Shown piece by piece: positions 1 through 64,000 of a stretch of 64,000 bases of DNA. The notes beneath the pieces were generated by a model. That model saw only the letters and a list, made by a program, of their open reading frames with translations, made no database searches and had not been told where the DNA came from. The stretch spans positions 88,856 through 152,855 of the forward strand of contig JAHDWA010000021.1 in the NCBI GenBank assembly GCA_023382535.1, given 5' to 3'. The stretch's first letter is position 1. Every line of letters starts with the position of its first letter. Source of the stretch: Anaerolineae bacterium. GTDB lineage: Bacteria > Chloroflexota > Anaerolineae > 4572-78 > J111. A program made the translations under genes and the position numbers.

Positions 1-783
1 CGGCCCGCACCAGTTATCAACCTGGACGATGACATTAGCCTGGTGGTACGCCCGCCAATGTTCTGCGTAGGCTGCGGTCACCGCACGGTGTTCGACGTGC
101 TGCGCCAGCTCAAACTCCACGTGGCGGGCGACATTGGCTGTTACACTATGGGGGCGCTGCCGCCCTACGAAGCCGAACATACCACTTTTTGCATGGGAGC
201 CAGTATCGGCAACGCCTTTGGTTTTCGCCGGGCCGGACAAGACAAAACGGTGGCTATCATCGGCGACAGTACTTTTATTCACGGCGGCATCCCCAGCCTG
301 ATTGACACGGTTTACAACCGGGGCGATACCGCCGTTATCATCCTCGACAACAGCACCACCGGCATGACCGGCGGGCAGGCTCACCCCGGCGTAGATTACA
401 CCTTGCAGGGCCAGCCCACCACCCGGCTGGACCTGGAAAAATTGGTCAAGGCGGTGGGGGTAGAGCAGGTGGAAGTGGTGGACACCTGGGATCGTCGCGG
501 CCTGGCCAAAGCTATTCGGGCGGCTATGAGTTACGCCGGCCCGGCGGTGGTCATCGTTCGTGGCCCGTGCCAGCTATTGCCCGAAATGCGCCGGCGCAAA
601 CTGACTCCTTTCTCGATTGATTACAACCTCTGCACCAATTGCGGGGCGTGTTATCGCTGCCACTGCCCGGCCATCGTCACCGGCGATAAGGGTCTGCCGA
701 CCATCATCGCCAATGATTGCGTCGCCTGTACGGTTTGTGTGGAATACTGCCCGGAGACAGCAATTTTGCAGATACCTATGTGA
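1..783 (+). CDS. iorA: Indolepyruvate ferredoxin oxidoreductase alpha subunit, 3' part
   Basis: Truncated by the window edge: the frame is open from base 1 and no start codon is convincing. The protein is the C-terminal part of the thiamine-diphosphate 2-oxoacid:ferredoxin oxidoreductase that turns arylpyruvates or related 2-oxo acids into acyl-CoA. Visible are the opening CxGCGHR motif, a TPP-binding GDSTF...N segment around codons 90-120, and two C-terminal ferredoxin-type cysteine groups (CTNCGACYRCHCP and CVACTVCVEYCP), as in IorA. iorB follows after a repeat island. Preferred substrate (aryl or branched-chain) cannot be read from sequence. Confidence 0.93.
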   Translation, partial: RPAPVINLDDDISLVVRPPMFCVGCGHRTVFDVLRQLKLHVAGDIGCYTMGALPPYEAEHTTFCMGASIGNAFGFRRAGQDKTVAIIGDSTFIHGGIPSLIDTVYNRGDTAVIILDNSTTGMTGGQAHPGVDYTLQGQPTTRLDLEKLVKAVGVEQVEVVDTWDRRGLAKAIRAAMSYAGPAVVIVRGPCQLLPEMRRRKLTPFSIDYNLCTNCGACYRCHCPAIVTGDKGLPTIIANDCVACTVCVEYCPETAILQIPM

Positions 784-800
784 GGGTTAATGAAAGTGGG

Positions 801-882
801 GACCACGGAGAGACGCAGAGCAGACACAGCGCAACGCAGAGAGCAAAAACTCTTTCCTCTCCGTGCGGTTCTGTGTAACCAT
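801..882. repeat. Word-repeat hairpin island (CACGGAGAGACGCAGAG type)
   Basis: The first half repeats GAGACGCAGAG-like words. The second half (CTCTTTCCTCTCCGTG and TTCTGTGTAACC) is roughly their complement, so the RNA can fold into a long imperfect hairpin between iorA and iorB. A sister island of the same word family lies at 34510-34622. Confidence 0.7.
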
Positions 883-907
883 TGTTTTTCCAGAAGGCTA
901 TCGTTCC

Positions 908-1546
908 ATGAATAATCCAAAATCCAAAATCCAAAATCGAAAATGGAATGTTATTATCGCCGGGGTGGGCGGGCAGGGCGTTTTGCTTATCAGCGAACTG
1001 CTGGCCCGGGCGGCCATCGCTGCCGGCTGCGACGCCAAGCAAACGGAGATTCACGGCGTTTCGCAGCGAGGCGGCAGCGTTTACAGCCACGTTCGTTTTG
1101 GGACGCGGATCTATTCGCCGCTTATCACTCCCGGCGAAGCCGATGTTATTTTGGGATTGGAAAAACTGGAAGCGCTTCGCTTTGCCCCCTATCTAAAACC
1201 GGCCGGGCTGTGCCTCGTCAATGATTATGAAGTTATCCCTCGCTCCGCCGGCAGCGCCGCCAACCACTACCCCCACCAGGCGATTAAGTATCTCCAGGGC
1301 AAGGGCATCCGCGTTGTTGACCTACCGGCCACCAAACTGGCAACCGAACTCGACAATGTTCGCCTGACGAATACAGCCCTGCTCGGCGCGCTCAGTTTCT
1401 ATCTACCTCTGCCCGAACATATCTGGTTAGAGGTTTTTGAGCAGCGTATCCCGGCCCATGTTCTGACCATCAACCGGCGCAGCTTTGCCCTAGGACGAGA
1501 ACTGGCGGGGGAACATGAGAAATTGTCAGTCATCAGTGAACAGTGA
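908..1546 (+). CDS. iorB: Indolepyruvate ferredoxin oxidoreductase beta subunit
   Basis: About 212 residues. This is the gamma-type domain partner of IorA that completes the 2-oxoacid:ferredoxin oxidoreductase. The GVGGQGVLL nucleotide-binding-like motif begins at residue 17 and HGVSQRGGSV follows, both hallmarks of IorB/PorG-type subunits. ATG 908 is chosen over an upstream GTG at 863 because the latter would read through repeat DNA. Even so, residues 2-12 ([11 protein letters not shown]) are encoded by the ATCCAAA heptamer repeat, and the C-terminal LSVISEQ comes from the next repeat island. It is probably cotranscribed with iorA. Confidence 0.92.
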   Translation: MNNPKSKIQNRKWNVIIAGVGGQGVLLISELLARAAIAAGCDAKQTEIHGVSQRGGSVYSHVRFGTRIYSPLITPGEADVILGLEKLEALRFAPYLKPAGLCLVNDYEVIPRSAGSAANHYPHQAIKYLQGKGIRVVDLPATKLATELDNVRLTNTALLGALSFYLPLPEHIWLEVFEQRIPAHVLTINRRSFALGRELAGEHEKLSVISEQ

Positions 1547-1600
1547 ACAGGAACAGTAATCAGTGAACAGTTGGACTGATAACTGATGACTGATTACTGG
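1526..1600. repeat. Word-repeat hairpin island (CAGTAATCAGTGAACAG type)
   Basis: Tandem degenerate TCAGT/GAACAGT words are followed by complementary ACTGATAACTGATGACTG words, giving a long imperfect hairpin. The left half supplies the last codons and stop of iorB. A second island of the same word lies at 25530-25607. Confidence 0.75.
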
Positions 1601-1612
1601 AAAAGGTGCGAT

Positions 1613-2845
1613 ATGTCTGATTTAAAGGTCGAAGAGCTAATCTATGATTGGAATCGGATGGCCGAGCAGCGCGTTCACTTTCCCGCAAAAATTATGATTA
1701 CCGATGAAACGCTCCGCGATGGCCTGCAATCGCCTTCTATCACCCAGCCCGACCTGGAAGACAAGGTGAGCTTGCTCTTTCTCATGAATGATCTGGGCAT
1801 CGCCTGCGCCGATTTAGGGCTGCCGGGAGCGGGAGCACGTTTTAGGGATGAAGTAGCCATTATGGCCAAGGAGATTGCCAATCAACATTTGAACATCCAA
1901 CCCCAGGCGGCGGCGCGGACCTTGATTGCTGATATCGAGCCGATTGTCAGCGCCTCGCAGGAAGCGGGCATTGCCATCGAAGCCGCTCTCTTTGTCGGCT
2001 CCAGCCCCATTCGCCAATATGTGGAAGGCTGGACAATTGACCAACTCCGCCACCTGGTCGAAGAAGCAGTCGGCTTTGCCGTGAGTCACGGCCTGCCGGT
2101 GATGTTTGTGACTGAAGATACCACTCGGGCCAAACCGGAGGATTTACAGGCCCTTTACCAAACGGCCATAGAAGCCGGGGCGCACCGCATCTGCCTGGCC
2201 GATACCGTCGGTCACGCTATTCCGCACGGCGCTTATGCCCTGGTCAAGTTCATTAAAAAATTCGTGGATGAGCTAGGCGTCGAGGTGGGGATTGACTGGC
2301 ACGGCCACCGGGACCGGGGGCTGGATATCGCTAACTCGCTGGCCGCCTTAAGCGGAGGGGCTGACCGGGTTCACGCCTGCGCTTTGGGTGTGGGCGAGCG
2401 TTCGGGCAATACAGCCATGGAACTGCTGCTGGTCAATTTGCGCCTGCTGGGGCTGATTGACAACAACTTAACCAAGCTCAAAGATTACACCCAACTGGTG
2501 TCGGAATCTACCCGTACTCCCTTGCCTTACAACAAACCTATCGTTGGCCCTGATGCCTTCCGCACCGCCACCGGTGTCCACGCGGCGGCGGTAACCAAGG
2601 CCATGAAGCTGCGCGATGACTGGTTAAGCAACGTTGTCTACAGCGGAGTGCCGGCCGATATGGTGGGCCGTCGCCAGCGTATCGAGGTGGGGCCGATGAG
2701 CGGCTTGCACAATGTCCGCTTCTGGCTGGAACAAAACGGCCTGTGGGCTAGCGACCAATGCCAGCAAGAGATCTTGCAAGCGGCCAAACGCTCCAACCGC
2801 CTTTTGACCACTGAGGAGATTATGGAATTCATCCAACGATTTTAG
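1613..2845 (+). CDS. DRE-TIM metallolyase family protein (LeuA / HMG-CoA lyase-like)
   Basis: About 410 residues. It belongs to the family that makes or cleaves C-C bonds with acetyl-CoA (isopropylmalate, homocitrate and citramalate synthases; HMG-CoA lyase). Seen: DETLRDGLQSP near the N-terminus, DWHGHRDRGLD and GVGERSGN further on, and a GVHAAAVTKA segment. The HxHxD and GxGERxGN elements are synthase-like, but the first motif reads RDGLQ as in HMG-CoA lyase rather than RDGEQ as in LeuA. No C-terminal regulatory domain is present. ATG 1613 follows an AAAAGGTG site; an earlier ATG at 1586 would be repeat-encoded. Context with leuC, leuD and leuB favours a 2-oxo-acid chain-elongating synthase; substrate unknown. 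Confidence 0.8.
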   Translation: MSDLKVEELIYDWNRMAEQRVHFPAKIMITDETLRDGLQSPSITQPDLEDKVSLLFLMNDLGIACADLGLPGAGARFRDEVAIMAKEIANQHLNIQPQAAARTLIADIEPIVSASQEAGIAIEAALFVGSSPIRQYVEGWTIDQLRHLVEEAVGFAVSHGLPVMFVTEDTTRAKPEDLQALYQTAIEAGAHRICLADTVGHAIPHGAYALVKFIKKFVDELGVEVGIDWHGHRDRGLDIANSLAALSGGADRVHACALGVGERSGNTAMELLLVNLRLLGLIDNNLTKLKDYTQLVSESTRTPLPYNKPIVGPDAFRTATGVHAAAVTKAMKLRDDWLSNVVYSGVPADMVGRRQRIEVGPMSGLHNVRFWLEQNGLWASDQCQQEILQAAKRSNRLLTTEEIMEFIQRF

Positions 2846-2961
2846 ATTTTAGGTTTTGGATTTTGGATTTTTTATCATCCAAAATCAAAGGAGTAAGGTC
2901 AATGAATGGACAATCCAAAATCAGAAAGCAGAAATACCCAAAGGGCACGATGTCCAAAATC
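2842..2961. repeat. ATCCAAA heptamer island running into leuC
   Basis: TTTTAGATTTTAGG and GGATTTTGGATTTT words are followed by complementary ATCCAAAATCAAAG, then further ATCCAAA units and the longer module 2933-2961, which recurs at 9730-9758. The ribosome site and ATG of leuC sit in the middle, so the right part is translated. Confidence 0.8.
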
Positions 2962-4224
2962 GGCATGACATTGACCGAAAAAATCCTGGCCGCACACAGT
3001 GGCCGGGATGAGGTGCATGCCGGTGAATTTATTACGGCTAAAGTAGACCTGGTTTTTGCCAACGAATTATCGGGCATTGTCACCTTGCGCGTGCTGCGAG
3101 AATGGCAGGGCTTTGAGCGGGTGTTTGACCCCAGCAAGGTGATCTTCATTTTTGACCACTTTACCCCCAGCAAAGATATCTCTACGGCCATGATTGTCAA
3201 GGAGTTAAAAGCCGAGCTGGACTGCTACGGCGTCAAATATTATGAGTCGGGACGGAACGGCATCGAACACGTCATGCTGCCGGAGATGGGTTTCATTGCA
3301 CCGGGCGACTTGGTGATTGGCGGAGACTCCCATAGCTGCACGCACGGGGCGTTGGGCGCCTTTGCCACCGGCGTCGGCTCCTCCGATGTGGCCGCGGCTA
3401 TGGCCTTGGGGGAGGTTTGGCTTAAGGTTCCTCCAACCCTCAAACTGGTTTATCACGGCCAGCCGCCTCCATGGGTAGGCGGCAAGGATTTGATTCTGCA
3501 CACCCTCAACCGCATCAGCGTCTCGGGGGCGCTTTACCAGAGCATGGAGTTCAGCGGCGAGGCTATAGACGCCCTGACTATTTATGACCGGCTGACTATG
3601 GCTAACATGGCCATTGAGGGCGGCGGCAAAGCCGGTATTTTTGCCGCCGACGAGAAAACCCTTGATTTTGTGACCCGGCATGGAGGGCGGCCCGGCGTGG
3701 TCTACCAGAGCGACCCCGACGCCGAGTTCAGCCAGGTGATTGAGTTTGAGGTCAGCCGGCTTGAGCCGCAGGTAGCTTTCCCCTACTTGCCGGAAAACAG
3801 CCACCCGGTTTCCGAGGCAGGCGATATTCAAATTGACCAGGTGGTGATTGGCTTCTGTACCAACGGTTCGGTGCATGATTTGCGGCAGGCGGCGGAGGTG
3901 TTGCGGGGGCGCAAAATTCATCCCAGAACGCGGGCGGTGGTCATTCCCGGCTCGCAGCAGGTGTACAAGCAGGCGCTGAAAGAAGGGCTGATAGACATTT
4001 TTGCCGAGGCCGATTGCGCCGTCAGCACCCCCACCTGCGGCCCCTGCATCGGCGGGCATATGGGCGTACTGGCCGCTGGCGAGAGTTGTCTCTCCACCAG
4101 CAATCGCAACTTTGTGGGACGCATGGGCCATCCGGAAAGCAAAATCTACCTGGCCAACCCGGCAGTGGCTGCGGCGACGGCGGTTGCCGGGCACATTGTC
4201 AGCCCTCAAGAGGTCTTGAATTAG
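2902..4224 (+). CDS. leuC: 3-isopropylmalate dehydratase large subunit family (aconitase superfamily)
   Basis: About 440 residues. It is the catalytic [4Fe-4S] subunit that isomerises 2-alkylmalates to 3-alkylmalates. Seen: DSHSCTHGALGAFATGVGSSD, GFCTNGSVHDLRQAA, and CxxC in TCGPCIGGHMG, which carry the cluster ligands. AAAGGAG at 2887-2893 lies 8 bases before ATG 2902, so this is the chosen start. Residues 2-20 are then encoded by the repeat island, and the family-conserved part begins at MTLTEKILAAHSG. leuD follows 24 bases downstream. It could serve leucine synthesis, homoaconitase or a related chain-elongation route; the neighbours do not decide. Confidence 0.92.
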   Translation: MNGQSKIRKQKYPKGTMSKIGMTLTEKILAAHSGRDEVHAGEFITAKVDLVFANELSGIVTLRVLREWQGFERVFDPSKVIFIFDHFTPSKDISTAMIVKELKAELDCYGVKYYESGRNGIEHVMLPEMGFIAPGDLVIGGDSHSCTHGALGAFATGVGSSDVAAAMALGEVWLKVPPTLKLVYHGQPPPWVGGKDLILHTLNRISVSGALYQSMEFSGEAIDALTIYDRLTMANMAIEGGGKAGIFAADEKTLDFVTRHGGRPGVVYQSDPDAEFSQVIEFEVSRLEPQVAFPYLPENSHPVSEAGDIQIDQVVIGFCTNGSVHDLRQAAEVLRGRKIHPRTRAVVIPGSQQVYKQALKEGLIDIFAEADCAVSTPTCGPCIGGHMGVLAAGESCLSTSNRNFVGRMGHPESKIYLANPAVAAATAVAGHIVSPQEVLN

Positions 4225-4248
4225 TAAAGATGTAGCGAGGAACGGCTT

Positions 4249-4761
4249 ATGCGAATACAAGGCAAAGCCTGGAAATTTGGCAAAAATATTGACACCGACG
4301 CCATCATCCCTGCCCGGTACTGCAACACCGCCGACCCTGCCAGGTTGGCCCCTCACTGCCTGGAGGATGCCGACCCCACCTTTGTGAGCAAGATGTCGCC
4401 GGGTGATGTGGTGGTGGCCGATGAAAATTTTGGCTGTGGCAGCTCGCGGGAGGTTGCGCCGATTACCCTCAAGGCGGCGGGAGTGTCGGCGGTAGTGGCC
4501 AAGTCATTTGCCCGTATCTTCTTTCGCAACAGTATCAATATCGGCCTGCCTATCTTCGAGAGCGCGGCAGCAGTGGACGGCATCACCGAGGGCGACGAGA
4601 TCAGCATTGACCCGGCGGCAGGGATCCTGACCAATCATACCCAGGACGTAGCCTACCCCCTCGAACCCTTCCCCGAATTTTTACAGGAAATGATTCGACT
4701 AGGTGGCCTCCGCTACTGGGTAGAAAACAAGCTCAAAACCGCCTCCCAATCCAAAATCTAA
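4249..4761 (+). CDS. leuD: 3-isopropylmalate dehydratase small subunit family
   Basis: 170 residues, the swivelling aconitase domain partner of LeuC. Seen: GKNIDTDAIIPARY near the N-terminus, ENFGCGSSREVAP in the middle, and the C-terminal beta region. Length and motifs match the archaeal/bacterial short HacB/LeuD2 type, in which the loop after NIDTDAIIPARY helps set substrate specificity. The last residues (SQSKI) and the stop codon come from an ATCCAAA/ATCTAAA island. Confidence 0.92.
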   Translation: MRIQGKAWKFGKNIDTDAIIPARYCNTADPARLAPHCLEDADPTFVSKMSPGDVVVADENFGCGSSREVAPITLKAAGVSAVVAKSFARIFFRNSINIGLPIFESAAAVDGITEGDEISIDPAAGILTNHTQDVAYPLEPFPEFLQEMIRLGGLRYWVENKLKTASQSKI

Positions 4762-4772
4762 AATCTAAAATG
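4744..4772. repeat. ATCCAAA/ATCTAAA heptamer island
   Basis: Three heptamer units. The ATCTAAA variant provides the TAA stop of leuD and the island ends just before the next gene. Confidence 0.8.
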
Positions 4773-4780
4773 GAAATCCT

Positions 4781-5947
4781 ATGATCGCCTTTGAACTGAC
4801 CGAAGAACAGCACATGTTCCGCAACCTGGCCCGCCAGTTTGCCGAGGAAGTCATCCGGCCCGCTGCCCCGGAAGCTGATGAAAAAGAGGAAATCCCTTGG
4901 GAAGTCCTGCTTAAGGCGGCCCAGATGGGGCTGCTCAGCTACATGTACCCAGAGAAGTACGGCGGCGGGGGAGTCGAAAGCCTGCTGACCCGCTGCCTGG
5001 TTAAAGAGCAAATCTTCTGGGGCTGCGCCGGGGTTGGGACGACGGTTGGTGGGATTGACCTGGCTGCTACGCCCATTTTATTAGCCGGAACGGAGGAGCA
5101 AAAGGAGCGCGCCATTCGCCGCTTCTGCCAAAAGGACGAGGTGCCGCTGGGCGCGTTTGCCCTGACCGAGCCTGATTCCGGCTCTGACTCGGCGGCCATG
5201 CGCACGACAGCCAAACGCCAGGGGAGTTGTTACCTCCTTAACGGAACCAAAGCCTTCATCTCCAATGGCGGTATCGCCGATATTCACGTGGTCTTTGCCA
5301 TGACTAATCGTGAACAGGGAACGCACGGGATCAGCGCCTTTATTGTCGAGGGCGACCGGCCGGGCTTGTCAATGGGTAAAAAGGAAAAGAAGCTGGGTAT
5401 CCGCACCTCCCATACGGCCAGTATCATCCTGGAAAATGTGGAGGTGCCGCTTGAAAATCGCCTGGGGGAAGAAGGAGAGGGCTTCAAGATTGCCATGCAA
5501 ACCTTCGACTCCAGCCGGACGCTGATCGGCGCTGGAGCCGTCGGCGTGGCCCAGGCTGCCTATGAGTACGCTTATGCCTATGCCCAGGAGCGTGAGCAGT
5601 TTGGCCAGCCCATTGGTCGCTTCCAGTCCATTGCCTTTATGCTGGCCGATATGGCCACGGCCATTGAGGCCGCTCGTTTGTTGGTCTGGAAAGCGGCCTG
5701 GCTCTATGACCAGGGCCAGCCCTGCACCAAAGAGTCAAGCATGGCCAAAGCCTTTGCCGCCGATACGGCCGTGCGGGTGACCACCGACGCGGTGCAAATC
5801 CTGGGCGGCTACGGCTACATGCGTGACTTTCCGGTGGAAAAGTGGATGCGTGACGCCAAAATTATGCAAATCTATGAAGGCACAGCCCAAATTCAACGGC
5901 TCATCATCGCCCGGCAGTTGGAAAAGGAACGGCAGCGTAAAACGTGA
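4781..5947 (+). CDS. Acyl-CoA dehydrogenase
   Basis: 388 residues. An FAD flavoenzyme that introduces a 2,3 double bond into an acyl-CoA and passes electrons to ETF. Seen: ALTEPDSGSD (flavin contact), KAFISNGG, AYAQEREQFGQPI, the dimer-interface QILGGYGYMRD, and the catalytic-base motif MQIYEGTAQI, placing the catalytic Glu near residue 366. Length is normal for the family. It lies inside the leu-like cluster between leuD and the LeuB-type gene, which is unusual for leucine biosynthesis and argues for a CoA-thioester step after IorAB. Chain-length specificity cannot be read. Confidence 0.93.
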   Translation: MIAFELTEEQHMFRNLARQFAEEVIRPAAPEADEKEEIPWEVLLKAAQMGLLSYMYPEKYGGGGVESLLTRCLVKEQIFWGCAGVGTTVGGIDLAATPILLAGTEEQKERAIRRFCQKDEVPLGAFALTEPDSGSDSAAMRTTAKRQGSCYLLNGTKAFISNGGIADIHVVFAMTNREQGTHGISAFIVEGDRPGLSMGKKEKKLGIRTSHTASIILENVEVPLENRLGEEGEGFKIAMQTFDSSRTLIGAGAVGVAQAAYEYAYAYAQEREQFGQPIGRFQSIAFMLADMATAIEAARLLVWKAAWLYDQGQPCTKESSMAKAFAADTAVRVTTDAVQILGGYGYMRDFPVEKWMRDAKIMQIYEGTAQIQRLIIARQLEKERQRKT

Positions 5948-5999
5948 AACGTAACGCGGTAAAGCCACAAGTAAGAAATAAGAATTAAGAAACAAGCCG
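5941..5999. repeat. Degenerate tandem-word island (AAGAATTAAGAAAC type)
   Basis: The GTGAAACGTAACGCGG segment and then AAGTAAGAAATAAGAATTAAGAAACAAG words lie between the acyl-CoA dehydrogenase and leuB genes. It is a degenerate tandem run; no matching complementary half is obvious here. Confidence 0.5.
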
Positions 6000-6037
6000 T
6001 CCGCCTTTTTACCTCTTCCACAGCAAGGAGTGTTAAC

Positions 6038-7171
6038 GTGACAGACGTACAAATCCAAAATCTAAAATCCACGCCCAAAGGGGCAGTCCAAAATCGTTAC
6101 CGGTTTGGCGTGATTGGCGGCGACGGGATTGGCCCAGAGGTAGTCCGTGAGGGGCTGAAGGTGTTGAAAGCGGCGGCTGACGAGAGCTTTAGTTATGAAT
6201 TGATCGAATACCCTTACGGCAGCGAGCACTACCTGAAAACCGGCGAATTAGTGCCCGACTCGGCCATTGAGGAGTGGAAGACTCTGGACGCTGTTTACCT
6301 GGGAGCCATCGGCCACCCCGAGGTGGAACCGGGGCTGGTCGAACGGGCGGTGATTATGGGGCTGCGCTTTGGACTTGATTTATACGTCAACCTGCGCCCC
6401 ATCAAGCTCTACGCCGAGCATCTCTGCCCCTTGAAGGGCGTTCAACCGAAGGAGGTGGATATGGTGGTGGTCCGGGAGAACACCGAAGATGTGTACGCCC
6501 AAATTGGCGGCATTTTCAAAAAAGGCACACCCGACGAAGTCGCCCTGGTGAACGGCGTCTATACCCGCAAGGGTGTGGAGCGGGCAGTACGCTACGCCTT
6601 TGAACTGGCTCGCCAACGCGACAAGCAGCGTAAGGTTACGCTGGTGGACAAATCCAACGCCATCCGCCCCCAAGACCTGTGGGTCCGCGTCTTCAATGAA
6701 GTGGGCCAGGAGTACCCGGATATCGAACGGGACCATGCTTATGTAGATGCCGCTTGTATGTGGTTGGTCAAAAGCCCGCAGTGGTTCGACGTAATTGTAA
6801 CGCCCAATCTGTTTGGCGACATCATCACCGACTTGGGGGCGATGATTCAAGGCGGCCTGGGTATTGCTGCTTCGGGCAATATTCACCCTGGCCGGACCTC
6901 GATGTTTGAGCCAATACACGGCTCTGCGCCCAAATACGGCGGCAAGAACGTAGCCAGTCCTGTGGGAGCGATTGCCGCTGCTGCGATGATGCTCGATTTT
7001 CTGGGCGAAAAACAGGCCGCCTGCCGGATCGAACGAGCCATTGAATCACTGCTGGTCAGCCGGCGTATCCCCTCGCTGGACGCTCGCAGCGGCCTGGCTA
7101 CGGATCAAGTCGGCGATATGGTGGTAGCGGAAATGGAGCATCATCAGTATAGGAGGGAGGATATGAATTGA
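6038..7171 (+). CDS. leuB: Isopropylmalate/isocitrate dehydrogenase family (LeuB-type)
   Basis: 377 residues. NAD(P)-dependent oxidative decarboxylase of 3-alkylmalate-type hydroxy acids. Seen: [53 protein letters not shown], and the NAD-loop [20 protein letters not shown]. The start is GTG 6038, 8 bases after AAGGAG (6024-6029). Codons 5-20 (roughly [16 protein letters not shown]) are repeat-derived and precede the conserved domain. ENTEDVY is shared by LeuB, tartrate and homoisocitrate dehydrogenases, so exact substrate is open. It completes a LeuA/C/D/B-like set. Confidence 0.9.
6052..6097. repeat. Heptamer repeat inside the 5' end of leuB
   Basis: ATCCAAAATCTAAAATCC, then CCCAAAGGGGCAGTCCAAAA, a variant of the 2933-2961 module. 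It lies after the start codon and before the conserved domain, in frame and without a stop. Confidence 0.85.
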
Positions 7172-7195
7172 CCTACCTTAAAACAGGCCCAACTC

Positions 7196-7265
7196 CGGGC
7201 CGAAAATCAAAATCTAAAATTCAAAACTTGCCCTGAGCAAAGTCGAAGGGTCCAAAATCGAAAGG
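7196..7265. repeat. Heptamer island with CTGAGCAAAGTCGAAGGG module
   Basis: ATCAAAATCTAAAATTCAAAAC is followed by CCCTGAGCAAAGTCGAAGGG and TCCAAAATCG, immediately upstream of the ribosome site of livK. Confidence 0.7.
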
Positions 7266-7275
7266 GAGGTAGACG

Positions 7276-8544
7276 ATGAATCGAAGAGGATTTTTAGTCT
7301 TAGTTCTATTGACAGCTATAGCGTTGTTAATAACGGCCTGTGGCGGGGCAGCACCGCCGGCCGCTCAAGCTCCGGCCCAGGCTCCGGCTGCTACCGAAGC
7401 ACCCGTCGCTAATAAAGAAGCGGCGGGAGAGCCATATAAAATCGGTCTATTCTTTTCGGTAACAGGGCCGGCTTCGTCGTTGGGTGTCCCGGAGCGGGAC
7501 ACAGCCCAAATGGTTATCGAGCAGGTGAATGAAGCCGGCGGGATTAAGGGGCCGGACGGTAAGCTGCATCCCCTGGAGGGGATTTTTGAGGATGACCAGA
7601 GCAACCCTGACGAAGCGGTGCTGATTGTCAAGAAGTTCATTGAGCAGGAAAAAGTACCGATTATTGTGGGCGGTACGGGCAGCCCCGCCAGCATGGCGGT
7701 GATTGACACCGTAACTCAGGCTAAAGTGCCTTTCATCTCCAATGCTTCGGCCAGCGGGATTGTGGTACCGGTCGAGGAGCGGCAGTGGATTTTCAAGACG
7801 CCGCAGCAAAATCTGGTGGTGGCTCAGGTGCAGGGCGACTGGCTGACGGCCAACAAAGTCACCAAGATTGCTTCGTTGGGGGTGAACAACGCCTTTGGGG
7901 CCGATTCGATGGAGGCGCTGCGCGGGGTGGTTAAAGAGCTAGGTATTGAGATTGCCTACGAAGGTACGTTTGAACCAGGCGACACCGACTTTTCCGCCCA
8001 GTTGACCCAGGTAGCCGGTTCGGGGGCCGAGGCATTGATCGTGCATGCCACACCCGGCGAGGGTGCGCCGCTAACCGTACAATTCCGCGATTTGGGCCTG
8101 GAGATGCCGCTAGTTCACAATCACGGTATTGGCAACAAAGCTTTTATCGAGCTGGCCGGGGAGGCGGCTGAGGGTGTCCTCTTCCCGATTGGCAAGCTGC
8201 TGGTGGCTGAGGGCCTGCCTGACAGTGATCCGCAAAAGACGATGCTGGTGAAGTATATCGCCGCTTATAGCAAACACACAGGTGGAGGTGCGCCCAGCAC
8301 CTTTGGTGGGCATGCCTGGGACGCGATGCAGATGACTATTATGGCTCTGCAAGAGGTAGGGCCTGATCCGGCGGCCATTCGTGACTATTTGGAAGGTATT
8401 CATAACTTTGCCGGTATCTCCGGCGTCTTCAACCTGTCCTCAAAAGACCATAATGGTATCGGCAAGGAATCGCTGGTGATGGTTCAGATCAAAGACGGGG
8501 GTTGGGTCTATGTAACCCCGGAAAAGTACGCCAGCGCTCAGTAA
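7276..8544 (+). CDS. livK: Branched-chain amino acid-type ABC transporter, substrate-binding lipoprotein
   Basis: 422 residues. Exported periplasmic-binding protein of the LivJ/LivK (peripla_BP_6) family. The N-terminus has basic residues, a hydrophobic stretch and a lipobox LITAC with Cys22, then an Ala/Pro-rich linker and the domain opening KIGLFFSVTGPASSLG. The start is ATG 7276 behind AAAGGGAGG. It heads a livKHMGF operon. The family binds branched or aromatic amino acids, amides or aromatic acids; the adjoining CoA-ligase and benzoyl-CoA genes make an aromatic ligand possible (inference). Confidence 0.93.
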   Translation: MNRRGFLVLVLLTAIALLITACGGAAPPAAQAPAQAPAATEAPVANKEAAGEPYKIGLFFSVTGPASSLGVPERDTAQMVIEQVNEAGGIKGPDGKLHPLEGIFEDDQSNPDEAVLIVKKFIEQEKVPIIVGGTGSPASMAVIDTVTQAKVPFISNASASGIVVPVEERQWIFKTPQQNLVVAQVQGDWLTANKVTKIASLGVNNAFGADSMEALRGVVKELGIEIAYEGTFEPGDTDFSAQLTQVAGSGAEALIVHATPGEGAPLTVQFRDLGLEMPLVHNHGIGNKAFIELAGEAAEGVLFPIGKLLVAEGLPDSDPQKTMLVKYIAAYSKHTGGGAPSTFGGHAWDAMQMTIMALQEVGPDPAAIRDYLEGIHNFAGISGVFNLSSKDHNGIGKESLVMVQIKDGGWVYVTPEKYASAQ

Positions 8545-8573
8545 GCACAGCCTATCAATCGTCCTTAAAAATG

Positions 8574-8636
8574 TGTAGTGGCGACTTGAGTTGCTTGTGG
8601 TCCAAGAACGACTGAAGTCGTCACTATGAACCGTTA
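8574..8636. repeat. Hairpin island (AGTGGCGACTT / GACTGAAGTCGTCACTA)
   Basis: GTAGTGGCGACTTGAGTTGC on the left pairs imperfectly with AACGACTGAAGTCGTCACTA on the right, between livK and livH. An mRNA hairpin here could uncouple expression of the abundant binding protein from the permeases (inference). Confidence 0.65.
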
Positions 8637-8654
8637 TTAAAAAAGGGTATAGGT

Positions 8655-9584
8655 TTGACTCTCCAGGATCAACTCGTCCAATTTCTGGTTTCGGGCATTA
8701 CCCTCGGCAGTATTTATGCCCTGATTGCGCTGGGCTTTGTAACCATTTACAACGTTACCGGCATCATTAACTTTGCCCAGGGTGAGTTCGCCGTCTACGG
8801 GGCACTTATGGCCATCACCGTCTTCCAGAAAATCAGATTGTTGAGCGGCAACTTGCAGCTCGATCTGGGTTGGCCTTTGCCGGTAGCAGCCCTCTTTGGC
8901 GTAACTGTCGCTGTCGGGTTGGGCATGTTACTGTATTGGGTGGGCATCCAGCCAGCGCGCCGGGCCTCCATTCTCAGTCAAATTATCATTACCATTGGCG
9001 CTGCTTTTGTCTTTCGCGGCCTGGCTTTGCTGATTTGGGGTACTGATCCCTTCCGGCTGCCGGCTTTTACCCAGGGAGCACCCCTTAAACTTTTTGGGGC
9101 TATCCTTACTCTACAAGGGATATGGGTGATAGCAACAATCTTCCTGGTCCTGGCAATGCTTTATCTATTCTTTAACTATACACTCACCGGCAAAGCATTG
9201 CAGGCTTGCGCGGTTAACTCGACGGCAGCGCGGCTGATGGGAATTAACACCCGCCGCATGGCTCTGTTGGCGTTTGGCCTGAGCGCCGCTGTCACAGCCA
9301 TCGCTGGTATCGTGATTGCTCCGGCTACCTTTATGACTTACGACCGGGGGCTGATCCTCTCGCTTAAAGGATTTGTGGCCGCAATTATGGGCGGGATGTC
9401 CAGTCCGGTTGGCGCTGTTGTGGGTGGTCTGCTGTTGGGGATTCTGGAGTCGTTTAGCGCCGGATTGATTTCATCCGGCTATAAAGATGCAGTGGCCTTC
9501 TTTGTTCTTTTCATTGTTTTAGCCGTGCGTTTGGGCGGGCTGCTGCGGGGTCGGACAGTTACTTTTGAACAAGCTGGATTATAA
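8655..9584 (+). CDS. livH: Branched-chain amino acid ABC transporter permease LivH
   Basis: 309 residues, polytopic inner-membrane permease. Seen: QFLVSGITLGSIYALIALGF at the N-terminus, INFAQGEFAVYGA, and GFVAAIMGGMSSPVGAVVGG, all typical of LivH, with about eight hydrophobic segments. The start is taken as TTG 8655 (MTLQDQL) after AAAAAGGG; no better ATG precedes the first membrane helix. Confidence 0.93.
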   Translation: MTLQDQLVQFLVSGITLGSIYALIALGFVTIYNVTGIINFAQGEFAVYGALMAITVFQKIRLLSGNLQLDLGWPLPVAALFGVTVAVGLGMLLYWVGIQPARRASILSQIIITIGAAFVFRGLALLIWGTDPFRLPAFTQGAPLKLFGAILTLQGIWVIATIFLVLAMLYLFFNYTLTGKALQACAVNSTAARLMGINTRRMALLAFGLSAAVTAIAGIVIAPATFMTYDRGLILSLKGFVAAIMGGMSSPVGAVVGGLLLGILESFSAGLISSGYKDAVAFFVLFIVLAVRLGGLLRGRTVTFEQAGL

Positions 9585-9589
9585 GCAAA

Positions 9590-9758
9590 TTAATTGTGAA
9601 TTGCCCACAGGGGGCCTTCGGCTCTGAATGGTGAATTGTAAATGGTGAGTGAAAGAATAAGTACCTGATGGAAATCCGAAATCCACACCCGTTAGTCGGG
9701 CAATCCAAAATCCAAAATCTAAAATCTAAAATACCCAAAGGGCACGATGTCCAAAATC
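9590..9758. repeat. Composite repeat island entering livM
   Basis: GTGAATTG, GGTGAATTGTAAATGGTGAG words are followed by ATCCAAA heptamers and, at 9730-9758, the same 29-base module found at 2933-2961. The right half is translated as the N-terminus of LivM, in a different reading frame from the copy in leuC. Confidence 0.8.
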
Positions 9759-10741
9759 TGGCCGGTTTGGCCACGCTGGCGCTGGTCCTGGCCCTGCTGC
9801 CGCTCACCATTCAGAATAACTATATTCTGACGATTTTGATCTTTGTAGCCCAGTTCACCATCCTCACGATTGGCCTCTCCCTCTTGATGGGCTATGCCGG
9901 TCAGATTTCGCTGGGACAAGCGACATTTTTTGGGATTGGGGCTTATACCACGGCCATCCTGGCGACTCGTTTTCACGTTTCTCCCTGGCTGGCTTTTCTG
10001 GCGGGAGTTCTACTCTCAGCCGGAATAGCTTATCTCGTTGGCGGCTTAATCTTCCGGCTGCATGGTCATTACCTAGCCATGGCTACGTTGGGCATGAATA
10101 CCATTTTGTTTCTCACCCTAACTCAGGAGGTTGAGTGGACCGGCGGACCATCCGGTTTGCGGGGCATCCCCGACCTGAGCTTGGGGCCGTTGATGTTTGC
10201 CGGCGATACCTATTATTTTTACCTGTTCTGGTTTTTTGCCCTGCTGGTCATTGCCGCCTCGCTGAACATTGTCAACTCGCGGGTAGGACGGGCCATGCGG
10301 GCTTTACATGCCAGCCAGGTCGCCGCCGAAGCCTTGGGCATTGACACAAATGCCTTCAAGATCAAGGTATTTGTCCTCAGCGCCGCTTATGGTGGGTTGG
10401 CTGGAGGATTACATGCCGCCTATCTCGGTTTTATCAGTCCATCTTCTTTTGGCATCGGCGTTTCTATTGAACTGGTCGTCATGGCGGTGGTGGGCGGACT
10501 GGCCAGTGTGTGGGGGCCTCTCTTTGGGGCCAGTCTCGTCATGATGATTGAACAATACTTGCGGACGGCCGTGAAAGCCATTATCCCCAACGCTTCGGGT
10601 GAGCAAGAGATTATCGCGTTTGGTCTTATCTTGATGGTCATCATGATTTTCTTGCCTGAAGGACTGTTCACCGGTCTGGTCAAGGCCGGGCGAAGATGGT
10701 ATTTAAGACAATGGCTGCTCAGGCCGGTGCAGGATAGATGA
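9668..10741 (+). CDS. livM: Branched-chain amino acid ABC transporter permease LivM
   Basis: 357 residues. Second permease of the liv importer. Seen: GYAGQISLGQATFFGIGAY, HGHYLAMATLGMNTI, TGGPSGLRGIP, and the EAA-like RAMRALHASQVAAEALGI. The first 30 or so residues are polar and repeat-encoded, so the conserved protein effectively begins at LAGLATLALVL. ATG 9668 has only a weak ribosome site, and TTG at about 9764 is an alternative start. The stop overlaps the ATG of livG (ATGA). Confidence 0.92.
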   Translation: MEIRNPHPLVGQSKIQNLKSKIPKGHDVQNLAGLATLALVLALLPLTIQNNYILTILIFVAQFTILTIGLSLLMGYAGQISLGQATFFGIGAYTTAILATRFHVSPWLAFLAGVLLSAGIAYLVGGLIFRLHGHYLAMATLGMNTILFLTLTQEVEWTGGPSGLRGIPDLSLGPLMFAGDTYYFYLFWFFALLVIAASLNIVNSRVGRAMRALHASQVAAEALGIDTNAFKIKVFVLSAAYGGLAGGLHAAYLGFISPSSFGIGVSIELVVMAVVGGLASVWGPLFGASLVMMIEQYLRTAVKAIIPNASGEQEIIAFGLILMVIMIFLPEGLFTGLVKAGRRWYLRQWLLRPVQDR

Positions 10742-11589
10742 TCGAAAGCTTGCCGTCTACCAAGTCATCTAACCCACCGGATTTTGTCCCACCCTCAACT
10801 TTGCTCGAAGCCAGGCAGCTGTTCAAAAGCTTCGGGGGGCTGATGGCAGTCAATCAGGTAGATTTATCGGTCCGTTCCGGCGAAATTATGGCTTTGATTG
10901 GCCCTAATGGGGCCGGTAAGACGACCATGTTCAATCTTATCTCCGGCGTGCATCGCCCGGACAAAGGACAGGTCGTTTTTGAAGGTAAGTGTATTTCGGG
11001 TTTACCTATGCACGAAGTTGCGGCCATGGGGGTGGTGCGCACGTTTCAAAATCTACAAATTTTTGAGACCATGACTGTTCTGGAAAATGTAATGGTTGGC
11101 TGTCACCGGCAAGGCCGGGTCGGATTCTTGGCTGCTGCGCTGCGCTGGCCGGGGGTAGCCGCCGAAGAAACTCATTTGCAAGCGCGGGCGCTGGAGTATC
11201 TGGCTATGGTCGGGCTGACCCACCGGGCTGGAGATTCGGCTTCATCGTTATCCTACGGACAGCAACGCCTGGTTGAAATTGCCCGTGCTCTGGCCGCCAC
11301 CCCTAAACTGTTGCTGCTTGATGAGCCGGCCGCCGGGCTGACGCGGGTAGAAGCAGCAGCCCTCGACGTCTTGATCGGTCGTATCCGAGAGCGGGGCGTC
11401 GCCATTTTGCTGGTGGAGCATGACATGAACCTGGTCATGGGGTTGGCTGACCGGATTGTCGTATTACATTACGGGCAGAAAATCGCCGAAGGCACACCGG
11501 CTGAAGTGCAGTCCAGCCCGGAAGTAGTCCAGGCCTACTTGGGCGTAGATTGGCAGAAAACGATTTACGATTTTAGATTTACGATTTAA
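10738..11589 (+). CDS. livG: ABC transporter ATP-binding protein LivG
   Basis: 283 residues. ATPase of the liv importer. Walker A GPNGAGKT at residues 55-62, signature SYGQQRLVE, Walker [12 protein letters not shown], and H-loop [16 protein letters not shown] roughly 20-residue N-terminal extension precedes the usual start of the domain. The final residues (TIYDFRFTI) are encoded by an ACGATTTAGATTT repeat, which also provides the stop. Overlaps livM by 4 bases. Confidence 0.94.
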
Positions 11590-11600
11590 ATTCAAATATG
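11564..11600. repeat. ACGATTT/TTTAGATT heptamer island at livG 3' end
   Basis: ACGATTTACGATTTTAGATT words encode the last nine residues of LivG and supply its stop, then end just upstream of livF. Confidence 0.7.
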
Positions 11601-11605
11601 GAAAG

Positions 11606-12376
11606 ATGCTTGAGATAAGAGGTATTTCAACCTTTTATGGGCACATTCAAGCCCTCAACAAAGTCTCGCTAGAGGTCCGGGCCGGTGAGATTATCTCGCT
11701 GATTGGGGCCAACGGCGCGGGTAAAACCACCCTGCTCAATAGCATTTCGGGCGTTGTTCCTCCCCGCCAGGGGCAGATCGTGCTGAATGGGCAGGAGATC
11801 ACTTCTCATTCGCCCGAAGCCATCGTGGGCCTGGGTGTCAGCCATGTACCGGAGCGGCGCCAGGTGTTTGGGGTTTTGACGGTGCAAGATAACCTGTTGT
11901 TGGGAGCCTATTTGCGTTTGCGGCGAGGCGAAGGCCGGGCCGTAGCCCAGGATATGGACGGCATTTTCAGGCTCTTTCCCCGGCTCAAAGAACGCCCCAA
12001 GCAATTGGCCGGCACGCTTTCCGGGGGAGAACAGCAGATGCTGGCGATGGGTCGAGGGCTGATGGCCCGGCCAAAAGTATTGTTACTGGATGAACCTTCC
12101 CTGGGCCTGGCCCCAATTCTGGCGCAGGAGATTTTTCAGATCATTCAACAGTTGCGGGCTGCCAACGTCATGATCTTGCTTGTGGAGCAAAACGCACGAG
12201 CCGCGCTGGAGATTTCTGATCGGGGCTACGTTTTGGAAACCGGGCTGATCGTGTTGAGTGATACGGCCAAAGCACTGCTGGCGAATGAGGGTGTGCAGCA
12301 AGCCTACCTGGGCCGAGTCCCAGGGAGCAACCATCACCCACCCAACTCTAATACGCAAATTACTGTGAGCTTATGA
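11606..12376 (+). CDS. livF: ABC transporter ATP-binding protein LivF
   Basis: 256 residues. Second ATPase of the liv importer. Walker A GANGAGKT at residues 34-41, LSGGEQQMLAMGRGLM signature, Walker B VLLLDEPSLGLAP, and H-loop VEQNARAALEISDRGYVLETG, the LivF-type ending. Ribosome site GGAAAG. The stop overlaps the start of the CoA-transferase gene, which suggests that the transporter and enzyme are coexpressed. Confidence 0.94.
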   Translation: MLEIRGISTFYGHIQALNKVSLEVRAGEIISLIGANGAGKTTLLNSISGVVPPRQGQIVLNGQEITSHSPEAIVGLGVSHVPERRQVFGVLTVQDNLLLGAYLRLRRGEGRAVAQDMDGIFRLFPRLKERPKQLAGTLSGGEQQMLAMGRGLMARPKVLLLDEPSLGLAPILAQEIFQIIQQLRAANVMILLVEQNARAALEISDRGYVLETGLIVLSDTAKALLANEGVQQAYLGRVPGSNHHPPNSNTQITVSL

Positions 12377-13542
12377 TTCTAAAAAACATTACCGTCTTAA
12401 GCCTGGAACAAGCCACCACCCTGCCCTTTCTCACCTACCACCTGGCCTGTGATGGGGCGCGGGTCATCCGGGTGGAAAACCCGCAGCGGCCCGACCCCAA
12501 CCGCTTTGTGGGGCGCAAGGTATTGGACGAAGAGGGCATGAACAGCTATTTCCTGCCCAACAACTGCGGCAAGGAAGCCATTACCCTCAACCTGGGCAGC
12601 GCCAAGGGCCAGGTCATCTTGCATCAACTCATCGCCCGGCTCAAGGTGGACGTCTTTGCCTGCAACCAACGCCCCCGCAGCTACACCCGCCTGGGCATTG
12701 ATTACGACACCCTGCGAGCCGTCAAACCCGACCTGATCTGGGTCGGCATTAGCGGCTTTGGCCCCGACAGCGATGAGGCTGCCTACGACCCCATTTTGCA
12801 GGCTCGCGCCGGCTTTATGGATTTGACTGGTGACCCGGATGGCCCACCCCTCGTTTTTGGTCTGCCAATGGTTGACCTGGGCGCGGGCGAGCACGGCTAC
12901 GGCCAGATTATGAAGGCGCTGTACCATCGCGCTGTTACCGGCGAGGGGATGCGGCTGGATATCTCGATGTTTCGCAGCGCCGTATCATGGATGGTCTCCC
13001 CGGTCATGTTGACCCACAGCCTGAACGAGACGGCAGCCCGGCGGGGCAACATCCACCAATTTTTCGCCCCGGCCTCGGTTTACCCCACTCGCGACGGCTA
13101 CGTGTATATGGCCGTCGGCAACGACCGGCAGTGGGCCGCCATTTCCGAACTGCCCGCCTTTGCCGCCCTGGCCCGGCCGGAGTACGCCCGCAACACCGGT
13201 CGCATCGCCGATGTGTCAGCCCTCAATCGTCAACTGACCGAAACCTTTAAAGGTTTGACTACTGCCGCCGCGATTGAGCTTTTCCAGGGCATTGGCGTGC
13301 CAGTATCGCGCGTTAATACGATGGTGGATGTGGTGGCCGACCCGCTGGTGGTCGCTCACCTCATCCACCTCAGCGACCCCCGTTCCGGCCTGATGGTGGC
13401 GCTGCCCGGACCGCCGGTGGGCGAAACTCCTTCATTGCGTTTCCCTCCTCGCCTGGGCGAACATAATCGGCAGGTCTACATCGAAGAAATGGGCTACGCC
13501 GCCGAAACCTTCGCTGCCTGGCAAGAACAGGGGATTATTTGA
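12373..13542 (+). CDS. Class III (CaiB/BaiF, formyl-CoA transferase family) CoA-transferase
   Basis: 389 residues. Transfers CoA between an acyl-CoA and a free acid through aspartyl-CoA anhydride chemistry. The nucleophile is Asp168 in LPMVDLGAGEHGYGQI, aligned with the formyl-CoA transferase Asp. Also seen: DGARVIRVENP and the GFGPDSDEAAYDPILQARAGFMDLTG region. It is translationally coupled to livF, so it probably activates or exchanges the imported ligand or a downstream product. Substrate unknown. Confidence 0.9.
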   Translation: MILKNITVLSLEQATTLPFLTYHLACDGARVIRVENPQRPDPNRFVGRKVLDEEGMNSYFLPNNCGKEAITLNLGSAKGQVILHQLIARLKVDVFACNQRPRSYTRLGIDYDTLRAVKPDLIWVGISGFGPDSDEAAYDPILQARAGFMDLTGDPDGPPLVFGLPMVDLGAGEHGYGQIMKALYHRAVTGEGMRLDISMFRSAVSWMVSPVMLTHSLNETAARRGNIHQFFAPASVYPTRDGYVYMAVGNDRQWAAISELPAFAALARPEYARNTGRIADVSALNRQLTETFKGLTTAAAIELFQGIGVPVSRVNTMVDVVADPLVVAHLIHLSDPRSGLMVALPGPPVGETPSLRFPPRLGEHNRQVYIEEMGYAAETFAAWQEQGII

Positions 13543-13545
13543 ACG

Positions 13546-14748
13546 ATGACCGATTTTTTATTAGCCGACCAGTTGTTAAACCATGTCCGGGTTTTATCGC
13601 AGCAAATTGGGCCACGCCCCGCCGGTCATTCAGCCGAGGCTCAAGCGCGGGAATACATTCGGTGTGCTTTGGCCGAGGCTGGCTTCTCTGAAATTGAGGC
13701 AATGCCCTTTTATACCTGGGATACCTGGGGCTACTCGCTTTTTGTGCCGGTGGCCCTGACCCTGGGGGGCAACTTGCTGGGCAAGATGGGGCGAACCGCC
13801 AATATAATCGGGGCGTTAACCGCCCTGCTGAGCGCCTACCATCTATGGCGCGCCTCAGTCGCCAACCGCCAGCCACTGTCTCCTCTTTTTCCCAAACGCC
13901 CTACCGCCAACTTGTTAGTTCGGATTCCCCCAAAAACCCGGCGGCGGCATAGAGTTGTCCTCATTGGCCACACCGATACCAACAAGCACCGGGCCATGTT
14001 TAGCCCGGCTACTAAACATTTCTTGCAGGCCTCGACGACACTGGGCATGTTACTGCCGCTGGTTAATGGGCTGGCTCAATTAGCCCAAGCAGCCAGGCCA
14101 GGGAAAAAGGCCACCCTTCTCCAGCAGGCCAGCCTGATGGGATTGATGTCTTTGCTGTTTGTTGTGATGTACGACGAGAAGGAAGGCTACATTGAAGGGG
14201 CCAACGATAACGCCAGCGCGGTAGCCTGCTTATTAGGTTTGGGCGCGCATTTGAAGCAAAACCCGCTCGACCAGACGGAAGTCTGGCTGGCCTTTACCAG
14301 CGCCGAAGAAGTGGGCTGTTTGGGAATGCATCAGTTGTTAGATGCTTATGGTCGCCAACTTGCCGATGCCTGGTTAATTGACTTTGAGATGGTTGGGGCA
14401 AAAGATGTAGCTTACGTGACCCGCCACAGCAGCCTGTCTTACCTGGGTGCTTACACACCTGATAAAGAATCTATAGCCTTGGCTGAAGCCGTGAGCCAAC
14501 AACACCCCGAGTTGAACGTCTCTGGCCGCCCCATGATAATCACCGAAGAGGTGGGTAGCTTGCGCGGACGCGGTTACCGAGGAATATGCCTGGTCGGTGT
14601 GGGCGAAGATGGCTGGCTGGCGAATTGGCATCAATACAACGATAACTTCAATCATATTGAGCCATCCGGTCTTGAACGCGCTGCCCGCTTTGCCCTGGCG
14701 ATGATGCAGATGCTTGATGAAAGTGGCTCTTATCTGGGAAAATCATAG
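13546..14748 (+). CDS. M28-family metallopeptidase with membrane insertion
   Basis: 400 residues. Zinc aminopeptidase-type fold. Metal ligands are visible as GHTDTN, GANDNASA, SAEEVG, DFEMVG, and the late WHQYNDN histidine. Hydrophobic segments around residues 60-100 and 160-205 interrupt the fold, so the enzyme is probably membrane-anchored. It starts 4 bases after the CoA-transferase stop. Peptide breakdown would supply amino acids to the neighbouring pathway (inference). Confidence 0.82.
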   Translation: MTDFLLADQLLNHVRVLSQQIGPRPAGHSAEAQAREYIRCALAEAGFSEIEAMPFYTWDTWGYSLFVPVALTLGGNLLGKMGRTANIIGALTALLSAYHLWRASVANRQPLSPLFPKRPTANLLVRIPPKTRRRHRVVLIGHTDTNKHRAMFSPATKHFLQASTTLGMLLPLVNGLAQLAQAARPGKKATLLQQASLMGLMSLLFVVMYDEKEGYIEGANDNASAVACLLGLGAHLKQNPLDQTEVWLAFTSAEEVGCLGMHQLLDAYGRQLADAWLIDFEMVGAKDVAYVTRHSSLSYLGAYTPDKESIALAEAVSQQHPELNVSGRPMIITEEVGSLRGRGYRGICLVGVGEDGWLANWHQYNDNFNHIEPSGLERAARFALAMMQMLDESGSYLGKS

Positions 14749-14795
14749 GACCTCCTCGGAACTCCCCCACAAGTTCCCCTGAGTTCCCACGGGTT
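14749..14795. repeat. Short degenerate tandem (GAACTCCCCCA/GTTCCCC words)
   Basis: Imperfect copies of GGAACTCCCCCACAAGTTCC-like words fill the gap before the ribosome site (CAGGAGGC) of the ligase gene. Confidence 0.5.
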
Positions 14796-14814
14796 ATTTA
14801 CGCAGGAGGCAACG

Positions 14815-16086
14815 ATGTATCAACCCAATCTAGAAACCCTTCCCCAAACTGAACTGGCAGCCCTGCAGCTTACCCGTCTGCGCAACACCCTGGCCTACAT
14901 CCATAACCACAACCCGGCCTATGTGAAACACCTGGGCGGCCTCGGCCCGGATGATGTGGCCTCGCTGTCGGATCTGCAAAAATTTCCTTTTATCACCAAA
15001 GATCACCTGCGCGAAGGGTATCCGTACTTTTATACCTGCGCCCCTCGCTGCAAATTTATGCGGATGCACATGAGTTCCGGCACTACCGGCGTTCCAGTTA
15101 TCTGCCCCCACACCGAGACCGATCTCAACCAGTGGGGCGAAATCGTGGCCCGCTGCCTGACCGTCGCCGGCCTGACCTCTGAGGATGTGCTGCAAATCAC
15201 CCCATCTTTTGGTCTATTTAACGGCGGCTTTGGCTTTCATTATGGCGCATCGGCCCTCAAAGCTATGATTATTCCCATTGGCGCGGGCCGCAGCAGCCTG
15301 CAGTTGCAGTTGATGAAGGAGCTGGGCGCGACCGCCTTGGCCGCCATCGCCTCTTACCCGCTGCGCTTGATGGAGGTCGCTCACCAGGAGGGCTTTGATT
15401 TCCGCCAAGAAACCTGCCTGCGGGTCGGTATTTTTGGAGCAGAGGTCTGGAGTGAGGGCCTGCGCGGGCGAATCGAGGCCGAGATGGGTATTACCGCCTT
15501 TGACATCATCGGCATGACCGAAACGGCTGGGGTCGGCATGGGCATTGACTGCCCGGCCCGTGACGGCATCCACGTCTGGGAAGATCACTATCTGGTTGAA
15601 ATTGTTGACCCGGAGACGGGTCAACCGCTGCCTGACGGTCAAAAAGGCGAGATGGTCGTCACCACTCTGACCCGCGAGGCGCTGCCCTTGATCCGCTTCC
15701 GCACCCGTGATTTGACCGCCATCCGCAGCCGCGAACTCTGCGCCTGCGGGCGCACCCACCTGCGGGTCGAGCGCATCCAGCACCGCACCGATGATATGCT
15801 CAAGGTCAAAGGAGTCAACTTTTATCCGGCCCAAATCGAGAACATTCTCATGCGCCACCAGGATATCGCCACCGATTACCTGATCCGCCTGACCAAACAG
15901 GCCGGCAAAGACCAGGTCTGGCTGACGGTGGAGACGGTTGAACCGGGCAGCGACAGCTTAATGACCCGGCTGCGCGAAGAGATTTTCGACCTGATTGGCC
16001 TGCACGCCGACCATATTGACCTGGTTCCGGTCGGCTCGATTGAACGCTCACCCGGCAAAGCAGTCCGGGTAAAAGATGAAAGGTAG
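14815..16086 (+). CDS. paaK: Phenylacetate-CoA ligase family (PaaK-type aryl-CoA ligase)
   Basis: 423 residues. AMP-forming ligase that activates an aryl acid with ATP and CoA. Seen: MSSGTTGVPVICPHTE (ATP loop), FGLFNGGFGFHYG, DIIGMTETAGVG, TRDLTAIRS, and the C-terminal hinge HRTDDMLKVKGVNFYPAQIE. All are PaaK-family signatures and length is normal. Relatives act on phenylacetate, indoleacetate or benzoate derivatives. Because no classical benzoate-CoA ligase is visible, this enzyme is the only aryl-acid activator seen near the benzoyl-CoA reductase genes; its true substrate is open. hyuA follows within 6 bases. Confidence 0.9.
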   Translation: MYQPNLETLPQTELAALQLTRLRNTLAYIHNHNPAYVKHLGGLGPDDVASLSDLQKFPFITKDHLREGYPYFYTCAPRCKFMRMHMSSGTTGVPVICPHTETDLNQWGEIVARCLTVAGLTSEDVLQITPSFGLFNGGFGFHYGASALKAMIIPIGAGRSSLQLQLMKELGATALAAIASYPLRLMEVAHQEGFDFRQETCLRVGIFGAEVWSEGLRGRIEAEMGITAFDIIGMTETAGVGMGIDCPARDGIHVWEDHYLVEIVDPETGQPLPDGQKGEMVVTTLTREALPLIRFRTRDLTAIRSRELCACGRTHLRVERIQHRTDDMLKVKGVNFYPAQIENILMRHQDIATDYLIRLTKQAGKDQVWLTVETVEPGSDSLMTRLREEIFDLIGLHADHIDLVPVGSIERSPGKAVRVKDER

Positions 16087-16091
16087 GAGAT

Positions 16092-18143
16092 ATGCGTATT
16101 GGAATTGACGTGGGCGGTACCTTTACCGACGTAGTGCTTATTGACGACCAATCCGGTCAAATCCACTACACCAAAACTCTAACCACCCCGACCAACCGAG
16201 CCATCGGCGTAATGAATGGCCTGGCCCAGATTTTGGAGCTGGCCGCTGCCGACGCCGGCCAGATTGACTACATTGTGCATGGCACCACCACCGGCACCAA
16301 CGCCCTGATCGAGCGCAAGGGGGCGCGCACCGGCCTGATTACCACCGCCGGCTTCCGGGACGTGCTTGAAATTGCCCGCATCGAGCGTCCCGACGCCGGC
16401 CTGTACGACATCTTTGTAGACCTACCGGCCCCACTCGTCCCGCGCTACCTGCGCGCCGAAGTCGGCGAACGGGTGGCCGCCGATGGGCAGGTGGTCCACC
16501 CGCTGGATGAAGAAAGCGCCCGCTGCGCCATCGCCGCCCTCAAAGCGCAGCAAGTCGAGGCGATTGCCGTCAGCCTCATCTTTAGCTTTCGCAACCCTCA
16601 ACACGAGCGCCGGGTGCGCGAGCTGTGCGGCCAGCTTTTCCCGGAGGCGGTCGTCTCGCTCTCCTCGGAAATCGCCCCGGAGTTCCGTGAGTATGAGCGC
16701 ACCTCGACGGTGGTCATCAACGCCTACTTACAGCCGGTCATCACCCGCTACCTCGATAACCTGACCAAAGCGGTGGCGCAGCGCTACGGCCAGCTTGATC
16801 TGCGCATCATGCAGGCCAATGGCGGCTCGATGAGCGTGGCCGATGCCAAAGGGCGGGCGGTCAATATGGTCAACTCCGGGCCGGCGGGCGGGGCGCTGGC
16901 GGCGGCCTTTGTGGGCCAGCTGAGCGGCGACGAGCAGATTGTGGGCGTGGATATGGGGGGGACCAGCTTTGACATCGGCTTGATTATTGGCGGCCAGCCT
17001 CACACTTCGTCGGAAGGGCAGTTTGAGGGCTACCCGGTCAAAATCCCTATGATTGACGTGCACGCCATCGGCGCAGGCGGGGGCAGCCTGGCCTGGATTG
17101 ACCGGGGAGGCGCGCTCAACGTGGGGCCGGAAAGCGCCGGGGCCGATCCTGGCCCAGCCTGCTACGGCCAGGGCGACCGGCCCACCGTGACCGACGCCAA
17201 TTTGGTGCTGGGCCGCCTCAACCCGGCCTATTTCCTGGGCGGGACAATGAAGCTGGACGCGCAGCGGGCCAGGCGGGCCATCCAGGAACACGTGGCCGGG
17301 CCCCTGGGCCTGCCGGTCGAAGAGGCCGCGGCCGGGATTATTCGCGTGGTCAACGCCAATATGGTCCGTGGCATCAGCACCAATACCATCGAAAAAGGGC
17401 TGGACGCGCGCGACTTCTCCCTGCTGCCGTACGGTGGGGCCGGGCCGTTGCATGCCGTAGACCTGGCCCGCGAGCTGGGCATGAAGCGGGTCATTGTGCC
17501 GCCCTATCCGGGGGTTTTTTCCGCGCTGGGGCTGCTGGTGGCCCACACCCGTTACGATTACGTGGCGACGGTAGCTGCCAACGAAAAGACGGTTGTCCCC
17601 GCCGATCTGGAAAGCCGTTTTGCAGCCATGGAAACCCAGGGCCAGGCCCAACTGTTGGCCCAACACCTCCCCGCCGACAATATCCGGCTGCTGCGCTCGG
17701 CCGATTTGCGCTACGAGGGCCAATCCTACGAACTCAACACCCCGGTTCCTCCCGGCCCGCTGACCGCCGAGCAGGTGCGCTGGGTGATTGACGCCTTCCA
17801 CAAATTACATTACCAGCTTTACGCCTACGGCTCGGTGGATGAGCAGGTTGAGTTTATCAACCTGCGGGTCACGGCCATCGGCCTGTCGCCGGAGGTAAGG
17901 CTGGGCGCGAGGCAGCAAGACCTGACAGGTCTCGCCAAAGAAACAACCAAAAACCGGCGGCCGGTCTACTTTTTTGAGCACGGCTTTGTGGAAAGCCTAA
18001 TCCTCGACCGGGCGCAACTGCCGCCCGGCGCAACCTTCACCGGCCCCTGTCTGGTGGAAGAAATTGCCTCGACCACCGTCGTCCCGCCGGAAGCGCGGGG
18101 CCGGGTGGACGAGGTTGGTAGTTTGATGATTGAGTGGAGATGA
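16092..18143 (+). CDS. hyuA: Hydantoinase/oxoprolinase family protein, A subunit
   Basis: 683 residues. ATP-grasping ASKHA-fold subunit of the HyuA/acetone-carboxylase-beta family. Seen: MRIGIDVGGTFTDVVL, HGTTTGTNALIERKGA, GVDMGGTSFDIGL, AIGAGGGSLAW, GADPGPACYG, and LLPYGGAGPLHA. The family includes N-methylhydantoinase, 5-oxoprolinase, and acetone and acetophenone carboxylases. It is immediately downstream of the aryl-CoA ligase and upstream of its B partner. Only two subunits are present, so acetophenone carboxylase (which has more) is less likely. Confidence 0.9.
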   Translation: MRIGIDVGGTFTDVVLIDDQSGQIHYTKTLTTPTNRAIGVMNGLAQILELAAADAGQIDYIVHGTTTGTNALIERKGARTGLITTAGFRDVLEIARIERPDAGLYDIFVDLPAPLVPRYLRAEVGERVAADGQVVHPLDEESARCAIAALKAQQVEAIAVSLIFSFRNPQHERRVRELCGQLFPEAVVSLSSEIAPEFREYERTSTVVINAYLQPVITRYLDNLTKAVAQRYGQLDLRIMQANGGSMSVADAKGRAVNMVNSGPAGGALAAAFVGQLSGDEQIVGVDMGGTSFDIGLIIGGQPHTSSEGQFEGYPVKIPMIDVHAIGAGGGSLAWIDRGGALNVGPESAGADPGPACYGQGDRPTVTDANLVLGRLNPAYFLGGTMKLDAQRARRAIQEHVAGPLGLPVEEAAAGIIRVVNANMVRGISTNTIEKGLDARDFSLLPYGGAGPLHAVDLARELGMKRVIVPPYPGVFSALGLLVAHTRYDYVATVAANEKTVVPADLESRFAAMETQGQAQLLAQHLPADNIRLLRSADLRYEGQSYELNTPVPPGPLTAEQVRWVIDAFHKLHYQLYAYGSVDEQVEFINLRVTAIGLSPEVRLGARQQDLTGLAKETTKNRRPVYFFEHGFVESLILDRAQLPPGATFTGPCLVEEIASTTVVPPEARGRVDEVGSLMIEWR

Positions 18144-18212
18144 TAGGGAAAGTGAGGCGGGAGGCAATGATGCGCCTTTCGCCTCCTCGCCTCCCACCTC
18201 ATCGCCTCTTTA
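18141..18212. repeat. Word-repeat hairpin island (GAGGCGGGAGGC type)
   Basis: GTGAGGCGGGAGGCAATGATGCG is followed by complementary CGCCTCCTCGCCTCCCACCTC, a potential hairpin between hyuA and hyuB. Confidence 0.7.
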
Positions 18213-18233
18213 GTTTTACGGGAGAATTTTACC

Positions 18234-19976
18234 ATGCCCTACCAAGCCGATTCCATCACCATGCAAGTCATCCGTTACGCCATGGAGCAGGTGGCCGACG
18301 AGATGGGCCGCACCCTGGTGCGCACGGCCCGTTCGACCGTGATCAAAGAGATTGTGGATATTAGCTGCGCCGTGTTCGATCGGCGCGGCAACACTATCGC
18401 CCAGGCGCACCACGCCCCCATGCTGCTGACCGGCTTTGAAATCCCCATGCGCTCGCTGCGGGCGCACTTTAGCGATGAGCAGTTGGATGACGGCGATGTC
18501 ATTGTGTTCAACGACCCTTACATCGGCGGGCAGCACGTGATGGATTTGATTACCATTGCCCCGGTCAAGGTTGAGGGCGAGATTGTCGGCTTTGTCGGCA
18601 GCATTGCCCACCACAGCGATATGGGCGGCGCGGCGCCCGGCGGCGTGGCCGGTGGCTTTAACGAGATTTACCTGGAAGGCATCCGCCTGCCGATGGTCAA
18701 GCTCTACAAAAAGGGCCAGGAGGACCCTGAACTCTTTGGCATCCTGGCCAACAACATCCGCGTGCCCGATAAAACCCTGGGCGACATCCGCGCCCAGGCT
18801 TCCGCCGATTTTGTTGGGGTGCGCCGCTTCAAAGAGATTTACACCCGCTATGGCGGCGAGGTGCTGCAAAAGTCCATGGACATGCTGCTCGACTACTCCG
18901 AGAAGCGCATCCGCGAGGGATTAAAGGAACTGCCCGATGGCGACTACCGCGGTGTTGACTACGTGGACGACGATGGCCGCAGCGACGAGCCGATCAAGCT
19001 GCAAGTCAACATCCACAAGCGGGGCGATGCAGTCAAGATTGACTTTGAGGGCACGGCCAGACAGGTGCAGGGCAACATCAACTGTCCCCTGGCGACCGTT
19101 CACGCCGCCGTTTATTATGCCCTCATCGCCGTCGTTGACCCGCACGTGCCGCCCAACTCCGGCTGCTACCGTCCTTTCACCATCGAGGCCGAGGTAGGTT
19201 TGATTGTCAACCCGAAAATGCCGGGAGCGGTAGGCGCGCGGACCAACACCACCCAGAAAATCACCGAAGCCATGCTGCTGGCCCTGTCGGAAGCCGCGCC
19301 GGAGCGGGTCATGGCCGGCAGCCATGGCAACATCACCAACTGCGGCTTCAGCGGCTTTTACCCCCACAACGGCAAACGCTTTGTTTACATTGACATCCAG
19401 GGCGGCGGCGCCGGCGCCCGGCCCGGCAAAGATGGGCGTGACGGGCAGGACTCCCACCTGGCCCGCTTCCGCAACACTCCGATCGAGGCCGTCGAGATGG
19501 AGTACCCGATTCGCATCGAGCGGTACGAACTCATCCCCGACTCCGGCGGGGCGGGCCAATACCGGGGCGCACTGACCGTGCGCCGCGACATCCGCATCTT
19601 GATTGATAACGTCTCCTTTGCCCGCTACGGCGACCGGCAAAAGTTTGCTCCCTTTGGCCTGTTTGGCGGCAAGCCAGGCAGCAAGGGCCAATTTGTCCTC
19701 AACCCCGGCACGCCGGAGGAGCGTCCTCTTAAATCCAAAGGGTTGGATTACTTGAAAGCAGGCGATGTGGTCAGCCTGCGCCTGCCCGGCGCGGGCGGCT
19801 ACGGCAGCCCCCTGGAGCGCGACCCGTCGGCTCTGCTGGCCGATGTGCGGGATGGCAAGGTCAGTATCGAGAGCGCCCGCGAGGATTATGGCGTTATCAT
19901 TGACCCGGCAACGCTGGCGGTGGATGAGGCAGCGACGCGGGAGTGGCGAAAGAAGCGAAAAGGTAGCAGGATGTAA
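18234..19976 (+). CDS. hyuB: Hydantoinase/oxoprolinase family protein, B subunit
   Basis: 580 residues. HyuB-family partner. Seen: SITMQVIRYAMEQVADEMG, RTARSTVIKEIVDISCAVFD, HAPMLLTGFEIPM, NDPYIGGQHVMD, GSIAHHSDMGGAAPGG, and the C-terminal GGAGQYRGALTVRRDI. Together with hyuA it should form an ATP-dependent amidohydrolase or carboxylase-like complex. Ribosome site GGGAGAA before ATG 18234. Substrate not determinable from sequence. Confidence 0.9.
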   Translation: MPYQADSITMQVIRYAMEQVADEMGRTLVRTARSTVIKEIVDISCAVFDRRGNTIAQAHHAPMLLTGFEIPMRSLRAHFSDEQLDDGDVIVFNDPYIGGQHVMDLITIAPVKVEGEIVGFVGSIAHHSDMGGAAPGGVAGGFNEIYLEGIRLPMVKLYKKGQEDPELFGILANNIRVPDKTLGDIRAQASADFVGVRRFKEIYTRYGGEVLQKSMDMLLDYSEKRIREGLKELPDGDYRGVDYVDDDGRSDEPIKLQVNIHKRGDAVKIDFEGTARQVQGNINCPLATVHAAVYYALIAVVDPHVPPNSGCYRPFTIEAEVGLIVNPKMPGAVGARTNTTQKITEAMLLALSEAAPERVMAGSHGNITNCGFSGFYPHNGKRFVYIDIQGGGAGARPGKDGRDGQDSHLARFRNTPIEAVEMEYPIRIERYELIPDSGGAGQYRGALTVRRDIRILIDNVSFARYGDRQKFAPFGLFGGKPGSKGQFVLNPGTPEERPLKSKGLDYLKAGDVVSLRLPGAGGYGSPLERDPSALLADVRDGKVSIESAREDYGVIIDPATLAVDEAATREWRKKRKGSRM

Positions 19977-20014
19977 CACCTTTTAAACCGAGCAGTTACC
20001 AAACGGGATTTAGA

Positions 20015-20749
20015 ATGTGGCGCGAAAATGATATAAAAAAACTCCTTGTCAATTATAACCGCCGCTTACAGGCACTAAAAGAACGCCAAGCGCTATACGG
20101 GTTGGATACACCGATTGCAGTTTTGACGGAGATAGAGAACATAGAAGCAGAGATTATGAACCTGAAAGCCGAACTGGAGGCTATTACCACTGTTTTAACG
20201 GATAGAGAACCTATACAGCCGAGGCTAGCAACGGGGCCGTCAGGTGGAGCGGATAGCCACTTCACGGGTATGCCCCAATTTGATGTTCCAACTGCTCAAC
20301 AGTGTGCCCGTGAAGGCCGACTGGAAGAGTGGGTTCATACCTACTTGAATAGGCCCGACAAGAGAGCGAATCTGGGACTCTCTGTAGGTCTTCAGATGAA
20401 GAAACGGTGGTGGAATGGCCCTCTTGAGATTAAACTTACAGATCTTAATCGTTGCACAGGACCCGAAGATTACATGGAGTATAAAGTTGATCCCTATGAC
20501 TGGACCAGGCATACGACGGAGATGGCGAAAACTTTTACCCAGCCGCTTGACATACCTCCGCTGATTGTCCATTGTGGAACAGGCTTTTTTTTGAGCATTC
20601 GCGATGGCAATGCTCGGCATGAGGCGATGCGATTAAAAGGTTGGCAGAGATGTTGGGTGATTATATGGTATGATACTGTGCAAGATTACCGACGCCACAC
20701 AAGGCATCTTCTTAAGGCGGGTTATCTTACTGATCAAGGTCGGGCCTAA
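20015..20749 (+). CDS. Protein with coiled N-terminal module and ParB/Srx-like domain
   Basis: 244 residues, not a known family member by name. Residues 1-60 are helical and charged, with YNRRLQALKERQALYGLDTP and IENIEAEIMNLKAEL. They resemble the small adaptor modules placed in front of effectors in bacterial conflict proteins (tentative). The C-terminal part (about 120-235) ends in IRDGNARHEAMRLKGWQRCW, the pattern of ParB/sulfiredoxin-fold nuclease or nucleotide-binding domains. The gene is visibly AT-richer than both neighbours, has a weak ribosome site and shares no pathway with them, so it is probably transferred cargo. Function unknown. Confidence 0.6.
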   Translation: MWRENDIKKLLVNYNRRLQALKERQALYGLDTPIAVLTEIENIEAEIMNLKAELEAITTVLTDREPIQPRLATGPSGGADSHFTGMPQFDVPTAQQCAREGRLEEWVHTYLNRPDKRANLGLSVGLQMKKRWWNGPLEIKLTDLNRCTGPEDYMEYKVDPYDWTRHTTEMAKTFTQPLDIPPLIVHCGTGFFLSIRDGNARHEAMRLKGWQRCWVIIWYDTVQDYRRHTRHLLKAGYLTDQGRA

Positions 20750-20822
20750 CTGATAATCAGATTTTCGGACGCACCACTCAATTGCCTGTTGTTACTGATA
20801 CATTTCAAAAGGAGGCAATCAA

Positions 20823-22043
20823 ATGGCCATGTTACTGGTCAGCCCCAGACTGAGCACCTTACAGCAGGAGTTAGCAGCGGGAACCGCTGCCGCGCTCGAC
20901 GCCTTCTGGCAAGAGGTTGGCCAACAGGGAACACCCTTGATTGAGCCGATTGCCGGCGAAGAAAAGTACTCGCTGGTGACATTCCTCTGGCGGGCTACGG
21001 ACAAAACCCAAAACGTCGCGCTGGTGAGCAACTTGAGCGGGCAGATGGGGGCCAGCGAAGCCATGACCCGTCTGCCGGCCACCGACCTCTGGTATAAAAC
21101 TTACAAGTTACCCAACGACACCCGCGAGTCCTATCAATTCGCCGTAGCGGGCAATAATGTAACCGACCCGTTCAACCCACGCCAGCATATCTTTCCCGGC
21201 GATGCGGAAATCGGGTTCACCGGTTGGGTGTCATCGGTGTTTGAACTGCCGGACACCCCACCGCAGCCCTGGAGCAGCCCTCGCCCCAACGTCCCCCAGG
21301 GTCAAGTCACGCTGCACCGGGTGCGCAGCGAGCTTCTTGATAATGAATACCGGGTCTGGGTCTACACGCCGCCGGGCTATACCGTGGACGGCGCAGCCTA
21401 CGGCTTTCTCCTCATGCTGGATGGCTGGTTTTACGTTGACTTAATGCGCACGCCTACCATTCTTGATAACCTCTTGGCGGACGGGTTGCTGCCGCCGCTG
21501 GTCGCCCTCATGGTCGGCCATCCGTGGGACCCAACCCGCCAGCGCGACCTGGCCTGTTATCCACCCTTTGTAGAGTTCGTGACCCAGGAGTTACTGCCCT
21601 GGGCGCGGGCGAGGTATCATCTGGCTGAGGATCCGGCCCAGACCGGCGTGGTCGGGGCAAGCCGGGGCGGGTTAGCCGCCGCCCATCTTGGCTTCAAGCA
21701 CCCGGAGCTTTTTGGGCATGTGCTGGCCCAATCCGGGGCCTTCAGTTGGAAGCCGGAAGGTGAGAGCGAGTTCAACTGGCTGCCGCGCCAATACGCCGCC
21801 AGCCCGCGGCTCCCGCTGCGCTTTTACCTGGAAGCCGGCTTGTTTGAAACCGCTATCGAGACGGATTTTGGCGGCGAGCAGAATTTTTTGGCCGCCAGCC
21901 GGCGTATGCGCGACGTGCTGCGGGCCAGGGGCTATGAAGTCCATTATCGTGAGTTCAGCTGCGGCCATAATCCGATGAACTGGGACCTGGCAGACGGCCT
22001 GCTGGCGCTGCTTGGAAAAGATCCAGGCGATAAGGATAAGTGA
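20823..22043 (+). CDS. Enterochelin esterase-like alpha/beta hydrolase (Fes family)
   Basis: 406 residues. The N-terminal part (to about 150) resembles the Fes N-terminal domain (VTFLWRATDKTQNVAL). The C-terminal esterase domain has the nucleophile elbow GASRGG and a late His in SCGHNPMNWDLADG. Such enzymes hydrolyse siderophore or other esters, mostly in the cytoplasm; no signal peptide is seen. Ribosome site AGGAGGC. No siderophore genes are near, so the ester substrate is open. Confidence 0.8.
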   Translation: MAMLLVSPRLSTLQQELAAGTAAALDAFWQEVGQQGTPLIEPIAGEEKYSLVTFLWRATDKTQNVALVSNLSGQMGASEAMTRLPATDLWYKTYKLPNDTRESYQFAVAGNNVTDPFNPRQHIFPGDAEIGFTGWVSSVFELPDTPPQPWSSPRPNVPQGQVTLHRVRSELLDNEYRVWVYTPPGYTVDGAAYGFLLMLDGWFYVDLMRTPTILDNLLADGLLPPLVALMVGHPWDPTRQRDLACYPPFVEFVTQELLPWARARYHLAEDPAQTGVVGASRGGLAAAHLGFKHPELFGHVLAQSGAFSWKPEGESEFNWLPRQYAASPRLPLRFYLEAGLFETAIETDFGGEQNFLAASRRMRDVLRARGYEVHYREFSCGHNPMNWDLADGLLALLGKDPGDKDK

Positions 22044-22099
22044 GACGGAGAATATTTGGTAATTGGCGCGGGCGTTCAGCCAGGCCGTCGAGCGTTGCC

Positions 22100-22240
22100 T
22101 GCCCTGCCGGGTAGGCCAGGGAAACACCCGGCTACCTTAGGTGCAAGCCGGCTGAAGCGAGCTGAGGAGCCGCTTAAAAGCGGCTTCCACTTATTGTAGC
22201 TGGGGGCTTCCAGCCCTCGGCGAGCGGCGCTTTTACTCTT
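22100..22240. repeat. Cluster of three hairpins
   Basis: Three successive inverted repeats lie in the gap before the dehydrogenase gene. They are GCCGGGT...ACCCGGC, AGCCGCTT-AA-AAGCGGCT (22168-22185, perfect 8-bp arms), and GCTGGGGGCTTCCAGCCC. There is no T-run after the middle one, so a simple rho-independent terminator is not certain. Confidence 0.6.
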
Positions 22241-22249
22241 GGGAAACGT

Positions 22250-23299
22250 ATGGAATCTTTACTCAAACAATGGGACGGCGAAACCGTTATCACTCGTTTT
22301 GATCATGTTACTGGAGCCTGGATTTTTATGACCATCCACTCCACCCGGCCGGGGCCGCCGGTGTCGGGCGGGACGCGGATGAAGGTTTACTCTGATGCCA
22401 AGGCCGGACTGCTGGATGCGCTGAAACTCTCGGCGGCGATGACGATGAAGCTGGCCCTGGCCGGGATTGCTCACGGCGGGGGCAAGACAGTTATCGCCCT
22501 GCCGCCCGATTTTGATCCGGCCCAACGCCCCGGCCTGCTGCGGCGTTACGGCCTTCTGCTCAAGCAGTTGGGCGGCCTGTTTCTGACCGGGCCGGATGTG
22601 GGCACATCGCCAGAGGATATGAATATTATCGCCGAAACCGGCGCTCCTTACGTGTTTAGCCGCACCCCGGAGGCCGGCGGCGCAGGCGATTCCGGATCGG
22701 GCACGGCTGTCGGGGTGCTGGCCGGTATCCGCGTTACCTGCGAGCAGCTTTTTGGCGGCGGCAACCTGGCCGGCCGGCGCATCCTGGTGCAGGGGACAGG
22801 CAGTGTTGGCAGCGCCCTCATTGACATGCTGCGCCAAGCCGGGGCCGAAGTGCTGTTCAGCGAGGTGGATGAACGGGCGATTCGGCGCTGGCGGGATGAA
22901 CTGGGTCTGCCCTTTATCCCGGCTAACCAAGTGTACGACACGTCCTGCGATATTTTTTCGCCCTGCGCTCTGGGTGGGATTCTCAACCCGCAGACGATTT
23001 CCCGCCTGCAGTGCCGGGCAGTGGTGGGCTCGGCTAATAACCAGTTGGCCTGCCCCGCCGAAGCGGAGCGGCTGCAAGAAAGGGGAATCCTGTACGCGCC
23101 CGATATCGCCGTTAACATTGGCGGGTTGATGAGTATTATCGGCATGGAGGCGCAGGGTTGGTCGCGGGCGGAGGCGTTTGAGCGGGTCAGCCGGACGGTT
23201 GACTGCACCTTGCGCCAGGTTTATGCCCTGGCCGCTGCTGAGGGCCTGGATACTCATTCTGCCGCCCTCCACCTTGCGCATCGGCGGCTCGCGGAGTAA
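22250..23299 (+). CDS. Glu/Leu/Phe/Val dehydrogenase family protein
   Basis: 349 residues. NAD-dependent oxidative deamination of an amino acid to a 2-oxo acid. Seen: GGTRMKVYSDA, then MTMKLALAGIAHGGGKTVIALP with both catalytic-region lysines, DVGTSPEDMNII, and the Rossmann motif VQGTGSVGSAL. Length and motifs resemble leucine/phenylalanine dehydrogenase more than hexameric glutamate dehydrogenase. The product would be a direct substrate for IorAB encoded at the start of the window. The V4R gene begins 14 bases downstream. Confidence 0.88.
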   Translation: MESLLKQWDGETVITRFDHVTGAWIFMTIHSTRPGPPVSGGTRMKVYSDAKAGLLDALKLSAAMTMKLALAGIAHGGGKTVIALPPDFDPAQRPGLLRRYGLLLKQLGGLFLTGPDVGTSPEDMNIIAETGAPYVFSRTPEAGGAGDSGSGTAVGVLAGIRVTCEQLFGGGNLAGRRILVQGTGSVGSALIDMLRQAGAEVLFSEVDERAIRRWRDELGLPFIPANQVYDTSCDIFSPCALGGILNPQTISRLQCRAVVGSANNQLACPAEAERLQERGILYAPDIAVNIGGLMSIIGMEAQGWSRAEAFERVSRTVDCTLRQVYALAAAEGLDTHSAALHLAHRRLAE

Positions 23300-23312
23300 G
23301 GGAGTAGGGAGT

Positions 23313-23819
23313 ATGGAAAATTCAATTCTGACCCAATTGGCTTTTGAACCGGGACGGTTGACCTTTAAAGAGGTGCGATATATCCTGATCCGGCCTGAGG
23401 TCATCGCGGCCTTGCACAAAGGTGTCGCAGCGGAAGTGGGGCCGGAGAAGTGCGCCGAAATCATGCAAGTGGCGGGCAGCGTGGGTGGGGCGAAATCGTC
23501 GCAGCGATTCAAAGAAATTTTTGGTTATAACGAGCAGCAGATTGTCGAATTTATGTGCAAAATGGGCGGCGAAATCGGCTGGGGCATCTTTCGCCTGGCC
23601 CGGTTCGACTTGGAGCAGGGGCAGATGGTGGTCGAGATTAGCGATTCTCCTTTTGCCGCCGCCTACGGCCCGGCCGAGTCGAGTGTGTGCCATCTGATTC
23701 GGGGAGTCATGGCCGGGCTGGGCAGTGGCATTTTTGGCGGCCCCGTCTCCGCCGTCGAGACGGCCTGTGCGGCCAAAGGCGACGCCTGCTGTCGGTTTGA
23801 AGTGGAAAAGATAGGCTAA
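23313..23819 (+). CDS. V4R-domain (4-vinyl reductase-type) small-molecule sensor protein
   Basis: 168 residues, single domain. The C-terminal pattern SVCHLIRGVMAG...ETACAAKGDACCRFEV matches V4R domains, which bind hydrophobic or aromatic ligands in XylR/DmpR-type regulators and BchJ-like proteins. No DNA-binding or enzymatic domain is attached. A stand-alone ligand-binding or chaperone-like role is possible. Its position between an amino acid dehydrogenase and an acyl-CoA dehydrogenase suggests a role linked to that pathway (inference). Confidence 0.78.
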   Translation: MENSILTQLAFEPGRLTFKEVRYILIRPEVIAALHKGVAAEVGPEKCAEIMQVAGSVGGAKSSQRFKEIFGYNEQQIVEFMCKMGGEIGWGIFRLARFDLEQGQMVVEISDSPFAAAYGPAESSVCHLIRGVMAGLGSGIFGGPVSAVETACAAKGDACCRFEVEKIG

Positions 23820-23864
23820 GGCTGAGGCTAAGAAAGAAATCTCAGCCTTAGCCTTAGCTCGAAT
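23818..23864. repeat. Word-repeat hairpin (GGCTGAGGCTAAG / CTCAGCCTTAGCC)
   Basis: AAGGCTGAGGCTAAG pairs with CTCAGCCTTAGCCTT across a short AAAGAAAT loop, giving a strong hairpin right after the V4R gene. Confidence 0.75.
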
Positions 23865-23875
23865 CAGGAGCAATT

Positions 23876-25012
23876 ATGGACTTTCATTTCAGCGAAGAGC
23901 AAGAGATGTTTCGCCGCGCAGTGGCCGATTTTGTGGATAAGGAGGTCATTCCGGCGGCCGCGAGCCTGGACGAGCGGGAGGAGTTCCCCTGGGGACTTTT
24001 TCGGCAGATTGCCGGGCTGGGTTGGCTGGGCCTGCGCTATCCCGAAGCCTACGGTGGCAGCGGGGCCGACGCCATCACCTTCAATCTGATGTGCGAAGAG
24101 TTGGCCCGCGGTTCCCTGGCCCTGGCGGCCACGGTTGCTATGCAAGCTCTGATGGGCACGGATTTCATCTACCGTTTTGGCAGCGAGGAACAGAAACAGC
24201 GGCTGCTGATCCCGGCCCTAGCCGGAGAAAAAATCGGCGGCATCTGTATGACCGAGCCGGGAGCTGGCTCCGACCTAGGCGCAATTCGCACCACGGCGGT
24301 ACGTGAGGGCGCAGGCTATCGGCTCAGCGGGACCAAGATGTGGATCACCAGCGCCACCGTGGCCAACTTCTTCACCGTTGCTGCCAAAACCAAACCCGAC
24401 GCCGGCTTTAAAGGGGTAGATTTGTTCCTGGTGGAGACCGACCGGGCAGGCGTCCGAGTGGGTCGGCAGATCAAAAAGTTGGGCACGCGGGCTTCGGAAA
24501 CGTCGGAAGTGGTGCTGGAGGATGTCTGGATACCGCCTGAAAACCTGCTGGGCGAGCAGGAAGGGCAGGGCATGCGGCTGCTGCGCGGTATTCTCGATCA
24601 AATCCGGGTGATGACCGGAGCTTTGAGTATCGGCCTGGCGCGGGCGGCGCTAGACAGTTCGGTGCGTTATGCCCAGGACCGGGAAGCCTTTGGCCAGCCG
24701 ATTATCAAATTTCAGGCCATCCAGCATAAATTGGCCGAGATGGCCACCCGGCTGGAAGCGTCCCGGATGCTGGTCTATCGGGCGGCGTGGTTGATTGACC
24801 AGGGCCAGCCGGACACCAAAATTTCGGCCATGGCCAAACTGTTTGCCTCGGAGATGGCCAATTACGTGGCCGACGAAGCCACCCGCATCTTTGGCGCATA
24901 CGGCTTTGCCATGGAGTTTGATGCGCAGCGCTACTTCCGCGACGCTCGCTTTCTGCTGTACGGCGGCGGCACCTCAGAGATTTTGAAGAATATAATTGCG
25001 AGGGAGTTATAG
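23876..25012 (+). CDS. Acyl-CoA dehydrogenase family protein (atypical active site)
   Basis: 378 residues. Overall acyl-CoA dehydrogenase fold: CMTEPGAGSDLGAIRT, KMWITSATVANFF, YAQDREAFGQPI, and ATRIFGAYGFAMEF. The usual catalytic Glu motif (YEGT) is replaced by LYGGGTSEI, so the base is missing at the MCAD position. At the isovaleryl-CoA dehydrogenase position the aligned residue appears to be Ile (LDQIRVMTG). The base may lie elsewhere, as in dehydrogenases for unusual acyl-CoAs, or the reaction may differ. The methylmalonyl-CoA mutase genes follow. Confidence 0.88.
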   Translation: MDFHFSEEQEMFRRAVADFVDKEVIPAAASLDEREEFPWGLFRQIAGLGWLGLRYPEAYGGSGADAITFNLMCEELARGSLALAATVAMQALMGTDFIYRFGSEEQKQRLLIPALAGEKIGGICMTEPGAGSDLGAIRTTAVREGAGYRLSGTKMWITSATVANFFTVAAKTKPDAGFKGVDLFLVETDRAGVRVGRQIKKLGTRASETSEVVLEDVWIPPENLLGEQEGQGMRLLRGILDQIRVMTGALSIGLARAALDSSVRYAQDREAFGQPIIKFQAIQHKLAEMATRLEASRMLVYRAAWLIDQGQPDTKISAMAKLFASEMANYVADEATRIFGAYGFAMEFDAQRYFRDARFLLYGGGTSEILKNIIAREL

Positions 25013-25017
25013 CTGTC

Positions 25018-25085
25018 AAAAAGTATTGACGTGTTACGTCTTGCGTAAAATTAACGAAAGACGCAGCACGCAAGACGAATCGGTA
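25018..25085. repeat. Word-repeat hairpin island (ACGTGTTACGTCTTGCGT type)
   Basis: GACGTGTTACGTCTTGCGT and complementary GACGCAGCACGCAAGACG words flank a short AT-rich loop. Related words are seen at 39060-39130 and 50470-50525. Confidence 0.7.
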
Positions 25086-25125
25086 ATTGTGCTTCTTGGC
25101 AGGTTTTCAATTCAAGGAGAAACCC

Positions 25126-25536
25126 ATGATCCAACAACGTCCACTGCGGGTTCTGATTGGTAAACCGGGGCTGGATGGGCACGATAAAGGGGCCAAAGTG
25201 GTCGCTCATGCCCTGCGCGACGCCGGTTGTGAGGTTATCTACACCGGGCTGCACAAAACCATTGACCAAATTGTTGAAGCGGCCTTGCAGGAGGATGTGG
25301 ATATCATCGGGCTGTCCATGCTGTCAGGGGCGCACCTGGAGCTGACCGAGAAGCTGATACACCGTTTGCGGGAAGAGGGACTGCATGATGTAGTGGTGCT
25401 GGTCGGCGGCAACATCCCCCACCGAGACCGCCCTCGGCTGCTCGAATTAGGCGCGAGCGCGGTTTTTCCTACCGCTTCGCCGCTGGATGAGATTATCACG
25501 TTTGTGCAAAGTGTGGCATCTTTCAGTAATCAGTAA
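25126..25536 (+). CDS. Methylmalonyl-CoA mutase small subunit, cobalamin-binding
   Basis: 136 residues. Stand-alone B12-binding domain: KPGLDGHDKGAK carries the DxHxxG motif with His19 as the cobalt ligand, followed by GLSMLSGAH and VGGNIP. AAGGAG lies 6-7 bases before ATG 25126. A TTG at 25087 is rejected because it lies in repeat-flanking DNA. The last residues (SFSNQ) are repeat-encoded. It pairs with the following large subunit, as in archaeal-type split mutases. Confidence 0.93.
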   Translation: MIQQRPLRVLIGKPGLDGHDKGAKVVAHALRDAGCEVIYTGLHKTIDQIVEAALQEDVDIIGLSMLSGAHLELTEKLIHRLREEGLHDVVVLVGGNIPHRDRPRLLELGASAVFPTASPLDEIITFVQSVASFSNQ

Positions 25537-25607
25537 CCAGTAATCAGTAGTCAGACTGGTTACTGGTTACTGATCGCTGGTCAATGGTTACTGATCACTG
25601 GTATTCG
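25530..25607. repeat. Word-repeat hairpin island (AGTAATCAGTAACC / GGTTACTGGTTACTG)
   Basis: Degenerate CAGTAACCAGTAATCAGTAG words are followed by their complements (GGTTACTGGTTACTGATC). It supplies the stop codon of the B12 subunit gene and sits between the two mutase genes. Confidence 0.8.
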
Positions 25608-25618
25608 AGGAGATAAAA

Positions 25619-27238
25619 ATGGCTATCCATGAAAACGAGTTACGCCCGGTCATCCTGGAATCGGGGATTGAAGTCAAGCCCGTTTACGGCCCGGAAGATA
25701 TTGCCGGCCTCGACCTGGAGCAGACAATCGGCCAGCCGGGGGAGTATCCCTTTACGCGGGGCATCCACCGCCACATGTACCGCGCCCGACCCTGGACCAT
25801 GCGCCAGTACACTGGCTTTGGCAGCCCTGATGAAACCAACCGGCGCTTCCATTTTTTGATCGAGCACGGCCAAAATGCCCTCAACGTGGCCTTTGACCTG
25901 CCCACCCAAATGGGGTTGGATTCGGATGACCCGCTGGCCGAAGGGGAGGTGGGGCGGGTGGGGATGGCGGTGGATACTCTGCGCGACATGGAGGTGGCCT
26001 TCAAAGATATTCCCATTGACCAGATTAGCGTCTCGCTGACCGTCAATGCGGTCACGCCGGTCATCCTAGCCATGTACCTGAGCATGGCCGAGAAGTACGG
26101 CATGCCGCGCGGGCAGGTTCGCGGCACCACCCAGAACGATATACTCAAGGAGTACATTGGCCGGGGGGCCTGGATTTTCCCTGTCGAGCCGTCGCTGCGG
26201 CTGACCGGGGATACAATGGAGTTTTGCGCCAAAGAAGCGCCGCACTATTATCCGGTCAGCGTTTGCGGCTATCACATTCGCGAGTCGGGAGCCACCCCGG
26301 CCCAGGAAATTGCCTATGCTTACGGCATCGCCAAAGCTTATATTCAAGAAGTCATCGGGCGGGGTCTGGGGGTGGATGATTTTGCCGGACGAATTTCGTT
26401 TAATTTTAACATCTACGGCAACCTGTGGGAGCAGGTGGCCAAGTTTCGCGCCGCCCGCCGTTTGTGGGCGCGGCTGATGAAGGAAGAGTTTGGAGCCAAA
26501 AAAGCAAGCACCATGCAGATGAAGATGATCGCCGGGGGCGGCGGCAGCGGCCTGACCATCGAGGAACCGGAGAACAATATTGTCCGTGGGGCTTATTACG
26601 CCCTTATTGCCGCCCTGAGCGGGACACAAACCAGCGCCCTATGTTGTTATGATGAAGCCTATACCATTCCAACTCCCAAGGCGCAGCTCATTTCCCTGCG
26701 CACCATGCAAATCCTGGCCGAGGAGATCGGCCTGTCCGACACGGTAGACCCGCTGGCCGGCTCGTACTACATTGAACGGCTGACCGCCGAGATGGAGCAG
26801 CGCATTGTGGTTGAGATGCGCCAGGTTGACCAGGAGTGGGGCGGCATTGTGCAGGCGGTCAGTGCGGGGTTGATCCAGCAAAAGGTAGCCCGCCAGGCTT
26901 ACGAATACGAGCGCAAGTTGCAGCGCGGCGAGATTGTCAAAGTGGGCGTCAACAAGTATCGGGTGGAGGAGAACGACGAGAAACCCCCGGAGGTTGAACT
27001 TCACCCCTACCGCACTGAAGCCAGGGACGAACAATTGCAACGGCTGGCCCAGGTCAAGCAAGCCCGCAATGCGGTTGAAGTGGAGGCCGCTCTGAACGAA
27101 GTGCGCGACGTGTGCCGGCGGAAACAGAACGTAATGCCGGCCATGATGCGGGCCGTGCAGACATATTGCACTCTGGGAGAAATCATCGAAGTGATGAAGC
27201 AAGTACTGGGTGAGTTTAAGGAGCCAGTGCGGTTTTAA
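25619..27238 (+). CDS. Methylmalonyl-CoA mutase large (catalytic) subunit
   Basis: 539 residues, the TIM-barrel half of an acyl-CoA mutase without fused B12 domain. Seen: YPFTRGIHRHMYRARPWTMR with Tyr54, QNDILKEYIGRG with Gln172 and Arg182, and SGYHIRESGA with His219. These match Tyr89, Gln197, Arg207 and His244 of the Propionibacterium enzyme. The retained Tyr and Arg favour a dicarboxyl-CoA substrate such as methylmalonyl-CoA rather than isobutyryl- or 2-hydroxyisobutyryl-CoA. It would route propionyl-CoA from amino acid breakdown to succinyl-CoA. No MeaB-type GTPase or epimerase gene is near. Confidence 0.93.
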   Translation: MAIHENELRPVILESGIEVKPVYGPEDIAGLDLEQTIGQPGEYPFTRGIHRHMYRARPWTMRQYTGFGSPDETNRRFHFLIEHGQNALNVAFDLPTQMGLDSDDPLAEGEVGRVGMAVDTLRDMEVAFKDIPIDQISVSLTVNAVTPVILAMYLSMAEKYGMPRGQVRGTTQNDILKEYIGRGAWIFPVEPSLRLTGDTMEFCAKEAPHYYPVSVCGYHIRESGATPAQEIAYAYGIAKAYIQEVIGRGLGVDDFAGRISFNFNIYGNLWEQVAKFRAARRLWARLMKEEFGAKKASTMQMKMIAGGGGSGLTIEEPENNIVRGAYYALIAALSGTQTSALCCYDEAYTIPTPKAQLISLRTMQILAEEIGLSDTVDPLAGSYYIERLTAEMEQRIVVEMRQVDQEWGGIVQAVSAGLIQQKVARQAYEYERKLQRGEIVKVGVNKYRVEENDEKPPEVELHPYRTEARDEQLQRLAQVKQARNAVEVEAALNEVRDVCRRKQNVMPAMMRAVQTYCTLGEIIEVMKQVLGEFKEPVRF

Positions 27239-27245
27239 CAGCTCC

Positions 27246-28514
27246 CTATCCTTTGCCCACCGTGGAGGCCGGGCGCAGCATGGATGCACCCAGAGCACCC
27301 AAAAGCGATACCGCGGCAGCCAGCAAGAAGGCCGGGGCGAAAGAGCCGGCGGCGTCGGCGATAGCCCCGGCCAGGCTGGGGCCAATGGCCTGCCCGCTGC
27401 CAAAGAAGAGGGTCAGGAACCCCAGTGCCGCCGGGGCCAGCCGGGGGCCGAGAACATCGCCGCAGGTCGCGGCCATGATTGCCGGGATACTCCAGGCCGT
27501 CAAACCGAATAAAATCGCCGAAAGGGTAAATCCAGGCGGAGCCGGCCAGAGAGCAAACAGGCCAAAAGCTACGACATGGATCAGGTAGACCATCATTAAG
27601 GCCGGTTTGCGCCCGATCCTGTCGGAGATTGTACCCCAGATCAACCCGCACAGCAGGCTGAACCAACCCATCAGCATAAACAATCCTCCGGCGGCGGCGG
27701 GACTATAGCCCCCTTCGGTCACCAGAAATTTGGTAAAAAAGGTCATGTAAATGATGTAGGCCAGGCCAAAGGCGGCATAAACCAGGCCTAGATGCCATAC
27801 CGTCGCCGCTCGATAGACCCGCCCCCATTCCAGCGTCTCAGCCGGGGCAGGACCAGCCTGGGGAGGGTTAAGCTGGACCGCCTCGTTCTCACCCAGGGGA
27901 GACAAGCCTTTCTCAGCGGGCCGGTTTCGCAAAAATAAGAAGTTGCCGACAGCCAGCAGCAACGTGATCCCGCCAAAAATGAACCAGCAGACCCGCCAGC
28001 CGTTCTCTCCATAAGCCGCCAGGAGGGGTGGGACAACCGGGCCCACAAAGATCAAGGCCAGCGATGAACCGGCTACGGCAATGCCGGCCGCTAGGCCCCG
28101 CTGCCGGGAGGCAAACCAGGCTGCCAGCAAGCCCATCACGGGCACGTTGCTAGCGCCGCTGCCAATGCCCGTCAGCACCCTCCATACTAACACCGGCAGA
28201 AAGCCAGCGGCCAGACCGGTCAGCAGCATGCCTATCCCGGCCAGGGCCAGGCCGGCGGTGATTACCCGGCGCGGGCCAAATCGCGCCGCCAGCGCCCCGC
28301 CGATGACCGATAGGGCCGTATAGCCAATCAGATTCGAAGTAGCTAACATGCCGGCCTGGGTGTTGTCCATCCCCAGGCTTGTCTGCATGGCCGGCAGCAC
28401 CACCGTGTAGCCAAACCGGGCCAGGCCCAGTGAACCAAATACAACCAGCGTGCTGATGACCAGCACCACCCAGGCATAATGGAGACGCGGCGTAGACAGC
28501 GTCTCAATCTTCAT
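27246..28514 (-). CDS. Major facilitator superfamily transporter
   Basis: 422 residues with about twelve hydrophobic helices. An MFS loop motif (GALAARFGPRRV) follows helix 2, and a second copy (GTISDRIGRKPA) lies in the other half. ATG 28514 has a good GGAGG site; an upstream extension to 28550 is unlikely. It is convergent with the mutase gene (stops 8 bases apart) and divergent from the transglutaminase-like gene. The substrate is probably an organic anion; not determinable. Confidence 0.88.
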   Translation of the reverse strand: MKIETLSTPRLHYAWVVLVISTLVVFGSLGLARFGYTVVLPAMQTSLGMDNTQAGMLATSNLIGYTALSVIGGALAARFGPRRVITAGLALAGIGMLLTGLAAGFLPVLVWRVLTGIGSGASNVPVMGLLAAWFASRQRGLAAGIAVAGSSLALIFVGPVVPPLLAAYGENGWRVCWFIFGGITLLLAVGNFLFLRNRPAEKGLSPLGENEAVQLNPPQAGPAPAETLEWGRVYRAATVWHLGLVYAAFGLAYIIYMTFFTKFLVTEGGYSPAAAGGLFMLMGWFSLLCGLIWGTISDRIGRKPALMMVYLIHVVAFGLFALWPAPPGFTLSAILFGLTAWSIPAIMAATCGDVLGPRLAPAALGFLTLFFGSGQAIGPSLAGAIADAAGSFAPAFLLAAAVSLLGALGASMLRPASTVGKG

Positions 28515-28602
28515 CGGATTTTTCCTCCATTTAAAACAGGCGCGGGTCAAATTTTTGGTATCAGCCAGGTTCGATTAAAATTCCCCAGCGAGGTCAAGAC
28601 TA

Positions 28603-29313
28603 ATGGAAGATATATTGGCCAGCAGCAGTTGGCGACACTACTTACAACCCACTCAATTTATTGACAGCGATGTAGCCGAGGTGATCGAATTTGCCCGGTC
28701 GAGTGTGGGCGCAGCCAAAACAGAGATCGAACAAGGGGTTAAGCTCTATTACGCTGTCCGCGATGGGGTTCGTTACAGTCCTTACGGCATCACGTTTGAG
28801 CCGGTCAGGTTCAAAGCCAGTTGGCTGCTGCGCGAACAAGTGGGTTTTTGCATCCAGAAAGCGGTTCTCCTGGCCGCTGCCGCGCGAGCAATTGGGATTC
28901 CTAGCCGGCTGGGCTTTGCCGATGTGCGCAATCATCTGGCGACGCCCCGCCTCATCGAGTTGATGCGCACCGACGCCTTCATCTATCATGGCTACACCGA
29001 GCTGTATCTGGCGGGCCGCTGGGTCAAAGCCACGCCGGCCTTCAACCTCTCTTTGTGTGAACGGTTCAAGGTCCAACCGTTGGAGTTTGACGGGCGCATC
29101 GATTCGATCTTTCACCCGTTTGACCAGTTGGGCAACAAACACATGGAGTACCTGCGCGATCACGGCCAGTTTGCCGACTTACCCTTCGAGCGCATGGTTC
29201 GCGCCTTTGAAACCGGCTACCCCCATCTCTACGGACCGGCTGGCCCCGGCTGGCCCAGCAAAGGCGACTTTGAGCGCGAGGTTGCTCAGTTCTCCAAAAC
29301 CAGTAGACCATAA
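28603..29313 (+). CDS. Transglutaminase-like superfamily protein
   Basis: 236 residues. Papain-like core with Cys83 in VGFCIQKAVLL, the RAIGIPSRLGFADVRNH segment and His129 in HGYTELYL. The usual third residue (Asp in WxPVDP) reads T (WVKATPAF), so the triad is incomplete or uses another acid. Such proteins can be proteases or peptide/amide hydrolases. Convergent with the etfA-containing operon. Function not assignable. Confidence 0.78.
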   Translation: MEDILASSSWRHYLQPTQFIDSDVAEVIEFARSSVGAAKTEIEQGVKLYYAVRDGVRYSPYGITFEPVRFKASWLLREQVGFCIQKAVLLAAAARAIGIPSRLGFADVRNHLATPRLIELMRTDAFIYHGYTELYLAGRWVKATPAFNLSLCERFKVQPLEFDGRIDSIFHPFDQLGNKHMEYLRDHGQFADLPFERMVRAFETGYPHLYGPAGPGWPSKGDFEREVAQFSKTSRP

Positions 29314-29364
29314 ACAGCATCCTTCGATACGGGCTTACGTCCTACTCAAGGGTGCTGCGATTTG

Positions 29365-29390
29365 TTAAAAATCCAAAATCCAAAATCGGC
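29365..29390. repeat. ATCCAAA heptamer island
   Basis: Three clean ATCCAAA units between the transglutaminase-like gene and the convergent etfA stop. This is one of the purest copies in the window. Confidence 0.8.
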
Positions 29391-30380
29391 TCATTTGCCT
29401 AACCGCTTCTTAGCCTCCTCGATCAGCGCCGGAATATAGTGGAACAGATTGCCGACAATCCCATAGTGGGCGTACCTGAAGATGGGCGCTTCCGGGTCTT
29501 TGTTGATGGCGACAATCACTTTAGAAGTTTTCATCCCCGATAGGTGCTGGATCGCCCCGGAGATACCGCAGGCGATATAGAGATCAGGCTGGACAGTTTT
29601 ACCGGTCTGCCCGATCTGGTGCTCGTAAGACACCCAGCCGGCGTCAACCGCAGCCCGGCTGGCCCCCAGCGCCCCGCCCATGACCTCGGCCAATGCCTGG
29701 ATGGGCGCAAATCCTTCCGGTCCGCCAACCCCTCGGCCCCCCGACACAATAACCTTCGCCTCGGTCAGGTTAACCCGGCTGTCTGCGGCAGCAAAGCCCT
29801 CGATTTTGACCGCGATCTCCGCTTCCGTCAACACAGAGGCAACGGCCACAACCTCGCCGGTGCGAGTCGGGTCTAAGGCTGGCATTGGAAAGGCCCTGCC
29901 GCGCAGGGTCGCCATGTGGGGCTGGGCCGGGCCGAACGCCACACTGGCCGTCAGACTGCCGGCCAGTATCGGACGGGTAGCGACCAGGCAGCCATTCTCT
30001 ACCCTCAAATCGGTGCAATCCGACGCCAGCCCCACCCCTAACGTAGCAGCGACATACGGGGCCAGTTCCAGGCCGGTGTTGGTCGCGCCAAGTAAGAGTG
30101 CTGCCGGTTGGCGTTCCTGGGCCAATTGGGTCAGCAGGGCAGCGTACGGCTCCAGGCGAAACTGTTTTAAGGAGGCGTCGTCGGCGACCAAAGCCTGGTC
30201 TGCGCCGTACTGAATCGCCTGCTCCGCCAGGTAGCTCACCTGCTCTCCCAACACAACCGCCACCAGTTGGCCGCCCAGTTGATCGGCTACATAACGACCT
30301 GCACTCAGGGTTTCCCAGGACACTGTAGCAGCCTGGCCGTCGTGCTGTTCAATCCAGACAAAGACGGACTGGTCTGACAT
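29391..30380 (-). CDS. etfA: Electron transfer flavoprotein alpha subunit
   Basis: 329 residues. The C-terminal FAD domain shows [10 protein letters not shown], the [20 protein letters not shown] motif and [21 protein letters not shown], all typical of EtfA. With EtfB it takes electrons from acyl-CoA dehydrogenases. It is the last gene of the twelve-gene benzoyl-CoA array, so it may serve the dehydrogenation steps after ring cleavage. Confidence 0.95.
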
Positions 30381-30415
30381 AATGATTTCACCCCAATTTG
30401 CTCAGAAAAGTTAGT

Positions 30416-30490
30416 AACACAGGGTAGCAGGTCGCAAGGTTGCAGGTTGCAAAAGTAATTACTTGCTACCTGGCGACTCTGCACCCTCTT
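30416..30490. repeat. Word-repeat hairpin island (GGTAGCAGGTCGCAAGG type)
   Basis: GTAGCAGGTCGCAAGGTTGC words and the complementary GCTACCTGGCGACTCTGCACC half lie between etfB and etfA. Confidence 0.7.
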
Positions 30491-31284
30491 TATATTACTT
30501 TTTGGGCCACCAACTTATCCAGCAGAGTTTTTGCTGCCTCTGCCGGGACGCCACTAATTACCTCAGCGCCGCCCTTCCTGGTTGGGGGCAAGCTGACCCT
30601 GGTCCATCTGACCTGTGCCCCGGTTGCCCCGACCTGATCGCCCAGCAAATTCAGTTCGGCTAGACCCCAGGTGGGGATGGTGGCTTTGGCCGCTCGGCGA
30701 ATGCCCATAAAACTGGGATAGCGCGGTTGGTTGATTTCCTGAACCACTGTCATCATGATCGGCAGCCGGCTGCTCACTATCTCATGGCCGTCGTCTACCA
30801 GCCGGACAGCGGTTATTGTTCTGGCCGCCGGATCAACTGCTTTGAGAGCGGCTACGTAGGCAAGCTGCGGAAGTCTTAACAGCGCGGCTACCTGCCCGGC
30901 GGTGGCCGCGTTGTGGCTGTCAATCGCCATACAGCCGGCAATGATTAGATCAAACTCACCCATCTTTTTGATGGCCGCAGCCAGAGCGCGGGCCGTGGCC
31001 AGGCTGTCGCTGCCCTCAAAAGCGGGGTCAGACAGCAGGATAGCTTCGTCGGCGCCCATGGCCAGCCCCGTCTTCAAAGCTTCGACGGCTTCAGGTTTGC
31101 CCAGCGATAAGAGGGCCACTGTGCCGCCGTGCGCTTCTTTGAGCTGCAAGCCGGTTTCAAGAGCATATTCATCCCAGGGATTGACGATGCGCGGCCCGCC
31201 CTCGGCCATCAGTTTTAGACCATCCATCAGAATGGATAGTTGGGCCGTATCGGGAACCTGTTTAACCAGGACAATGATTTTCAT
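30490..31284 (-). CDS. etfB: Electron transfer flavoprotein beta subunit
   Basis: 264 residues. Begins MKIIVLVKQVPDTAQ; carries NPWDEYALETGLQLKE, LAMGADEAILL, and the AMP/FAD-side GCMAIDSHNAATAGQVAALL, all EtfB hallmarks. Length is normal. It precedes etfA in the operon, separated by a hairpin island. Confidence 0.95.
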   Translation of the reverse strand: MKIIVLVKQVPDTAQLSILMDGLKLMAEGGPRIVNPWDEYALETGLQLKEAHGGTVALLSLGKPEAVEALKTGLAMGADEAILLSDPAFEGSDSLATARALAAAIKKMGEFDLIIAGCMAIDSHNAATAGQVAALLRLPQLAYVAALKAVDPAARTITAVRLVDDGHEIVSSRLPIMMTVVQEINQPRYPSFMGIRRAAKATIPTWGLAELNLLGDQVGATGAQVRWTRVSLPPTRKGGAEVISGVPAEAAKTLLDKLVAQKVI

Positions 31285-31314
31285 TTGGCGCTCCTCATAA
31301 ATACCGCCACCCCA

Positions 31315-31716
31315 TTACTCCAGGGCCGCCACCCCTTCCAGTTCGATGAGATTCCCCTCTCGGAAAAAGGCCGAGACCTCGAACAAGGCCATCGTGGGGT
31401 AGTGGTTGCCAAAATAGGCGCAAAAGACCCGGCCCAGGGGCTTCAGGTTAGCCACGTAAGAGTCACGGTCACGGACAAAAACATTGAGTTTAACTATATC
31501 TTGGGTGGTACCGCCGGCCTCTTCAACCACTGCTTTGAGGTTTCGCAGGACCTGCTCAAATTGGGCCACCAAATCGCCCGGGGCAACAATATTGCCGTCG
31601 GCGTCGCTGGCATCCTGTCCGGCCAGAAAGAGCAGCCGCCTGCCGGTGACCAGGATACCGTGATTGAAGCCTCTAGGGGCTGGTAAAGAGCGTGGATTAA
31701 TGAGAGTGAGCGACAT
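31315..31716 (-). CDS. RidA-family (YjgF/Rid) protein lacking the catalytic Arg
   Basis: 133 residues. Rid fold with LFLAGQDASDADGN, a helical QFEQVLRNLKAVVEEAG stretch and the C-terminal LIELEGVAALE. The canonical PARS arginine that binds the 2-imino acid carboxylate is replaced by Met109 (HYPTMALFEV), so imine deaminase activity is doubtful. It lies 4 bases downstream of had. A Rid protein within a benzoyl-CoA operon may act on a ring-derived enol or keto intermediate (speculative). Confidence 0.85.
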   Translation of the reverse strand: MSLTLINPRSLPAPRGFNHGILVTGRRLLFLAGQDASDADGNIVAPGDLVAQFEQVLRNLKAVVEEAGGTTQDIVKLNVFVRDRDSYVANLKPLGRVFCAYFGNHYPTMALFEVSAFFREGNLIELEGVAALE

Positions 31717-31720
31717 TATT

Positions 31721-32746
31721 TTACTCCATCACTACCACCGAGCGAATGCCCTCGCCCCGGCGCAGGGTGTCAAAAGCCTCATTGATTTGAGCCAACGGGA
31801 AGTGGGCGGTGACGAGTTCCTTCACTTTAATTTTGCCGGTCCGGGCCAGCTCGATCACCTTGGGGTATTCCGAGGCCGGGCAGCCCAGCGAGCCGACAAT
31901 TTCCATCTCTCGATACATGGTCCGGCCGCTGTTGAGCGTCATCGGTTTGCTGCTGTAGCCGACCAGCACCAGCCGTCCACCGTTGCGGGTGCTGGCAAAG
32001 GCGGCTTCCTGAGTGATCGGCAGGCCAATGGCCTCGAAGGCCACATCCACCCCGCCGCCGCTGAGTTTGCGGATTTCTTTGTCCACCCGCTCCACCTGAC
32101 TGGAGTTGACCGTAGCGACCGCGCCCAACTGTTTGGCCCACTCCAATTTTTGCTCCAGCAAATCTACAGCAATAACCTGTCCTCCGGCAGCGGCAGCCAT
32201 CTGTACCACATTTAAACCAATCCCACCGCAGCCAAAAACAGCCACCACATCGCCCGGCTTGACTCGCCCCCGATTGGCGACGGCCTGGTAGGGGGTGGTG
32301 ATGGCATCGGCGATGATACAACTCTCAATCAAGGGTAGCTCTGCGGGCAGAGCAAAGAGGGCGTGCTGGCTGACGACAATATATTCGGCAAAAGCGCCGT
32401 CAATATTATTGCCAAACATGACCATATTATCGCAAATATTCTCCCGGCCCCGGCGACACGCCTCGCATACACCGCAGCCGTACACCGCCGGCAGCAGCAC
32501 CCGGTCGCCTTCATGCCAGCGAGTCACCCCTGCGCCCACTGCCGCCACCCAACCCGAAGCTTCGTGGCCCAGAATGAGCGGCGGCTTTTTGAAGGTGGGC
32601 ACGTTGTGATCGGTATAGTGCAAATCGGTGTGGCAGACTCCGCAGGCAGCTACTTTGACCAAGACCTCACCCGCTCCCGGCCGCGGGGTAGAGATCTCTT
32701 CTATTTTGAATGGCTGACCAGGACCGTAGAACATAGCGGCTTTCAT
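31721..32746 (-). CDS. had: 6-hydroxycyclohex-1-ene-1-carbonyl-CoA dehydrogenase (Had)-type zinc alcohol dehydrogenase
   Basis: 341 residues. Medium-chain zinc dehydrogenase: [10 protein letters not shown] and [12 protein letters not shown] (catalytic zinc), [15 protein letters not shown] (structural zinc), and [19 protein letters not shown] (NAD). Assigned as Had mainly from context with dch, oah and all four benzoyl-CoA reductase subunits. There it would oxidise the hydroxyl made by Dch to the ketone that Oah opens. The fold alone would also fit other alcohol dehydrogenases. Confidence 0.82.
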
Positions 32747-32774
32747 AACATTTACCTCCAGTCAATTTTGGACA

Positions 32775-32814
32775 GGAACTAAAATCAATCGTAAATCACA
32801 AATCCAAAATCTAT
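32775..32814. repeat. Degenerate heptamer island
   Basis: AACTAAAATCAATCGTAAATC and CAAATCCAAAATC units fill the gap between dch and had. Confidence 0.6.
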
Positions 32815-33581
32815 TTGTTTTGCCACTCTGCCGGGCGTTTTTCCATAAAAGCAGCCAGACCTTCGTGGGCGTCGTGGGTTTGCATCAGTTCGTCCAGGTA
32901 AAGTTTCTCGACGGCGGCCAGGGCATGGGGGAAGGAGCCGGCCGCGCCCAACCAGGCGGCTTTACGAGTGTAACGCAAAATAGAAGCGCTCAGTCCGACC
33001 AGCTTTTCAATCAGCTCATTGGCTGCAGCCATCAGTTCCTCCGGCGGCGCCACTCGATTAACCAAACCCAGGCGATAAGCTTCGGCGGCGTCAATCGTTT
33101 CGCCGGTTAAGAGTAATTCAAGGGCGCGATGATGAGGGATAAGCCGGGGCAGCATCACCGCGGCCAGCGGCGGAAAGACGCCGACTTTGATTTCCGGCTG
33201 CCCAAATTTGGCCCGCTCCGAAGCGACAATCATATCACAGAAGATGGCTAACTCGCAGCCGCCGCCCAGGGCCGCACCATTCACCACGGCCAGGGTAGGG
33301 ATATTGAGTTCAATCAGCAGGCGAAAGAGGCGATGAAAGCCGTGGATCATCTCGTGAACTTTGTCGGCGGTATGGTCGGCCACGTCCACCCCGGCGGAAA
33401 AGGCTTTGCTCCCCGCCGCAGCCTCGATGACCAGCACTCTAACGGCCGGCTGCTCACGCAGACTTTCCACCGCCTCGACCATCTCGGCCATCATCGGGAT
33501 ATTGATCACATTGAGCGGCGGCCGGTTGAGGGTCAGCCGGGCTGCAGTGCCATCAACTTGAAAATTGATCGTTTGGTACAT
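32811..33581 (-). CDS. dch: Cyclohexa-1,5-diene-1-carbonyl-CoA hydratase (enoyl-CoA hydratase family)
   Basis: 256 residues. Crotonase fold with oxyanion-hole segments AFSAGVDVADHTADKVHEMI and NGAALGGGCELAIFCDMIVASE, and KFGQPEIKVGVFPPLAAV. The VDVADHT...DKV...FHRLFR stretch is what I recall of Dch proteins rather than ordinary enoyl-CoA hydratases. It would add water to the dienoyl-CoA made by benzoyl-CoA reductase. Neighbours had, oah and bcr support this strongly. Confidence 0.88.
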   Translation of the reverse strand: MYQTINFQVDGTAARLTLNRPPLNVINIPMMAEMVEAVESLREQPAVRVLVIEAAAGSKAFSAGVDVADHTADKVHEMIHGFHRLFRLLIELNIPTLAVVNGAALGGGCELAIFCDMIVASERAKFGQPEIKVGVFPPLAAVMLPRLIPHHRALELLLTGETIDAAEAYRLGLVNRVAPPEELMAAANELIEKLVGLSASILRYTRKAAWLGAAGSFPHALAAVEKLYLDELMQTHDAHEGLAAFMEKRPAEWQNK

Positions 33582-33593
33582 AACTCCTCCCGG

Positions 33594-34133
33594 TTACAAC
33601 CCCATTTTTTCGGCCACTTCAGCCACTTCGGCTTCGCTCAAAATATCTTGAGCTGTAGGGAAGAGAATCTGGTTTTCCTTGTTGATGTGGTCGCGCAGCA
33701 TGTCAATGATAGTGTAGGCAGACGTGGCAATATCGCCGGCCTGCTCCACTGCATTGGGCGCGTTGAGCAGCGCCTCCAGCCGGTCTTCCTCGGCCCACAA
33801 TTCCTGGTGATCACCCAGCAGCGCCGCCAGGAGCCCCTGCAAATCTTCCTCTTGCGTCCACAACTCCCGATGCTCTTCGACAATCAGATCAATAATACTG
33901 GGCGTGGGCATGTAAGGACGCAGCACCGGAAAAAGAGCGTCCTCTTCCTTCTGATTGTGCGCCTTAACCTCGGTTTTGATAAACTCGTTAGCCTCTCTAA
34001 TCAGCTTCAGCGCCTCGGCTGAGTAGCCATGCTGGCGCAGGCTATCTGCGCCGCGCTCCATCTTTTCCAGGGCGGCCAGGCCGTGATTGTGCTCTTCGAT
34101 GAATACATTAAACGGGTTTTGAGGCATCTGCAT
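33594..34133 (-). CDS. Hemerythrin HHE-domain protein
   Basis: 179 residues. Non-heme diiron four-helix bundle with the usual ligand pattern: EEHNHGL, HNQKEEDALFPVL, EEHREL, and RDHINKENQILFP. Such proteins bind O2 or NO. ATG 34133 is preceded by AAAGGAG. It sits between the reductase genes and dch, so a protective or sensing role for the oxygen-sensitive reductase is plausible (inference). Confidence 0.9.
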   Translation of the reverse strand: MQMPQNPFNVFIEEHNHGLAALEKMERGADSLRQHGYSAEALKLIREANEFIKTEVKAHNQKEEDALFPVLRPYMPTPSIIDLIVEEHRELWTQEEDLQGLLAALLGDHQELWAEEDRLEALLNAPNAVEQAGDIATSAYTIIDMLRDHINKENQILFPTAQDILSEAEVAEVAEKMGL

Positions 34134-34139
34134 CACTCC

Positions 34140-34197
34140 TTTAGCCGGTAGACGGGGAAAAGTATTCTGTCTACTGTCTACCGTTTACTGGCTACTC
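34140..34197. repeat. Word-repeat hairpin island (GGTAGACGGGG / GTCTACTGTCTACC)
   Basis: CCGGTAGACGGGGAAAAG and the complementary TCTGTCTACTGTCTACCG words lie just upstream of the hemerythrin gene. Same word family as 56262-56340. Confidence 0.7.
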
Positions 34198-34493
34198 TTC
34201 TTCCGTGTGTAAATCGTCTTGAACTGTAACAGCACCAACACCTGGCAATCTTCACAATCCTCGCCCATTTCCGCGGCCTGCACCGGTTCGGCCAGCACTT
34301 CAAAGCCCAGTTGGCTGTACAATTCAGCAGCCTCTTTGGCCTGGCGAGCATCGGCAATGAAGCGCCGCTCCCAGCCCTCAGCAACCAGGGCCGGGTTGGG
34401 GCGGAGTTGAGCCTCGGCCAGGACCCGCCGGGCTTCTTGCTCGATCAGAAGGCTTAACTGCTGTGGGGAATTTGGTGGGTCAGGATCAGACAT
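34185..34493 (-). CDS. Small conserved-looking protein of unknown function
   Basis: 102 residues, not recognised. The N-terminal half is helical and charged (LSLLIEQEARRVLAEAQL, WERRFIADARQAKEAAELYSQLGF). It ends with GEDCEDCQVLVLLQF, a CxxC pair in an acidic loop. Start ATG 34493 is preferred over an upstream start at 34520 that lies in repeat-flanking DNA. It lies between bcrD and the hemerythrin gene in the same direction; the CxxC could hold metal or a redox couple. Function unknown. Confidence 0.6.
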   Translation of the reverse strand: MSDPDPPNSPQQLSLLIEQEARRVLAEAQLRPNPALVAEGWERRFIADARQAKEAAELYSQLGFEVLAEPVQAAEMGEDCEDCQVLVLLQFKTIYTRKKSSQ

Positions 34494-34509
34494 TTTAACC
34501 TTCCTGGCG

Positions 34510-34622
34510 ACAAGGAACACAGAGTTACACAGAGACTCCGCAGACGCGAAGCGCGCAGAGAAGTTCTAAAAATTCCTCTGTGAAACTTTGTGACTTCTCA
34601 GTGTCTCTCCGTGTAACAACTT
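34510..34622. repeat. Word-repeat hairpin island (ACACAGAGTTACACAGAG type)
   Basis: GAACACAGAGTTACACAGAG and ACTCCGCAGACGCGAAGCGC words are followed by complementary CCTCTGTGAAACTTTGTG and GTGTCTCTCCGTGTAAC. It separates bcrD from the small downstream gene and is long enough for a stable hairpin. Confidence 0.75.
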
Positions 34623-34661
34623 CTTGCTCCCTGTACAAGAATCTACTCATAGATACTGCCT

Positions 34662-35483
34662 TTAGGCCTCAACGAGGGCGTGTTCCTGTTCATCCAGCTT
34701 TTGCAAGCGGCGATGTCCCAGGATAGCCGCCCCCAGTGCGCTGACATACTGCACCATGTCGCCTTCCGGCACGTTGGCTTGAGCACCCAACTGCTCCGAA
34801 ATAACCCGCACCATCGTCTCGAAGCGCAGAATGCCGCCAATCAGGGTAAATTCTGGCTCCATGCGCACCCGTTTCATTAACTGCATCGAGCGATCCACCA
34901 GCGAGGCAATCGCCCCATGCATAATATCCGCCGGGGACATACCCTGCGACAGATGATTGATCACTTCTGACTCGGCAAAAACGGCGCAGACGCCGGAAAT
35001 AGGCACTACATCTTTGGAAGTCGCCACTAACGGGCCAATCTCCTCAGTAGAAAAGCCCATATAACGAGCCGTCTTTTCCAAAAATGCTCCGGTGCCAGCA
35101 GCACATTTGTCGTTCAAGCGAAACGATTTAACCTTGGCCAGATCGTCGAGCCGGCTGGCCTTCATCGTCTGCCCACCCACATCCAAGATGGTGCGGGTGC
35201 GCGGGAAAAGGAAGGTCGCGCCCCGCGCCGCCGCCGTCAGGTCCGTCACTTGCACATCGCTGAAAGGGACTTGATGGCGGCCAAAGCCGGTGGCGACAAT
35301 GTAGGCCACATCCTGCCCGGTCAGGCTGGCCTGGGCCAGGGCGGTGTGATAGACCCGCTCCGCTACCTCAGCCAGCTTGAAGCCGGTCTGCGCCACTGCC
35401 CGGCCTACAATCCGGTTGTCCTGGCTGAGAATAAGCGCCTTGGTATAAGTTGAACCGACGTCAATCCCGGCTGTAACCATCAT
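34662..35483 (-). CDS. bcrD: Benzoyl-CoA reductase ATPase/activator subunit D
   Basis: 273 residues. ASKHA-fold ATPase: [13 protein letters not shown] at the N-terminus, [26 protein letters not shown] with Cys127, and [11 protein letters not shown] with Cys166. The two cysteines bind the intersubunit [4Fe-4S] cluster in this family. It pairs with BcrA, whose cysteines are at the same positions. The ATPase pair couples ATP hydrolysis to electron transfer into BcrBC. The start overlaps the bcrA stop by 4 bases. Confidence 0.92.
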
Positions 35484-36316
35484 GCCCTCCCTTCTGCCAG
35501 ACCCACCGCCGCTTTTGAGTCAACGGGAACCCGGCTGGACAAAATGTGATCGAGCGCGAACAGAGCTGCACCCAACGCCCCCATAAAGTGCGACTCATCG
35601 CTGACGTTTACTTTCAGCCCCAAGCCTTCGTTCAGCGTGTGAACCATGGCCGAATTACGGGTCACGCCGCCAGTAAAAGTTACTTCTTCTTCAATGCCGA
35701 CCCGCCGCAACAGGCCGATGGAGCGGGCGGCAATAGATTGGTGGACCCCCAGCAAGATGTCCTCAATCTTCTTGCCTTTGCCCAACCACGACAACACCTC
35801 CGACTCGGCAAAGACGGTGCAGGTCGTGCTGATGCGCACCGGCTTTTCACCTTGGAGCGCCGTCGGACCAAGCTCACCCAGTGGAATTTCCAGCGCCGCT
35901 GAAGCCGCGCCCAAAAAGCGACCCGTGCCCGCCGCGCACTTGTCATTCATGCAAAAATCAATGATTTCGCCGGTCGGCGAGACGCGGATGGCTTTGGTAT
36001 CCTGCCCGCCCATATCCACCACCGTGCGTGTGCTGGGAAACATATGCACCGCGCCCCGGCCGTGACAACTGATCTCCGTTACCTGGGTGTTGCCAAAAGT
36101 GACCCGGTAACGGCCATAGCCGGTGCCGATAACGTATTCCACCTCTTCGTCGCCGATACTTCCATTTTCCAGCGCCTGCCGGAAGGCATTTTCCGCGGCC
36201 AGGACGACGTTGGCCCCGGTATCGGTCAGCGCCCGGCCAACAACCTCTTTTGCTTCGTTAATGATAATTGCTTTGGTTTGGGTGGACCCCACGTCCACCC
36301 CGGCGGCATAGGCCAT
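35480..36316 (-). CDS. bcrA: Benzoyl-CoA reductase ATPase/activator subunit A
   Basis: 278 residues from ATG 36316, which follows GGGGAGGTG. The frame stays open upstream to 36454 only through repeat DNA. Seen: [40 protein letters not shown] with Cys127, and [11 protein letters not shown] with Cys166. The length is close to BcrD, more like the short Azoarcus-type BzdP than the longer Thauera-type BcrA (from memory). Two distinct activators in tandem argue for a class I benzoyl-CoA reductase rather than a 2-hydroxyacyl-CoA dehydratase, which uses one. Confidence 0.92.
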
Positions 36317-36324
36317 AAAACACC

Positions 36325-36402
36325 TCCCCTTTCGATTTACGATTTTGGATTTTCGATTTACGATTAGCTCTTCAAAATCGTAAACCGCAAATCTAAAATT
36401 GC
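36325..36402. repeat. Heptamer hairpin island (GATTTTGGATTTTCG / CAAAATCGTAAACC)
   Basis: TTTCGATTTACGATTTTGG words on the left are followed by complementary CAAAATCGTAAACCGCAAATC units across an AGCTCTT loop, between bcrB and bcrA. Confidence 0.8.
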
Positions 36403-37694
36403 TGGATGGCGGCTTGCTGCTTGCGCGAAGCCAGTCCTTCAAAGAATGCGTCAATCCGGTTTTTGAGCTGCGCTTCCGAAACGACCCGCCGGTCCATCAT
36501 ATCCGACTCGATGAACAGGCTGGGAATGTCGCGGGCGGCCATGAGCGAGCGGCGATTATCGGCCAGACCGGTGGAGACGGTGCGGCAGCTTTTGATGGGA
36601 TGGTAAACCACGCCATCCACCTGGAAGGTGTCAACCATATCCATCAAGATGCGATCCTGGTAGAACATGCTGTCCATCGCATCACGCACGCCGATCAGGA
36701 TGCCTTCGGCCAGGCTGTCCAGCGGGTTATTCAGGTCGTAGGTAAAGCCCAGGTTGGTCCCGCCGGAAGCGAACCAGAGGTAGGTCGAGTTGACAAAGGT
36801 GCCGCCCAGGTCGGTGAACATCTCGTTGAAGCGGCGGAAGATGGGGTAGCAGGGCACGCCGACAAAAATGAGGCGGTACTGCTCATCAGTCAGTGTGCCG
36901 ATGCCATGCGCAGCTTTGTATTCCATCTCCTCGACCAGCTCGTTAAAGTAGATGCTGCCCGCTGCTGTGCCGCGAAAGCCGTTGCTCACCCCCAGGTAAA
37001 TCGTGCCGTCGGTCAGGGCGTTGAACAGAGAGGGGCAGCTCTGGTTGAGTTCCAGCACCCGCTTCCAGCCCAGGCTCATCCTATTGGCGTGGCCCAACAC
37101 CTCGCGCAGCTTGTCAATGTCAAATTTGACCCCCGTTACTTCTTCGCACAGGCCAATCAGCTCTTTGACCTGCCCGGCCACGTAGCGGCGGTCGTTTTCA
37201 AAATCGGGATCGCCCGGCCAGGTTTGGGTTCCGGCCGCTCGCGTGCCCGGTACATCCAGGGTAAAAACCGGGATGTGATACATGCGCTCCCAGATTTCGG
37301 CCCATTTGATGTAGGTGTTGCAGGCGTTAGTCAGCACGGCCAGAGTCGGCTTGGGGATGCGGCCCATAGGATGCTGGCCGCCGCGCAGTTGCACGGCCAC
37401 ATCAGCCTTGACATAACCACAAATATCGGGGGAGTAACCGTAATCCTCGGCCTCGTTGAGATATTCGTGGGCCACCCGCCGCACGGCCGTTTGCAGCGAG
37501 TTGATTTCGGGAAAGACCACCGGCAGGTCAAATACCTTCAGAATTTCGGCCATGCTGCCCATCACAAAAACATAAGCAGTCTGTCCCCCACGCTCCGCTA
37601 CCTCGCCCAATTCTTGAAACCACTCACGGAACAGTTGCGCCCCCACTTTATTACCCCGCCCAACCAGGGGATTGTCAACTTGTTGCTCAGTCAT
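36393..37694 (-). CDS. bcrB: Benzoyl-CoA reductase subunit B (HgdB-like)
   Basis: About 433 residues. Catalytic subunit of the 2-hydroxyglutaryl-CoA dehydratase/benzoyl-CoA reductase family that, with BcrC, binds [4Fe-4S] clusters and benzoyl-CoA. Seen: [55 protein letters not shown], and [18 protein letters not shown], which contain conserved cysteines. ATG 37694 has AAGGCGG at good spacing. Length is typical. Confidence 0.93.
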
Positions 37695-37707
37695 CAGATT
37701 CACCGCC

Positions 37708-37812
37708 TTTCAATTTACGATTTTGGATTTACGATTTACGATTAAAGGCGCTAAGCCCAATCATCCTAAAGGATACCTTTGCGATATAAATCCAAAATCT
37801 AAAATCCAAAAT
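37708..37812. repeat. Heptamer hairpin island
   Basis: TTTACGATTTTGGATTTACG words, an unrelated middle and then AAATCCAAAATCTAAAATCC units. The halves are complementary and span the bcrC-bcrB gap. Confidence 0.8.
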
Positions 37813-37813
37813 C

Positions 37814-38980
37814 TTAATTAAACAGGATGTTCTCCACAAACGTTTCCAGTTGAATCGCCAGGTGGTCGAAGCTGGTCATATTTTCCTCAAACTCGCTGAC
37901 AAAGTAGGGGATATTTTCCTGGTCTAGACAGCGTGTGTAAGCGACCTGCTCTTCCAGCCCCGGCTCGCACATCTTGGCGGCGGTGATAATGGCCGCGTCG
38001 GCTCCGGCGTTTCTAATCCGCTGGAGCAGCATCTTCTCTTTGGGTTTGCGCAAATCATGCTGTACCGGGCTGTAGGAAGATTTTTCTAGGTAGGCTTCGG
38101 CCAGGTTAAGTAAGGGATCGCCTTCCAGTGGTACGTCTTGCAAAATCCAGCGCAGCCCGATGAGTAAATCGTCGTCCACTACGTAGCAGGATTGGGCAAT
38201 GGTGCGAATCAGGTCCAGCGGCGGCTGCTCGCAAAAGCCGCCTTCGTACACCACCCGAATTTTATCTTGCCGCTTGGCCGACCGGCTTTGAATGAGCGGC
38301 AGGACCGCCCGCAGCAGCTCATTGTGCTCTTCGCGGGGAATCATCCCACCGACCGATACCAGTACGTAAGCTTCATCGGCGGAAATCAGCCAGGGCGTTT
38401 TCCGTTTGATGTCGTAAAGCTCCCGCTGCAAGGCCCGGTTTTCGTTGAACACAACCAGTGAGCGGCGCAGGTCATCATCGGCCACAGCCCGCCCGGCAAT
38501 TGCTTCGATATTCACTTTGAGCCGGTCGTACTCCGCGCACAAGTATTGAGCCGCATAGCCGGAGTTGGCGTTTTGCGGCAAATAAAGAATCTGGCACGGA
38601 TAGGTGAAGTTGCGCCCCCAAACCGCCGCCAGGTTGCGGGCGGCGTCGCAGATGGGGTGAGTGACAAACATTTCCAACTCAACCCGCCCGCTCAGAGCCA
38701 GCTCCAGCGAGGTTTTGAGGATCGAACAAAGGTAAGAGCCAAAGCGCGAGTCGGCTCGTACGGCTTCGATAGGCGCGCCCCGCACCTTGAAAGGCAGCAA
38801 ACCCGCCGCGTGGACAATCTCCTCAGGAAAATAGACCTGAAAGTGACCGACCACCTTCCCCCCGGCTTCCCGCCAGCGGCGGACCGTCGGAAAGTTACCA
38901 TCCTCAACCAGCTCCCGGCACTGGTACAAGATTTCTTCCAGCGGTTGGCCGCGCCACTCGGTAAAGATTTGAGGTGCCAT
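37814..38980 (-). CDS. bcrC: Benzoyl-CoA reductase subunit C
   Basis: About 388 residues. Seen: [21 protein letters not shown], the [20 protein letters not shown] cysteine region and [17 protein letters not shown], then [16 protein letters not shown]. This is the smaller HgdC/FldC-like partner of BcrB. ATG 38980 follows GGGAGGG; an upstream frame extension to 38998 is unlikely. Order oah-bcrC-bcrB-bcrA-bcrD keeps the C-B-A-D arrangement known for Thauera and Azoarcus. Confidence 0.93.
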
Positions 38981-38999
38981 TCTACCCTCCCAACACAAT

Positions 39000-39175
39000 A
39001 GTAATCAGATGTCAGTAGCCAGTAGTCAGATAAGGCAACTCCAAGAAAGTAATTATCCAAAGTCCGTGATACGTAATGCGTGATGGTATCCAGGCAAGAT
39101 TTCTTACGCATCACGTATCACGCATCAAGCCGGTGAGAACAATTGGATGATTTAAATCTTGGAACTGCCTAAGTC
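39000..39175. repeat. Nested large hairpin between oah and bcrC
   Basis: Outer arms AGGCAACTCCAAG (39034 onward) and CTTGGAACTGCCT (to 39172) enclose inner arms GTGATACGTAATGCGTGATG and CTTACGCATCACGTATCACG. There are also AGATGTCAGTAGCCAGTAGTC words on the left. The 180-base gap could slow or stop transcription, or set mRNA stability between oah and the reductase genes. Confidence 0.75.
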
Positions 39176-39194
39176 CTGCCACCCTGCTACCTTT

Positions 39195-40277
39195 TTACAT
39201 TTCACTGTCATAATCCACATAAATCGTCTGAGCGGTGAGATAATTCCCGCAAACCCCGCAGTACTTAAATTCGGCGGGCAGATTGGTGGCCCCGCAACTG
39301 GGGCAGGTTTGAGAGTACGGCCCCCATCTAAATTCGCTCGATTTGCCCGCCGCCGCCGCTTCGCGCAACTTGAGGTAATCGGCCGGGCGCTTCTCGACAA
39401 AGGCCTGCATGCCCTCCAGCGGCTCCCAGGAAGCGTAATGGATGGCCAGCCAGTCGCGAGCGTGGCCGATGGTCTGGTGCCAGGCCATGTCTTTCCAGAA
39501 ATTGACGTTTTGCTTGGTGTAGCGGGTACACTCCGGGAATTTACGGATGAGCTTTTGGACTAACTCGTCCACCGCTTCATCCAATTTGCTCAAATCAATG
39601 GTGTAGCCGTTCTTTTCCTGCTGGGCCTGTTTGATCTCCTCCGGTGACGCCCGCTCGATAAACTGCCCCTCTCTGGTCACCGAAGGAGCTACGCGATTGA
39701 CCAGACCCCACTCCAGGGCTTGATAGGCCGGGATGCGCTCGTTCAGCAGCAGCATCTCTCGCGCCCGCCGGTCGCCCACGGTGATGGGCAGCCATTGGGT
39801 CGAGCCGCCGCAGGCCACGCTGCCCACGCTGGTGCCTACCTGCCCAATATAAGCGTGTTCGGCCATCACCGACAGGTCACAGGCCAACTGGCTCTCGTTG
39901 CCGCCGCCAACGGCTATCCCGTTTATTCGGGCAATGACCGGCTTGCCAGAGTTCAGAATGGCCTCGATGTATGCCTTGAACAGCCCCATGTACTTCCAGT
40001 AATCGCGGGGGGTCTGGGTGTATTGGGCCTCGTACTCTTTAACGTCGCCGCCGGTACAGAAAGCACTCTGCCCGGCCCCGGTAAAGACAATCACCGCCAC
40101 CCGGTCATCAAAACTGGCATCGCGGAAGGCTGTGGCCAACTCTTCCAGGGCCAGGGTGCTGTAGGCGTTGTAGTTGTGGGGCCGGTTAATGGTGATGCGG
40201 GCCACCCAGTCCCCTTTTTCATAGAGAATATCCTTAAAAGCGAAACCTTTAGCTGGCTTGGTTTGGAAATAACCCAT
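39195..40277 (-). CDS. oah: 6-oxocyclohex-1-ene-1-carbonyl-CoA hydrolase (ring-opening)
   Basis: 360 residues. Crotonase-family hydrolase that opens the ring of 6-oxocyclohexenoyl-CoA to 3-hydroxypimelyl-CoA. Seen: FCTGGDVKEYEAQYTQTPRD, YWKYMGLFKAYIEAIL, GIAVGGGNESQLACDLSV, and GTSVGSVACGGSTQWLP, which I recognise as Oah/BamA hallmarks. A C-terminal zinc ribbon CPSCGATNL...YCGVCG is present (about residues 332-349), which I would not expect in typical Oah. It heads the operon behind a repeated-operator control region. Confidence 0.94.
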   Translation of the reverse strand: MGYFQTKPAKGFAFKDILYEKGDWVARITINRPHNYNAYSTLALEELATAFRDASFDDRVAVIVFTGAGQSAFCTGGDVKEYEAQYTQTPRDYWKYMGLFKAYIEAILNSGKPVIARINGIAVGGGNESQLACDLSVMAEHAYIGQVGTSVGSVACGGSTQWLPITVGDRRAREMLLLNERIPAYQALEWGLVNRVAPSVTREGQFIERASPEEIKQAQQEKNGYTIDLSKLDEAVDELVQKLIRKFPECTRYTKQNVNFWKDMAWHQTIGHARDWLAIHYASWEPLEGMQAFVEKRPADYLKLREAAAAGKSSEFRWGPYSQTCPSCGATNLPAEFKYCGVCGNYLTAQTIYVDYDSEM

Positions 40278-40321
40278 TCGTTTACCTCCTGAGTAGACTC
40301 TTTAGCAACAAAAAACCACCT

Positions 40322-40339
40322 TTCTCCTAGTTAGGAGAA
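40322..40339. promoter_or_regulatory. Perfect hairpin in oah leader
   Basis: TTCTCCTA-GT-TAGGAGAA, 8-bp arms with a 2-base centre, about 45 bases upstream of the oah start. It could be an mRNA hairpin or an operator. Confidence 0.5.
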
Positions 40340-40776
40340 GATGGTCTTCTTAACGCTCAAATATAAACGGGACGGCAGCGGGTCGTCGGCTGCTTGGAAG
40401 GAAGGAACCCTTTCACCCGAATAACACCTGTCACTTATTTTAATTGCACAGAGAAAGTGACATATATCGGGGCGTAAAAAAAGATTTACTAATTGGCCGC
40501 TCACAACAAACCTCTCATCAACACTGATGGCCCAAAAGGGCAGTGAACACAATAGCACGCTATATATGTCACTTTTATAGCTTATCGTTAAATAAGTGAG
40601 ATACATCGAAATATAACATGGCTTTTTTATTTTGTCAATAGTTTTTCAACATAAGTTTTTTAAGTCCTGTTTCTTTAAGCTTTAATTTGAGCCAGGGATG
40701 ATTCTTTGGCCTGACCTACCAGTACTGCATGTGGCTGCAACGCCCGCTCTATTTTGAGTCGCAGCCCCATCTTTTA

Positions 40777-40810
40777 TGACAGATGTCAGCTATAAAAATG
40801 ACACATGTCA
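40777..40810. promoter_or_regulatory. Paired TGACA-N2-TGTCA operator-like palindromes
   Basis: TGACAGATGTCA (40777-40788) and TGACACATGTCA (40799-40810) are near-identical dyads with centres 22 bases apart, about two helical turns. The second is preceded by CTATAAAA, matching the inverse copy at 40561-40580. Likely a repressor or activator binding array. Confidence 0.6.
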
Positions 40811-41005
40811 CTATTAACTCGGAGTTAGTTGGTCTATCCTGGGGGTAATGCCTCATAGGGCAGGATCGTTCGATGCATGCTCAAACTCCCCAAGCGGCAA
40901 TCTTTTTGGTTAGTCTATTGAATATCTTGTAAGCAGGGAAGGTGAGGAAGTGACTGTAGTGGAGCAAGTGTCTGCTACCTTCTAACCTCCTGATGAATAG
41001 CGCCC

Positions 41006-42418
41006 ATGTTGCCAAATCGTATCGTCTTACGAGAGTTTTTTACCATTAATCAGCCTGTGCTTTTCTTTGTGTCTGGCCTAATTTTCTTCGTGCTGGGGCT
41101 GGCCATCACTCTTCGCTCGCGGCGACATAGCCGACTAGTTCTGGGACGGAGCCTGCACTGGTTTGCTCTTTTTGGCTTCCTCCTGGGTCTGTCTGAGTGG
41201 GGCGGTGTCTTTATCCCTATTCAAGCGACCTACCTGCCACCTCACCTCGTCAATCTCTTCAGAGTGGTTCAACTGGGGCTGCTGGTCCTCTCCTTGGCCT
41301 GTCTGTTCCAATATGGCATTGATCTGTTGCGACCCCTGCCGCCTGCCTGGACCTGGTTGCGCTGGTTGCCGGTGACGTTGCTGTTCCTATGGTCACTCAC
41401 CGGGGTGACCGGGCTGATCGTGACCCCCCTTACGCTCGTCGAGGGACTAAAGCATGCCGAGATCTGGGGCAGATATCTGTTCGGCTGGCCTGGCGCCCTC
41501 CTGGTCGCTTATAGCTTACGGCGTCGCACCTTCCGGCTTATCGCACCCCTGGGCGAAACCCGGACCCTACGGACCCTCCGGCTGGTGGGGCTGGCTTTGA
41601 TCGGGTTTGCCCTTATGGGTGGGTTGGTGGTTCCTCCCGCTCCATTTCCCCCGGCCAACTGGCTCAATACGGCTTTATTCGAGACCTGGCTGGGCATCCC
41701 AGCCCAGGTTTTCCGCAGCCTCTTGGGGTTGATAATGGTTGTTGCCCTCAGCCGCGCCCTTGAGATTTTTGAGCTGGAACTTGATAGCCGGTTAAACGCG
41801 TTGGAGGAAGCTCACATTCTGGCCACTGAGCGCGAACAAATTGGCCGGGAGCTGCACGACCGAACTCTCCAGATGGCTTACGCCGCTGGCTTAATGGTAG
41901 ATGCGGCCCGCCACGCCCTGCATCGCTGGGAAGATGAAGCGGTACATAACAGCCTGGATCAAGCTGAGCAGATTCTGGGCCGGGCTGTAACCGACATCCG
42001 CCAGTATATTACCAACTTGCAGACTCAGCCGACTGCTTTAAGCTTGGCTAATGGGTTAGCTCAATTGATCCGCGAGAGTAGGCTAACCCCCATCGCCGAG
42101 GTGGAGATTGATTTGCCCGAGGATCGGCCGCTGGCCCCTCGCCAGATGAGTCATCTTCTAGCCATTGCCAGGGAAGCCCTGATCAACGTGGCCCATCACG
42201 CGCGGGCTGAGTGTGTCAAACTTGCCGTCCAGATGCGGGCAGATTATCTTTGCTTGAGTGTGAGCGACAATGGCGCTGGCTTTCCCCCGGATTATGTGGT
42301 CGGTTACGGCCTGCGCAATATGCAAGAGCGAGCGCGGCTATTAGGCGGAAAATTGATCATCAAGAGCCGGCCAGGTCAGGGCACCCATCTGGAATTGATC
42401 ATTCCTTGCGACTTATAA
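41006..42418 (+). CDS. NarL-type sensor histidine kinase
   Basis: 470 residues. About seven hydrophobic helices (to residue 250) form a membrane input module. HisKA_3 follows, with the phosphoacceptor His in GRELHDRTLQMAYAAG, then an HATPase domain with AREALINVAHHARA, VSDNGAGFPPDYVVGYGLRNMQERA and GQGTHLEL. No response regulator gene is in the window. It is divergent from the benzoyl-CoA operon, so it may control it or respond to an aromatic or redox signal (inference). Confidence 0.88.
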   Translation: MLPNRIVLREFFTINQPVLFFVSGLIFFVLGLAITLRSRRHSRLVLGRSLHWFALFGFLLGLSEWGGVFIPIQATYLPPHLVNLFRVVQLGLLVLSLACLFQYGIDLLRPLPPAWTWLRWLPVTLLFLWSLTGVTGLIVTPLTLVEGLKHAEIWGRYLFGWPGALLVAYSLRRRTFRLIAPLGETRTLRTLRLVGLALIGFALMGGLVVPPAPFPPANWLNTALFETWLGIPAQVFRSLLGLIMVVALSRALEIFELELDSRLNALEEAHILATEREQIGRELHDRTLQMAYAAGLMVDAARHALHRWEDEAVHNSLDQAEQILGRAVTDIRQYITNLQTQPTALSLANGLAQLIRESRLTPIAEVEIDLPEDRPLAPRQMSHLLAIAREALINVAHHARAECVKLAVQMRADYLCLSVSDNGAGFPPDYVVGYGLRNMQERARLLGGKLIIKSRPGQGTHLELIIPCDL

Positions 42419-42466
42419 AAAGCTCTGCAATACCAAATTTTTATAGTCACGTAGGGTTGACCTAAT

Positions 42467-45400
42467 TTAAGGCAATTTGACGCCCCGATGTCCTGAGGCC
42501 CTCAGGACGCTTCTAACCTTTTGGGCCAGATTATTAACCGTAAAGGGTTTTTGCAGAAAGTTCACGCCCTCATCCAACACGCCATGATGGACAATGGCGT
42601 TATCCGTATAACCCGACATATACAAGACCTTGATGCTAGGATAAATAGCCGCCACTTGGTGATACAGCGCTTTACCGTTCATGCCCGGCATAATGACATC
42701 GGTCAGCAGCAGGTGAATGGTTTCTTTATATTCGGTGGCCAGTTGCACAGCCTCGCTGGGGCTTTGGGCCTCGATGACCTTATAACCGTGGGCGGCCAGG
42801 GTCTCGCACACCAATTGGCGCACCATCTCTTCATCTTCAACCACCAAAATGGTTTCTGTCCCACTCATAGAGACGGGTTTTTCCGTAGCAACTATAACTG
42901 GTCGCTGGGCGGCATCTTTTGCCTGCGGCAGATAAATTTTGAAGGTAGCCCCATGGCCCGGTTCGCTGTAGACCCAGATACTGCCGCCGTGTTGTTGAAT
43001 AATACCAAAGACGGTGGCTAGGCCCAGACCCGTTCCTTTACTTTCTGCTTTGGTGGTAAAAAAGGGTTCAAAAATGCGTTCCTTTGTAGTGGCGTCCATG
43101 CCGTGGCCGGTATCGCTGACCGATAGCATGGCAAAATGGCCGGGGATTTGCAGCCCTGCGTGTTTCTTCACATATTCTTCCTCTAGGTAAACGTTGGCCG
43201 TTTCTATGGTTAATTTGCCGCCCGTGGGCATAGCATCGCGGGCATTGATGACCAAGTTTAGCAGCACCTGCTCAAGTTGTCCTTTGTCGGCCTTAACTTG
43301 ATAAAGAGCTGGCTCCAGAAATATTTCTAACTCAATATCTTCCCCAATCAGCCGCCGAATCATCTCGCTGAAGTCCAGAATGACCGTGTTAAGGCCTAAG
43401 ACCCGCATTTCCAGCACTTGCTGGCGGCTAAAGGCCAAAATCTGGCGAACCAGACCGGCGGCCCGGTCGGCCGCTTTTCTTATTCGCGTTAAATCGGCGT
43501 AGAGTTCGTCATCCGGGGGCAGTTTTAGTAGACTCAATTCGGCATAGCCGATGATAGGCAGCAGGATGTTGTTGAAATCGTGGGCAATGCCCCCGGCCAG
43601 GCGGCCAATAGCCTCCATCTTTTGGGCCTGCAGCAAGCGGGCTTCCAGTTGTTTACGTTCGGTGATGTTTCTCTGAATAGCCAGAAAGCCGGCGATACGG
43701 CCGCGGTCATCCAGAAAAGGGCTAACCGTCTCTTCGATGAAGATGAAACGGCCGTCCTTTGATTTGTTGATGACCTCGCCGCGAAACAACTCGCCGCGCA
43801 GTATTGTTTCCCAAAACTGCTCATAAACTTCCTGGCTCTGCCGGCCGCTCTTTAAGATGCGCGGTGTCACTTTACCAACCACCTCTTCCTGGTTGTACCC
43901 GTACAAAGCGGTGAATTGCGCATTGATCGAAGTGATAAGGCCCTCCTTATCGGTCATAAAGACAATATCGCCGGAAGCATTGACCGCCAGAGAAAGGTCT
44001 TGCAGCGATTTTTCAGCCTGCTTGCCTTCGGTGATGTCGCGGTAATTGACCACTACAGCCTGCACGCTGGGGTCAGCCAGCAGGTTGGCCCCGGTTACTT
44101 CAAGCCAACGCCAACTGCCATCCTTGCAGCGGGAACGTAACTGGATGCTCACGTCCGCACTTGGTTCTTGTATCAGGCCGGCAAAAAGACGTCTGGCATT
44201 ATCAAGGTCGTCGGGGTGGATTAAATCGAATCCACTCCGGCCAATTCGCTCCTCGGCGGAATAGCCCGTGAGGCGCAACCCCGAGGGACTTTGGTAAACA
44301 ATATCGCCGGTAACATTCAGCAAGACGATGGCGTCCGCGCTGTTTTCAATCAAGGCCCGGAAGCGCTGCTCGCTGGCAACTATCTTTTCCTCGGCCTGCC
44401 TGCGTTCGGTGATTTCGGCGGCCATACGCTCCTTGCTCTGGGTTAACTGGACGGCCATAGCATTGAAGGACTGTGATAGCTCGTTTATCTCTTTAATACG
44501 GTAAAAACGCAGCGGCTGCGTCCATGCCCCACCGGCCAGCAATTTGGCGGCCTGGTTCAGGTTCACCAGGGCTTGCGACACTCGCCGGGCGGTGATGATG
44601 CTGGCCGTAAGAACCGCCGCCAGCGCGGCTACAGTCAGCCAAACGGTGCTGCGGCTATTGGCTTGAAGAGGAGTCATAAAATCAGCTTCAGGAATGAGCA
44701 CCACCACCAGCCAGTCCAGGTTTGGCTTTTGGTAAAAAGGGAAAACCTGGGCCAGATAGCGCCGGTCATTTAGCTCAAAGACAAAATTCTGCCAGTTCTC
44801 GATAGATTCCATGTTGCCAAATTGGGCCGCCAGTTGAGCTGCGCCTTGTTGAATCAGGGGTACATTGCTGGCGGCGGCCAAAAAGCGTTGGGGTGGTTGG
44901 CCCTTTTCGGCGGTGGTCAAGAGAGATTCGCCGGTTGAAGCGGCCACCAGCAGGCCGGAGGAGCGTTCTATAATAAAGATTTCTCTGCTTTTGTCGGCGG
45001 TTAAATTCTGCAAAAAGGCGTTGAGATGGGAAAGGAAGATGTCGCTGGAGACCACGCCCAGCAACTCTCCGTGAGCATCATAAACCGGGCGGCTGACGGC
45101 CAGGGCCAAGTCCTGCCCGGTAGCCAGAATGTAAATATCACTCCAGGCGGATTGGCCGCTTGCCACGGCGCGGGCGTACCAGGGGTGGATACGAGCGTCG
45201 AAATCGGGGATGGTGGTTAACAGGTCGGCCCGGTTGCCCCGTTCATCGGCGGCGTATTTTCTAAAGGGGCCGGCGGCAAAGCTATCGGTGGCAGCGATAT
45301 ACAAAAGGCCGCCAGCGCCCTCACGCCCGGCGTCTACCAGACCGCCTTGCGGGTTGCCAAAATAAATACTGCTGACGCTCTCAAAAAGCTGAAGCTGCTG

Positions 45401-45715
45401 CCAGAAGTAACGCTCCAAAGCGGCGGAGTCGCCGGGGTTTATCAGCTCATCTTGGATAGCATTGGCGTTAATCTGGTTGAGCAGGTGGGGTGTTTCCAAA
45501 AAGGTTTCCAGTTCCCGCTCGATTTGAATGGCGATTTCGCGCTGTAGCTGGATGGTCGCTTCATTAACAGCCTGCTGCCCGTTACGAAAGGAGAGATAGC
45601 CGGCTGAGCCAACGGCCAGGGCTGTTAGCAATGCAAAGGGCACAAGCAGGACAATAAGCAAAGGGACATTCTTAAATTTGAATGGAAAGTTGTTTTTAAG
45701 GTGAGCCGGAAGCAT
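42467..45715 (-). CDS. Hybrid sensor histidine kinase with Cache-type input, HAMP, two PAS and receiver domains
   Basis: 1082 residues. Order: transmembrane helix (about 15-38), a large extracytoplasmic dCache-like domain (40-345) with YYFGNPQGG- and [17 protein letters not shown] features, a second membrane helix, HAMP (about 375-425), PAS 1 ([14 protein letters not shown]), and PAS 2 with PAC ([16 protein letters not shown]). Then come HisKA with the His in [13 protein letters not shown], HATPase with [10 protein letters not shown] and DTGHGMD, and a C-terminal receiver ([13 protein letters not shown]; phospho-Asp in LLTDVIMPG). Likely a sensor of an extracellular small molecule. Partner unknown. 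Confidence 0.93.
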
Positions 45716-45721
45716 AATAGC

Positions 45722-45736
45722 TTATTATATCATAAC
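45722..45736 (-). promoter_or_regulatory. Candidate -10 of the hybrid kinase gene
   Basis: On the minus strand GATATAATAAG lies only about 10 bases before the start codon at 45715. If it is the -10 element, the mRNA is nearly leaderless. The -35 match is poor, so this is tentative. Confidence 0.3.
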
Positions 45737-45892
45737 CGGCGCATAATTTTGGATTATCAGGAAGATATTTTGCGGGACAGGAAATCACAACTATTCGTCT
45801 TAGTGTTGAAGAACCTGTGGTGGTGACGTAGCCATTGTGGGTTTACTGACCCCCTCGGTCGAACGAATTAGTTGTTTGAGAAGAGGAACTCA

Positions 45893-45931
45893 ATGTTTCG
45901 AGGATGGGGTATATTAAATTGGGTCAAATGA
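45893..45931 (+). CDS. Possible 12-residue leader peptide upstream of ctaA
   Basis: ATG 45893 follows AGAGGAAC and reads MFRGWGILNWVK before TGA at 45929-45931, which overlaps ATG 45928 of ctaA as ATGA. Such an arrangement can couple translation. It is also compatible with chance, since ctaA may begin at 45904. Confidence 0.3.
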   Translation: MFRGWGILNWVK

Positions 45932-47019
45932 ACCGACTCTTTAACTTCCACCTTCAAACCTCAAACAAGCTTCTGAGTCGGTGGTTATTTGGCTTATGCT
46001 TTTTGATTGCTCTGATGGTAATTCTGGGCGGTTTTGTGCGCTTGACCCGTTCAGGACTTTCGATTGTGGAGTGGCGGGTTATCACCGGGGTGGTACCGCC
46101 CCTTAGCGAAGCGGCCTGGCAGGCAGCCTTCGTCAAGTACCAACAAACGCCTGAGTATCGCCATATCAATCACACCATGACTCTCCCGGAGTACAAGTTC
46201 ATCTACTACGTTGAATACTCCCATCGCCTGCTGGGCCGATTGACCGGGTTGATGCTGGTCATTCCTCTTACTATTTTTCTTATCGGCAAAACCATCTCCC
46301 GCCGAGAAGGTTCGCTTTATCTGGGCCTGGGCTTGTTCTTTGCCTTGCAGGGAGTGATGGGCTGGTACATGGTCAAGAGTGGCCTCGTTGACCAACCTGC
46401 GGTCAGTCATTATCGTCTGACAGCTCACTTGCTGTTGGCCTTGCTTTTGTTTGGTCTCTGCTTCTGGCTCGCTTTGAGCAAGGCCAACCAAATTTTGACC
46501 TTAAAACAAATGCCCGGACACCCCCCGATTTTCAAGCTGTCACTGGGTTTGGCGGTGGTCTTGGTTATTCAGATCACCTACGGCGGCTTAATGGCCGGTT
46601 TAAAAGCCGGCTACATCTCAGACACATTTCCATTGATGTTTGGCTACCTGGTTCCACCGGGCCTGCTGTCGTCGTTTCACCCCTGGCCGGCAAACCTGGT
46701 AGCTAACCCGGTCACAGTTCATTTTGTGCATCGCTGGCTGGCCTTCATAGTTTTGGCCCTGGCCGGCTTTCTTTTTTATCAGGTTAGAAACAGGGGGTAT
46801 GGCCATAGATTACAATTGAGCGTCCTGGCCTTTTTGGTACTGGGTGCGGTGCAGATACTATTGGGTCTTGGGGTGATTACCTGGCACGTCCCCCTAGCTC
46901 TGGCCTTAGCCCATCAGGCGGTGGCGCTGGGCTTATTTGCACTGGCCTTATTTATCAGTTACCTGTCGCGGGTAGATCAGGCTTATCATGATTTTCGGCG
47001 GGCCAGCTCGCTGGCATAG
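45928..47019 (+). CDS. ctaA: Heme A synthase (CtaA/COX15 family)
   Basis: 363 residues from ATG 45928; an in-frame ATG at 45904 would add 8 residues. Eight predicted membrane helices in two homologous halves. Seen: GGFVRLTRSGLSIVEWRVITG, YYVEYSHRLLGRL and MVKSGLVD...VSHYRLTAHL, and late HFVHRWLAF and ALAHQAVALG, the heme-ligand histidines. It converts heme O to heme A for an aa3-type oxidase, which implies the host can respire oxygen. No oxidase genes are adjacent. Confidence 0.93.
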   Translation: MNRLFNFHLQTSNKLLSRWLFGLCFLIALMVILGGFVRLTRSGLSIVEWRVITGVVPPLSEAAWQAAFVKYQQTPEYRHINHTMTLPEYKFIYYVEYSHRLLGRLTGLMLVIPLTIFLIGKTISRREGSLYLGLGLFFALQGVMGWYMVKSGLVDQPAVSHYRLTAHLLLALLLFGLCFWLALSKANQILTLKQMPGHPPIFKLSLGLAVVLVIQITYGGLMAGLKAGYISDTFPLMFGYLVPPGLLSSFHPWPANLVANPVTVHFVHRWLAFIVLALAGFLFYQVRNRGYGHRLQLSVLAFLVLGAVQILLGLGVITWHVPLALALAHQAVALGLFALALFISYLSRVDQAYHDFRRASSLA

Positions 47020-47146
47020 CGCACCCCCAACATAGACGCATTCTCTTTGAGCCAATCGGTCAGGCGAGTGGGGTCAGCTGGCGGCGAGTTGACGTAAAGT
47101 AAATCCGCCATCAACCCTTCAATCTCCTCGCGGTTGCCTATATTTT
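46986..47146 (-). pseudogene. Possible remnant of a coding region
   Basis: On the minus strand an open segment reads NREEIEGLMADLLYVNSPPA and continues to YASELARRKS before TGA at 46986-46988. The composition looks protein-like, but no start is clear and it overlaps both the ctaA 3' end and the end of the next gene in another frame. It may be the tail of a broken gene. Confidence 0.3.
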
Positions 47147-47616
47147 TGATTACTCTGATGGTGATTTGGGGCGGTTTTGCCCTTACTTTCGTCGTTGATA
47201 CCGATGACCAACAGCGATACTGTTATCGCGGCGGCCACCACGTGCAAAAATGCGGCTACGGTACTAGCCAGGATAGTTTTGTAAGGAACGGGCACAGCAT
47301 AGTCCGGGATGAAGCTAATCAGCAGCACGACGACAGAAATGATGATAAAGATAAGAACCGGCCGAGCCGTATGCCCGGCCAACCAGGCAAAAAGGGCTGT
47401 CGCCACAACGGTTGGGACAAGCGTAAAAATAGCCGAACGGAAATAGTTATCCAGCGGGGCAAACAGGGCAATCTCCGGCCAAATAGAAATAGATAGGGCT
47501 TGCACCACCAGGACAGCTATGACACTGGCTGCGGCTGCCAGAAAGCCTCTTTTCACCCAATCGCTGCTTGTCATAGCCTCACGGGGGCGAACATTAATGT
47601 TAGCTTGATTTCTCAT
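47119..47616 (-). CDS. DUF6069-like small membrane protein
   Basis: 165 residues with four hydrophobic helices, beginning near FLAAAASVIAVLVVQAL, with an FIPDYAVPV segment and an ATVAAFLHVVAAAITV helix. The pattern fits the DUF6069 family of small integral membrane proteins. ATG 47616 follows AGGAGA. The polar C-terminal tail is low-complexity and overlaps the putative remnant. Function unknown. Confidence 0.6.
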   Translation of the reverse strand: MRNQANINVRPREAMTSSDWVKRGFLAAAASVIAVLVVQALSISIWPEIALFAPLDNYFRSAIFTLVPTVVATALFAWLAGHTARPVLIFIIISVVVLLISFIPDYAVPVPYKTILASTVAAFLHVVAAAITVSLLVIGINDESKGKTAPNHHQSNQKYRQPRGD

Positions 47617-47693
47617 AAAACTTTCTCCTGTGGTACGGGTGATGATTACTCACACTACAATATGCCTCAGATGAGCAGCTGGAAAAACTCACC

Positions 47694-48650
47694 TCAACTG
47701 GGAACCTCAAGGAATGACTCGCGGACAAGGCAAACTCTCTCGCCCTCTCTTTTAACCCCACCAGCAAGCAGCCACAGGGCGATAATACCGAGAAAGGCCT
47801 GGGTGCTGAGCTGCGGCGCATAGCCGCCAGCAGCCAACAATAGGATGGCCCAGCCGGCCGGCTCCTTCCGGCGCAGCGCTGCGGCCGCCGTCACGCCGGC
47901 TAACCAGAGACTCAGGGTGTACAGCGGCCAGGGCAAGTAGAGAGTCAGGCCAGTAGACCAGACCGCCAGGGTCCCGGTCAGGGCCGGGTTGGCCAGGTAG
48001 AGCCCGGTGAAGGCCAGGGCCGGGCCGGCGGCCATAAACATCTCCCGGCGCGACGCCCCTCGCCCGTAGGCATACCATAAGCTCCCCGCGCTAGCAACAA
48101 CCAGCAGTTCCCCCAGGTTAAAGAGGGTTTCAGTTAAGGGCGGCGGGCCAGGCCAGCCCCAGGCGGTGTACCAGGCGGGCAGGAGTTGGTACAAGCGCCC
48201 CAGCAGCAGGGCCAGAGCCGGGAGCAGCAGCCCGATGTGCCGGCCCCGGGTGGCGATAATAACCACAGCGACCACCCCCAACCCCAGGTTAGCGACCACC
48301 CCCCAGCCCGTCGGTGCGACCCACAGAAACATCAGGCTGAAGCCGACCTGGCTCAGCAAGATAAGCGATAACCCAACTCCCAGGACAGACCTGACCGCTG
48401 TGTCCGGGGAAAAGCTGTCAGGCTGGCGGCCAGTTTGCCATTCGCGCCAGGCCATCCAGCCCAACATGCCCAGCCCCAACAGGCCGGCCAGGGTGGTTGC
48501 TAATTGCCCGGCCAGGGTGAGCGCCTCATAAAGTACCAGCACTGGCGGCGGCTTGGGTATGAAGATGGCGGCGCGGGTCAAGGTCCGGGCGATCAGCCAA
48601 TCGGCTACGGCGGCCAGAGCCAGCCAGCGCAGCAGTCCGTCCCCTCTCAT
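47694..48650 (-). CDS. Polytopic membrane protein of the molybdoenzyme operon
   Basis: About 318 residues with nine or so hydrophobic helices and no family I can name. ATG 48650 overlaps the stop of the heme-b subunit gene (ATGA). The frame is open further upstream but that part is a shadow of the gamma gene. Position as the last gene of the operon suggests a membrane anchor, quinone-interacting protein or maturation factor (inference). Confidence 0.65.
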   Translation of the reverse strand: MRGDGLLRWLALAAVADWLIARTLTRAAIFIPKPPPVLVLYEALTLAGQLATTLAGLLGLGMLGWMAWREWQTGRQPDSFSPDTAVRSVLGVGLSLILLSQVGFSLMFLWVAPTGWGVVANLGLGVVAVVIIATRGRHIGLLLPALALLLGRLYQLLPAWYTAWGWPGPPPLTETLFNLGELLVVASAGSLWYAYGRGASRREMFMAAGPALAFTGLYLANPALTGTLAVWSTGLTLYLPWPLYTLSLWLAGVTAAAALRRKEPAGWAILLLAAGGYAPQLSTQAFLGIIALWLLAGGVKREGERVCLVRESFLEVPS

Positions 48651-49714
48651 TGCTGCTCTGATAGTTTTGAAAGCAGGATCAGCACCAGTAACAGAACCAG
48701 GCTGCCGACAACGATGCTGATGAGACTCAAAGTCATGATCTGGGTGACCGGGAGCGTACTGCCCGTTGCGGCCGTGGCAACCGGAGCGGCGCTGGCCGCG
48801 GGTGCCTGGGTGGCCGGAGCAGCGGCCCCGCCCAATTGCAGCGAGACCCACTGCGAGGTAGATTTCTGCCCGTTGCGCTCGCCATTGGCCCCATCCCAGG
48901 CGGCAAAGGCAATCGAGTAGACCTGATTGGCGGTAAAACTGACGTCCTCGGCTTCGGTTGAGGTTAGATCGCGGCTAAAGATGACCCGCCATTTGCCATC
49001 GGCCCAGGCCCCGTATCCCTGCACATTTTGGCCGCCCGCCCCCTGGCTGGTCAGCGTCCCAAAACCCCCGGCGATCAGGTCTTCCACCGGCGACTCATGG
49101 CTGGTGCTGGCAAACAAATTATCTGCGGCCAGGGCCGGGACGTAGTTTACATCGGTGTAATCACCGGGGCCGGCGGCGACGCCTTTGTCCGCTTCTGCAA
49201 AAGCGTAGTAGTCGGCGTACATATTGGGGTAGAGCGTCTCCAAATCCTGGCGCGTGTCCAGATCGGCCTGCCAATCGGCCTTCCAGTGCCAGATGTTCAC
49301 GTCTCCACCCAACTGGCCCATACAGTAGAAGGGCGGACCTTCGGCCAGGGGGAACTGCACGGCCACGGCGTCCCGAAAATCCTGCACCCGGACCATGGTG
49401 TCGTTTTGGGTTTCGTCGGCCCACTCAACCAGCAAAGCCAACTGCCGGTCGTTGTGCAGCGCCCGGACGGCCAGCGCCTTGATCTTGGTTTCCGGTAGCA
49501 TGGGCCGGGCCACGACCTGGGCGCTCAGGGGCACTTCGATGGCCGTGGCCTGCTGCCAGAGGGGGGAGGCCAGATCTGCGGTGGGCAACACCTCTGCCAC
49601 TTGCGCCGCCACCAGTGTGACTCCCTGCGAGCTGGCCAAGGGGATCTTGAAAAAAGTGAGCGCGGCGGCCAGCAGGATAATGAAACTAACAAAGATTCGA
49701 TGGGGTGTGATCAT
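48647..49714 (-). CDS. Heme-b gamma subunit of a type II DMSO reductase-family enzyme (EbdC/NxrC-like)
   Basis: 355 residues. N-terminal signal-like helix (RIFVSFIILLAAALTFFKIP), then an ethylbenzene-dehydrogenase-gamma-type domain with ALLVEWADETQND, FYCMGQLGGDVNIWHWKADW, and GKWRVIFSRDL. Met132 is a candidate axial heme ligand. An Ala/Pro linker and a C-terminal membrane helix follow, so the subunit is membrane-tethered on the outside. ATG 49714 has GGAGG at proper spacing. It would carry electrons between the Fe-S subunit and a membrane or periplasmic carrier. Confidence 0.85.
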   Translation of the reverse strand: MITPHRIFVSFIILLAAALTFFKIPLASSQGVTLVAAQVAEVLPTADLASPLWQQATAIEVPLSAQVVARPMLPETKIKALAVRALHNDRQLALLVEWADETQNDTMVRVQDFRDAVAVQFPLAEGPPFYCMGQLGGDVNIWHWKADWQADLDTRQDLETLYPNMYADYYAFAEADKGVAAGPGDYTDVNYVPALAADNLFASTSHESPVEDLIAGGFGTLTSQGAGGQNVQGYGAWADGKWRVIFSRDLTSTEAEDVSFTANQVYSIAFAAWDGANGERNGQKSTSQWVSLQLGGAAAPATQAPAASAAPVATAATGSTLPVTQIMTLSLISIVVGSLVLLLVLILLSKLSEQQ

Positions 49715-49746
49715 GCAATGCCTCCAATTCCGATAGGGGTTCAATC

Positions 49747-50430
49747 TTACCGGCTTAACTCGGCGGTGGGACAGCTTGAGCAGGAGAAATCCGGGTCAAA
49801 GGGGGTATGCTGCATCTGGCTGACCAGCTGCTCCTCAAGCTCCACTCCCAGGCGGGCGGCGTCGGCCTTGACAAAGGCCACAGCAAAGCGGCCCAAAGCC
49901 AGGTACGCGCCCTCCGGGGCATTCAGGGCCAGGCTGTGGGCAAACAGGCCCAGCCAGCGCCCCAGGTGATCCTGTAAAAATTTACGCTGGGCCTCCTGAC
50001 AAATTTCGGCCTGCTCAACCAGCTCCTGCCCTACCGCATAAGCCTCTTTGAGCGCCAAAACTTGCATAAACTCCAACTCCATGGCCAGATGATCCGGCCG
50101 CTCGCGCACCGCGCCGCCAATCTCAAAGCCAAAGGCGCGGTAGAAGCCGCTCAGATCGGCCAGTTCCTGGCTCTGGCGAAACTCATGGGGCAGCCCGTAC
50201 TCGGTCTCGTAGCAGAGCGAGCCGGTCAGCCCAAAGGCGCGGCGATAGGCGGTTTGCAGGGCGGGCAGTTCGACCCGCTCGATGGGCGGGCTGGCCAAGC
50301 CCATCTCCAGGCCAGCCACGACCTCGGCCAGCAACGGCGCATCGGTGGTCCAATTTTCCTGGGGATAGAGAAACGCCCCGGCCAGAAAGCTGTAAACCTG
50401 GGCGCGGCGAATGATAAGATTGATGTCCAT
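49747..50430 (-). CDS. TorD/NarJ-family molybdoenzyme assembly chaperone
   Basis: 227 residues, all-helical. Seen: [19 protein letters not shown], an [21 protein letters not shown] stretch, [15 protein letters not shown], and [19 protein letters not shown], which are TorD/DmsD signatures. A C-terminal CSSCP motif is present. It would bind the alpha subunit Tat signal and aid cofactor insertion before export. Confidence 0.88.
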
Positions 50431-50469
50431 GGGTTGAACCTCTCATATCTTTTTAACTGATGGGTCGTA

Positions 50470-50525
50470 CCTGTTCCGTCTTGCGTGGTGCGTAAGTAGT
50501 AACGGAACACGCACCACGCACCACG
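50470..50525. repeat. Word-repeat hairpin (CTTGCGTGGTGCGTA / ACGCACCACGCACCACG)
   Basis: CGTCTTGCGTGGTGCGTAAG and the complementary ACACGCACCACGCACCACG half lie between the beta and chaperone genes. Confidence 0.75.
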
Positions 50526-50533
50526 TTTCACCC

Positions 50534-51793
50534 TCAAATTGAATTGGGTCGCTCGGCCGGGCGCTCGTAGACCGGCTCGACCACGCTCAGGCGCACGGCC
50601 TCCCGCCCTTTGGCGTCAAAGCCGATGACCGTGTCGTTGTACATTTGCCAGGGTTGGCCGTTGATTTCGGTCTCCAGGGCCAGCGGCCCTTCTTCGATTT
50701 CGTAGCGAAAAATCATCTTCTGGGTGGTGCGGAAAAGCTGCAACACGGCCAGCAGTTCCCGCGAGGGTGCGGTGTAGTGGGCGATGGCCTCATCCACGCC
50801 GGGACCAAACATCTGACGTAGATAGGCGCGTGGGGCCCAGCGCGGCGGGATGTAGTAGATATTTGGCTCAGTGCCAAACTGGGGATACAAGGGCAGGGCC
50901 ACCTTTTCCACCTTGATCAGGTAGTAGAGCGGATGCTCCGGCGCGGCGGCCCACGAGCCATCCGCGGCGATGTTTACCAGGCCGTTCAGCCGGATTTTGC
51001 CGGGGCAGACGGCCATGCAGCGGGTTTCCATGGGCACACCATCGCTGAGCGGGTCGTTGCCCTCCACGCGGGGATAACAAGCCACGCACTTTTCGCTGGT
51101 ACGCGTTGTGCCCCGGTACATCGGCTTTTTGTAGGGGCACTGCTCCATACATTTGCGATAGCCCCGGCAACGGGCCTGGTCAATCAGGACGATGCCGTCT
51201 TCGGGGCGCTTGTAAATAGCCTTGCGCGGGCAGGCAGCGGCGCAGGCCGGATAGGTACAGTGATTGCAGATGCGCTGCAGGTAGAAAAACCAGGTCTGGT
51301 GTTCCGGCAGCGAGGCGCCTTCCAGGCTGAGGCCCAGCTTGTCACCCTTGTAGGCAGTTGAGGTATCCTCGTAAAAATTGGGGGCGCGCCACTCGCCGTC
51401 TTCGGGCAGGTAGCCGAGGGCCTGGTTGTTGGGGCCGGCGGCCTCGCTGAGGGCCAGGCCGTTGTATACCCCGTAGGGGGCTGTCTCGCCGGCCTGGCCG
51501 GTATCCCATTCAGCCTTTTGCCCGGCAGCCTGGTGGGCTTCATCCAGCAGTTGCAGAATTTTCACGTCCCAATGCTGGGGATAGCCGCCGTAAGGCTTGG
51601 TCTCGACGTTGTTCCACCACATATATTCCTGACCTTTGGAGAAAGTCCAGGTTGCTTTGCAGGCCCCGGTGCAGGTCTGGCAGCCGATGCAGCGATTGAT
51701 ATTGAAAACGGCCACAAACTGCTTTTGGGGATGGGCTTCTTCAAAAGCGTAATTCATCTTGCGGCCCAGATGCCAGTTATAAACTTCGGGCAT
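50534..51793 (-). CDS. Fe-S beta subunit of a NarH/NxrB-type oxidoreductase
   Basis: 419 residues. Electron-transfer subunit with several ferredoxin cysteine groups: CIGCQTCTGACKATW, RICNHCTYPACAAACPRKAI, CRGYRKCMEQCPYKKP and EKCVACYPRVEG, ETRCMAVCPGK. The stretch MPEVYNWHLGRKM, then QEYMWWNNVETKPYGGYPQ, resembles Nitrospira/anammox NxrB as I remember it. Unlike that NxrB, the first group here has a complete four-cysteine set, as in nitrate reductases. ATG 51793 follows AAGGAGG. No Tat signal, so it is probably exported as a hitch-hiker with alpha. Confidence 0.9.
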   Translation of the reverse strand: MPEVYNWHLGRKMNYAFEEAHPQKQFVAVFNINRCIGCQTCTGACKATWTFSKGQEYMWWNNVETKPYGGYPQHWDVKILQLLDEAHQAAGQKAEWDTGQAGETAPYGVYNGLALSEAAGPNNQALGYLPEDGEWRAPNFYEDTSTAYKGDKLGLSLEGASLPEHQTWFFYLQRICNHCTYPACAAACPRKAIYKRPEDGIVLIDQARCRGYRKCMEQCPYKKPMYRGTTRTSEKCVACYPRVEGNDPLSDGVPMETRCMAVCPGKIRLNGLVNIAADGSWAAAPEHPLYYLIKVEKVALPLYPQFGTEPNIYYIPPRWAPRAYLRQMFGPGVDEAIAHYTAPSRELLAVLQLFRTTQKMIFRYEIEEGPLALETEINGQPWQMYNDTVIGFDAKGREAVRLSVVEPVYERPAERPNSI

Positions 51794-51878
51794 AACGCCT
51801 CCTTGTTGGATGATAATGCTTGAGTCCAGGACTTGGTTCTGTCACACCTTGATGTGGATGTGTGAAACGTGAACTTTT

Positions 51879-52148
51879 TTATGCCTCGCGTCTCACGACG
51901 CCCCATTTCGCGCAGGTTCGCTGGATTAACTCTCGGACATAGGCTTCGCCTTTTTGCCGGTAGATGCGATGGGTCGCCAGGTACACCGGGCTGGTAAACA
52001 GACCCATGAGCCGCCGCTCGCCCCAACCCAGGCGGACATATTCCTCAACCATTATTTCGGCCATAGCCTCGAGCTGGCCCGGCTCGCCGGGCAGGGCCAT
52101 GCCAACCAGTTCCAGCGGATCTTCTTCGACAAATTCATCGTAGGGCAT
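51879..52148 (-). CDS. Small protein between alpha and beta subunit genes
   Basis: 89 residues, not a family I can name. It is acidic at the N-terminus (MPYDEFVEEDPLELVGMALP) with a helical middle (LEAMAEIMVEEYVRLG) and TSPVYLATHRIYRQKGEAY. The start lies within 2 bases of the alpha stop, so it is translationally coupled. No signal peptide and no cysteine pair. A maturation or assembly role is the simplest inference. Confidence 0.7.
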   Translation of the reverse strand: MPYDEFVEEDPLELVGMALPGEPGQLEAMAEIMVEEYVRLGWGERRLMGLFTSPVYLATHRIYRQKGEAYVRELIQRTCAKWGVVRREA

Positions 52149-52149
52149 A

Positions 52150-55100
52150 TTAGGCTTCCTTTACCTCAACCATTTCGCCGTTGAGGTAGCGCTGCATGAA
52201 ATCGTTCTCGTGGCCAGGGGTCAGGCCGCGGGTGGCCGGTTCCCACTTGCCCTGGCCGTTCAGACCACCGTCTTCGGCCTTGGTCACTTTGACCAGCGTC
52301 TCTTTGGGCACGGTGTTGAGGGCGTGGTTGTCGGCCTCGCCGCCAAAGATGAAGCCGGTCGCCGCTTTAGTTTTGTGGAAAAGGGTGTCGGTCTGGTGCA
52401 TGGGCATGGACCAGTCGCGGGTGAGCGACTGCTGCGAGCCGTAGCGCAGGTTGGCCATGTAGCCGGTGCCCTCCGATTTGGCCAGACCGTCGGGCCGGGT
52501 TTCGTGGGCCAGCACCGATTTCTCGGTGGCCATGAAGGGGCCGTGCTTGAGCATGATGATGTGGTAGGGATAGGCCGGGTTGTATTTGACCCGCAGCATC
52601 AGCCGGGCCACTTTGTAGAAGGGGTCGTCGGGCTGCCAGCCGATATAGGGACGGTCAGCTGGGTTGGCGTCCACGTAAACGTAATCGCCATCCTCGATGC
52701 CCAAATCCTGGGCGGCCTGCGGGTTCATGTGCAGTTGGTGATCGCCGGGGCCGGGCAGGCGCTTGTCCACGCGGTAGGGGTCGCCAAAGTTAGAGTCGAG
52801 GATGATGGTCCAGTCTACCGTGCTCCAGGAGGAGTGGACGCGGTGGCGGGTCTTGGGGGTCAGGCAGTAAAAGTGATAGCCCTGTTCCCAGAGCGCGTTT
52901 TTGGTCTGCTTGACCTGCGCCCAATTCATAGCGACGTTGCGCACGGTGCGCTCCTCCCAGCCCATGGCGTCGAGGGGGATGCCGTAGTCGTCGGGGCGGA
53001 CAAAGCGGCTGGCGGTGACGATGACGTTGGGCAGGTAGGGCGTGGCTTCCGGGCTTTCGCGGTGGCTGATGATGTTCTCGCCGTATTCCACGGCTTCGGG
53101 GATGTCGCAGTAGGCGTTGAGCCGCCCGGTGTCGGTAAAGAAGGGGACGGAGTCGTTGATTTGCTCCCAGAAGGGGATGCGCGGGTAGGTGCGGAAAAGC
53201 ATCATGGCCGCGCCCGGCTCGCCGTACTTGCCGCCAATAATGTCCTCAAATTTGTAGCCGCTGGTCGTCAGCGACGAATCGAGCAGCCGCTGGATATAAA
53301 CTTCGGGCCGGCCTTCCAGGATGAATTTCCAGTAATCGCGGAAACGTTGATCGCCCAGTTGATCGCCGATGGCGGCGGCCGTTTCGGCCAGGATACGGCT
53401 GTCGTCGCGGGTGTCGTAGACCGGGGGGATGCCGCCTTTCCAGATTTGCAGGAAGGGGTTGGAGCAGGAGGCGGTGATTTCGTAGGTTTCAAACTCGGCC
53501 CAGGAGTTGGCCGCCAGGCCAAAATCGGCGTACTCGACGCTGGCCGTCATTTCGATGTCTACCGAGATGATCAGTTCGATGTTGGGGTTGACGTTTTTAA
53601 TCATCTCGTAGTGGTGCTTGGCGTTGTTGAGCAGGTTGACGTTGGTAAAGAACTGCACTTTGGTCGGCGTGGGCATGTGGGTCTGGCCGGTGAAGACCTT
53701 GCGGCCATACTTGGGCGTGTCTACAATCAGCGGCCGCTCGGAGTGGTTCCAGTAGGCCGGTTCTTCGTCTTTGGTGTAGGCGTGGGCGTGAATCTCTTTG
53801 CCGGCGGCGATCTCGTCCAGGTTCGGCTCAAAGGGGTCTTCGGCCACCCAGCCTTTGAAGCCCGGCCCGGTTTGGGGCGATCCCTGGAACAGCGCCGCTT
53901 TGTAGTTGCCGGCCCAGGTGTAGCAGCCCGCGCCCGGCTTGCCGATGTTGCCGGTGAGCATGAGAGGCAAAAATTGAGCGCGGTTGGCCAGGGTGGCGTG
54001 GAACCAGTGGTTGATGCCCTCGCCGATGTGGATGGCGGTGGGCTTGATGGTGGCGATGTCGTTGGCCAGGCGCTCGATCAGCTCTTTGGGAGCGTGGGTG
54101 ATCTCGGCGACAGTATCCAGGTCATAATCTTTGAGATGTTCCTGGTACATGGCCCACAGGGTCAGCACTTCCACCTCCGCGCCATCAGCCAGGGTAATCA
54201 TGCCCGACCAGTCGAGCGCGGGGTCAATGCCCTTGCCGGTCATGGCCGCGCCCACGTCGTCGCGGGTCAGGGCGACCAGCTCGCCGCTCTTTTCGTCGCG
54301 CACCACGTAATCGCCCAATTTGTCGTACTGTTCCGGGGTGAGGCCCTGGAGGTTGAAGCTGGGGCCGTCGGGGTCAAGGCCGGGTGCGTAATCGGGGAAA
54401 ACATCGGCCGCCCGCAGCCGTTGGAGGGTATCGGCCCGCACCAGCAGGGGGAAGTCGGTGAAGCGTTTGACAAACTCTTCGTCGTACTTTTGATTGTCTA
54501 TCAGCCAGCGGGTGATGCCCAGAAAGAGGGCCGTATCGGTGGCCGGGCGGATCGGAATCCAGTAATCCGACTTGGTGGCTGGGGGGGAATATTCGGGGGT
54601 GATGGTCACAATTTTGGCCCCCCGCTCCATCGCTTCGATGAAGAAGTGGGACTCGGCCATTTTGTTTTCGACCAGGTTTTTACCGCATTGGATGTGCAGC
54701 ATCGAGTTGCGCAGGTCGTTAAAATCCTCATCGGAGGTTTGCAGGCCGGTAGTAAAGGGGTGGCCGGGGGCCTGGTCGCCGTGCCAGGTGTAGTTGGACC
54801 AGATGCGCCCGCCCCGGGCCTCTTCCGGCTCGACGCCGCGCACGTGGGTATCGAGCAGGGCCAGGGTGTTGGAGAAACGGTACATGCCGTACTTGCCGAT
54901 GACCCCCAACAGCCCCATGCCGCCGCGACACTTGAAGGTGCGCGTCCCGGCTCCGCCCATCGCTTCGATCATCTCCTCCGGGTAGCCCTGTTTCCGCAAG
55001 AGGTCCGCACCTTTGTCGCCGGAGTAGCGGGTGGCGATGGCGATCATGCCGCGGGCGATGTAGTCGTAGGCCGTTTCCCAGGAGACGGGCAGCAGCTCAT

Positions 55101-55593
55101 CCGCGCCCCGCGCGTCGAACTTGTACTTGCTTTTGTTCTCCGGAGTCAGTTCGGGGAAGCCGTCGTCGGCCCAGGCCTGCCAGCCTTTGCGCATGAGCGG
55201 CCCTTTAAGGCGGTGCGGCCCGTACACCCGGCGATGGAAGGTCTGCCCCTTTTTACAGCCGCGCGGGTGCCAGTGCGCGGTGGCCTTGTTGCCGTACAGG
55301 TCGCCGTAGTTGCCGACATCGTAATTGGTTTCGGAGCGGAGGATGATACCGTTGCGGGTAAAGGCCCGCAGGCGGCAGGCGTGGGTGTCGTTGGGGGAGC
55401 AGACGTAGGTAAATGAGGAGTCGTACTGGTACTGGTTGCGGTAGATTTTTTCCCAGCCCCGGTCCGGGTAGCCGGCCAGGGGGTTGTCTACCTGGATGGG
55501 TGTGAGCAACTGCAACTGCGGCTCGGACAGAGCCAGCGCCAGGGCCGAGGCCCCGGACAACTTCAGAAAATCCCGGCGCGAAAAAAAAGTCAT
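52150..55593 (-). CDS. Molybdopterin oxidoreductase alpha subunit (NarG/NxrA-like, Tat-exported)
   Basis: 1147 residues. Type II DMSO reductase family. Tat signal SRRDFLKLSGASALALAL. FeS0 region CSPNDTHACRL (Cys65, Asp69, His71, Cys73) and PRGCKKGQ (Cys113). The Asp in YTWHGDQ is the expected molybdenum ligand. Length and local motifs (YDVGNYGDLYGN, RVYGPHRLKGPLMRKGW) resemble Nitrospira/anammox-type NxrA as I recall it. Homologues include periplasmic nitrate, selenate and perchlorate reductases, so direction and substrate are open. A Crp-like site lies 220 bases upstream. Confidence 0.9.
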   Translation of the reverse strand: MTFFSRRDFLKLSGASALALALSEPQLQLLTPIQVDNPLAGYPDRGWEKIYRNQYQYDSSFTYVCSPNDTHACRLRAFTRNGIILRSETNYDVGNYGDLYGNKATAHWHPRGCKKGQTFHRRVYGPHRLKGPLMRKGWQAWADDGFPELTPENKSKYKFDARGADELLPVSWETAYDYIARGMIAIATRYSGDKGADLLRKQGYPEEMIEAMGGAGTRTFKCRGGMGLLGVIGKYGMYRFSNTLALLDTHVRGVEPEEARGGRIWSNYTWHGDQAPGHPFTTGLQTSDEDFNDLRNSMLHIQCGKNLVENKMAESHFFIEAMERGAKIVTITPEYSPPATKSDYWIPIRPATDTALFLGITRWLIDNQKYDEEFVKRFTDFPLLVRADTLQRLRAADVFPDYAPGLDPDGPSFNLQGLTPEQYDKLGDYVVRDEKSGELVALTRDDVGAAMTGKGIDPALDWSGMITLADGAEVEVLTLWAMYQEHLKDYDLDTVAEITHAPKELIERLANDIATIKPTAIHIGEGINHWFHATLANRAQFLPLMLTGNIGKPGAGCYTWAGNYKAALFQGSPQTGPGFKGWVAEDPFEPNLDEIAAGKEIHAHAYTKDEEPAYWNHSERPLIVDTPKYGRKVFTGQTHMPTPTKVQFFTNVNLLNNAKHHYEMIKNVNPNIELIISVDIEMTASVEYADFGLAANSWAEFETYEITASCSNPFLQIWKGGIPPVYDTRDDSRILAETAAAIGDQLGDQRFRDYWKFILEGRPEVYIQRLLDSSLTTSGYKFEDIIGGKYGEPGAAMMLFRTYPRIPFWEQINDSVPFFTDTGRLNAYCDIPEAVEYGENIISHRESPEATPYLPNVIVTASRFVRPDDYGIPLDAMGWEERTVRNVAMNWAQVKQTKNALWEQGYHFYCLTPKTRHRVHSSWSTVDWTIILDSNFGDPYRVDKRLPGPGDHQLHMNPQAAQDLGIEDGDYVYVDANPADRPYIGWQPDDPFYKVARLMLRVKYNPAYPYHIIMLKHGPFMATEKSVLAHETRPDGLAKSEGTGYMANLRYGSQQSLTRDWSMPMHQTDTLFHKTKAATGFIFGGEADNHALNTVPKETLVKVTKAEDGGLNGQGKWEPATRGLTPGHENDFMQRYLNGEMVEVKEA

Positions 55594-55812
55594 AGACCAA
55601 CCTCCTTTGGCAGGTTAAAATTGGACTTTCAACTCGTACTCGACAACTTCACCCCAAGTTGAAATGAATGACGGATGAGGGCGAAGTAGAAGAAAAACGG
55701 GATTAACGATTTTAAGGGGTAATCCAAAAGCCCACCCGGAGGGGGGCCAGGTGTGAACAGCTTTTGAACTACCCCGCTGAGAGGTAGTATAGCAGGTTAT
55801 ATGGTCAGTGGA

Positions 55813-55828
55813 TGTGACTTTTGTCACA
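55813..55828. promoter_or_regulatory. Crp/Fnr-type operator upstream of the molybdoenzyme operon
   Basis: TGTGACTTTTGTCACA is a perfect TGTGA-N6-TCACA dyad. It lies about 220 bases upstream of the alpha start. Nearly the same 16 bases, plus matching downstream words, occur at 61755-61770. Confidence 0.75.
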
Positions 55829-55875
55829 TTCAGTCTTACGGAAATTGACTCATAATTAGGTCTGACCTTGCTGCC

Positions 55876-56244
55876 TCAACGCCAACTGCCTCGTTTGAGT
55901 CCAGCCATCACTTCAGTATGATCCTCAAAAGTGGGTGGGGGCGTAACCACGTGCAAGATAACCAACCGGGTTTCGGCTTTGATGCCCCGCGCCTCTCCCG
56001 CCGGTACAAAGACCAGGCTGCCGGGGCCAAGCCGCGTCTCCTGCTCGCCGGCCGCTACCAGCGCTTCGCCCTCCAAAATGGTCAGGGTCAAATCTACATT
56101 GGGTTGATGCACCGGGATAAACTGGCCGGGTTCAAAACAGGCCAGAACCACTTTAACCCGCTCATTTTCAGTCAGGACAACCGGATTGAATCGCTGCTCG
56201 ATAAAAGCCGCAGCTTGTTGGTATGAAGTTAGCACAATGGTCAT
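55876..56244 (-). CDS. Cupin-domain protein
   Basis: 122 residues, single beta-barrel cupin. Seen: PGQFIPVHQPNVDLTLTILEGE (motif 1, with an NVD in place of the usual second His-Glu) and GPGSLVFVPAGEARGIKAET (motif 2). ATG 56244 follows GGAGAGG. Small cupins near nitrate or NO genes often bind small ligands or metals; no function is assignable. Confidence 0.75.
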   Translation of the reverse strand: MTIVLTSYQQAAAFIEQRFNPVVLTENERVKVVLACFEPGQFIPVHQPNVDLTLTILEGEALVAAGEQETRLGPGSLVFVPAGEARGIKAETRLVILHVVTPPPTFEDHTEVMAGLKRGSWR

Positions 56245-56261
56245 AAACCTCTCCTCAAAAA

Positions 56262-56340
56262 TTAGTAGACGGCAGACGGTATGCGAAGCGGTAGACAGAG
56301 ATAACAAATATCTCCCTGCTACTCTGCCGCCTTGCTACCT
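56262..56340. repeat. Word-repeat hairpin island (GTAGACGGCAGACGG type)
   Basis: AGTAGACGGCAGACGGTATG and GCGGTAGACAGAG are followed by complementary CTACTCTGCCGCCTTGCTACC. Same word family as 34140-34197. Confidence 0.7.
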
Positions 56341-56386
56341 TTTTTATTGTTGACGGCCTGTCACAGACTCGTGAACACTCAATTTT

Positions 56387-57217
56387 TTAATGCGCAAGCT
56401 CAACTGCTTGCTGTCGCACCAGGCAGATTTTCTCGGCCTCCGTCTCAAAAAAGTAACCAGAACCGCCCTCGCTGACGACTTGCAGAATCCTGTGATGATC
56501 CCGCACCCGAATACCACCCAAAACGTGTACCCCGCGTTCAAAAAACGGCGGGGGCCAGGGTGAGGCGGTGGGTCCAGCCAGAACAACCGCCCGCGCACCG
56601 CTGGCTGCTTGCAATAGGGCGTCAAGGCCGCCTTCCACCAACGCCGAGCCGGTGATGATGACTACGCTGGCCTGAGCTACAACCTCGATTGCCTTTTCGG
56701 GTGATTGCCAGAAGGGCAACTCGTCTGCTTTCAGAGCCTCGCGGTGCTTATCCACCACCCATAACTGCGACACTCGCCCCTTCAAGGTTTTGATAAAGGG
56801 CACAAAGCCGCCTACCATCGCCACCCGATCCTGAGCCTGAATCGCTGCAGCAGCCAGGACGTCCACACCGGCAAGCAGTTGCCCGCCCGGCACGCCGTGA
56901 TGGGCCACCGCCTGGGCCGAAAGCGCATTGAGTACAGCCACGCCAACGGCTCGGCGCAATGGAACCGGCGAGAGCGCGTACTTGGCTAGGGTCCAGGCAT
57001 CTTGCCCGGCCAGCCGCCCCGCCGGCGGGGCGGCTGCCGCCGACTTGGGGCAGCAGACGGTATCGCTCAAATCTCGTGGGGTAAAAGCCACTCCGACATG
57101 CGTGGTGGAAAGCTGCGCTGCGGTATAAAAGACGCCAATACGAACGTCGGTGACGATGATGGGTTCACCTTCCAGGACACACCATAATTCGGCCAGCCAG
57201 GCTTCGACGATGCTCAT
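56387..57217 (-). CDS. DUF364 (putative heavy-metal chelation) family protein
   Basis: 276 residues. N-terminal DUF4213-like part (VGVAFTPRD, LAGQDAWTLAKYALSP) and a C-terminal Rossmann-like region with MVGGFVPFIKTL, VVIITGSALVEGGLDALL and AVVLAGPTASPWPPPFFERG. These match the DUF364 family, tentatively linked to metal handling. ATG 57217 follows GAAGGGGG; the longer frame to 57358 is rejected. It precedes a cupin gene and follows DUF2249 in the operon. Confidence 0.75.
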   Translation of the reverse strand: MSIVEAWLAELWCVLEGEPIIVTDVRIGVFYTAAQLSTTHVGVAFTPRDLSDTVCCPKSAAAAPPAGRLAGQDAWTLAKYALSPVPLRRAVGVAVLNALSAQAVAHHGVPGGQLLAGVDVLAAAAIQAQDRVAMVGGFVPFIKTLKGRVSQLWVVDKHREALKADELPFWQSPEKAIEVVAQASVVIITGSALVEGGLDALLQAASGARAVVLAGPTASPWPPPFFERGVHVLGGIRVRDHHRILQVVSEGGSGYFFETEAEKICLVRQQAVELAH

Positions 57218-57227
57218 GCTTCCCCCT

Positions 57228-57497
57228 TCAAGGTGTTGTGGCCGGCCGGCCAACGCGAACTCGCCAGACCTGCGGTCCTTGCTCCAGGTAATCCCAGGTA
57301 AACTGACCCTCGCGCTCGAATTTGAACTGATAGTAGAGGGGCTTCGGGTCGTAGTCATTGACCAGGATGAAGGCTTCGCCGGCTTTTAGATTTTCAAAGG
57401 TTTGGAAAATAAGGGGATGACGTTGCGGCGGCGCAATCTGGCGCACATCCACTACCACCTCCTCCTGTTGCTTTGGTTGATGACTAATGGTACTCAT
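57228..57497 (-). CDS. DUF2249-domain protein
   Basis: 89 residues. VVVDVRQIAPPQRHPLIFQT, LVNDYDPKPLYYQF, and EQGPQVWRVRVGR match DUF2249, a small domain frequent beside nitric-oxide and hemerythrin genes. Here it is in the cluster downstream of the nitrate-type oxidoreductase, which fits a role in denitrification-related metabolism (inference). Confidence 0.85.
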   Translation of the reverse strand: MSTISHQPKQQEEVVVDVRQIAPPQRHPLIFQTFENLKAGEAFILVNDYDPKPLYYQFKFEREGQFTWDYLEQGPQVWRVRVGRPATTP

Positions 57498-57554
57498 AAA
57501 GTTGACCTCCTGCTGTTTTTTAAGTTAAATATGGGGTCTTTTTAACCCTTCGGG

Positions 57555-58595
57555 TTAGATTTTAGATACTTCAAGCCGTGACCAGATTTTGAGGGAGATG
57601 CTTTGCAGGGCCAGACCTGCTTGAGTATCGGGCTGTAAGACAACGGGTAATCCCCGATCGCCGCCTTCTCGCACGGCGGGTTCCATGGGTACTTCCCCCA
57701 ACAAGGGCAGGCCCAGCGCATCGGCCAATCCCTGGCCCCCACCCTGGCCGAACAGGTAGTGAGGGGTGTGACACGTCGGGCAGGCAAAATAGCTCATATT
57801 CTCAACCAGTCCCAGGATGGGTATGTCAAACTGGCGGAACATGCTGACCGCCCGGCGCGCATCATCCAGGGCCACCTCCTGTGGGGTGACAACAACCAAG
57901 GCCCCATCGGGCCGGGTGCGTTGAGCCAGTGAGATAACGATATCGCCGGTGCCGGGCGGCAGGTCGGCCACCAGCACATCCAGCTCACCCCAGGCCACAT
58001 CGGTGATGAATTGCTTGATGAGTTTGTCGGTGATAGGGCCGCGCCAGATGATAGATTCATCCGCTTTGACCAGCAGCCCCAGCGACACCAGGCGCAGTCC
58101 GTGAACCTCGGCCGGCGCAATCTTACCATTCTGATTGGGCGGCAGTTCGGTTACGCCCAGCATGCGCGGCGTATTGGGGCCGTAGACATCCGTATCCATC
58201 AAGCCGACGCGCAAGCCCTGCCGGACCAGGGCTACCGCCAAGTTGACCGCCACGGTTGATTTGCCCACCCCACCTTTGCCGCTGCCCACAGCCAGCATAT
58301 AACGGATAGTGGGCCGCTCAAGGGTAGTCGAGGCGGTATGGGCTTGAAGCGTAACCGGCTGGGCCGCTTCCAGGCGCAATTTTTTGATCTCCGGCAGGGG
58401 TTGGAGAGCTTGGTGGACGGCAGCAGCAATCGCTTCCTGAGTCTCATGATCCAGGTGGCCCATGTCCAGCGTGATGACAACCGCGCCATCCTCGGCAGCC
58501 ACCCGCCGAACCAGGCCGAACGAGACAATATCCCGGCTGTAACCTGGATAAGAGACGGTTTTAAGAATATGCCAAATTTTGTCTTTGAGTGTCAC
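57555..58595 (-). CDS. mrp: Mrp/ApbC-family P-loop Fe-S cluster carrier ATPase
   Basis: 346 residues. An N-terminal MIP18-like segment (about 1-85) is followed by the P-loop GSGKGGVGKSTVAVNLAVAL, LMDTDVYGPNTPRMLG, LPPGTGDIVISLAQ, and CPTCHTPHYLFG with the CxxC that binds a bridging Fe-S cluster. It probably supplies clusters to the many Fe-S proteins encoded around it. The MIP18 gene ends 4 bases upstream of its start. Confidence 0.94.
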   Translation of the reverse strand: MTLKDKIWHILKTVSYPGYSRDIVSFGLVRRVAAEDGAVVITLDMGHLDHETQEAIAAAVHQALQPLPEIKKLRLEAAQPVTLQAHTASTTLERPTIRYMLAVGSGKGGVGKSTVAVNLAVALVRQGLRVGLMDTDVYGPNTPRMLGVTELPPNQNGKIAPAEVHGLRLVSLGLLVKADESIIWRGPITDKLIKQFITDVAWGELDVLVADLPPGTGDIVISLAQRTRPDGALVVVTPQEVALDDARRAVSMFRQFDIPILGLVENMSYFACPTCHTPHYLFGQGGGQGLADALGLPLLGEVPMEPAVREGGDRGLPVVLQPDTQAGLALQSISLKIWSRLEVSKI

Positions 58596-58598
58596 GGT

Positions 58599-58958
58599 TT
58601 AACGCACCCACCCTAACTGAGCCTGGGCCTGCTCCGACATCAGCCCGGGATGCCAGGGTGGCTCCCAGACCAGCCTGAGATTGACCGATTCGACCTCGGC
58701 GATCTGTTGCCAGATAGCCGCTTCGACCATCTCAAGCAAATAGCCGCTCAACGGGCAAGCTGGGGTGGTCATGGTCATGGCCAACTCAACCTGACTGCCC
58801 TGGACCTCAAGGCTGTAGATTAGTCCCAAATCCACAATATTCAGACCCAACTCCGGGTCAATCACCTGGCGCAGCGCTTGCTGCACCTGTTCTTGCGAAA
58901 TCATTTTTGCCTCATTCAAACTTCTTGCTGAGTCTTGAACCGAGGTGGTTACTGTCAT
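58599..58958 (-). CDS. MIP18/DUF59-family iron-sulfur assembly protein
   Basis: 119 residues, or 101 if ATG 58904 is used. VIDPELGLNIVDLGLIYSL, TTPACPLSGYLLE and the terminal WEPPWHPGLMS are typical of PaaD-like/SufT-type proteins in Fe-S cluster assembly. Coupled to mrp. Start 58958 has AGGAGC at good spacing but adds a non-conserved 18 residues; 58904 has GAGG. Both are possible. Confidence 0.88.
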   Translation of the reverse strand: MTVTTSVQDSARSLNEAKMISQEQVQQALRQVIDPELGLNIVDLGLIYSLEVQGSQVELAMTMTTPACPLSGYLLEMVEAAIWQQIAEVESVNLRLVWEPPWHPGLMSEQAQAQLGWVR

Positions 58959-58991
58959 TGCCCTTGCTCCTCTCGTCTGGTTCTATCCTTT

Positions 58992-59453
58992 CTATGGCTG
59001 ATGCGCCGGCTGGTAAGTACCGGGTACGGTTCGAAAGCTGATGCTCAGCCGGTTCCAGCCATTGATGGCGATAATAGCTATGGTCAGGTCAACCAGTTCC
59101 TTCTCGGTAAACTGCTGCCGGACCAGCGCGTACACCTCATCCGGAACGTGTTCTTTGGTCACCTCCGTCACTGCCTCGGTCCAGGTCAGGGCCGCACGCT
59201 CGCGCTCGGTGAAAAACGGCGTTTCCTCCCAAGCGGTGAGGGCGTACAGGCGTTGTTCGCTTTCGTCCCTGGCTCGGGCATCTTTGGTATGCATGTCAAT
59301 GCAGTAGGCACAGCCGTTAATCTGGGAGGCCCGGGTCTTGACCAATTCAAGGAGCGATGGCTCCAGGTCACTTTGCTGCACATACGTCTCCAGCTCACGC
59401 ATGGCCCTGTATGCCGCAGGCGCGATCTTCTTATACTCAAGCCGTGATTGCAT
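58992..59453 (-). CDS. AhpD/carboxymuconolactone decarboxylase-like protein
   Basis: 153 residues. AhpD-like four-helix protein with INGCAYCIDMH, the CxxC and His of alkylhydroperoxidase-type members, then WEETPFFTERERAALTWTEAV. A role in peroxide defence is likely. It faces a short AT-rich gap (59454-59635) with GAAAAAC-like words, which may be its promoter. Confidence 0.9.
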   Translation of the reverse strand: MQSRLEYKKIAPAAYRAMRELETYVQQSDLEPSLLELVKTRASQINGCAYCIDMHTKDARARDESEQRLYALTAWEETPFFTERERAALTWTEAVTEVTKEHVPDEVYALVRQQFTEKELVDLTIAIIAINGWNRLSISFRTVPGTYQPAHQP

Positions 59454-59635
59454 TGGGTTTCTCTCCTTTTAGCTCCATGCTCAAGACGAGTCACAATACT
59501 CTATCACGCCATCCATGAAAAACGCATAGAAAAAAACAGTAGCCCCATGAAAAAACTATGAAAAACCGCTGCTGTAAATACCTGCATGAGATGTAAACCT
59601 TGATAGCAGGGCAGAGATGATCTACTACATCGTGG

Positions 59636-61126
59636 TTATATAATTTGCCCAGATTTGATGGACTGGCGCAATCCAGCTTTTTCCTTTTTGGGGAAGATGG
59701 TTTTGAAAGCAACCTTAAACGTTCGCTGCCAGTTGAGCCAAAAATCCTTGCGTGCGAGTGTCTGCACAACCCGGTGTGGGCGCAGGTAAAAGCGGCGGTA
59801 GGCTTCTTTCCACTTTCGCTCCACCAGCTCGGCGGTCATCCCCTCTAACTCATAACGGGCTTTGCCATCAAAAAAGACGTAATCTTCCCAATCTTTGAGC
59901 AAGAGGCGCCCCTGCCGCTTGACAATCTCGTAAACTTTGGTGCCGGGGTAGGGGGTCATCATGGAGAAGTTGGCAATCAGCGGGTCAACCTCGCAGGCAA
60001 ATTGAATGGTTTTCTCCATCGACTCCTCGGTTTCACCGGGCAGGCCGATGATAAAGAAACCAATGGTCTCCAGCCCCACCGACTTGGCATTTTTGAAGGC
60101 CTGCCGGATGGTATCGTGGTCAATCTTTTTGTCAATGGAGAGCAGCACGCCCGGATCGCCGCTTTCTACGCCAAAGGCCACCCGTTTGAGACCGGCCTGT
60201 CTGAGTTTGTCCAAAAGCTGCACGCTAGCCAGGTTGGCCCGGATACCGTTGACGAATATCCAGGGTACATGATTTATGTTATGCTCAATCAGCAGGTCGG
60301 CAATCTGTTCCAGGCGATTGACCTGGATATTGGCCGAATCATCCAGCACCCCAATCTCCTGCGCGCCCAAATTGTGTACCAGATGCTGCCACTCGGCCAG
60401 CACGCTTTGAGGGCTGCGAGCGCGCCACTTGATCGGCATAATGCTCTGCGAGCAGAAGGTGCAGCGGTAAGGGCAGCCTCGCGAGGTCATGATGGAGAAT
60501 GACTTGGAGCCGTCAACCGCATCCGTCGCCGGCTGCAAGTTGGTGTAACGATCCATTTTGAAAAAGTGGTAGGCCGGAAAGGGCAGGGTATCCAGGTCGG
60601 CAATAGGCGGGTGGTCGGGATTGTGATGTTCCTGGCCGTCAGTTGTAAAGTAGCTGATGCCCAGCAATCCATCCAAGAGTCCGGCTCGGGGGTCAAGCAG
60701 GTGGCGAGCGGTGAAATTGGCTTGAGTTTGACTGGCTCGCTCAATGAGGTCGCAGAGCTTGACCCAGACAGTTTCACCCTCGCCGCGCACCACTATATCT
60801 ACCTCTGGATGGGCGGCGCTCTCTGCCGGCAGCACCGACACATGCGGCCCGCCCAGCACGACCGGCACGTCTTTGATGGATTTGATCGCCTGAGCCGCGC
60901 GCCAGGCTGACTTGACCTGAGGTGTGTTGGCCGTAATACCCACAACTTGCGGGTCAAAGCGTTTTATGGCCGCCGTAATCGGTTCGTCTTCCACATCGGC
61001 GTCAAATAGCAGCACCTCGTCGCCCCGCTGCTCAGAGACAGCAGCCAGATAGGCCAGACCCAGATGCGGGGTGGTGCGGGTGTCAATGGGCAGGTGAAAA
61101 CGAGGATTGACAATCATAACGCGCAT
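59636..61126 (-). CDS. B12-binding radical SAM protein
   Basis: 496 residues. N-terminal cobalamin-binding domain (RVMIVNPRF, LGLAYLAAV, VGITANTPQV, VLGGPHVSVLP), then a radical SAM core with CPYRCTFC, GVLDDSANIQ, VAFGVESGD, and FFIIGLPGETEES. This is the BchE/HpnJ-type architecture that carries out methylations or cyclisations, often of lipids or cofactors. DUF3565 and ferredoxin genes sit just upstream; the ferredoxin could donate electrons. Substrate unknown. Confidence 0.9.
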   Translation of the reverse strand: MRVMIVNPRFHLPIDTRTTPHLGLAYLAAVSEQRGDEVLLFDADVEDEPITAAIKRFDPQVVGITANTPQVKSAWRAAQAIKSIKDVPVVLGGPHVSVLPAESAAHPEVDIVVRGEGETVWVKLCDLIERASQTQANFTARHLLDPRAGLLDGLLGISYFTTDGQEHHNPDHPPIADLDTLPFPAYHFFKMDRYTNLQPATDAVDGSKSFSIMTSRGCPYRCTFCSQSIMPIKWRARSPQSVLAEWQHLVHNLGAQEIGVLDDSANIQVNRLEQIADLLIEHNINHVPWIFVNGIRANLASVQLLDKLRQAGLKRVAFGVESGDPGVLLSIDKKIDHDTIRQAFKNAKSVGLETIGFFIIGLPGETEESMEKTIQFACEVDPLIANFSMMTPYPGTKVYEIVKRQGRLLLKDWEDYVFFDGKARYELEGMTAELVERKWKEAYRRFYLRPHRVVQTLARKDFWLNWQRTFKVAFKTIFPKKEKAGLRQSIKSGQII

Positions 61127-61129
61127 AAA

Positions 61130-61351
61130 TTAGAGCGCCTCCTGAGACTGTCCTTCACTACATGCTTTACATTCAATTTCCAGGCCGATAAAACGTTGGC
61201 GGCCAGCCGGGATAACCACCCAGGGATGATTGGTCCAGGGGGGATTATGGCGGACATGGCGTTGATGCCCGCAACTGAGCACGGCCACCCAATCACCTAC
61301 TTCATCCTGGTGAAAACTGGCAATCTTCTGTTTGATCGGTTCGGTTGCCAC
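61130..61351 (-). CDS. DUF3565-family protein
   Basis: 73 residues. IASFHQDEVGDWVAVLSCGH, RHVRHNPPWTNHPWV and ECKAC match the small DUF3565 family; two Cys/His groups suggest a metal site. It begins 3 bases after the ferredoxin stop. Confidence 0.85.
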   Translation of the reverse strand: MATEPIKQKIASFHQDEVGDWVAVLSCGHQRHVRHNPPWTNHPWVVIPAGRQRFIGLEIECKACSEGQSQEAL

Positions 61352-61354
61352 GGC

Positions 61355-61666
61355 CTAAGCCAGCGCCTCCTTCGTTCTGCGCTGCTCATCCAGGTCGTAA
61401 TCCCAGTAGCCGGGACCCTCACTGAAGTAGGCAGCGTTGCGGGCAATATCACTCTCGTACGCTTCCGGCACATCTTCTTCCGGGAAGATGGCCTCTGGCG
61501 GGCATACCGGCACACAGGCTCCGCAATCAATACAGGTATCCGGGTCAATGAAAAACAGGTCGCCCCATCCGGGATCATCTTTGGGTCCGGGCACAATACA
61601 ATCAACCGGGCAGACCTCGACACAGTCTCCTTCCCGGGTACAAAGGGCAGTAATAACATGGGTCAT
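61355..61666 (-). CDS. Ferredoxin, two Fe-S cluster type
   Basis: 103 residues. Cysteine groups CTREGDCVEVCPVDCI and CIDCGACVPVCPPEAIF support a 7Fe/8Fe ferredoxin, with an extended acidic C-terminus. It is the only stand-alone ferredoxin in the window and so a candidate donor for benzoyl-CoA reductase or acceptor for IorAB, although it is genetically remote from both. A Crp-like site is 89 bases upstream. Confidence 0.93.
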   Translation of the reverse strand: MTHVITALCTREGDCVEVCPVDCIVPGPKDDPGWGDLFFIDPDTCIDCGACVPVCPPEAIFPEEDVPEAYESDIARNAAYFSEGPGYWDYDLDEQRRTKEALA

Positions 61667-61754
61667 TTAATAACCTCCTGATCTTGCGCAGCCAGGCGGC
61701 TGCGATTAAACTGGATTGAATACATCTACTGTAATGGTTGTTTGACCGAAATAA

Positions 61755-61770
61755 TGTGACTTTTGTCTCA
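61755..61770. promoter_or_regulatory. Crp/Fnr-type operator between ferredoxin and crp-like gene
   Basis: TGTGACTTTTGTCTCA differs by one base from the perfect dyad at 55813-55828. The following bases CAGTCTTA and GAAATT also match that locus. It may autoregulate the adjacent regulator and drive the ferredoxin operon. Confidence 0.7.
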
Positions 61771-61918
61771 GTCTTAAGCAGAAATTTGGGACACGCTGCT
61801 GAAGAGGAGTTTTTTGCTGCTCCGTTTGGGCGCAGTTTTGTGTATCACGCTCCCTTTTCATTATCCCTGGCGTAACTCTAAGAGTTCGCTTTCTGTTGAC
61901 TGTTTAAGGAGAATTTTA

Positions 61919-62602
61919 GTGACAACTTTGACCTTATTTGATACCACCACAAAATCTTTGCTGGGTGGGGTCTCCTATTTTCAGACGCTGGATGACGATG
62001 GCCTGAGAAGTGCAGCCCAAGCGGTCATTGTGCGGCATTACAGCGCCGGTGAGATCGTGTTTATAGAAGGCAACCCTGGCCAGGGATTGCATCTGGTGGT
62101 GGAGGGACTTTGTAAAATTTATCATCTTTCGCCAGAAGGACGGGAGCATATTTTGCATTTGCTTGAGCCGGGTGACTTTTGCAACGAGGTCTCGGCGGTG
62201 GATGGAGGCCCCAACCCGGCCAATTTGGCGGCTGTTGAGGATTCTACGGTCTGGGTCATCACCAAAGAGGCTATGGATAACCTGCGCCGGCAGTACCCCA
62301 TCTTGAATGAGGTCATCATTCATCACCTGGCTCAACATTGCCGGCATCTGGTTAAACGCATCTACACGGTTTCCTTCCTCTCCGTAACCGGGCGATTGGC
62401 CGCCTTTTTGCTGCGTGAGACAGACAACAGTACAGTCCTGGATCGCCATCGTTGGACGCAGGATGAAATTGCGGCCCATCTGGGTACCGTCCGGGAGATG
62501 GTGGTTCGCTCTTTTAGAGAGTTGGAGCAGGCCGAATTGATTGCCTTTGACCGGCACCAGATAAAAATTTTGGACAGGGCTGGGCTGGAGAAGCTGATTT
62601 AG
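61919..62602 (+). CDS. Crp/Fnr-family transcriptional regulator
   Basis: 227 residues from GTG 61919, which has AAGGAG at proper spacing; a longer frame to 61814 is unlikely. An effector-binding beta roll (residues 20-130), a dimer helix, and a C-terminal winged helix with WTQDEIAAHLGTVREMVVRS. In the recognition helix Arg192, Glu193 and Arg197 match the E. coli CRP residues that read TGTGA half-sites, in line with the TGTGA operators nearby. No Fnr-type N-terminal cysteine set, so it is not an Fe-S O2 sensor of that kind; the ligand is unknown. Confidence 0.93.
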   Translation: MTTLTLFDTTTKSLLGGVSYFQTLDDDGLRSAAQAVIVRHYSAGEIVFIEGNPGQGLHLVVEGLCKIYHLSPEGREHILHLLEPGDFCNEVSAVDGGPNPANLAAVEDSTVWVITKEAMDNLRRQYPILNEVIIHHLAQHCRHLVKRIYTVSFLSVTGRLAAFLLRETDNSTVLDRHRWTQDEIAAHLGTVREMVVRSFRELEQAELIAFDRHQIKILDRAGLEKLI

Positions 62603-62928
62603 CGACACGCCCGGCCCAACCGTTTGAGAACAGCTCGTTTGACCGCCTGCCGGGCATAGGTCCGTTGGTGGATGGTAGCCCTGATCAACCAACGCTCGCT
62701 GCTGTCGTTCTCAAAGCCGTGTTCCACACCTGCCAGCACAAAGATGCTTGTGCCCGGCCCAGCCTTGACCGATTCTCCATCCAGCCAGACTGTACCGGAC
62801 CCGGCCAGGACGTCAAACACTTCGTGTTCGTGCTCGTGACTATGGCGGGGCAGGCTTTGGCCCGGTAGAAAGCCGAGGAGACAGCCGGAAAACTCCTCTT
62901 CTTGAAAGAGGGAAATGGGCCTGCTCAC
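62599..62928 (-). CDS. Cupin-domain protein with palindrome over its start
   Basis: 109 residues. Cupin_2 with HSHEHEHEVFDVLAGSGTVWLDGE (motif 1) and GPGTSIFVLAGVEHGFEN (motif 2). It converges on the regulator gene with stops overlapping by 4 bases. The start is taken as GTG 62928 and lies inside the perfect 18-bp palindrome 62916-62952, with no visible ribosome site. The IS element begins 45 bases upstream, so the true 5' end may have been displaced. Confidence 0.75.
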   Translation of the reverse strand: MSRPISLFQEEEFSGCLLGFLPGQSLPRHSHEHEHEVFDVLAGSGTVWLDGESVKAGPGTSIFVLAGVEHGFENDSSERWLIRATIHQRTYARQAVKRAVLKRLGRACR

Positions 62929-62952
62929 ATCACAGTGATGTGAGCAGGCCCA
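62916..62952. repeat. Perfect 18-bp inverted repeat at the cupin start
   Basis: Arms 62916-62933 and 62935-62952 are exact reverse complements (TGGGCCTGCTCACATCAC) around a single A. It could be a terminator-like hairpin, an operator, or a hairpin over the cupin start. Confidence 0.75.
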
Positions 62953-62972
62953 AGGAGGGGAACATTGATTAA

Positions 62973-62991
62973 GTGTCTATCCGTAAAATGG
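62973..62991 (+). repeat. Left terminal inverted repeat of the IS
   Basis: GTGTCTATCCGTAAAATGG; mate of 63891-63910 with TCTATCCGTAAAAT shared. Confidence 0.85.
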
Positions 62992-63819
62992 CATATCAAA
63001 AACGATATGAGCACAAGCGAATTGGATCAGAGCCAACCAGTTGTCGACCTTTTTACACCAGCGAGTGCGTAGACTACGACGTTTGATCAACCAATTGAAC
63101 GTGCGTTCGACGACCCAACGACGGGCTGGATACTGGACTTCATCAGGAATGGGACATAATTCTGGTTCGCCCCGCCGGCGACGGTGCTTGTTATGAGCGA
63201 TATAGCCTGCTTCAAACACCACTCGATGAACGTCATCAAAATCATAGCCTTTATCAGCACACAAGTGCTGGGTAGAAGTAGGCCGATCAACAATAATACC
63301 CAATATGAGTTCCTGAACGGACCATTTATCGTGTTGGTTCGCGCCGGTGACGACGACAGACAAGGGCGCACCGCGTTGGTCCACCAAAATGTGAATTCTG
63401 CTGCCCGACTTAGCTCGATCGGTTGGATTTTTGCCGGTTTTCTGACCACCGAGCGGCGCCGCACAATGGCGACTATCAATTGCTTGCCAGTGCCACTGGA
63501 TGCGGCGTTGCCGAGCATAAAAACGGACCATAATTCGTAGAATTTGTTCAAATAGACCTTGTTTTTGCCAGGTCTGAAAGCGGTCGTGCAAGACACTACT
63601 ACAGACACCAAACCAATCTTTGTGAATAGCCTTCCTCTGACAGCCCGTCCACAAGACATACCAGATGCCAGTCAGGATAGCCTGGTTATCCGCTGGCGGG
63701 CGGCCTGGCCCTCGTTGTTTGGGCGGTTTGGGAAAGAGTTTTTTGATTTTCCGCCACAGCTGGTGTGGCAACTTGAAATAGTTTACATTCGCCGGTTTTG
63801 TGTTATGCTTTTTACTCAA
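62977..63819 (-). CDS. IS5-family transposase
   Basis: 280 residues. DDE transposase of the IS5 group with acidic residues in AIDSRHCAA, CADKGYDF and VVERTFNWL. N-terminal part LPHQLWRKIKKLFPKPP and ILTGIWYVLWTGCQ is typical of this family. A TTG at 63819 is the likely start. Single full-length frame with no frameshift. Not related to the neighbouring genes. Confidence 0.93.
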   Translation of the reverse strand: MSKKHNTKPANVNYFKLPHQLWRKIKKLFPKPPKQRGPGRPPADNQAILTGIWYVLWTGCQRKAIHKDWFGVCSSVLHDRFQTWQKQGLFEQILRIMVRFYARQRRIQWHWQAIDSRHCAAPLGGQKTGKNPTDRAKSGSRIHILVDQRGAPLSVVVTGANQHDKWSVQELILGIIVDRPTSTQHLCADKGYDFDDVHRVVFEAGYIAHNKHRRRRGEPELCPIPDEVQYPARRWVVERTFNWLIKRRSLRTRWCKKVDNWLALIQFACAHIVFDMPFYG

Positions 63820-63890
63820 GACGTATTCTCGCTTTCAATGGTTGTTTTGGCTAAACCCATTTTAGCGAGATGCGTCTTTTTTACATCTTT

Positions 63891-63910
63891 CCTATTTTAC
63901 GGATAGAGAC
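63891..63910 (-). repeat. Right terminal inverted repeat of the IS
   Basis: On the minus strand GTCTCTATCCGTAAAATAGG; mate of 62973-62991. Confidence 0.85.
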
Positions 63911-64000
63911 TAAAGGCAATTCATCATACCGGGTGGTTCTAACAATTCCCCAAAATAGCATCAAACGGTAGCATATGCTGTCAATTTGAAGCACTGTCCG

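Follow-up and report, generated by a model that had tools for sequence, protein, structure and literature searches.

Dispersed heptanucleotide arrays of a Chloroflexota lineage are probably filtered by protein-level selection on frame, stops, polarity and site

Results

Repeat-encoded N-ends of four genes

The window analysed here, a 64,000-nucleotide stretch of an Anaerolineae contig, holds four genes (iorB, leuC, leuB and livM) in which ATCCAAA-type repeat DNA lies between the start codon and the conserved domain, as the preliminary description had it, with the starts of leuC and livM ambiguous. The repeat-encoded tags measure about 11, 19, 18 and 29 residues, respectively, and our own mini gene caller chose the same four starts, while misplacing others (livK, livG). 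The iorB start codon and its 11-residue repeat-encoded N-end span 908..943 on the + strand (array 914-944); ATG 908 has AAGG 10 nt upstream, the 12-residue N-end is followed by WNVIIAGVGGQG, and this is the only start before the GVGGQG loop, the first later in-frame start codon being a GTG within that loop. The Pfam POR domain of IorB begins at residue 21, and in a structure model residues 1-10 have a pLDDT of 53 and the first strand comes at residue 13, so that the tag precedes the modelled fold. In leuB, a GTG start placed by the gene caller opens an 18-residue repeat-encoded N-end (6038..6094, +); the one start codon after 6038 is a GTG in the first strand, and the Pfam domain runs from residue 25. 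Both genes lack a usable later ATG, GTG or TTG between the tag and the conserved fold.

The first leuC start codon and the repeat-encoded NGQSKIRKQKYPKGTMSKI occupy 2902..2961 (+), and the first possible livM start with its repeat-encoded N-end EIRNPHPLVGQSKIQNLKSKIPKGHDVQN occupies 9668..9757 (+); the two tags share an 18-bp piece, ACCCAAAGGGCACGATGT, in exact copies at 2936..2953 and 9733..9750 (both +). The leuC start is ambiguous because ATG 2902, which lies behind AAGGAG, is followed by in-frame ATGs at 2950 (within the repeat, preceded by AAAGGG) and 2965 (giving MTLTEKIL), and that of livM because no ribosome site is visible at ATG 9668 and an in-frame TTG stands at 9767.

Relatives with the domain directly after the start had been predicted, and the closest relative (L079) indeed begins leuB with LNNYKIGVIGG and leuC with MGMTITEKIL, both without a tag. 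The iorB tag is present in 6 of 120 homologs, all six among the 10 nearest, and stays in frame there at 66-99% identity; the nearest, P0241 (99%) and P0242 (82%), have an N-end equal in length to that of the window. These comparisons bear out the proposal that repeat DNA entered the reading frames. We consider it highly improbable that the repeats are 5' untranslated DNA, with translation beginning downstream and the tags never made: the two later leuC ATGs, of which 2965 matches the L079 start region, and livM TTG 9767, with no visible ribosome site at 9668, would suit such a leader, but the absence of a start between tag and fold in iorB and leuB, the in-frame iorB tag of the relatives and the arrays found inside reading frames of conserved proteins (see below) all argue against it.

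A period of seven in the window

A period scan of the window returned 11 arrays at period 7 and none at periods 4-6 and 8-13; among longer units, period 14 gave four arrays and period 15 none, and four Markov or shuffled controls yielded no period-7 arrays. Tandem Repeats Finder at its lowest score setting listed 47 rows, 23 of them of period 7. ATCCAAA itself occurs 17 times on the + strand and five times on the - strand. The repeat had been described as stop-free, which holds for ATCCAAA on both strands (KSKIQNP and FGFWILD) and fails for a common variant missed at the time, ATCTAAA, which brings a TAA stop.

Arrays sit at both ends of genes in the window, in five C-end and four N-end clusters. 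A CAGTGAA-type array found by Tandem Repeats Finder overlaps the iorB 3' end (1526..1571, +; SVISEQ and stop), and an ACTGATA array, a rotation of the TAACTGA heptamer (PMC4679880), follows at 1575..1599 (+), 13 nt before the called ATG of the next gene (1613). At the 3' end of an HMGL-like gene, an array in reverse orientation (GATTTTA; 2838..2871, +) contains the TAG stop, while the array at 4748..4771 (+) encodes the leuD C-end QSKI, and its ATCTAAA variant unit contributes the TAA stop of that gene (4759-4761). A reverse-orientation repeat likewise lies at the livG C-end (11569..11579, +; IYDFRFTI and stop), and a TCAGTAA array overlaps the 3' end of another gene (25523..25554, +). The intergenic array at 7203..7260 (+) embeds a GC-rich hairpin piece and ends in TCCAAAATCG directly before the livK ribosome site; only some of the window arrays contain such small hairpin pieces.

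Spread, length and phasing of arrays in related genomes

The genome of L079 (G001), the nearest of the genomes reached as judged by leuB, was sampled over 537 kb, in which we counted 189 arrays of period 7, against 33 of period 8 and none in the control. As 55 of the 60 contigs were chosen for holding the repeat, these array densities are not genome-wide rates; genes on them were called with our own simple caller. Period 7 dominates in the window, in G001 and in a further genome, G003, and AATCCAAAATC occurs 684 times in G001 (its reversed pattern three times), 232 times in G003 and at most 22 times in each of 18 other genomes searched. The G001 sample contains 47 unit families, with the single unit AAAATCC making up 69 of the 189 arrays. 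The same heptamer unit recurs at many genomic sites, and on these counts the arrays are dispersed.

Perfect ATCCAAA arrays are direct repeats of 11-47 bp, and those in coding DNA cluster at 31-36 bp, 35 of the contigs having been chosen for arrays of at least 18 or at least 24 bp. This clustering raises the idea of a fixed 33-bp element. On the 20 contigs chosen by an 11-mer only, 9 of 25 coding arrays reach 31 bp, compared with 1 of 29 non-coding ones. The 5' ends of long arrays are phased in coding DNA, with AATCC at the start of 32/52, but not in the non-coding cases (1/7), and their 3' ends finish with AATC in 31/52 coding and 6/7 non-coding cases.

Position of arrays within proteins

On the 60 G001 contigs, mostly chosen for the repeat, 75 of 117 clusters overlap coding DNA and 42 are intergenic. 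Counted per gene overlapped, the coding clusters comprise 58 interior, 15 N-end and two C-end sites, the N-ends being over-represented about 2.6-fold (15/75 clusters versus 7.7% of coding bases, p = 5e-4). The earlier wording that the repeat invades frames "just after start codons" is therefore too narrow, both for the window, where C-end clusters are as evident as N-end ones, and for G001, where most coding clusters are interior. A search of G001 and G003 for a Shine-Dalgarno motif, ATG and repeat in succession, as a sign of start-codon targeting, gave six matches; since a rough estimate puts this near chance, the search is not used as evidence of targeting.

Arrays fall within the Pfam domains of UvrC, CopA, RsmA, HemD and a protein kinase, and between the domains of CarA and an IleRS-like enzyme; conserved protein genes thus carry in-frame insertions, and housekeeping hosts include CarA, RsmA and LysA. 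In stretches chosen around arrays, interior arrays have a stop-free sense unit in 25/25 cases (G025), 9/10 (G028) and 10/10 (G030), and in six such stretches of G027 none of nine arrays is interior.

The N-end excess in G001 would fit tags kept as a translation aid, in which A-rich sequence of low structure behind the start codon frees the ribosome site. Predicted RNA structure at the start is weaker with the tag than without it in all four genes (-2.3/-16.2, -6.1/-15.9, -7.7/-17.4 and -8.4/-13.3 kcal/mol; the cuts for iorB and leuB were not frame-exact). Among 56 called starts, iorB is the least structured and leuC ranks 9th, and homologs retain the iorB tag down to 66% identity. Nevertheless, we regard this role as unlikely, given that leuB and livM rank only 19th and 23rd with their tags, that the L079 leuB and leuC start without one, that most G001 coding arrays are interior, where such an aid cannot apply, and that any A-rich stretch would serve equally.

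Frame, stops and orientation

Across four genomes and for any heptamer, 78 of 81 arrays whose flanks are independently coding preserve an open frame (p = 2e-33 for an expectation of 1/3), with three off frame or stopped; at a stricter threshold the count is 46/47. This retention points to strong selection on frame. The preliminary description had supposed that a stop-free repeat may enter coding ends in any frame without truncating the protein; such a unit does away with stops, but the downstream frame must still be kept. The stop-bearing variant ATCTAAA is depleted, making up 14/241 of the C/T units in sense coding DNA versus 19/89 in non-coding DNA (p = 1e-4). Nor does freedom from stops on both strands suffice for entry: in G001 the polar sense orientation accounts for 70 of 75 coding clusters (p = 1e-15) and the FGFWILD orientation for five, with sense/antisense counts of 54/4 for interior, 14/1 for N-end and 2/0 for C-end sites. 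By eye, most antisense coding copies lie in hydrophobic stretches. An insertion preference for the transcribed strand was rejected because intergenic arrays between co-directional G001 genes show no clear strand bias (19 on the same strand, 14 opposite) and because of this placement of the antisense copies. Protein-level selection on frame, stops, polarity and site is visible in the sequences.

Contingency repeats, which turn genes on or off by frame-shifting changes in their length, would also draw on a unit not divisible by three, and they usually sit at N-ends according to PMC4692102 (citing Lin and Kussell). Such phase variation is scarcely credible here, in view of the near-universal frame retention, the housekeeping enzymes among the hosts and the constant N-end length of the two nearest IorB homologs.

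Different units within one CarA loop

One loop of CarA carries different heptamers in different species. We read 17 of 30 CarA loci, with linker labels assigned by our own regular expressions; the labels are rough, and the 'ACGTxxx-type' is certainly mixed. On the CarA tree, which is blind to gain versus loss, the ATCCAAA-type label must change 16 times or more, with five of the changes forced by starred branches; the label is also clustered, the shuffled mean being 23.0 changes. The CarA unit matches the genome pool in G001 and in G025, where CarA uses CGTATCA and a double CGTATCA occurs 29 times (0 in G001), and mismatches it in G027, whose linker is AATCGAAA-like, yet CGTATCA is commoner in that genome.

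Local slippage during replication (7 bp per polymerase footprint), without dispersal, is the default published for short repeats, as stated in the introduction of PMC4679880 (citing Mrazek 2007). The 47 unit families of G001 would agree with it, as would G027, where the CarA unit is outnumbered among the three units counted. We hold it to be quite unlikely, as one unit makes up over a third of the sampled G001 arrays, the CarA unit fits the genome pool in two genomes and array 3' ends are phased. The polar, unit-swapping pattern hints instead at template-directed, one-direction addition of 7-nt units (telomerase-like, or by reverse-transcriptase gap filling) at chromosomal breaks anywhere, a very doubtful proposal as it stands. 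If it were true, species-specific templates would change the unit at one protein loop between relatives, newer arrays would lie 3' of older ones, 3' ends would be phased and proteins would be left scarred with linkers.

Discussion

We interpret these observations, with a probability of roughly 0.8, as a lineage-wide dispersal of heptamer arrays followed by protein-level selection, which retains copies according to frame, lack of stops, polarity and the tolerance of the site. In this uncultured Chloroflexota lineage, arrays with differing heptamer units (chiefly ATCCAAA and its relatives here) would be copied to many chromosomal sites, and copies landing in genes would persist if tolerated, that is, in frame, without stops and mostly in the polar Lys/Ser/Asn/Gln/Pro orientation, at either terminus, in loops or in linkers between domains. 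In iorB and leuB, and probably in leuC and livM, the tags would be the N-end class of survivors, presumably translated as short disordered extensions that are mostly neutral for the enzyme.

The closest precedents appear to be Rickettsia palindromic elements, TAACTGA repeats and cyanobacterial heptanucleotide repeats. Rickettsia palindromic elements (Ogata et al., as reviewed in PMC2229807) are likewise repeat DNA that is both intergenic and in frame within conserved protein genes, apparently tolerated, but they are palindromes of 105-146 bp with inverted ends, whereas the present arrays are short direct repeats. The TAACTGA repeats of Beggiatoaceae and cyanobacteria (PMC4679880) also form heptamer arrays near start codons, some in ORFs and mainly at protein ends; their usual place is upstream of a start, and 11 ORFs hold the open orientation. 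The Chloroflexota arrays differ in their main unit (one TAACTGA-rotation array apart), in not lying mostly upstream of starts, and in having interior sites by the dozen, often in conserved proteins, with several units and a switch from one unit to another at a single site. Cyanobacterial heptanucleotide (STRR) repeats (PMC4692102, on Mazel 1990) share the dispersed heptanucleotide arrays, though widespread protein inserts are not described in that account. The GGGAATC/GGGGATT heptamers of Xanthomonas and Nostoc (PMC4692102) form genome-wide arrays, mostly of four units, but are G-rich, quadruplex-forming and scarce in coding DNA, unlike the many long coding arrays here. Short-repeat satellites of prokaryotes (PMC6749651), in which Chloroflexus aurantiacus is rich, include a mention of heptamer-derived families; their coding units are multiples of three, and heptamer insertion in proteins is not described in the part consulted. 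Since the dispersed heptanucleotide kind is defined by its unit, and the exact 7-bp tandem unit is present, we read the mainly coding rather than intergenic location in G001 as marking a variant of it. A literature search, with subscription journals mostly outside its scope, found no account of heptamer arrays inserted widely in the interior of proteins.

Since sister species carry different units at one loop, the old question of how heptanucleotide arrays spread now lends itself to testing. Taken together, a simple tandem repeat, rather than a recognised transposon, would supply protein inserts across the lineage, in essential genes as well. N-ends of this kind should not be trimmed as annotation errors, and the arrays may serve as natural experiments on which enzyme sites accept inserts of about 11 residues.

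Heptamer arrays of the window

Because its leuB matches the Chloroflexi MAG L001 at 73% identity and locus L079 of genome G001 at 82%, the latter over a partial gene only, the window (64 kb, 57% G+C) is assigned to a Chloroflexota bacterium. A period scan returned 11 arrays of period 7 and 4 of period 14, with none in the window at periods 4–6, 8–13 or 15 and none in Markov controls of the window under the same scan; with Tandem Repeats Finder set to its minimum score, 23 of 47 rows had period 7. The units comprise ATCCAAA and ATCTAAA, GATTTAC-like and TCAGTAA-like heptamers, and ACTGATA, the published TAACTGA heptamer in another rotation, whose array (1575–1599) ends 13 nt 5′ of an ATG, much like the placement of the TAACTGA repeats of Beggiatoaceae. 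In unit and dispersal, the arrays fall among the bacterial heptanucleotide repeats. Heptamer arrays also contain short hairpin pieces rich in G+C (CCCTGAGCAAAGTCGAAGGG, CCCGTTAGTCGGG and GCCCAAAGGGGC; 7231–7250, 9688–9700 and 6073–6084), and within a few nt 3′ of each an ATCCAAA-type unit begins.

Putative repeat-encoded protein starts

In iorB (ATG 908) and leuB (GTG 6038, with AAGGAG), no alternative start lies between the repeat-encoded tag and the fold. For leuC there are ATG 2902 with AAGGAG, ATG 2950, supplied by the repeat itself with AAAGGG 5′ of it, and ATG 2965; for livM, ATG 9668, with no visible ribosome site, and TTG 9767. The Pfam domains begin at residues 21 (iorB), 26 (leuC), 25 (leuB) and 53 (livM). 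The preliminary description looked to relatives that start the domain directly, and L079, which has the same gene order, provides them: its leuB, beginning LNNYKIGVIGG, and its leuC, beginning MGMTITEKIL, lack the tag, and its iorB N-end reads VINNPKSEIQNPKSVILAGVGG.

Among the 120 best IorB homologs listed, an ATCCAAA-like N-end, scored by our own motif, occurs in 6 (66–99% identity), all within the 10 nearest, while a GVGGQG-type motif is present in all 120 and is preceded by 9–11 residues in 81. One of these 6, P0241, 99% identical to the IorB of the window, carries a Q-to-E change within the tag. In a structure model of IorB the first strand begins at residue 13, and mean pLDDT is 53 over residues 1–10 versus 88.6 overall. 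A translational benefit of the tags through weaker start-region structure is possible, as in silico removal of the tag is predicted to give a more structured start region in 4/4 genes; the tagged leuB and livM starts are not unusual among 56 starts, and such a benefit cannot account for arrays in gene interiors.

Arrays within genes

Of the 15 clusters in the window, 4 are at N-ends, 5 at C-ends and 6 in intergenic DNA, with 0 interior; leuD ends in QSKI*, its TAA coming from ATCTAAA. The 6.1-Mb genome G001 holds AATCCAAAATC 684 times versus 3 for the reversed pattern. From it we sampled 60 contigs (537 kb; 55 selected for holding the repeat, 5 otherwise), with genes called by our simple script, which misplaced some starts (livK and livG in the window). 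Tallied per gene overlapped, 42 of the 117 ATCCAAA-family clusters are intergenic; of the others, 58 lie in the interior of called genes (54 in sense and 4 in antisense orientation), 15 at N-ends (14 of them sense) and 2 at C-ends (both sense). N-ends are enriched (15/75 coding clusters versus 7.7% of coding bases in the first 90 bp, p = 5e-4). The claim that the repeat enters reading frames just after start codons is upheld as to entry and too narrow as to place, given the 5 C-end clusters of the window and the 58 interior ones of G001.

In stretches of other genomes chosen around arrays, the sense unit of interior arrays, of any unit, is stop-free in 25/25 (G025), 9/10 (G028) and 10/10 (G030); in G027 interior arrays numbered 0/9. 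An origin of the arrays in short-read assembly artefact is unlikely, because G025 and G030 contain megabase contigs.

Arrays lie inside the Pfam domains of RsmA (L161), HemD (L186) and a protein kinase (L120), and immediately before the anticodon domain of an IleRS-like synthetase (L167, in G001); sarcosine oxidase alpha (L112) has two, and LysA (L131, in G003) has two inserts of heptamers other than ATCCAAA. UvrC (L185) spends 170 residues across a 159-position RNase H profile, its array coinciding with a gap in the alignment to solved UvrC, and CopA (L124) has 13 residues inserted after DKTGT relative to a solved structure. The IleRS-like synthetases L167 and L274 (in G028) carry heptamer inserts at the identical place; some sites are therefore hit repeatedly. 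CarA (L119) carries NPKSKIQNPKW in the linker preceding its glutaminase domain. A second odd insert elsewhere in this CarA, TPPLFPPLSGGGQGG, looks repeat-encoded too; compare LSEVE in IorB P0251 and SEVEG or SQVEG in CarA P0016 and P0028. A further CarA match (G024:C47:8009-9196) has one internal TGA, which may reflect a frameshift or a disrupted gene.

Frame, orientation and stops

For 291 period-7 arrays from G001 contigs and the G025, G028 and G030 stretches, we asked that both 180-bp flanks, each judged separately, be coding on one strand, at two thresholds. At the looser, 8 were too close to an edge, 202 did not qualify and 81 were tested, of which 78 keep one open frame (p = 2e-33 versus one third), 2 are off frame and 1 is stopped; at the stricter, 46/47 keep it. 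Although both strands of ATCCAAA are open, 70/75 coding clusters of G001 use the KSKIQNP strand (p = 1e-15). This bias is not clear for intergenic arrays flanked by co-directional genes, 19 of which lie on the strand of those genes and 14 on the other. Most antisense copies lie, as judged by eye, in hydrophobic stretches. The stop-bearing ATCTAAA makes up 14/241 C/T units in sense coding DNA versus 19/89 in non-coding DNA (p = 1e-4). These results are naturally read as copies landing in either orientation, with the protein then determining which survive.

Spread and turnover of units

One unit occupies hundreds of sites, which argues for copying beyond local slippage. In long arrays of G001, the 3′ end has phase AATC in 31/52 coding and 6/7 non-coding cases, and a regular 5′ phase is seen in coding but not in non-coding arrays (32/52 versus 1/7). 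Other period-7 arrays lie ≤60 bp from long ATCCAAA arrays on the 5′ side in 17/59 and on the 3′ side in 1/59 (p = 1.4e-4), an excess that cannot be separated from gene direction since nearly all coding arrays are sense, the non-coding count being only 2 to 0. Arrays in G001 look as if stacked in one direction. An 18-bp piece, ACCCAAAGGGCACGATGT, whose length is a multiple of three, occurs within or beside heptamer-like arrays of differing units (window 2936–2953 and 9733–9750; elsewhere L295–L299), flanked by AT and C in 7/7 exact copies (window 2, G030 4, G025 1); the CarA linker of P0021 holds the matching PKGHDV, and P0007 has PTGHDV. From phase, 5′ neighbors and the 18-bp piece, we infer a putative directional addition or insertion process that would write the arrays.

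In the 120 best CarA homologs, the linker reads NPKSKIQNPKW, NRKSEIVNRKSY, IRHSSFVTHHSY, NLQSPISNLQS, ENTYHVSRITH and others, and is ATCCAAA-type by our motif in 26; the RsmA loop is similarly varied. On a tree of 116 CarA sequences built without linker columns, the ATCCAAA-type label changes a minimum of 16 times, with starred branches forcing 5 of these changes, and the near sisters P0077 and P0070 have linkers of equal length and different unit (AINRKSEIVNRKSY, AVIRHSSFVTHHSY). Our script read 17 of 30 CarA DNA loci, its motif missing the remaining 13. Of the 7 nearest loci read (≥70% identity), 5 have linker period-7 scores of 12–24 and the other two score 3 and 4, against 2–4 for the 10 more distant; L198 and L203, among the nearest, have high-scoring stretches outside the linker (15 and 14). 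The CarA unit agrees with the genome's repeat pool in two cases, CGTATCACGTATCACG occurring 29 times in G025, where it is the CarA unit, and 0 times in G001, where that unit is ATCCAAA. It does not agree in G027, which has CGTATCACGTATCACG 26 times, yet a AATCGAAA-like CarA linker (8 matches to that unit's pattern).

Relation to known repeats

Heptamers inside ORFs, mostly at protein ends, are known from MacGregor's account (PMC4679880), which argues that the ends tolerate insertion best; here interior sites are numerous. Rickettsia palindromic elements likewise lie in frame within conserved proteins, according to a review (PMC2229807). Our literature search found no report of interior-site numbers, sense bias or unit change at one loop. 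The present analysis adds to these accounts a large number of interior sites, some of them in essential enzymes, a unit that is used mostly in sense orientation although either strand is open, and the turnover of units at a single loop.
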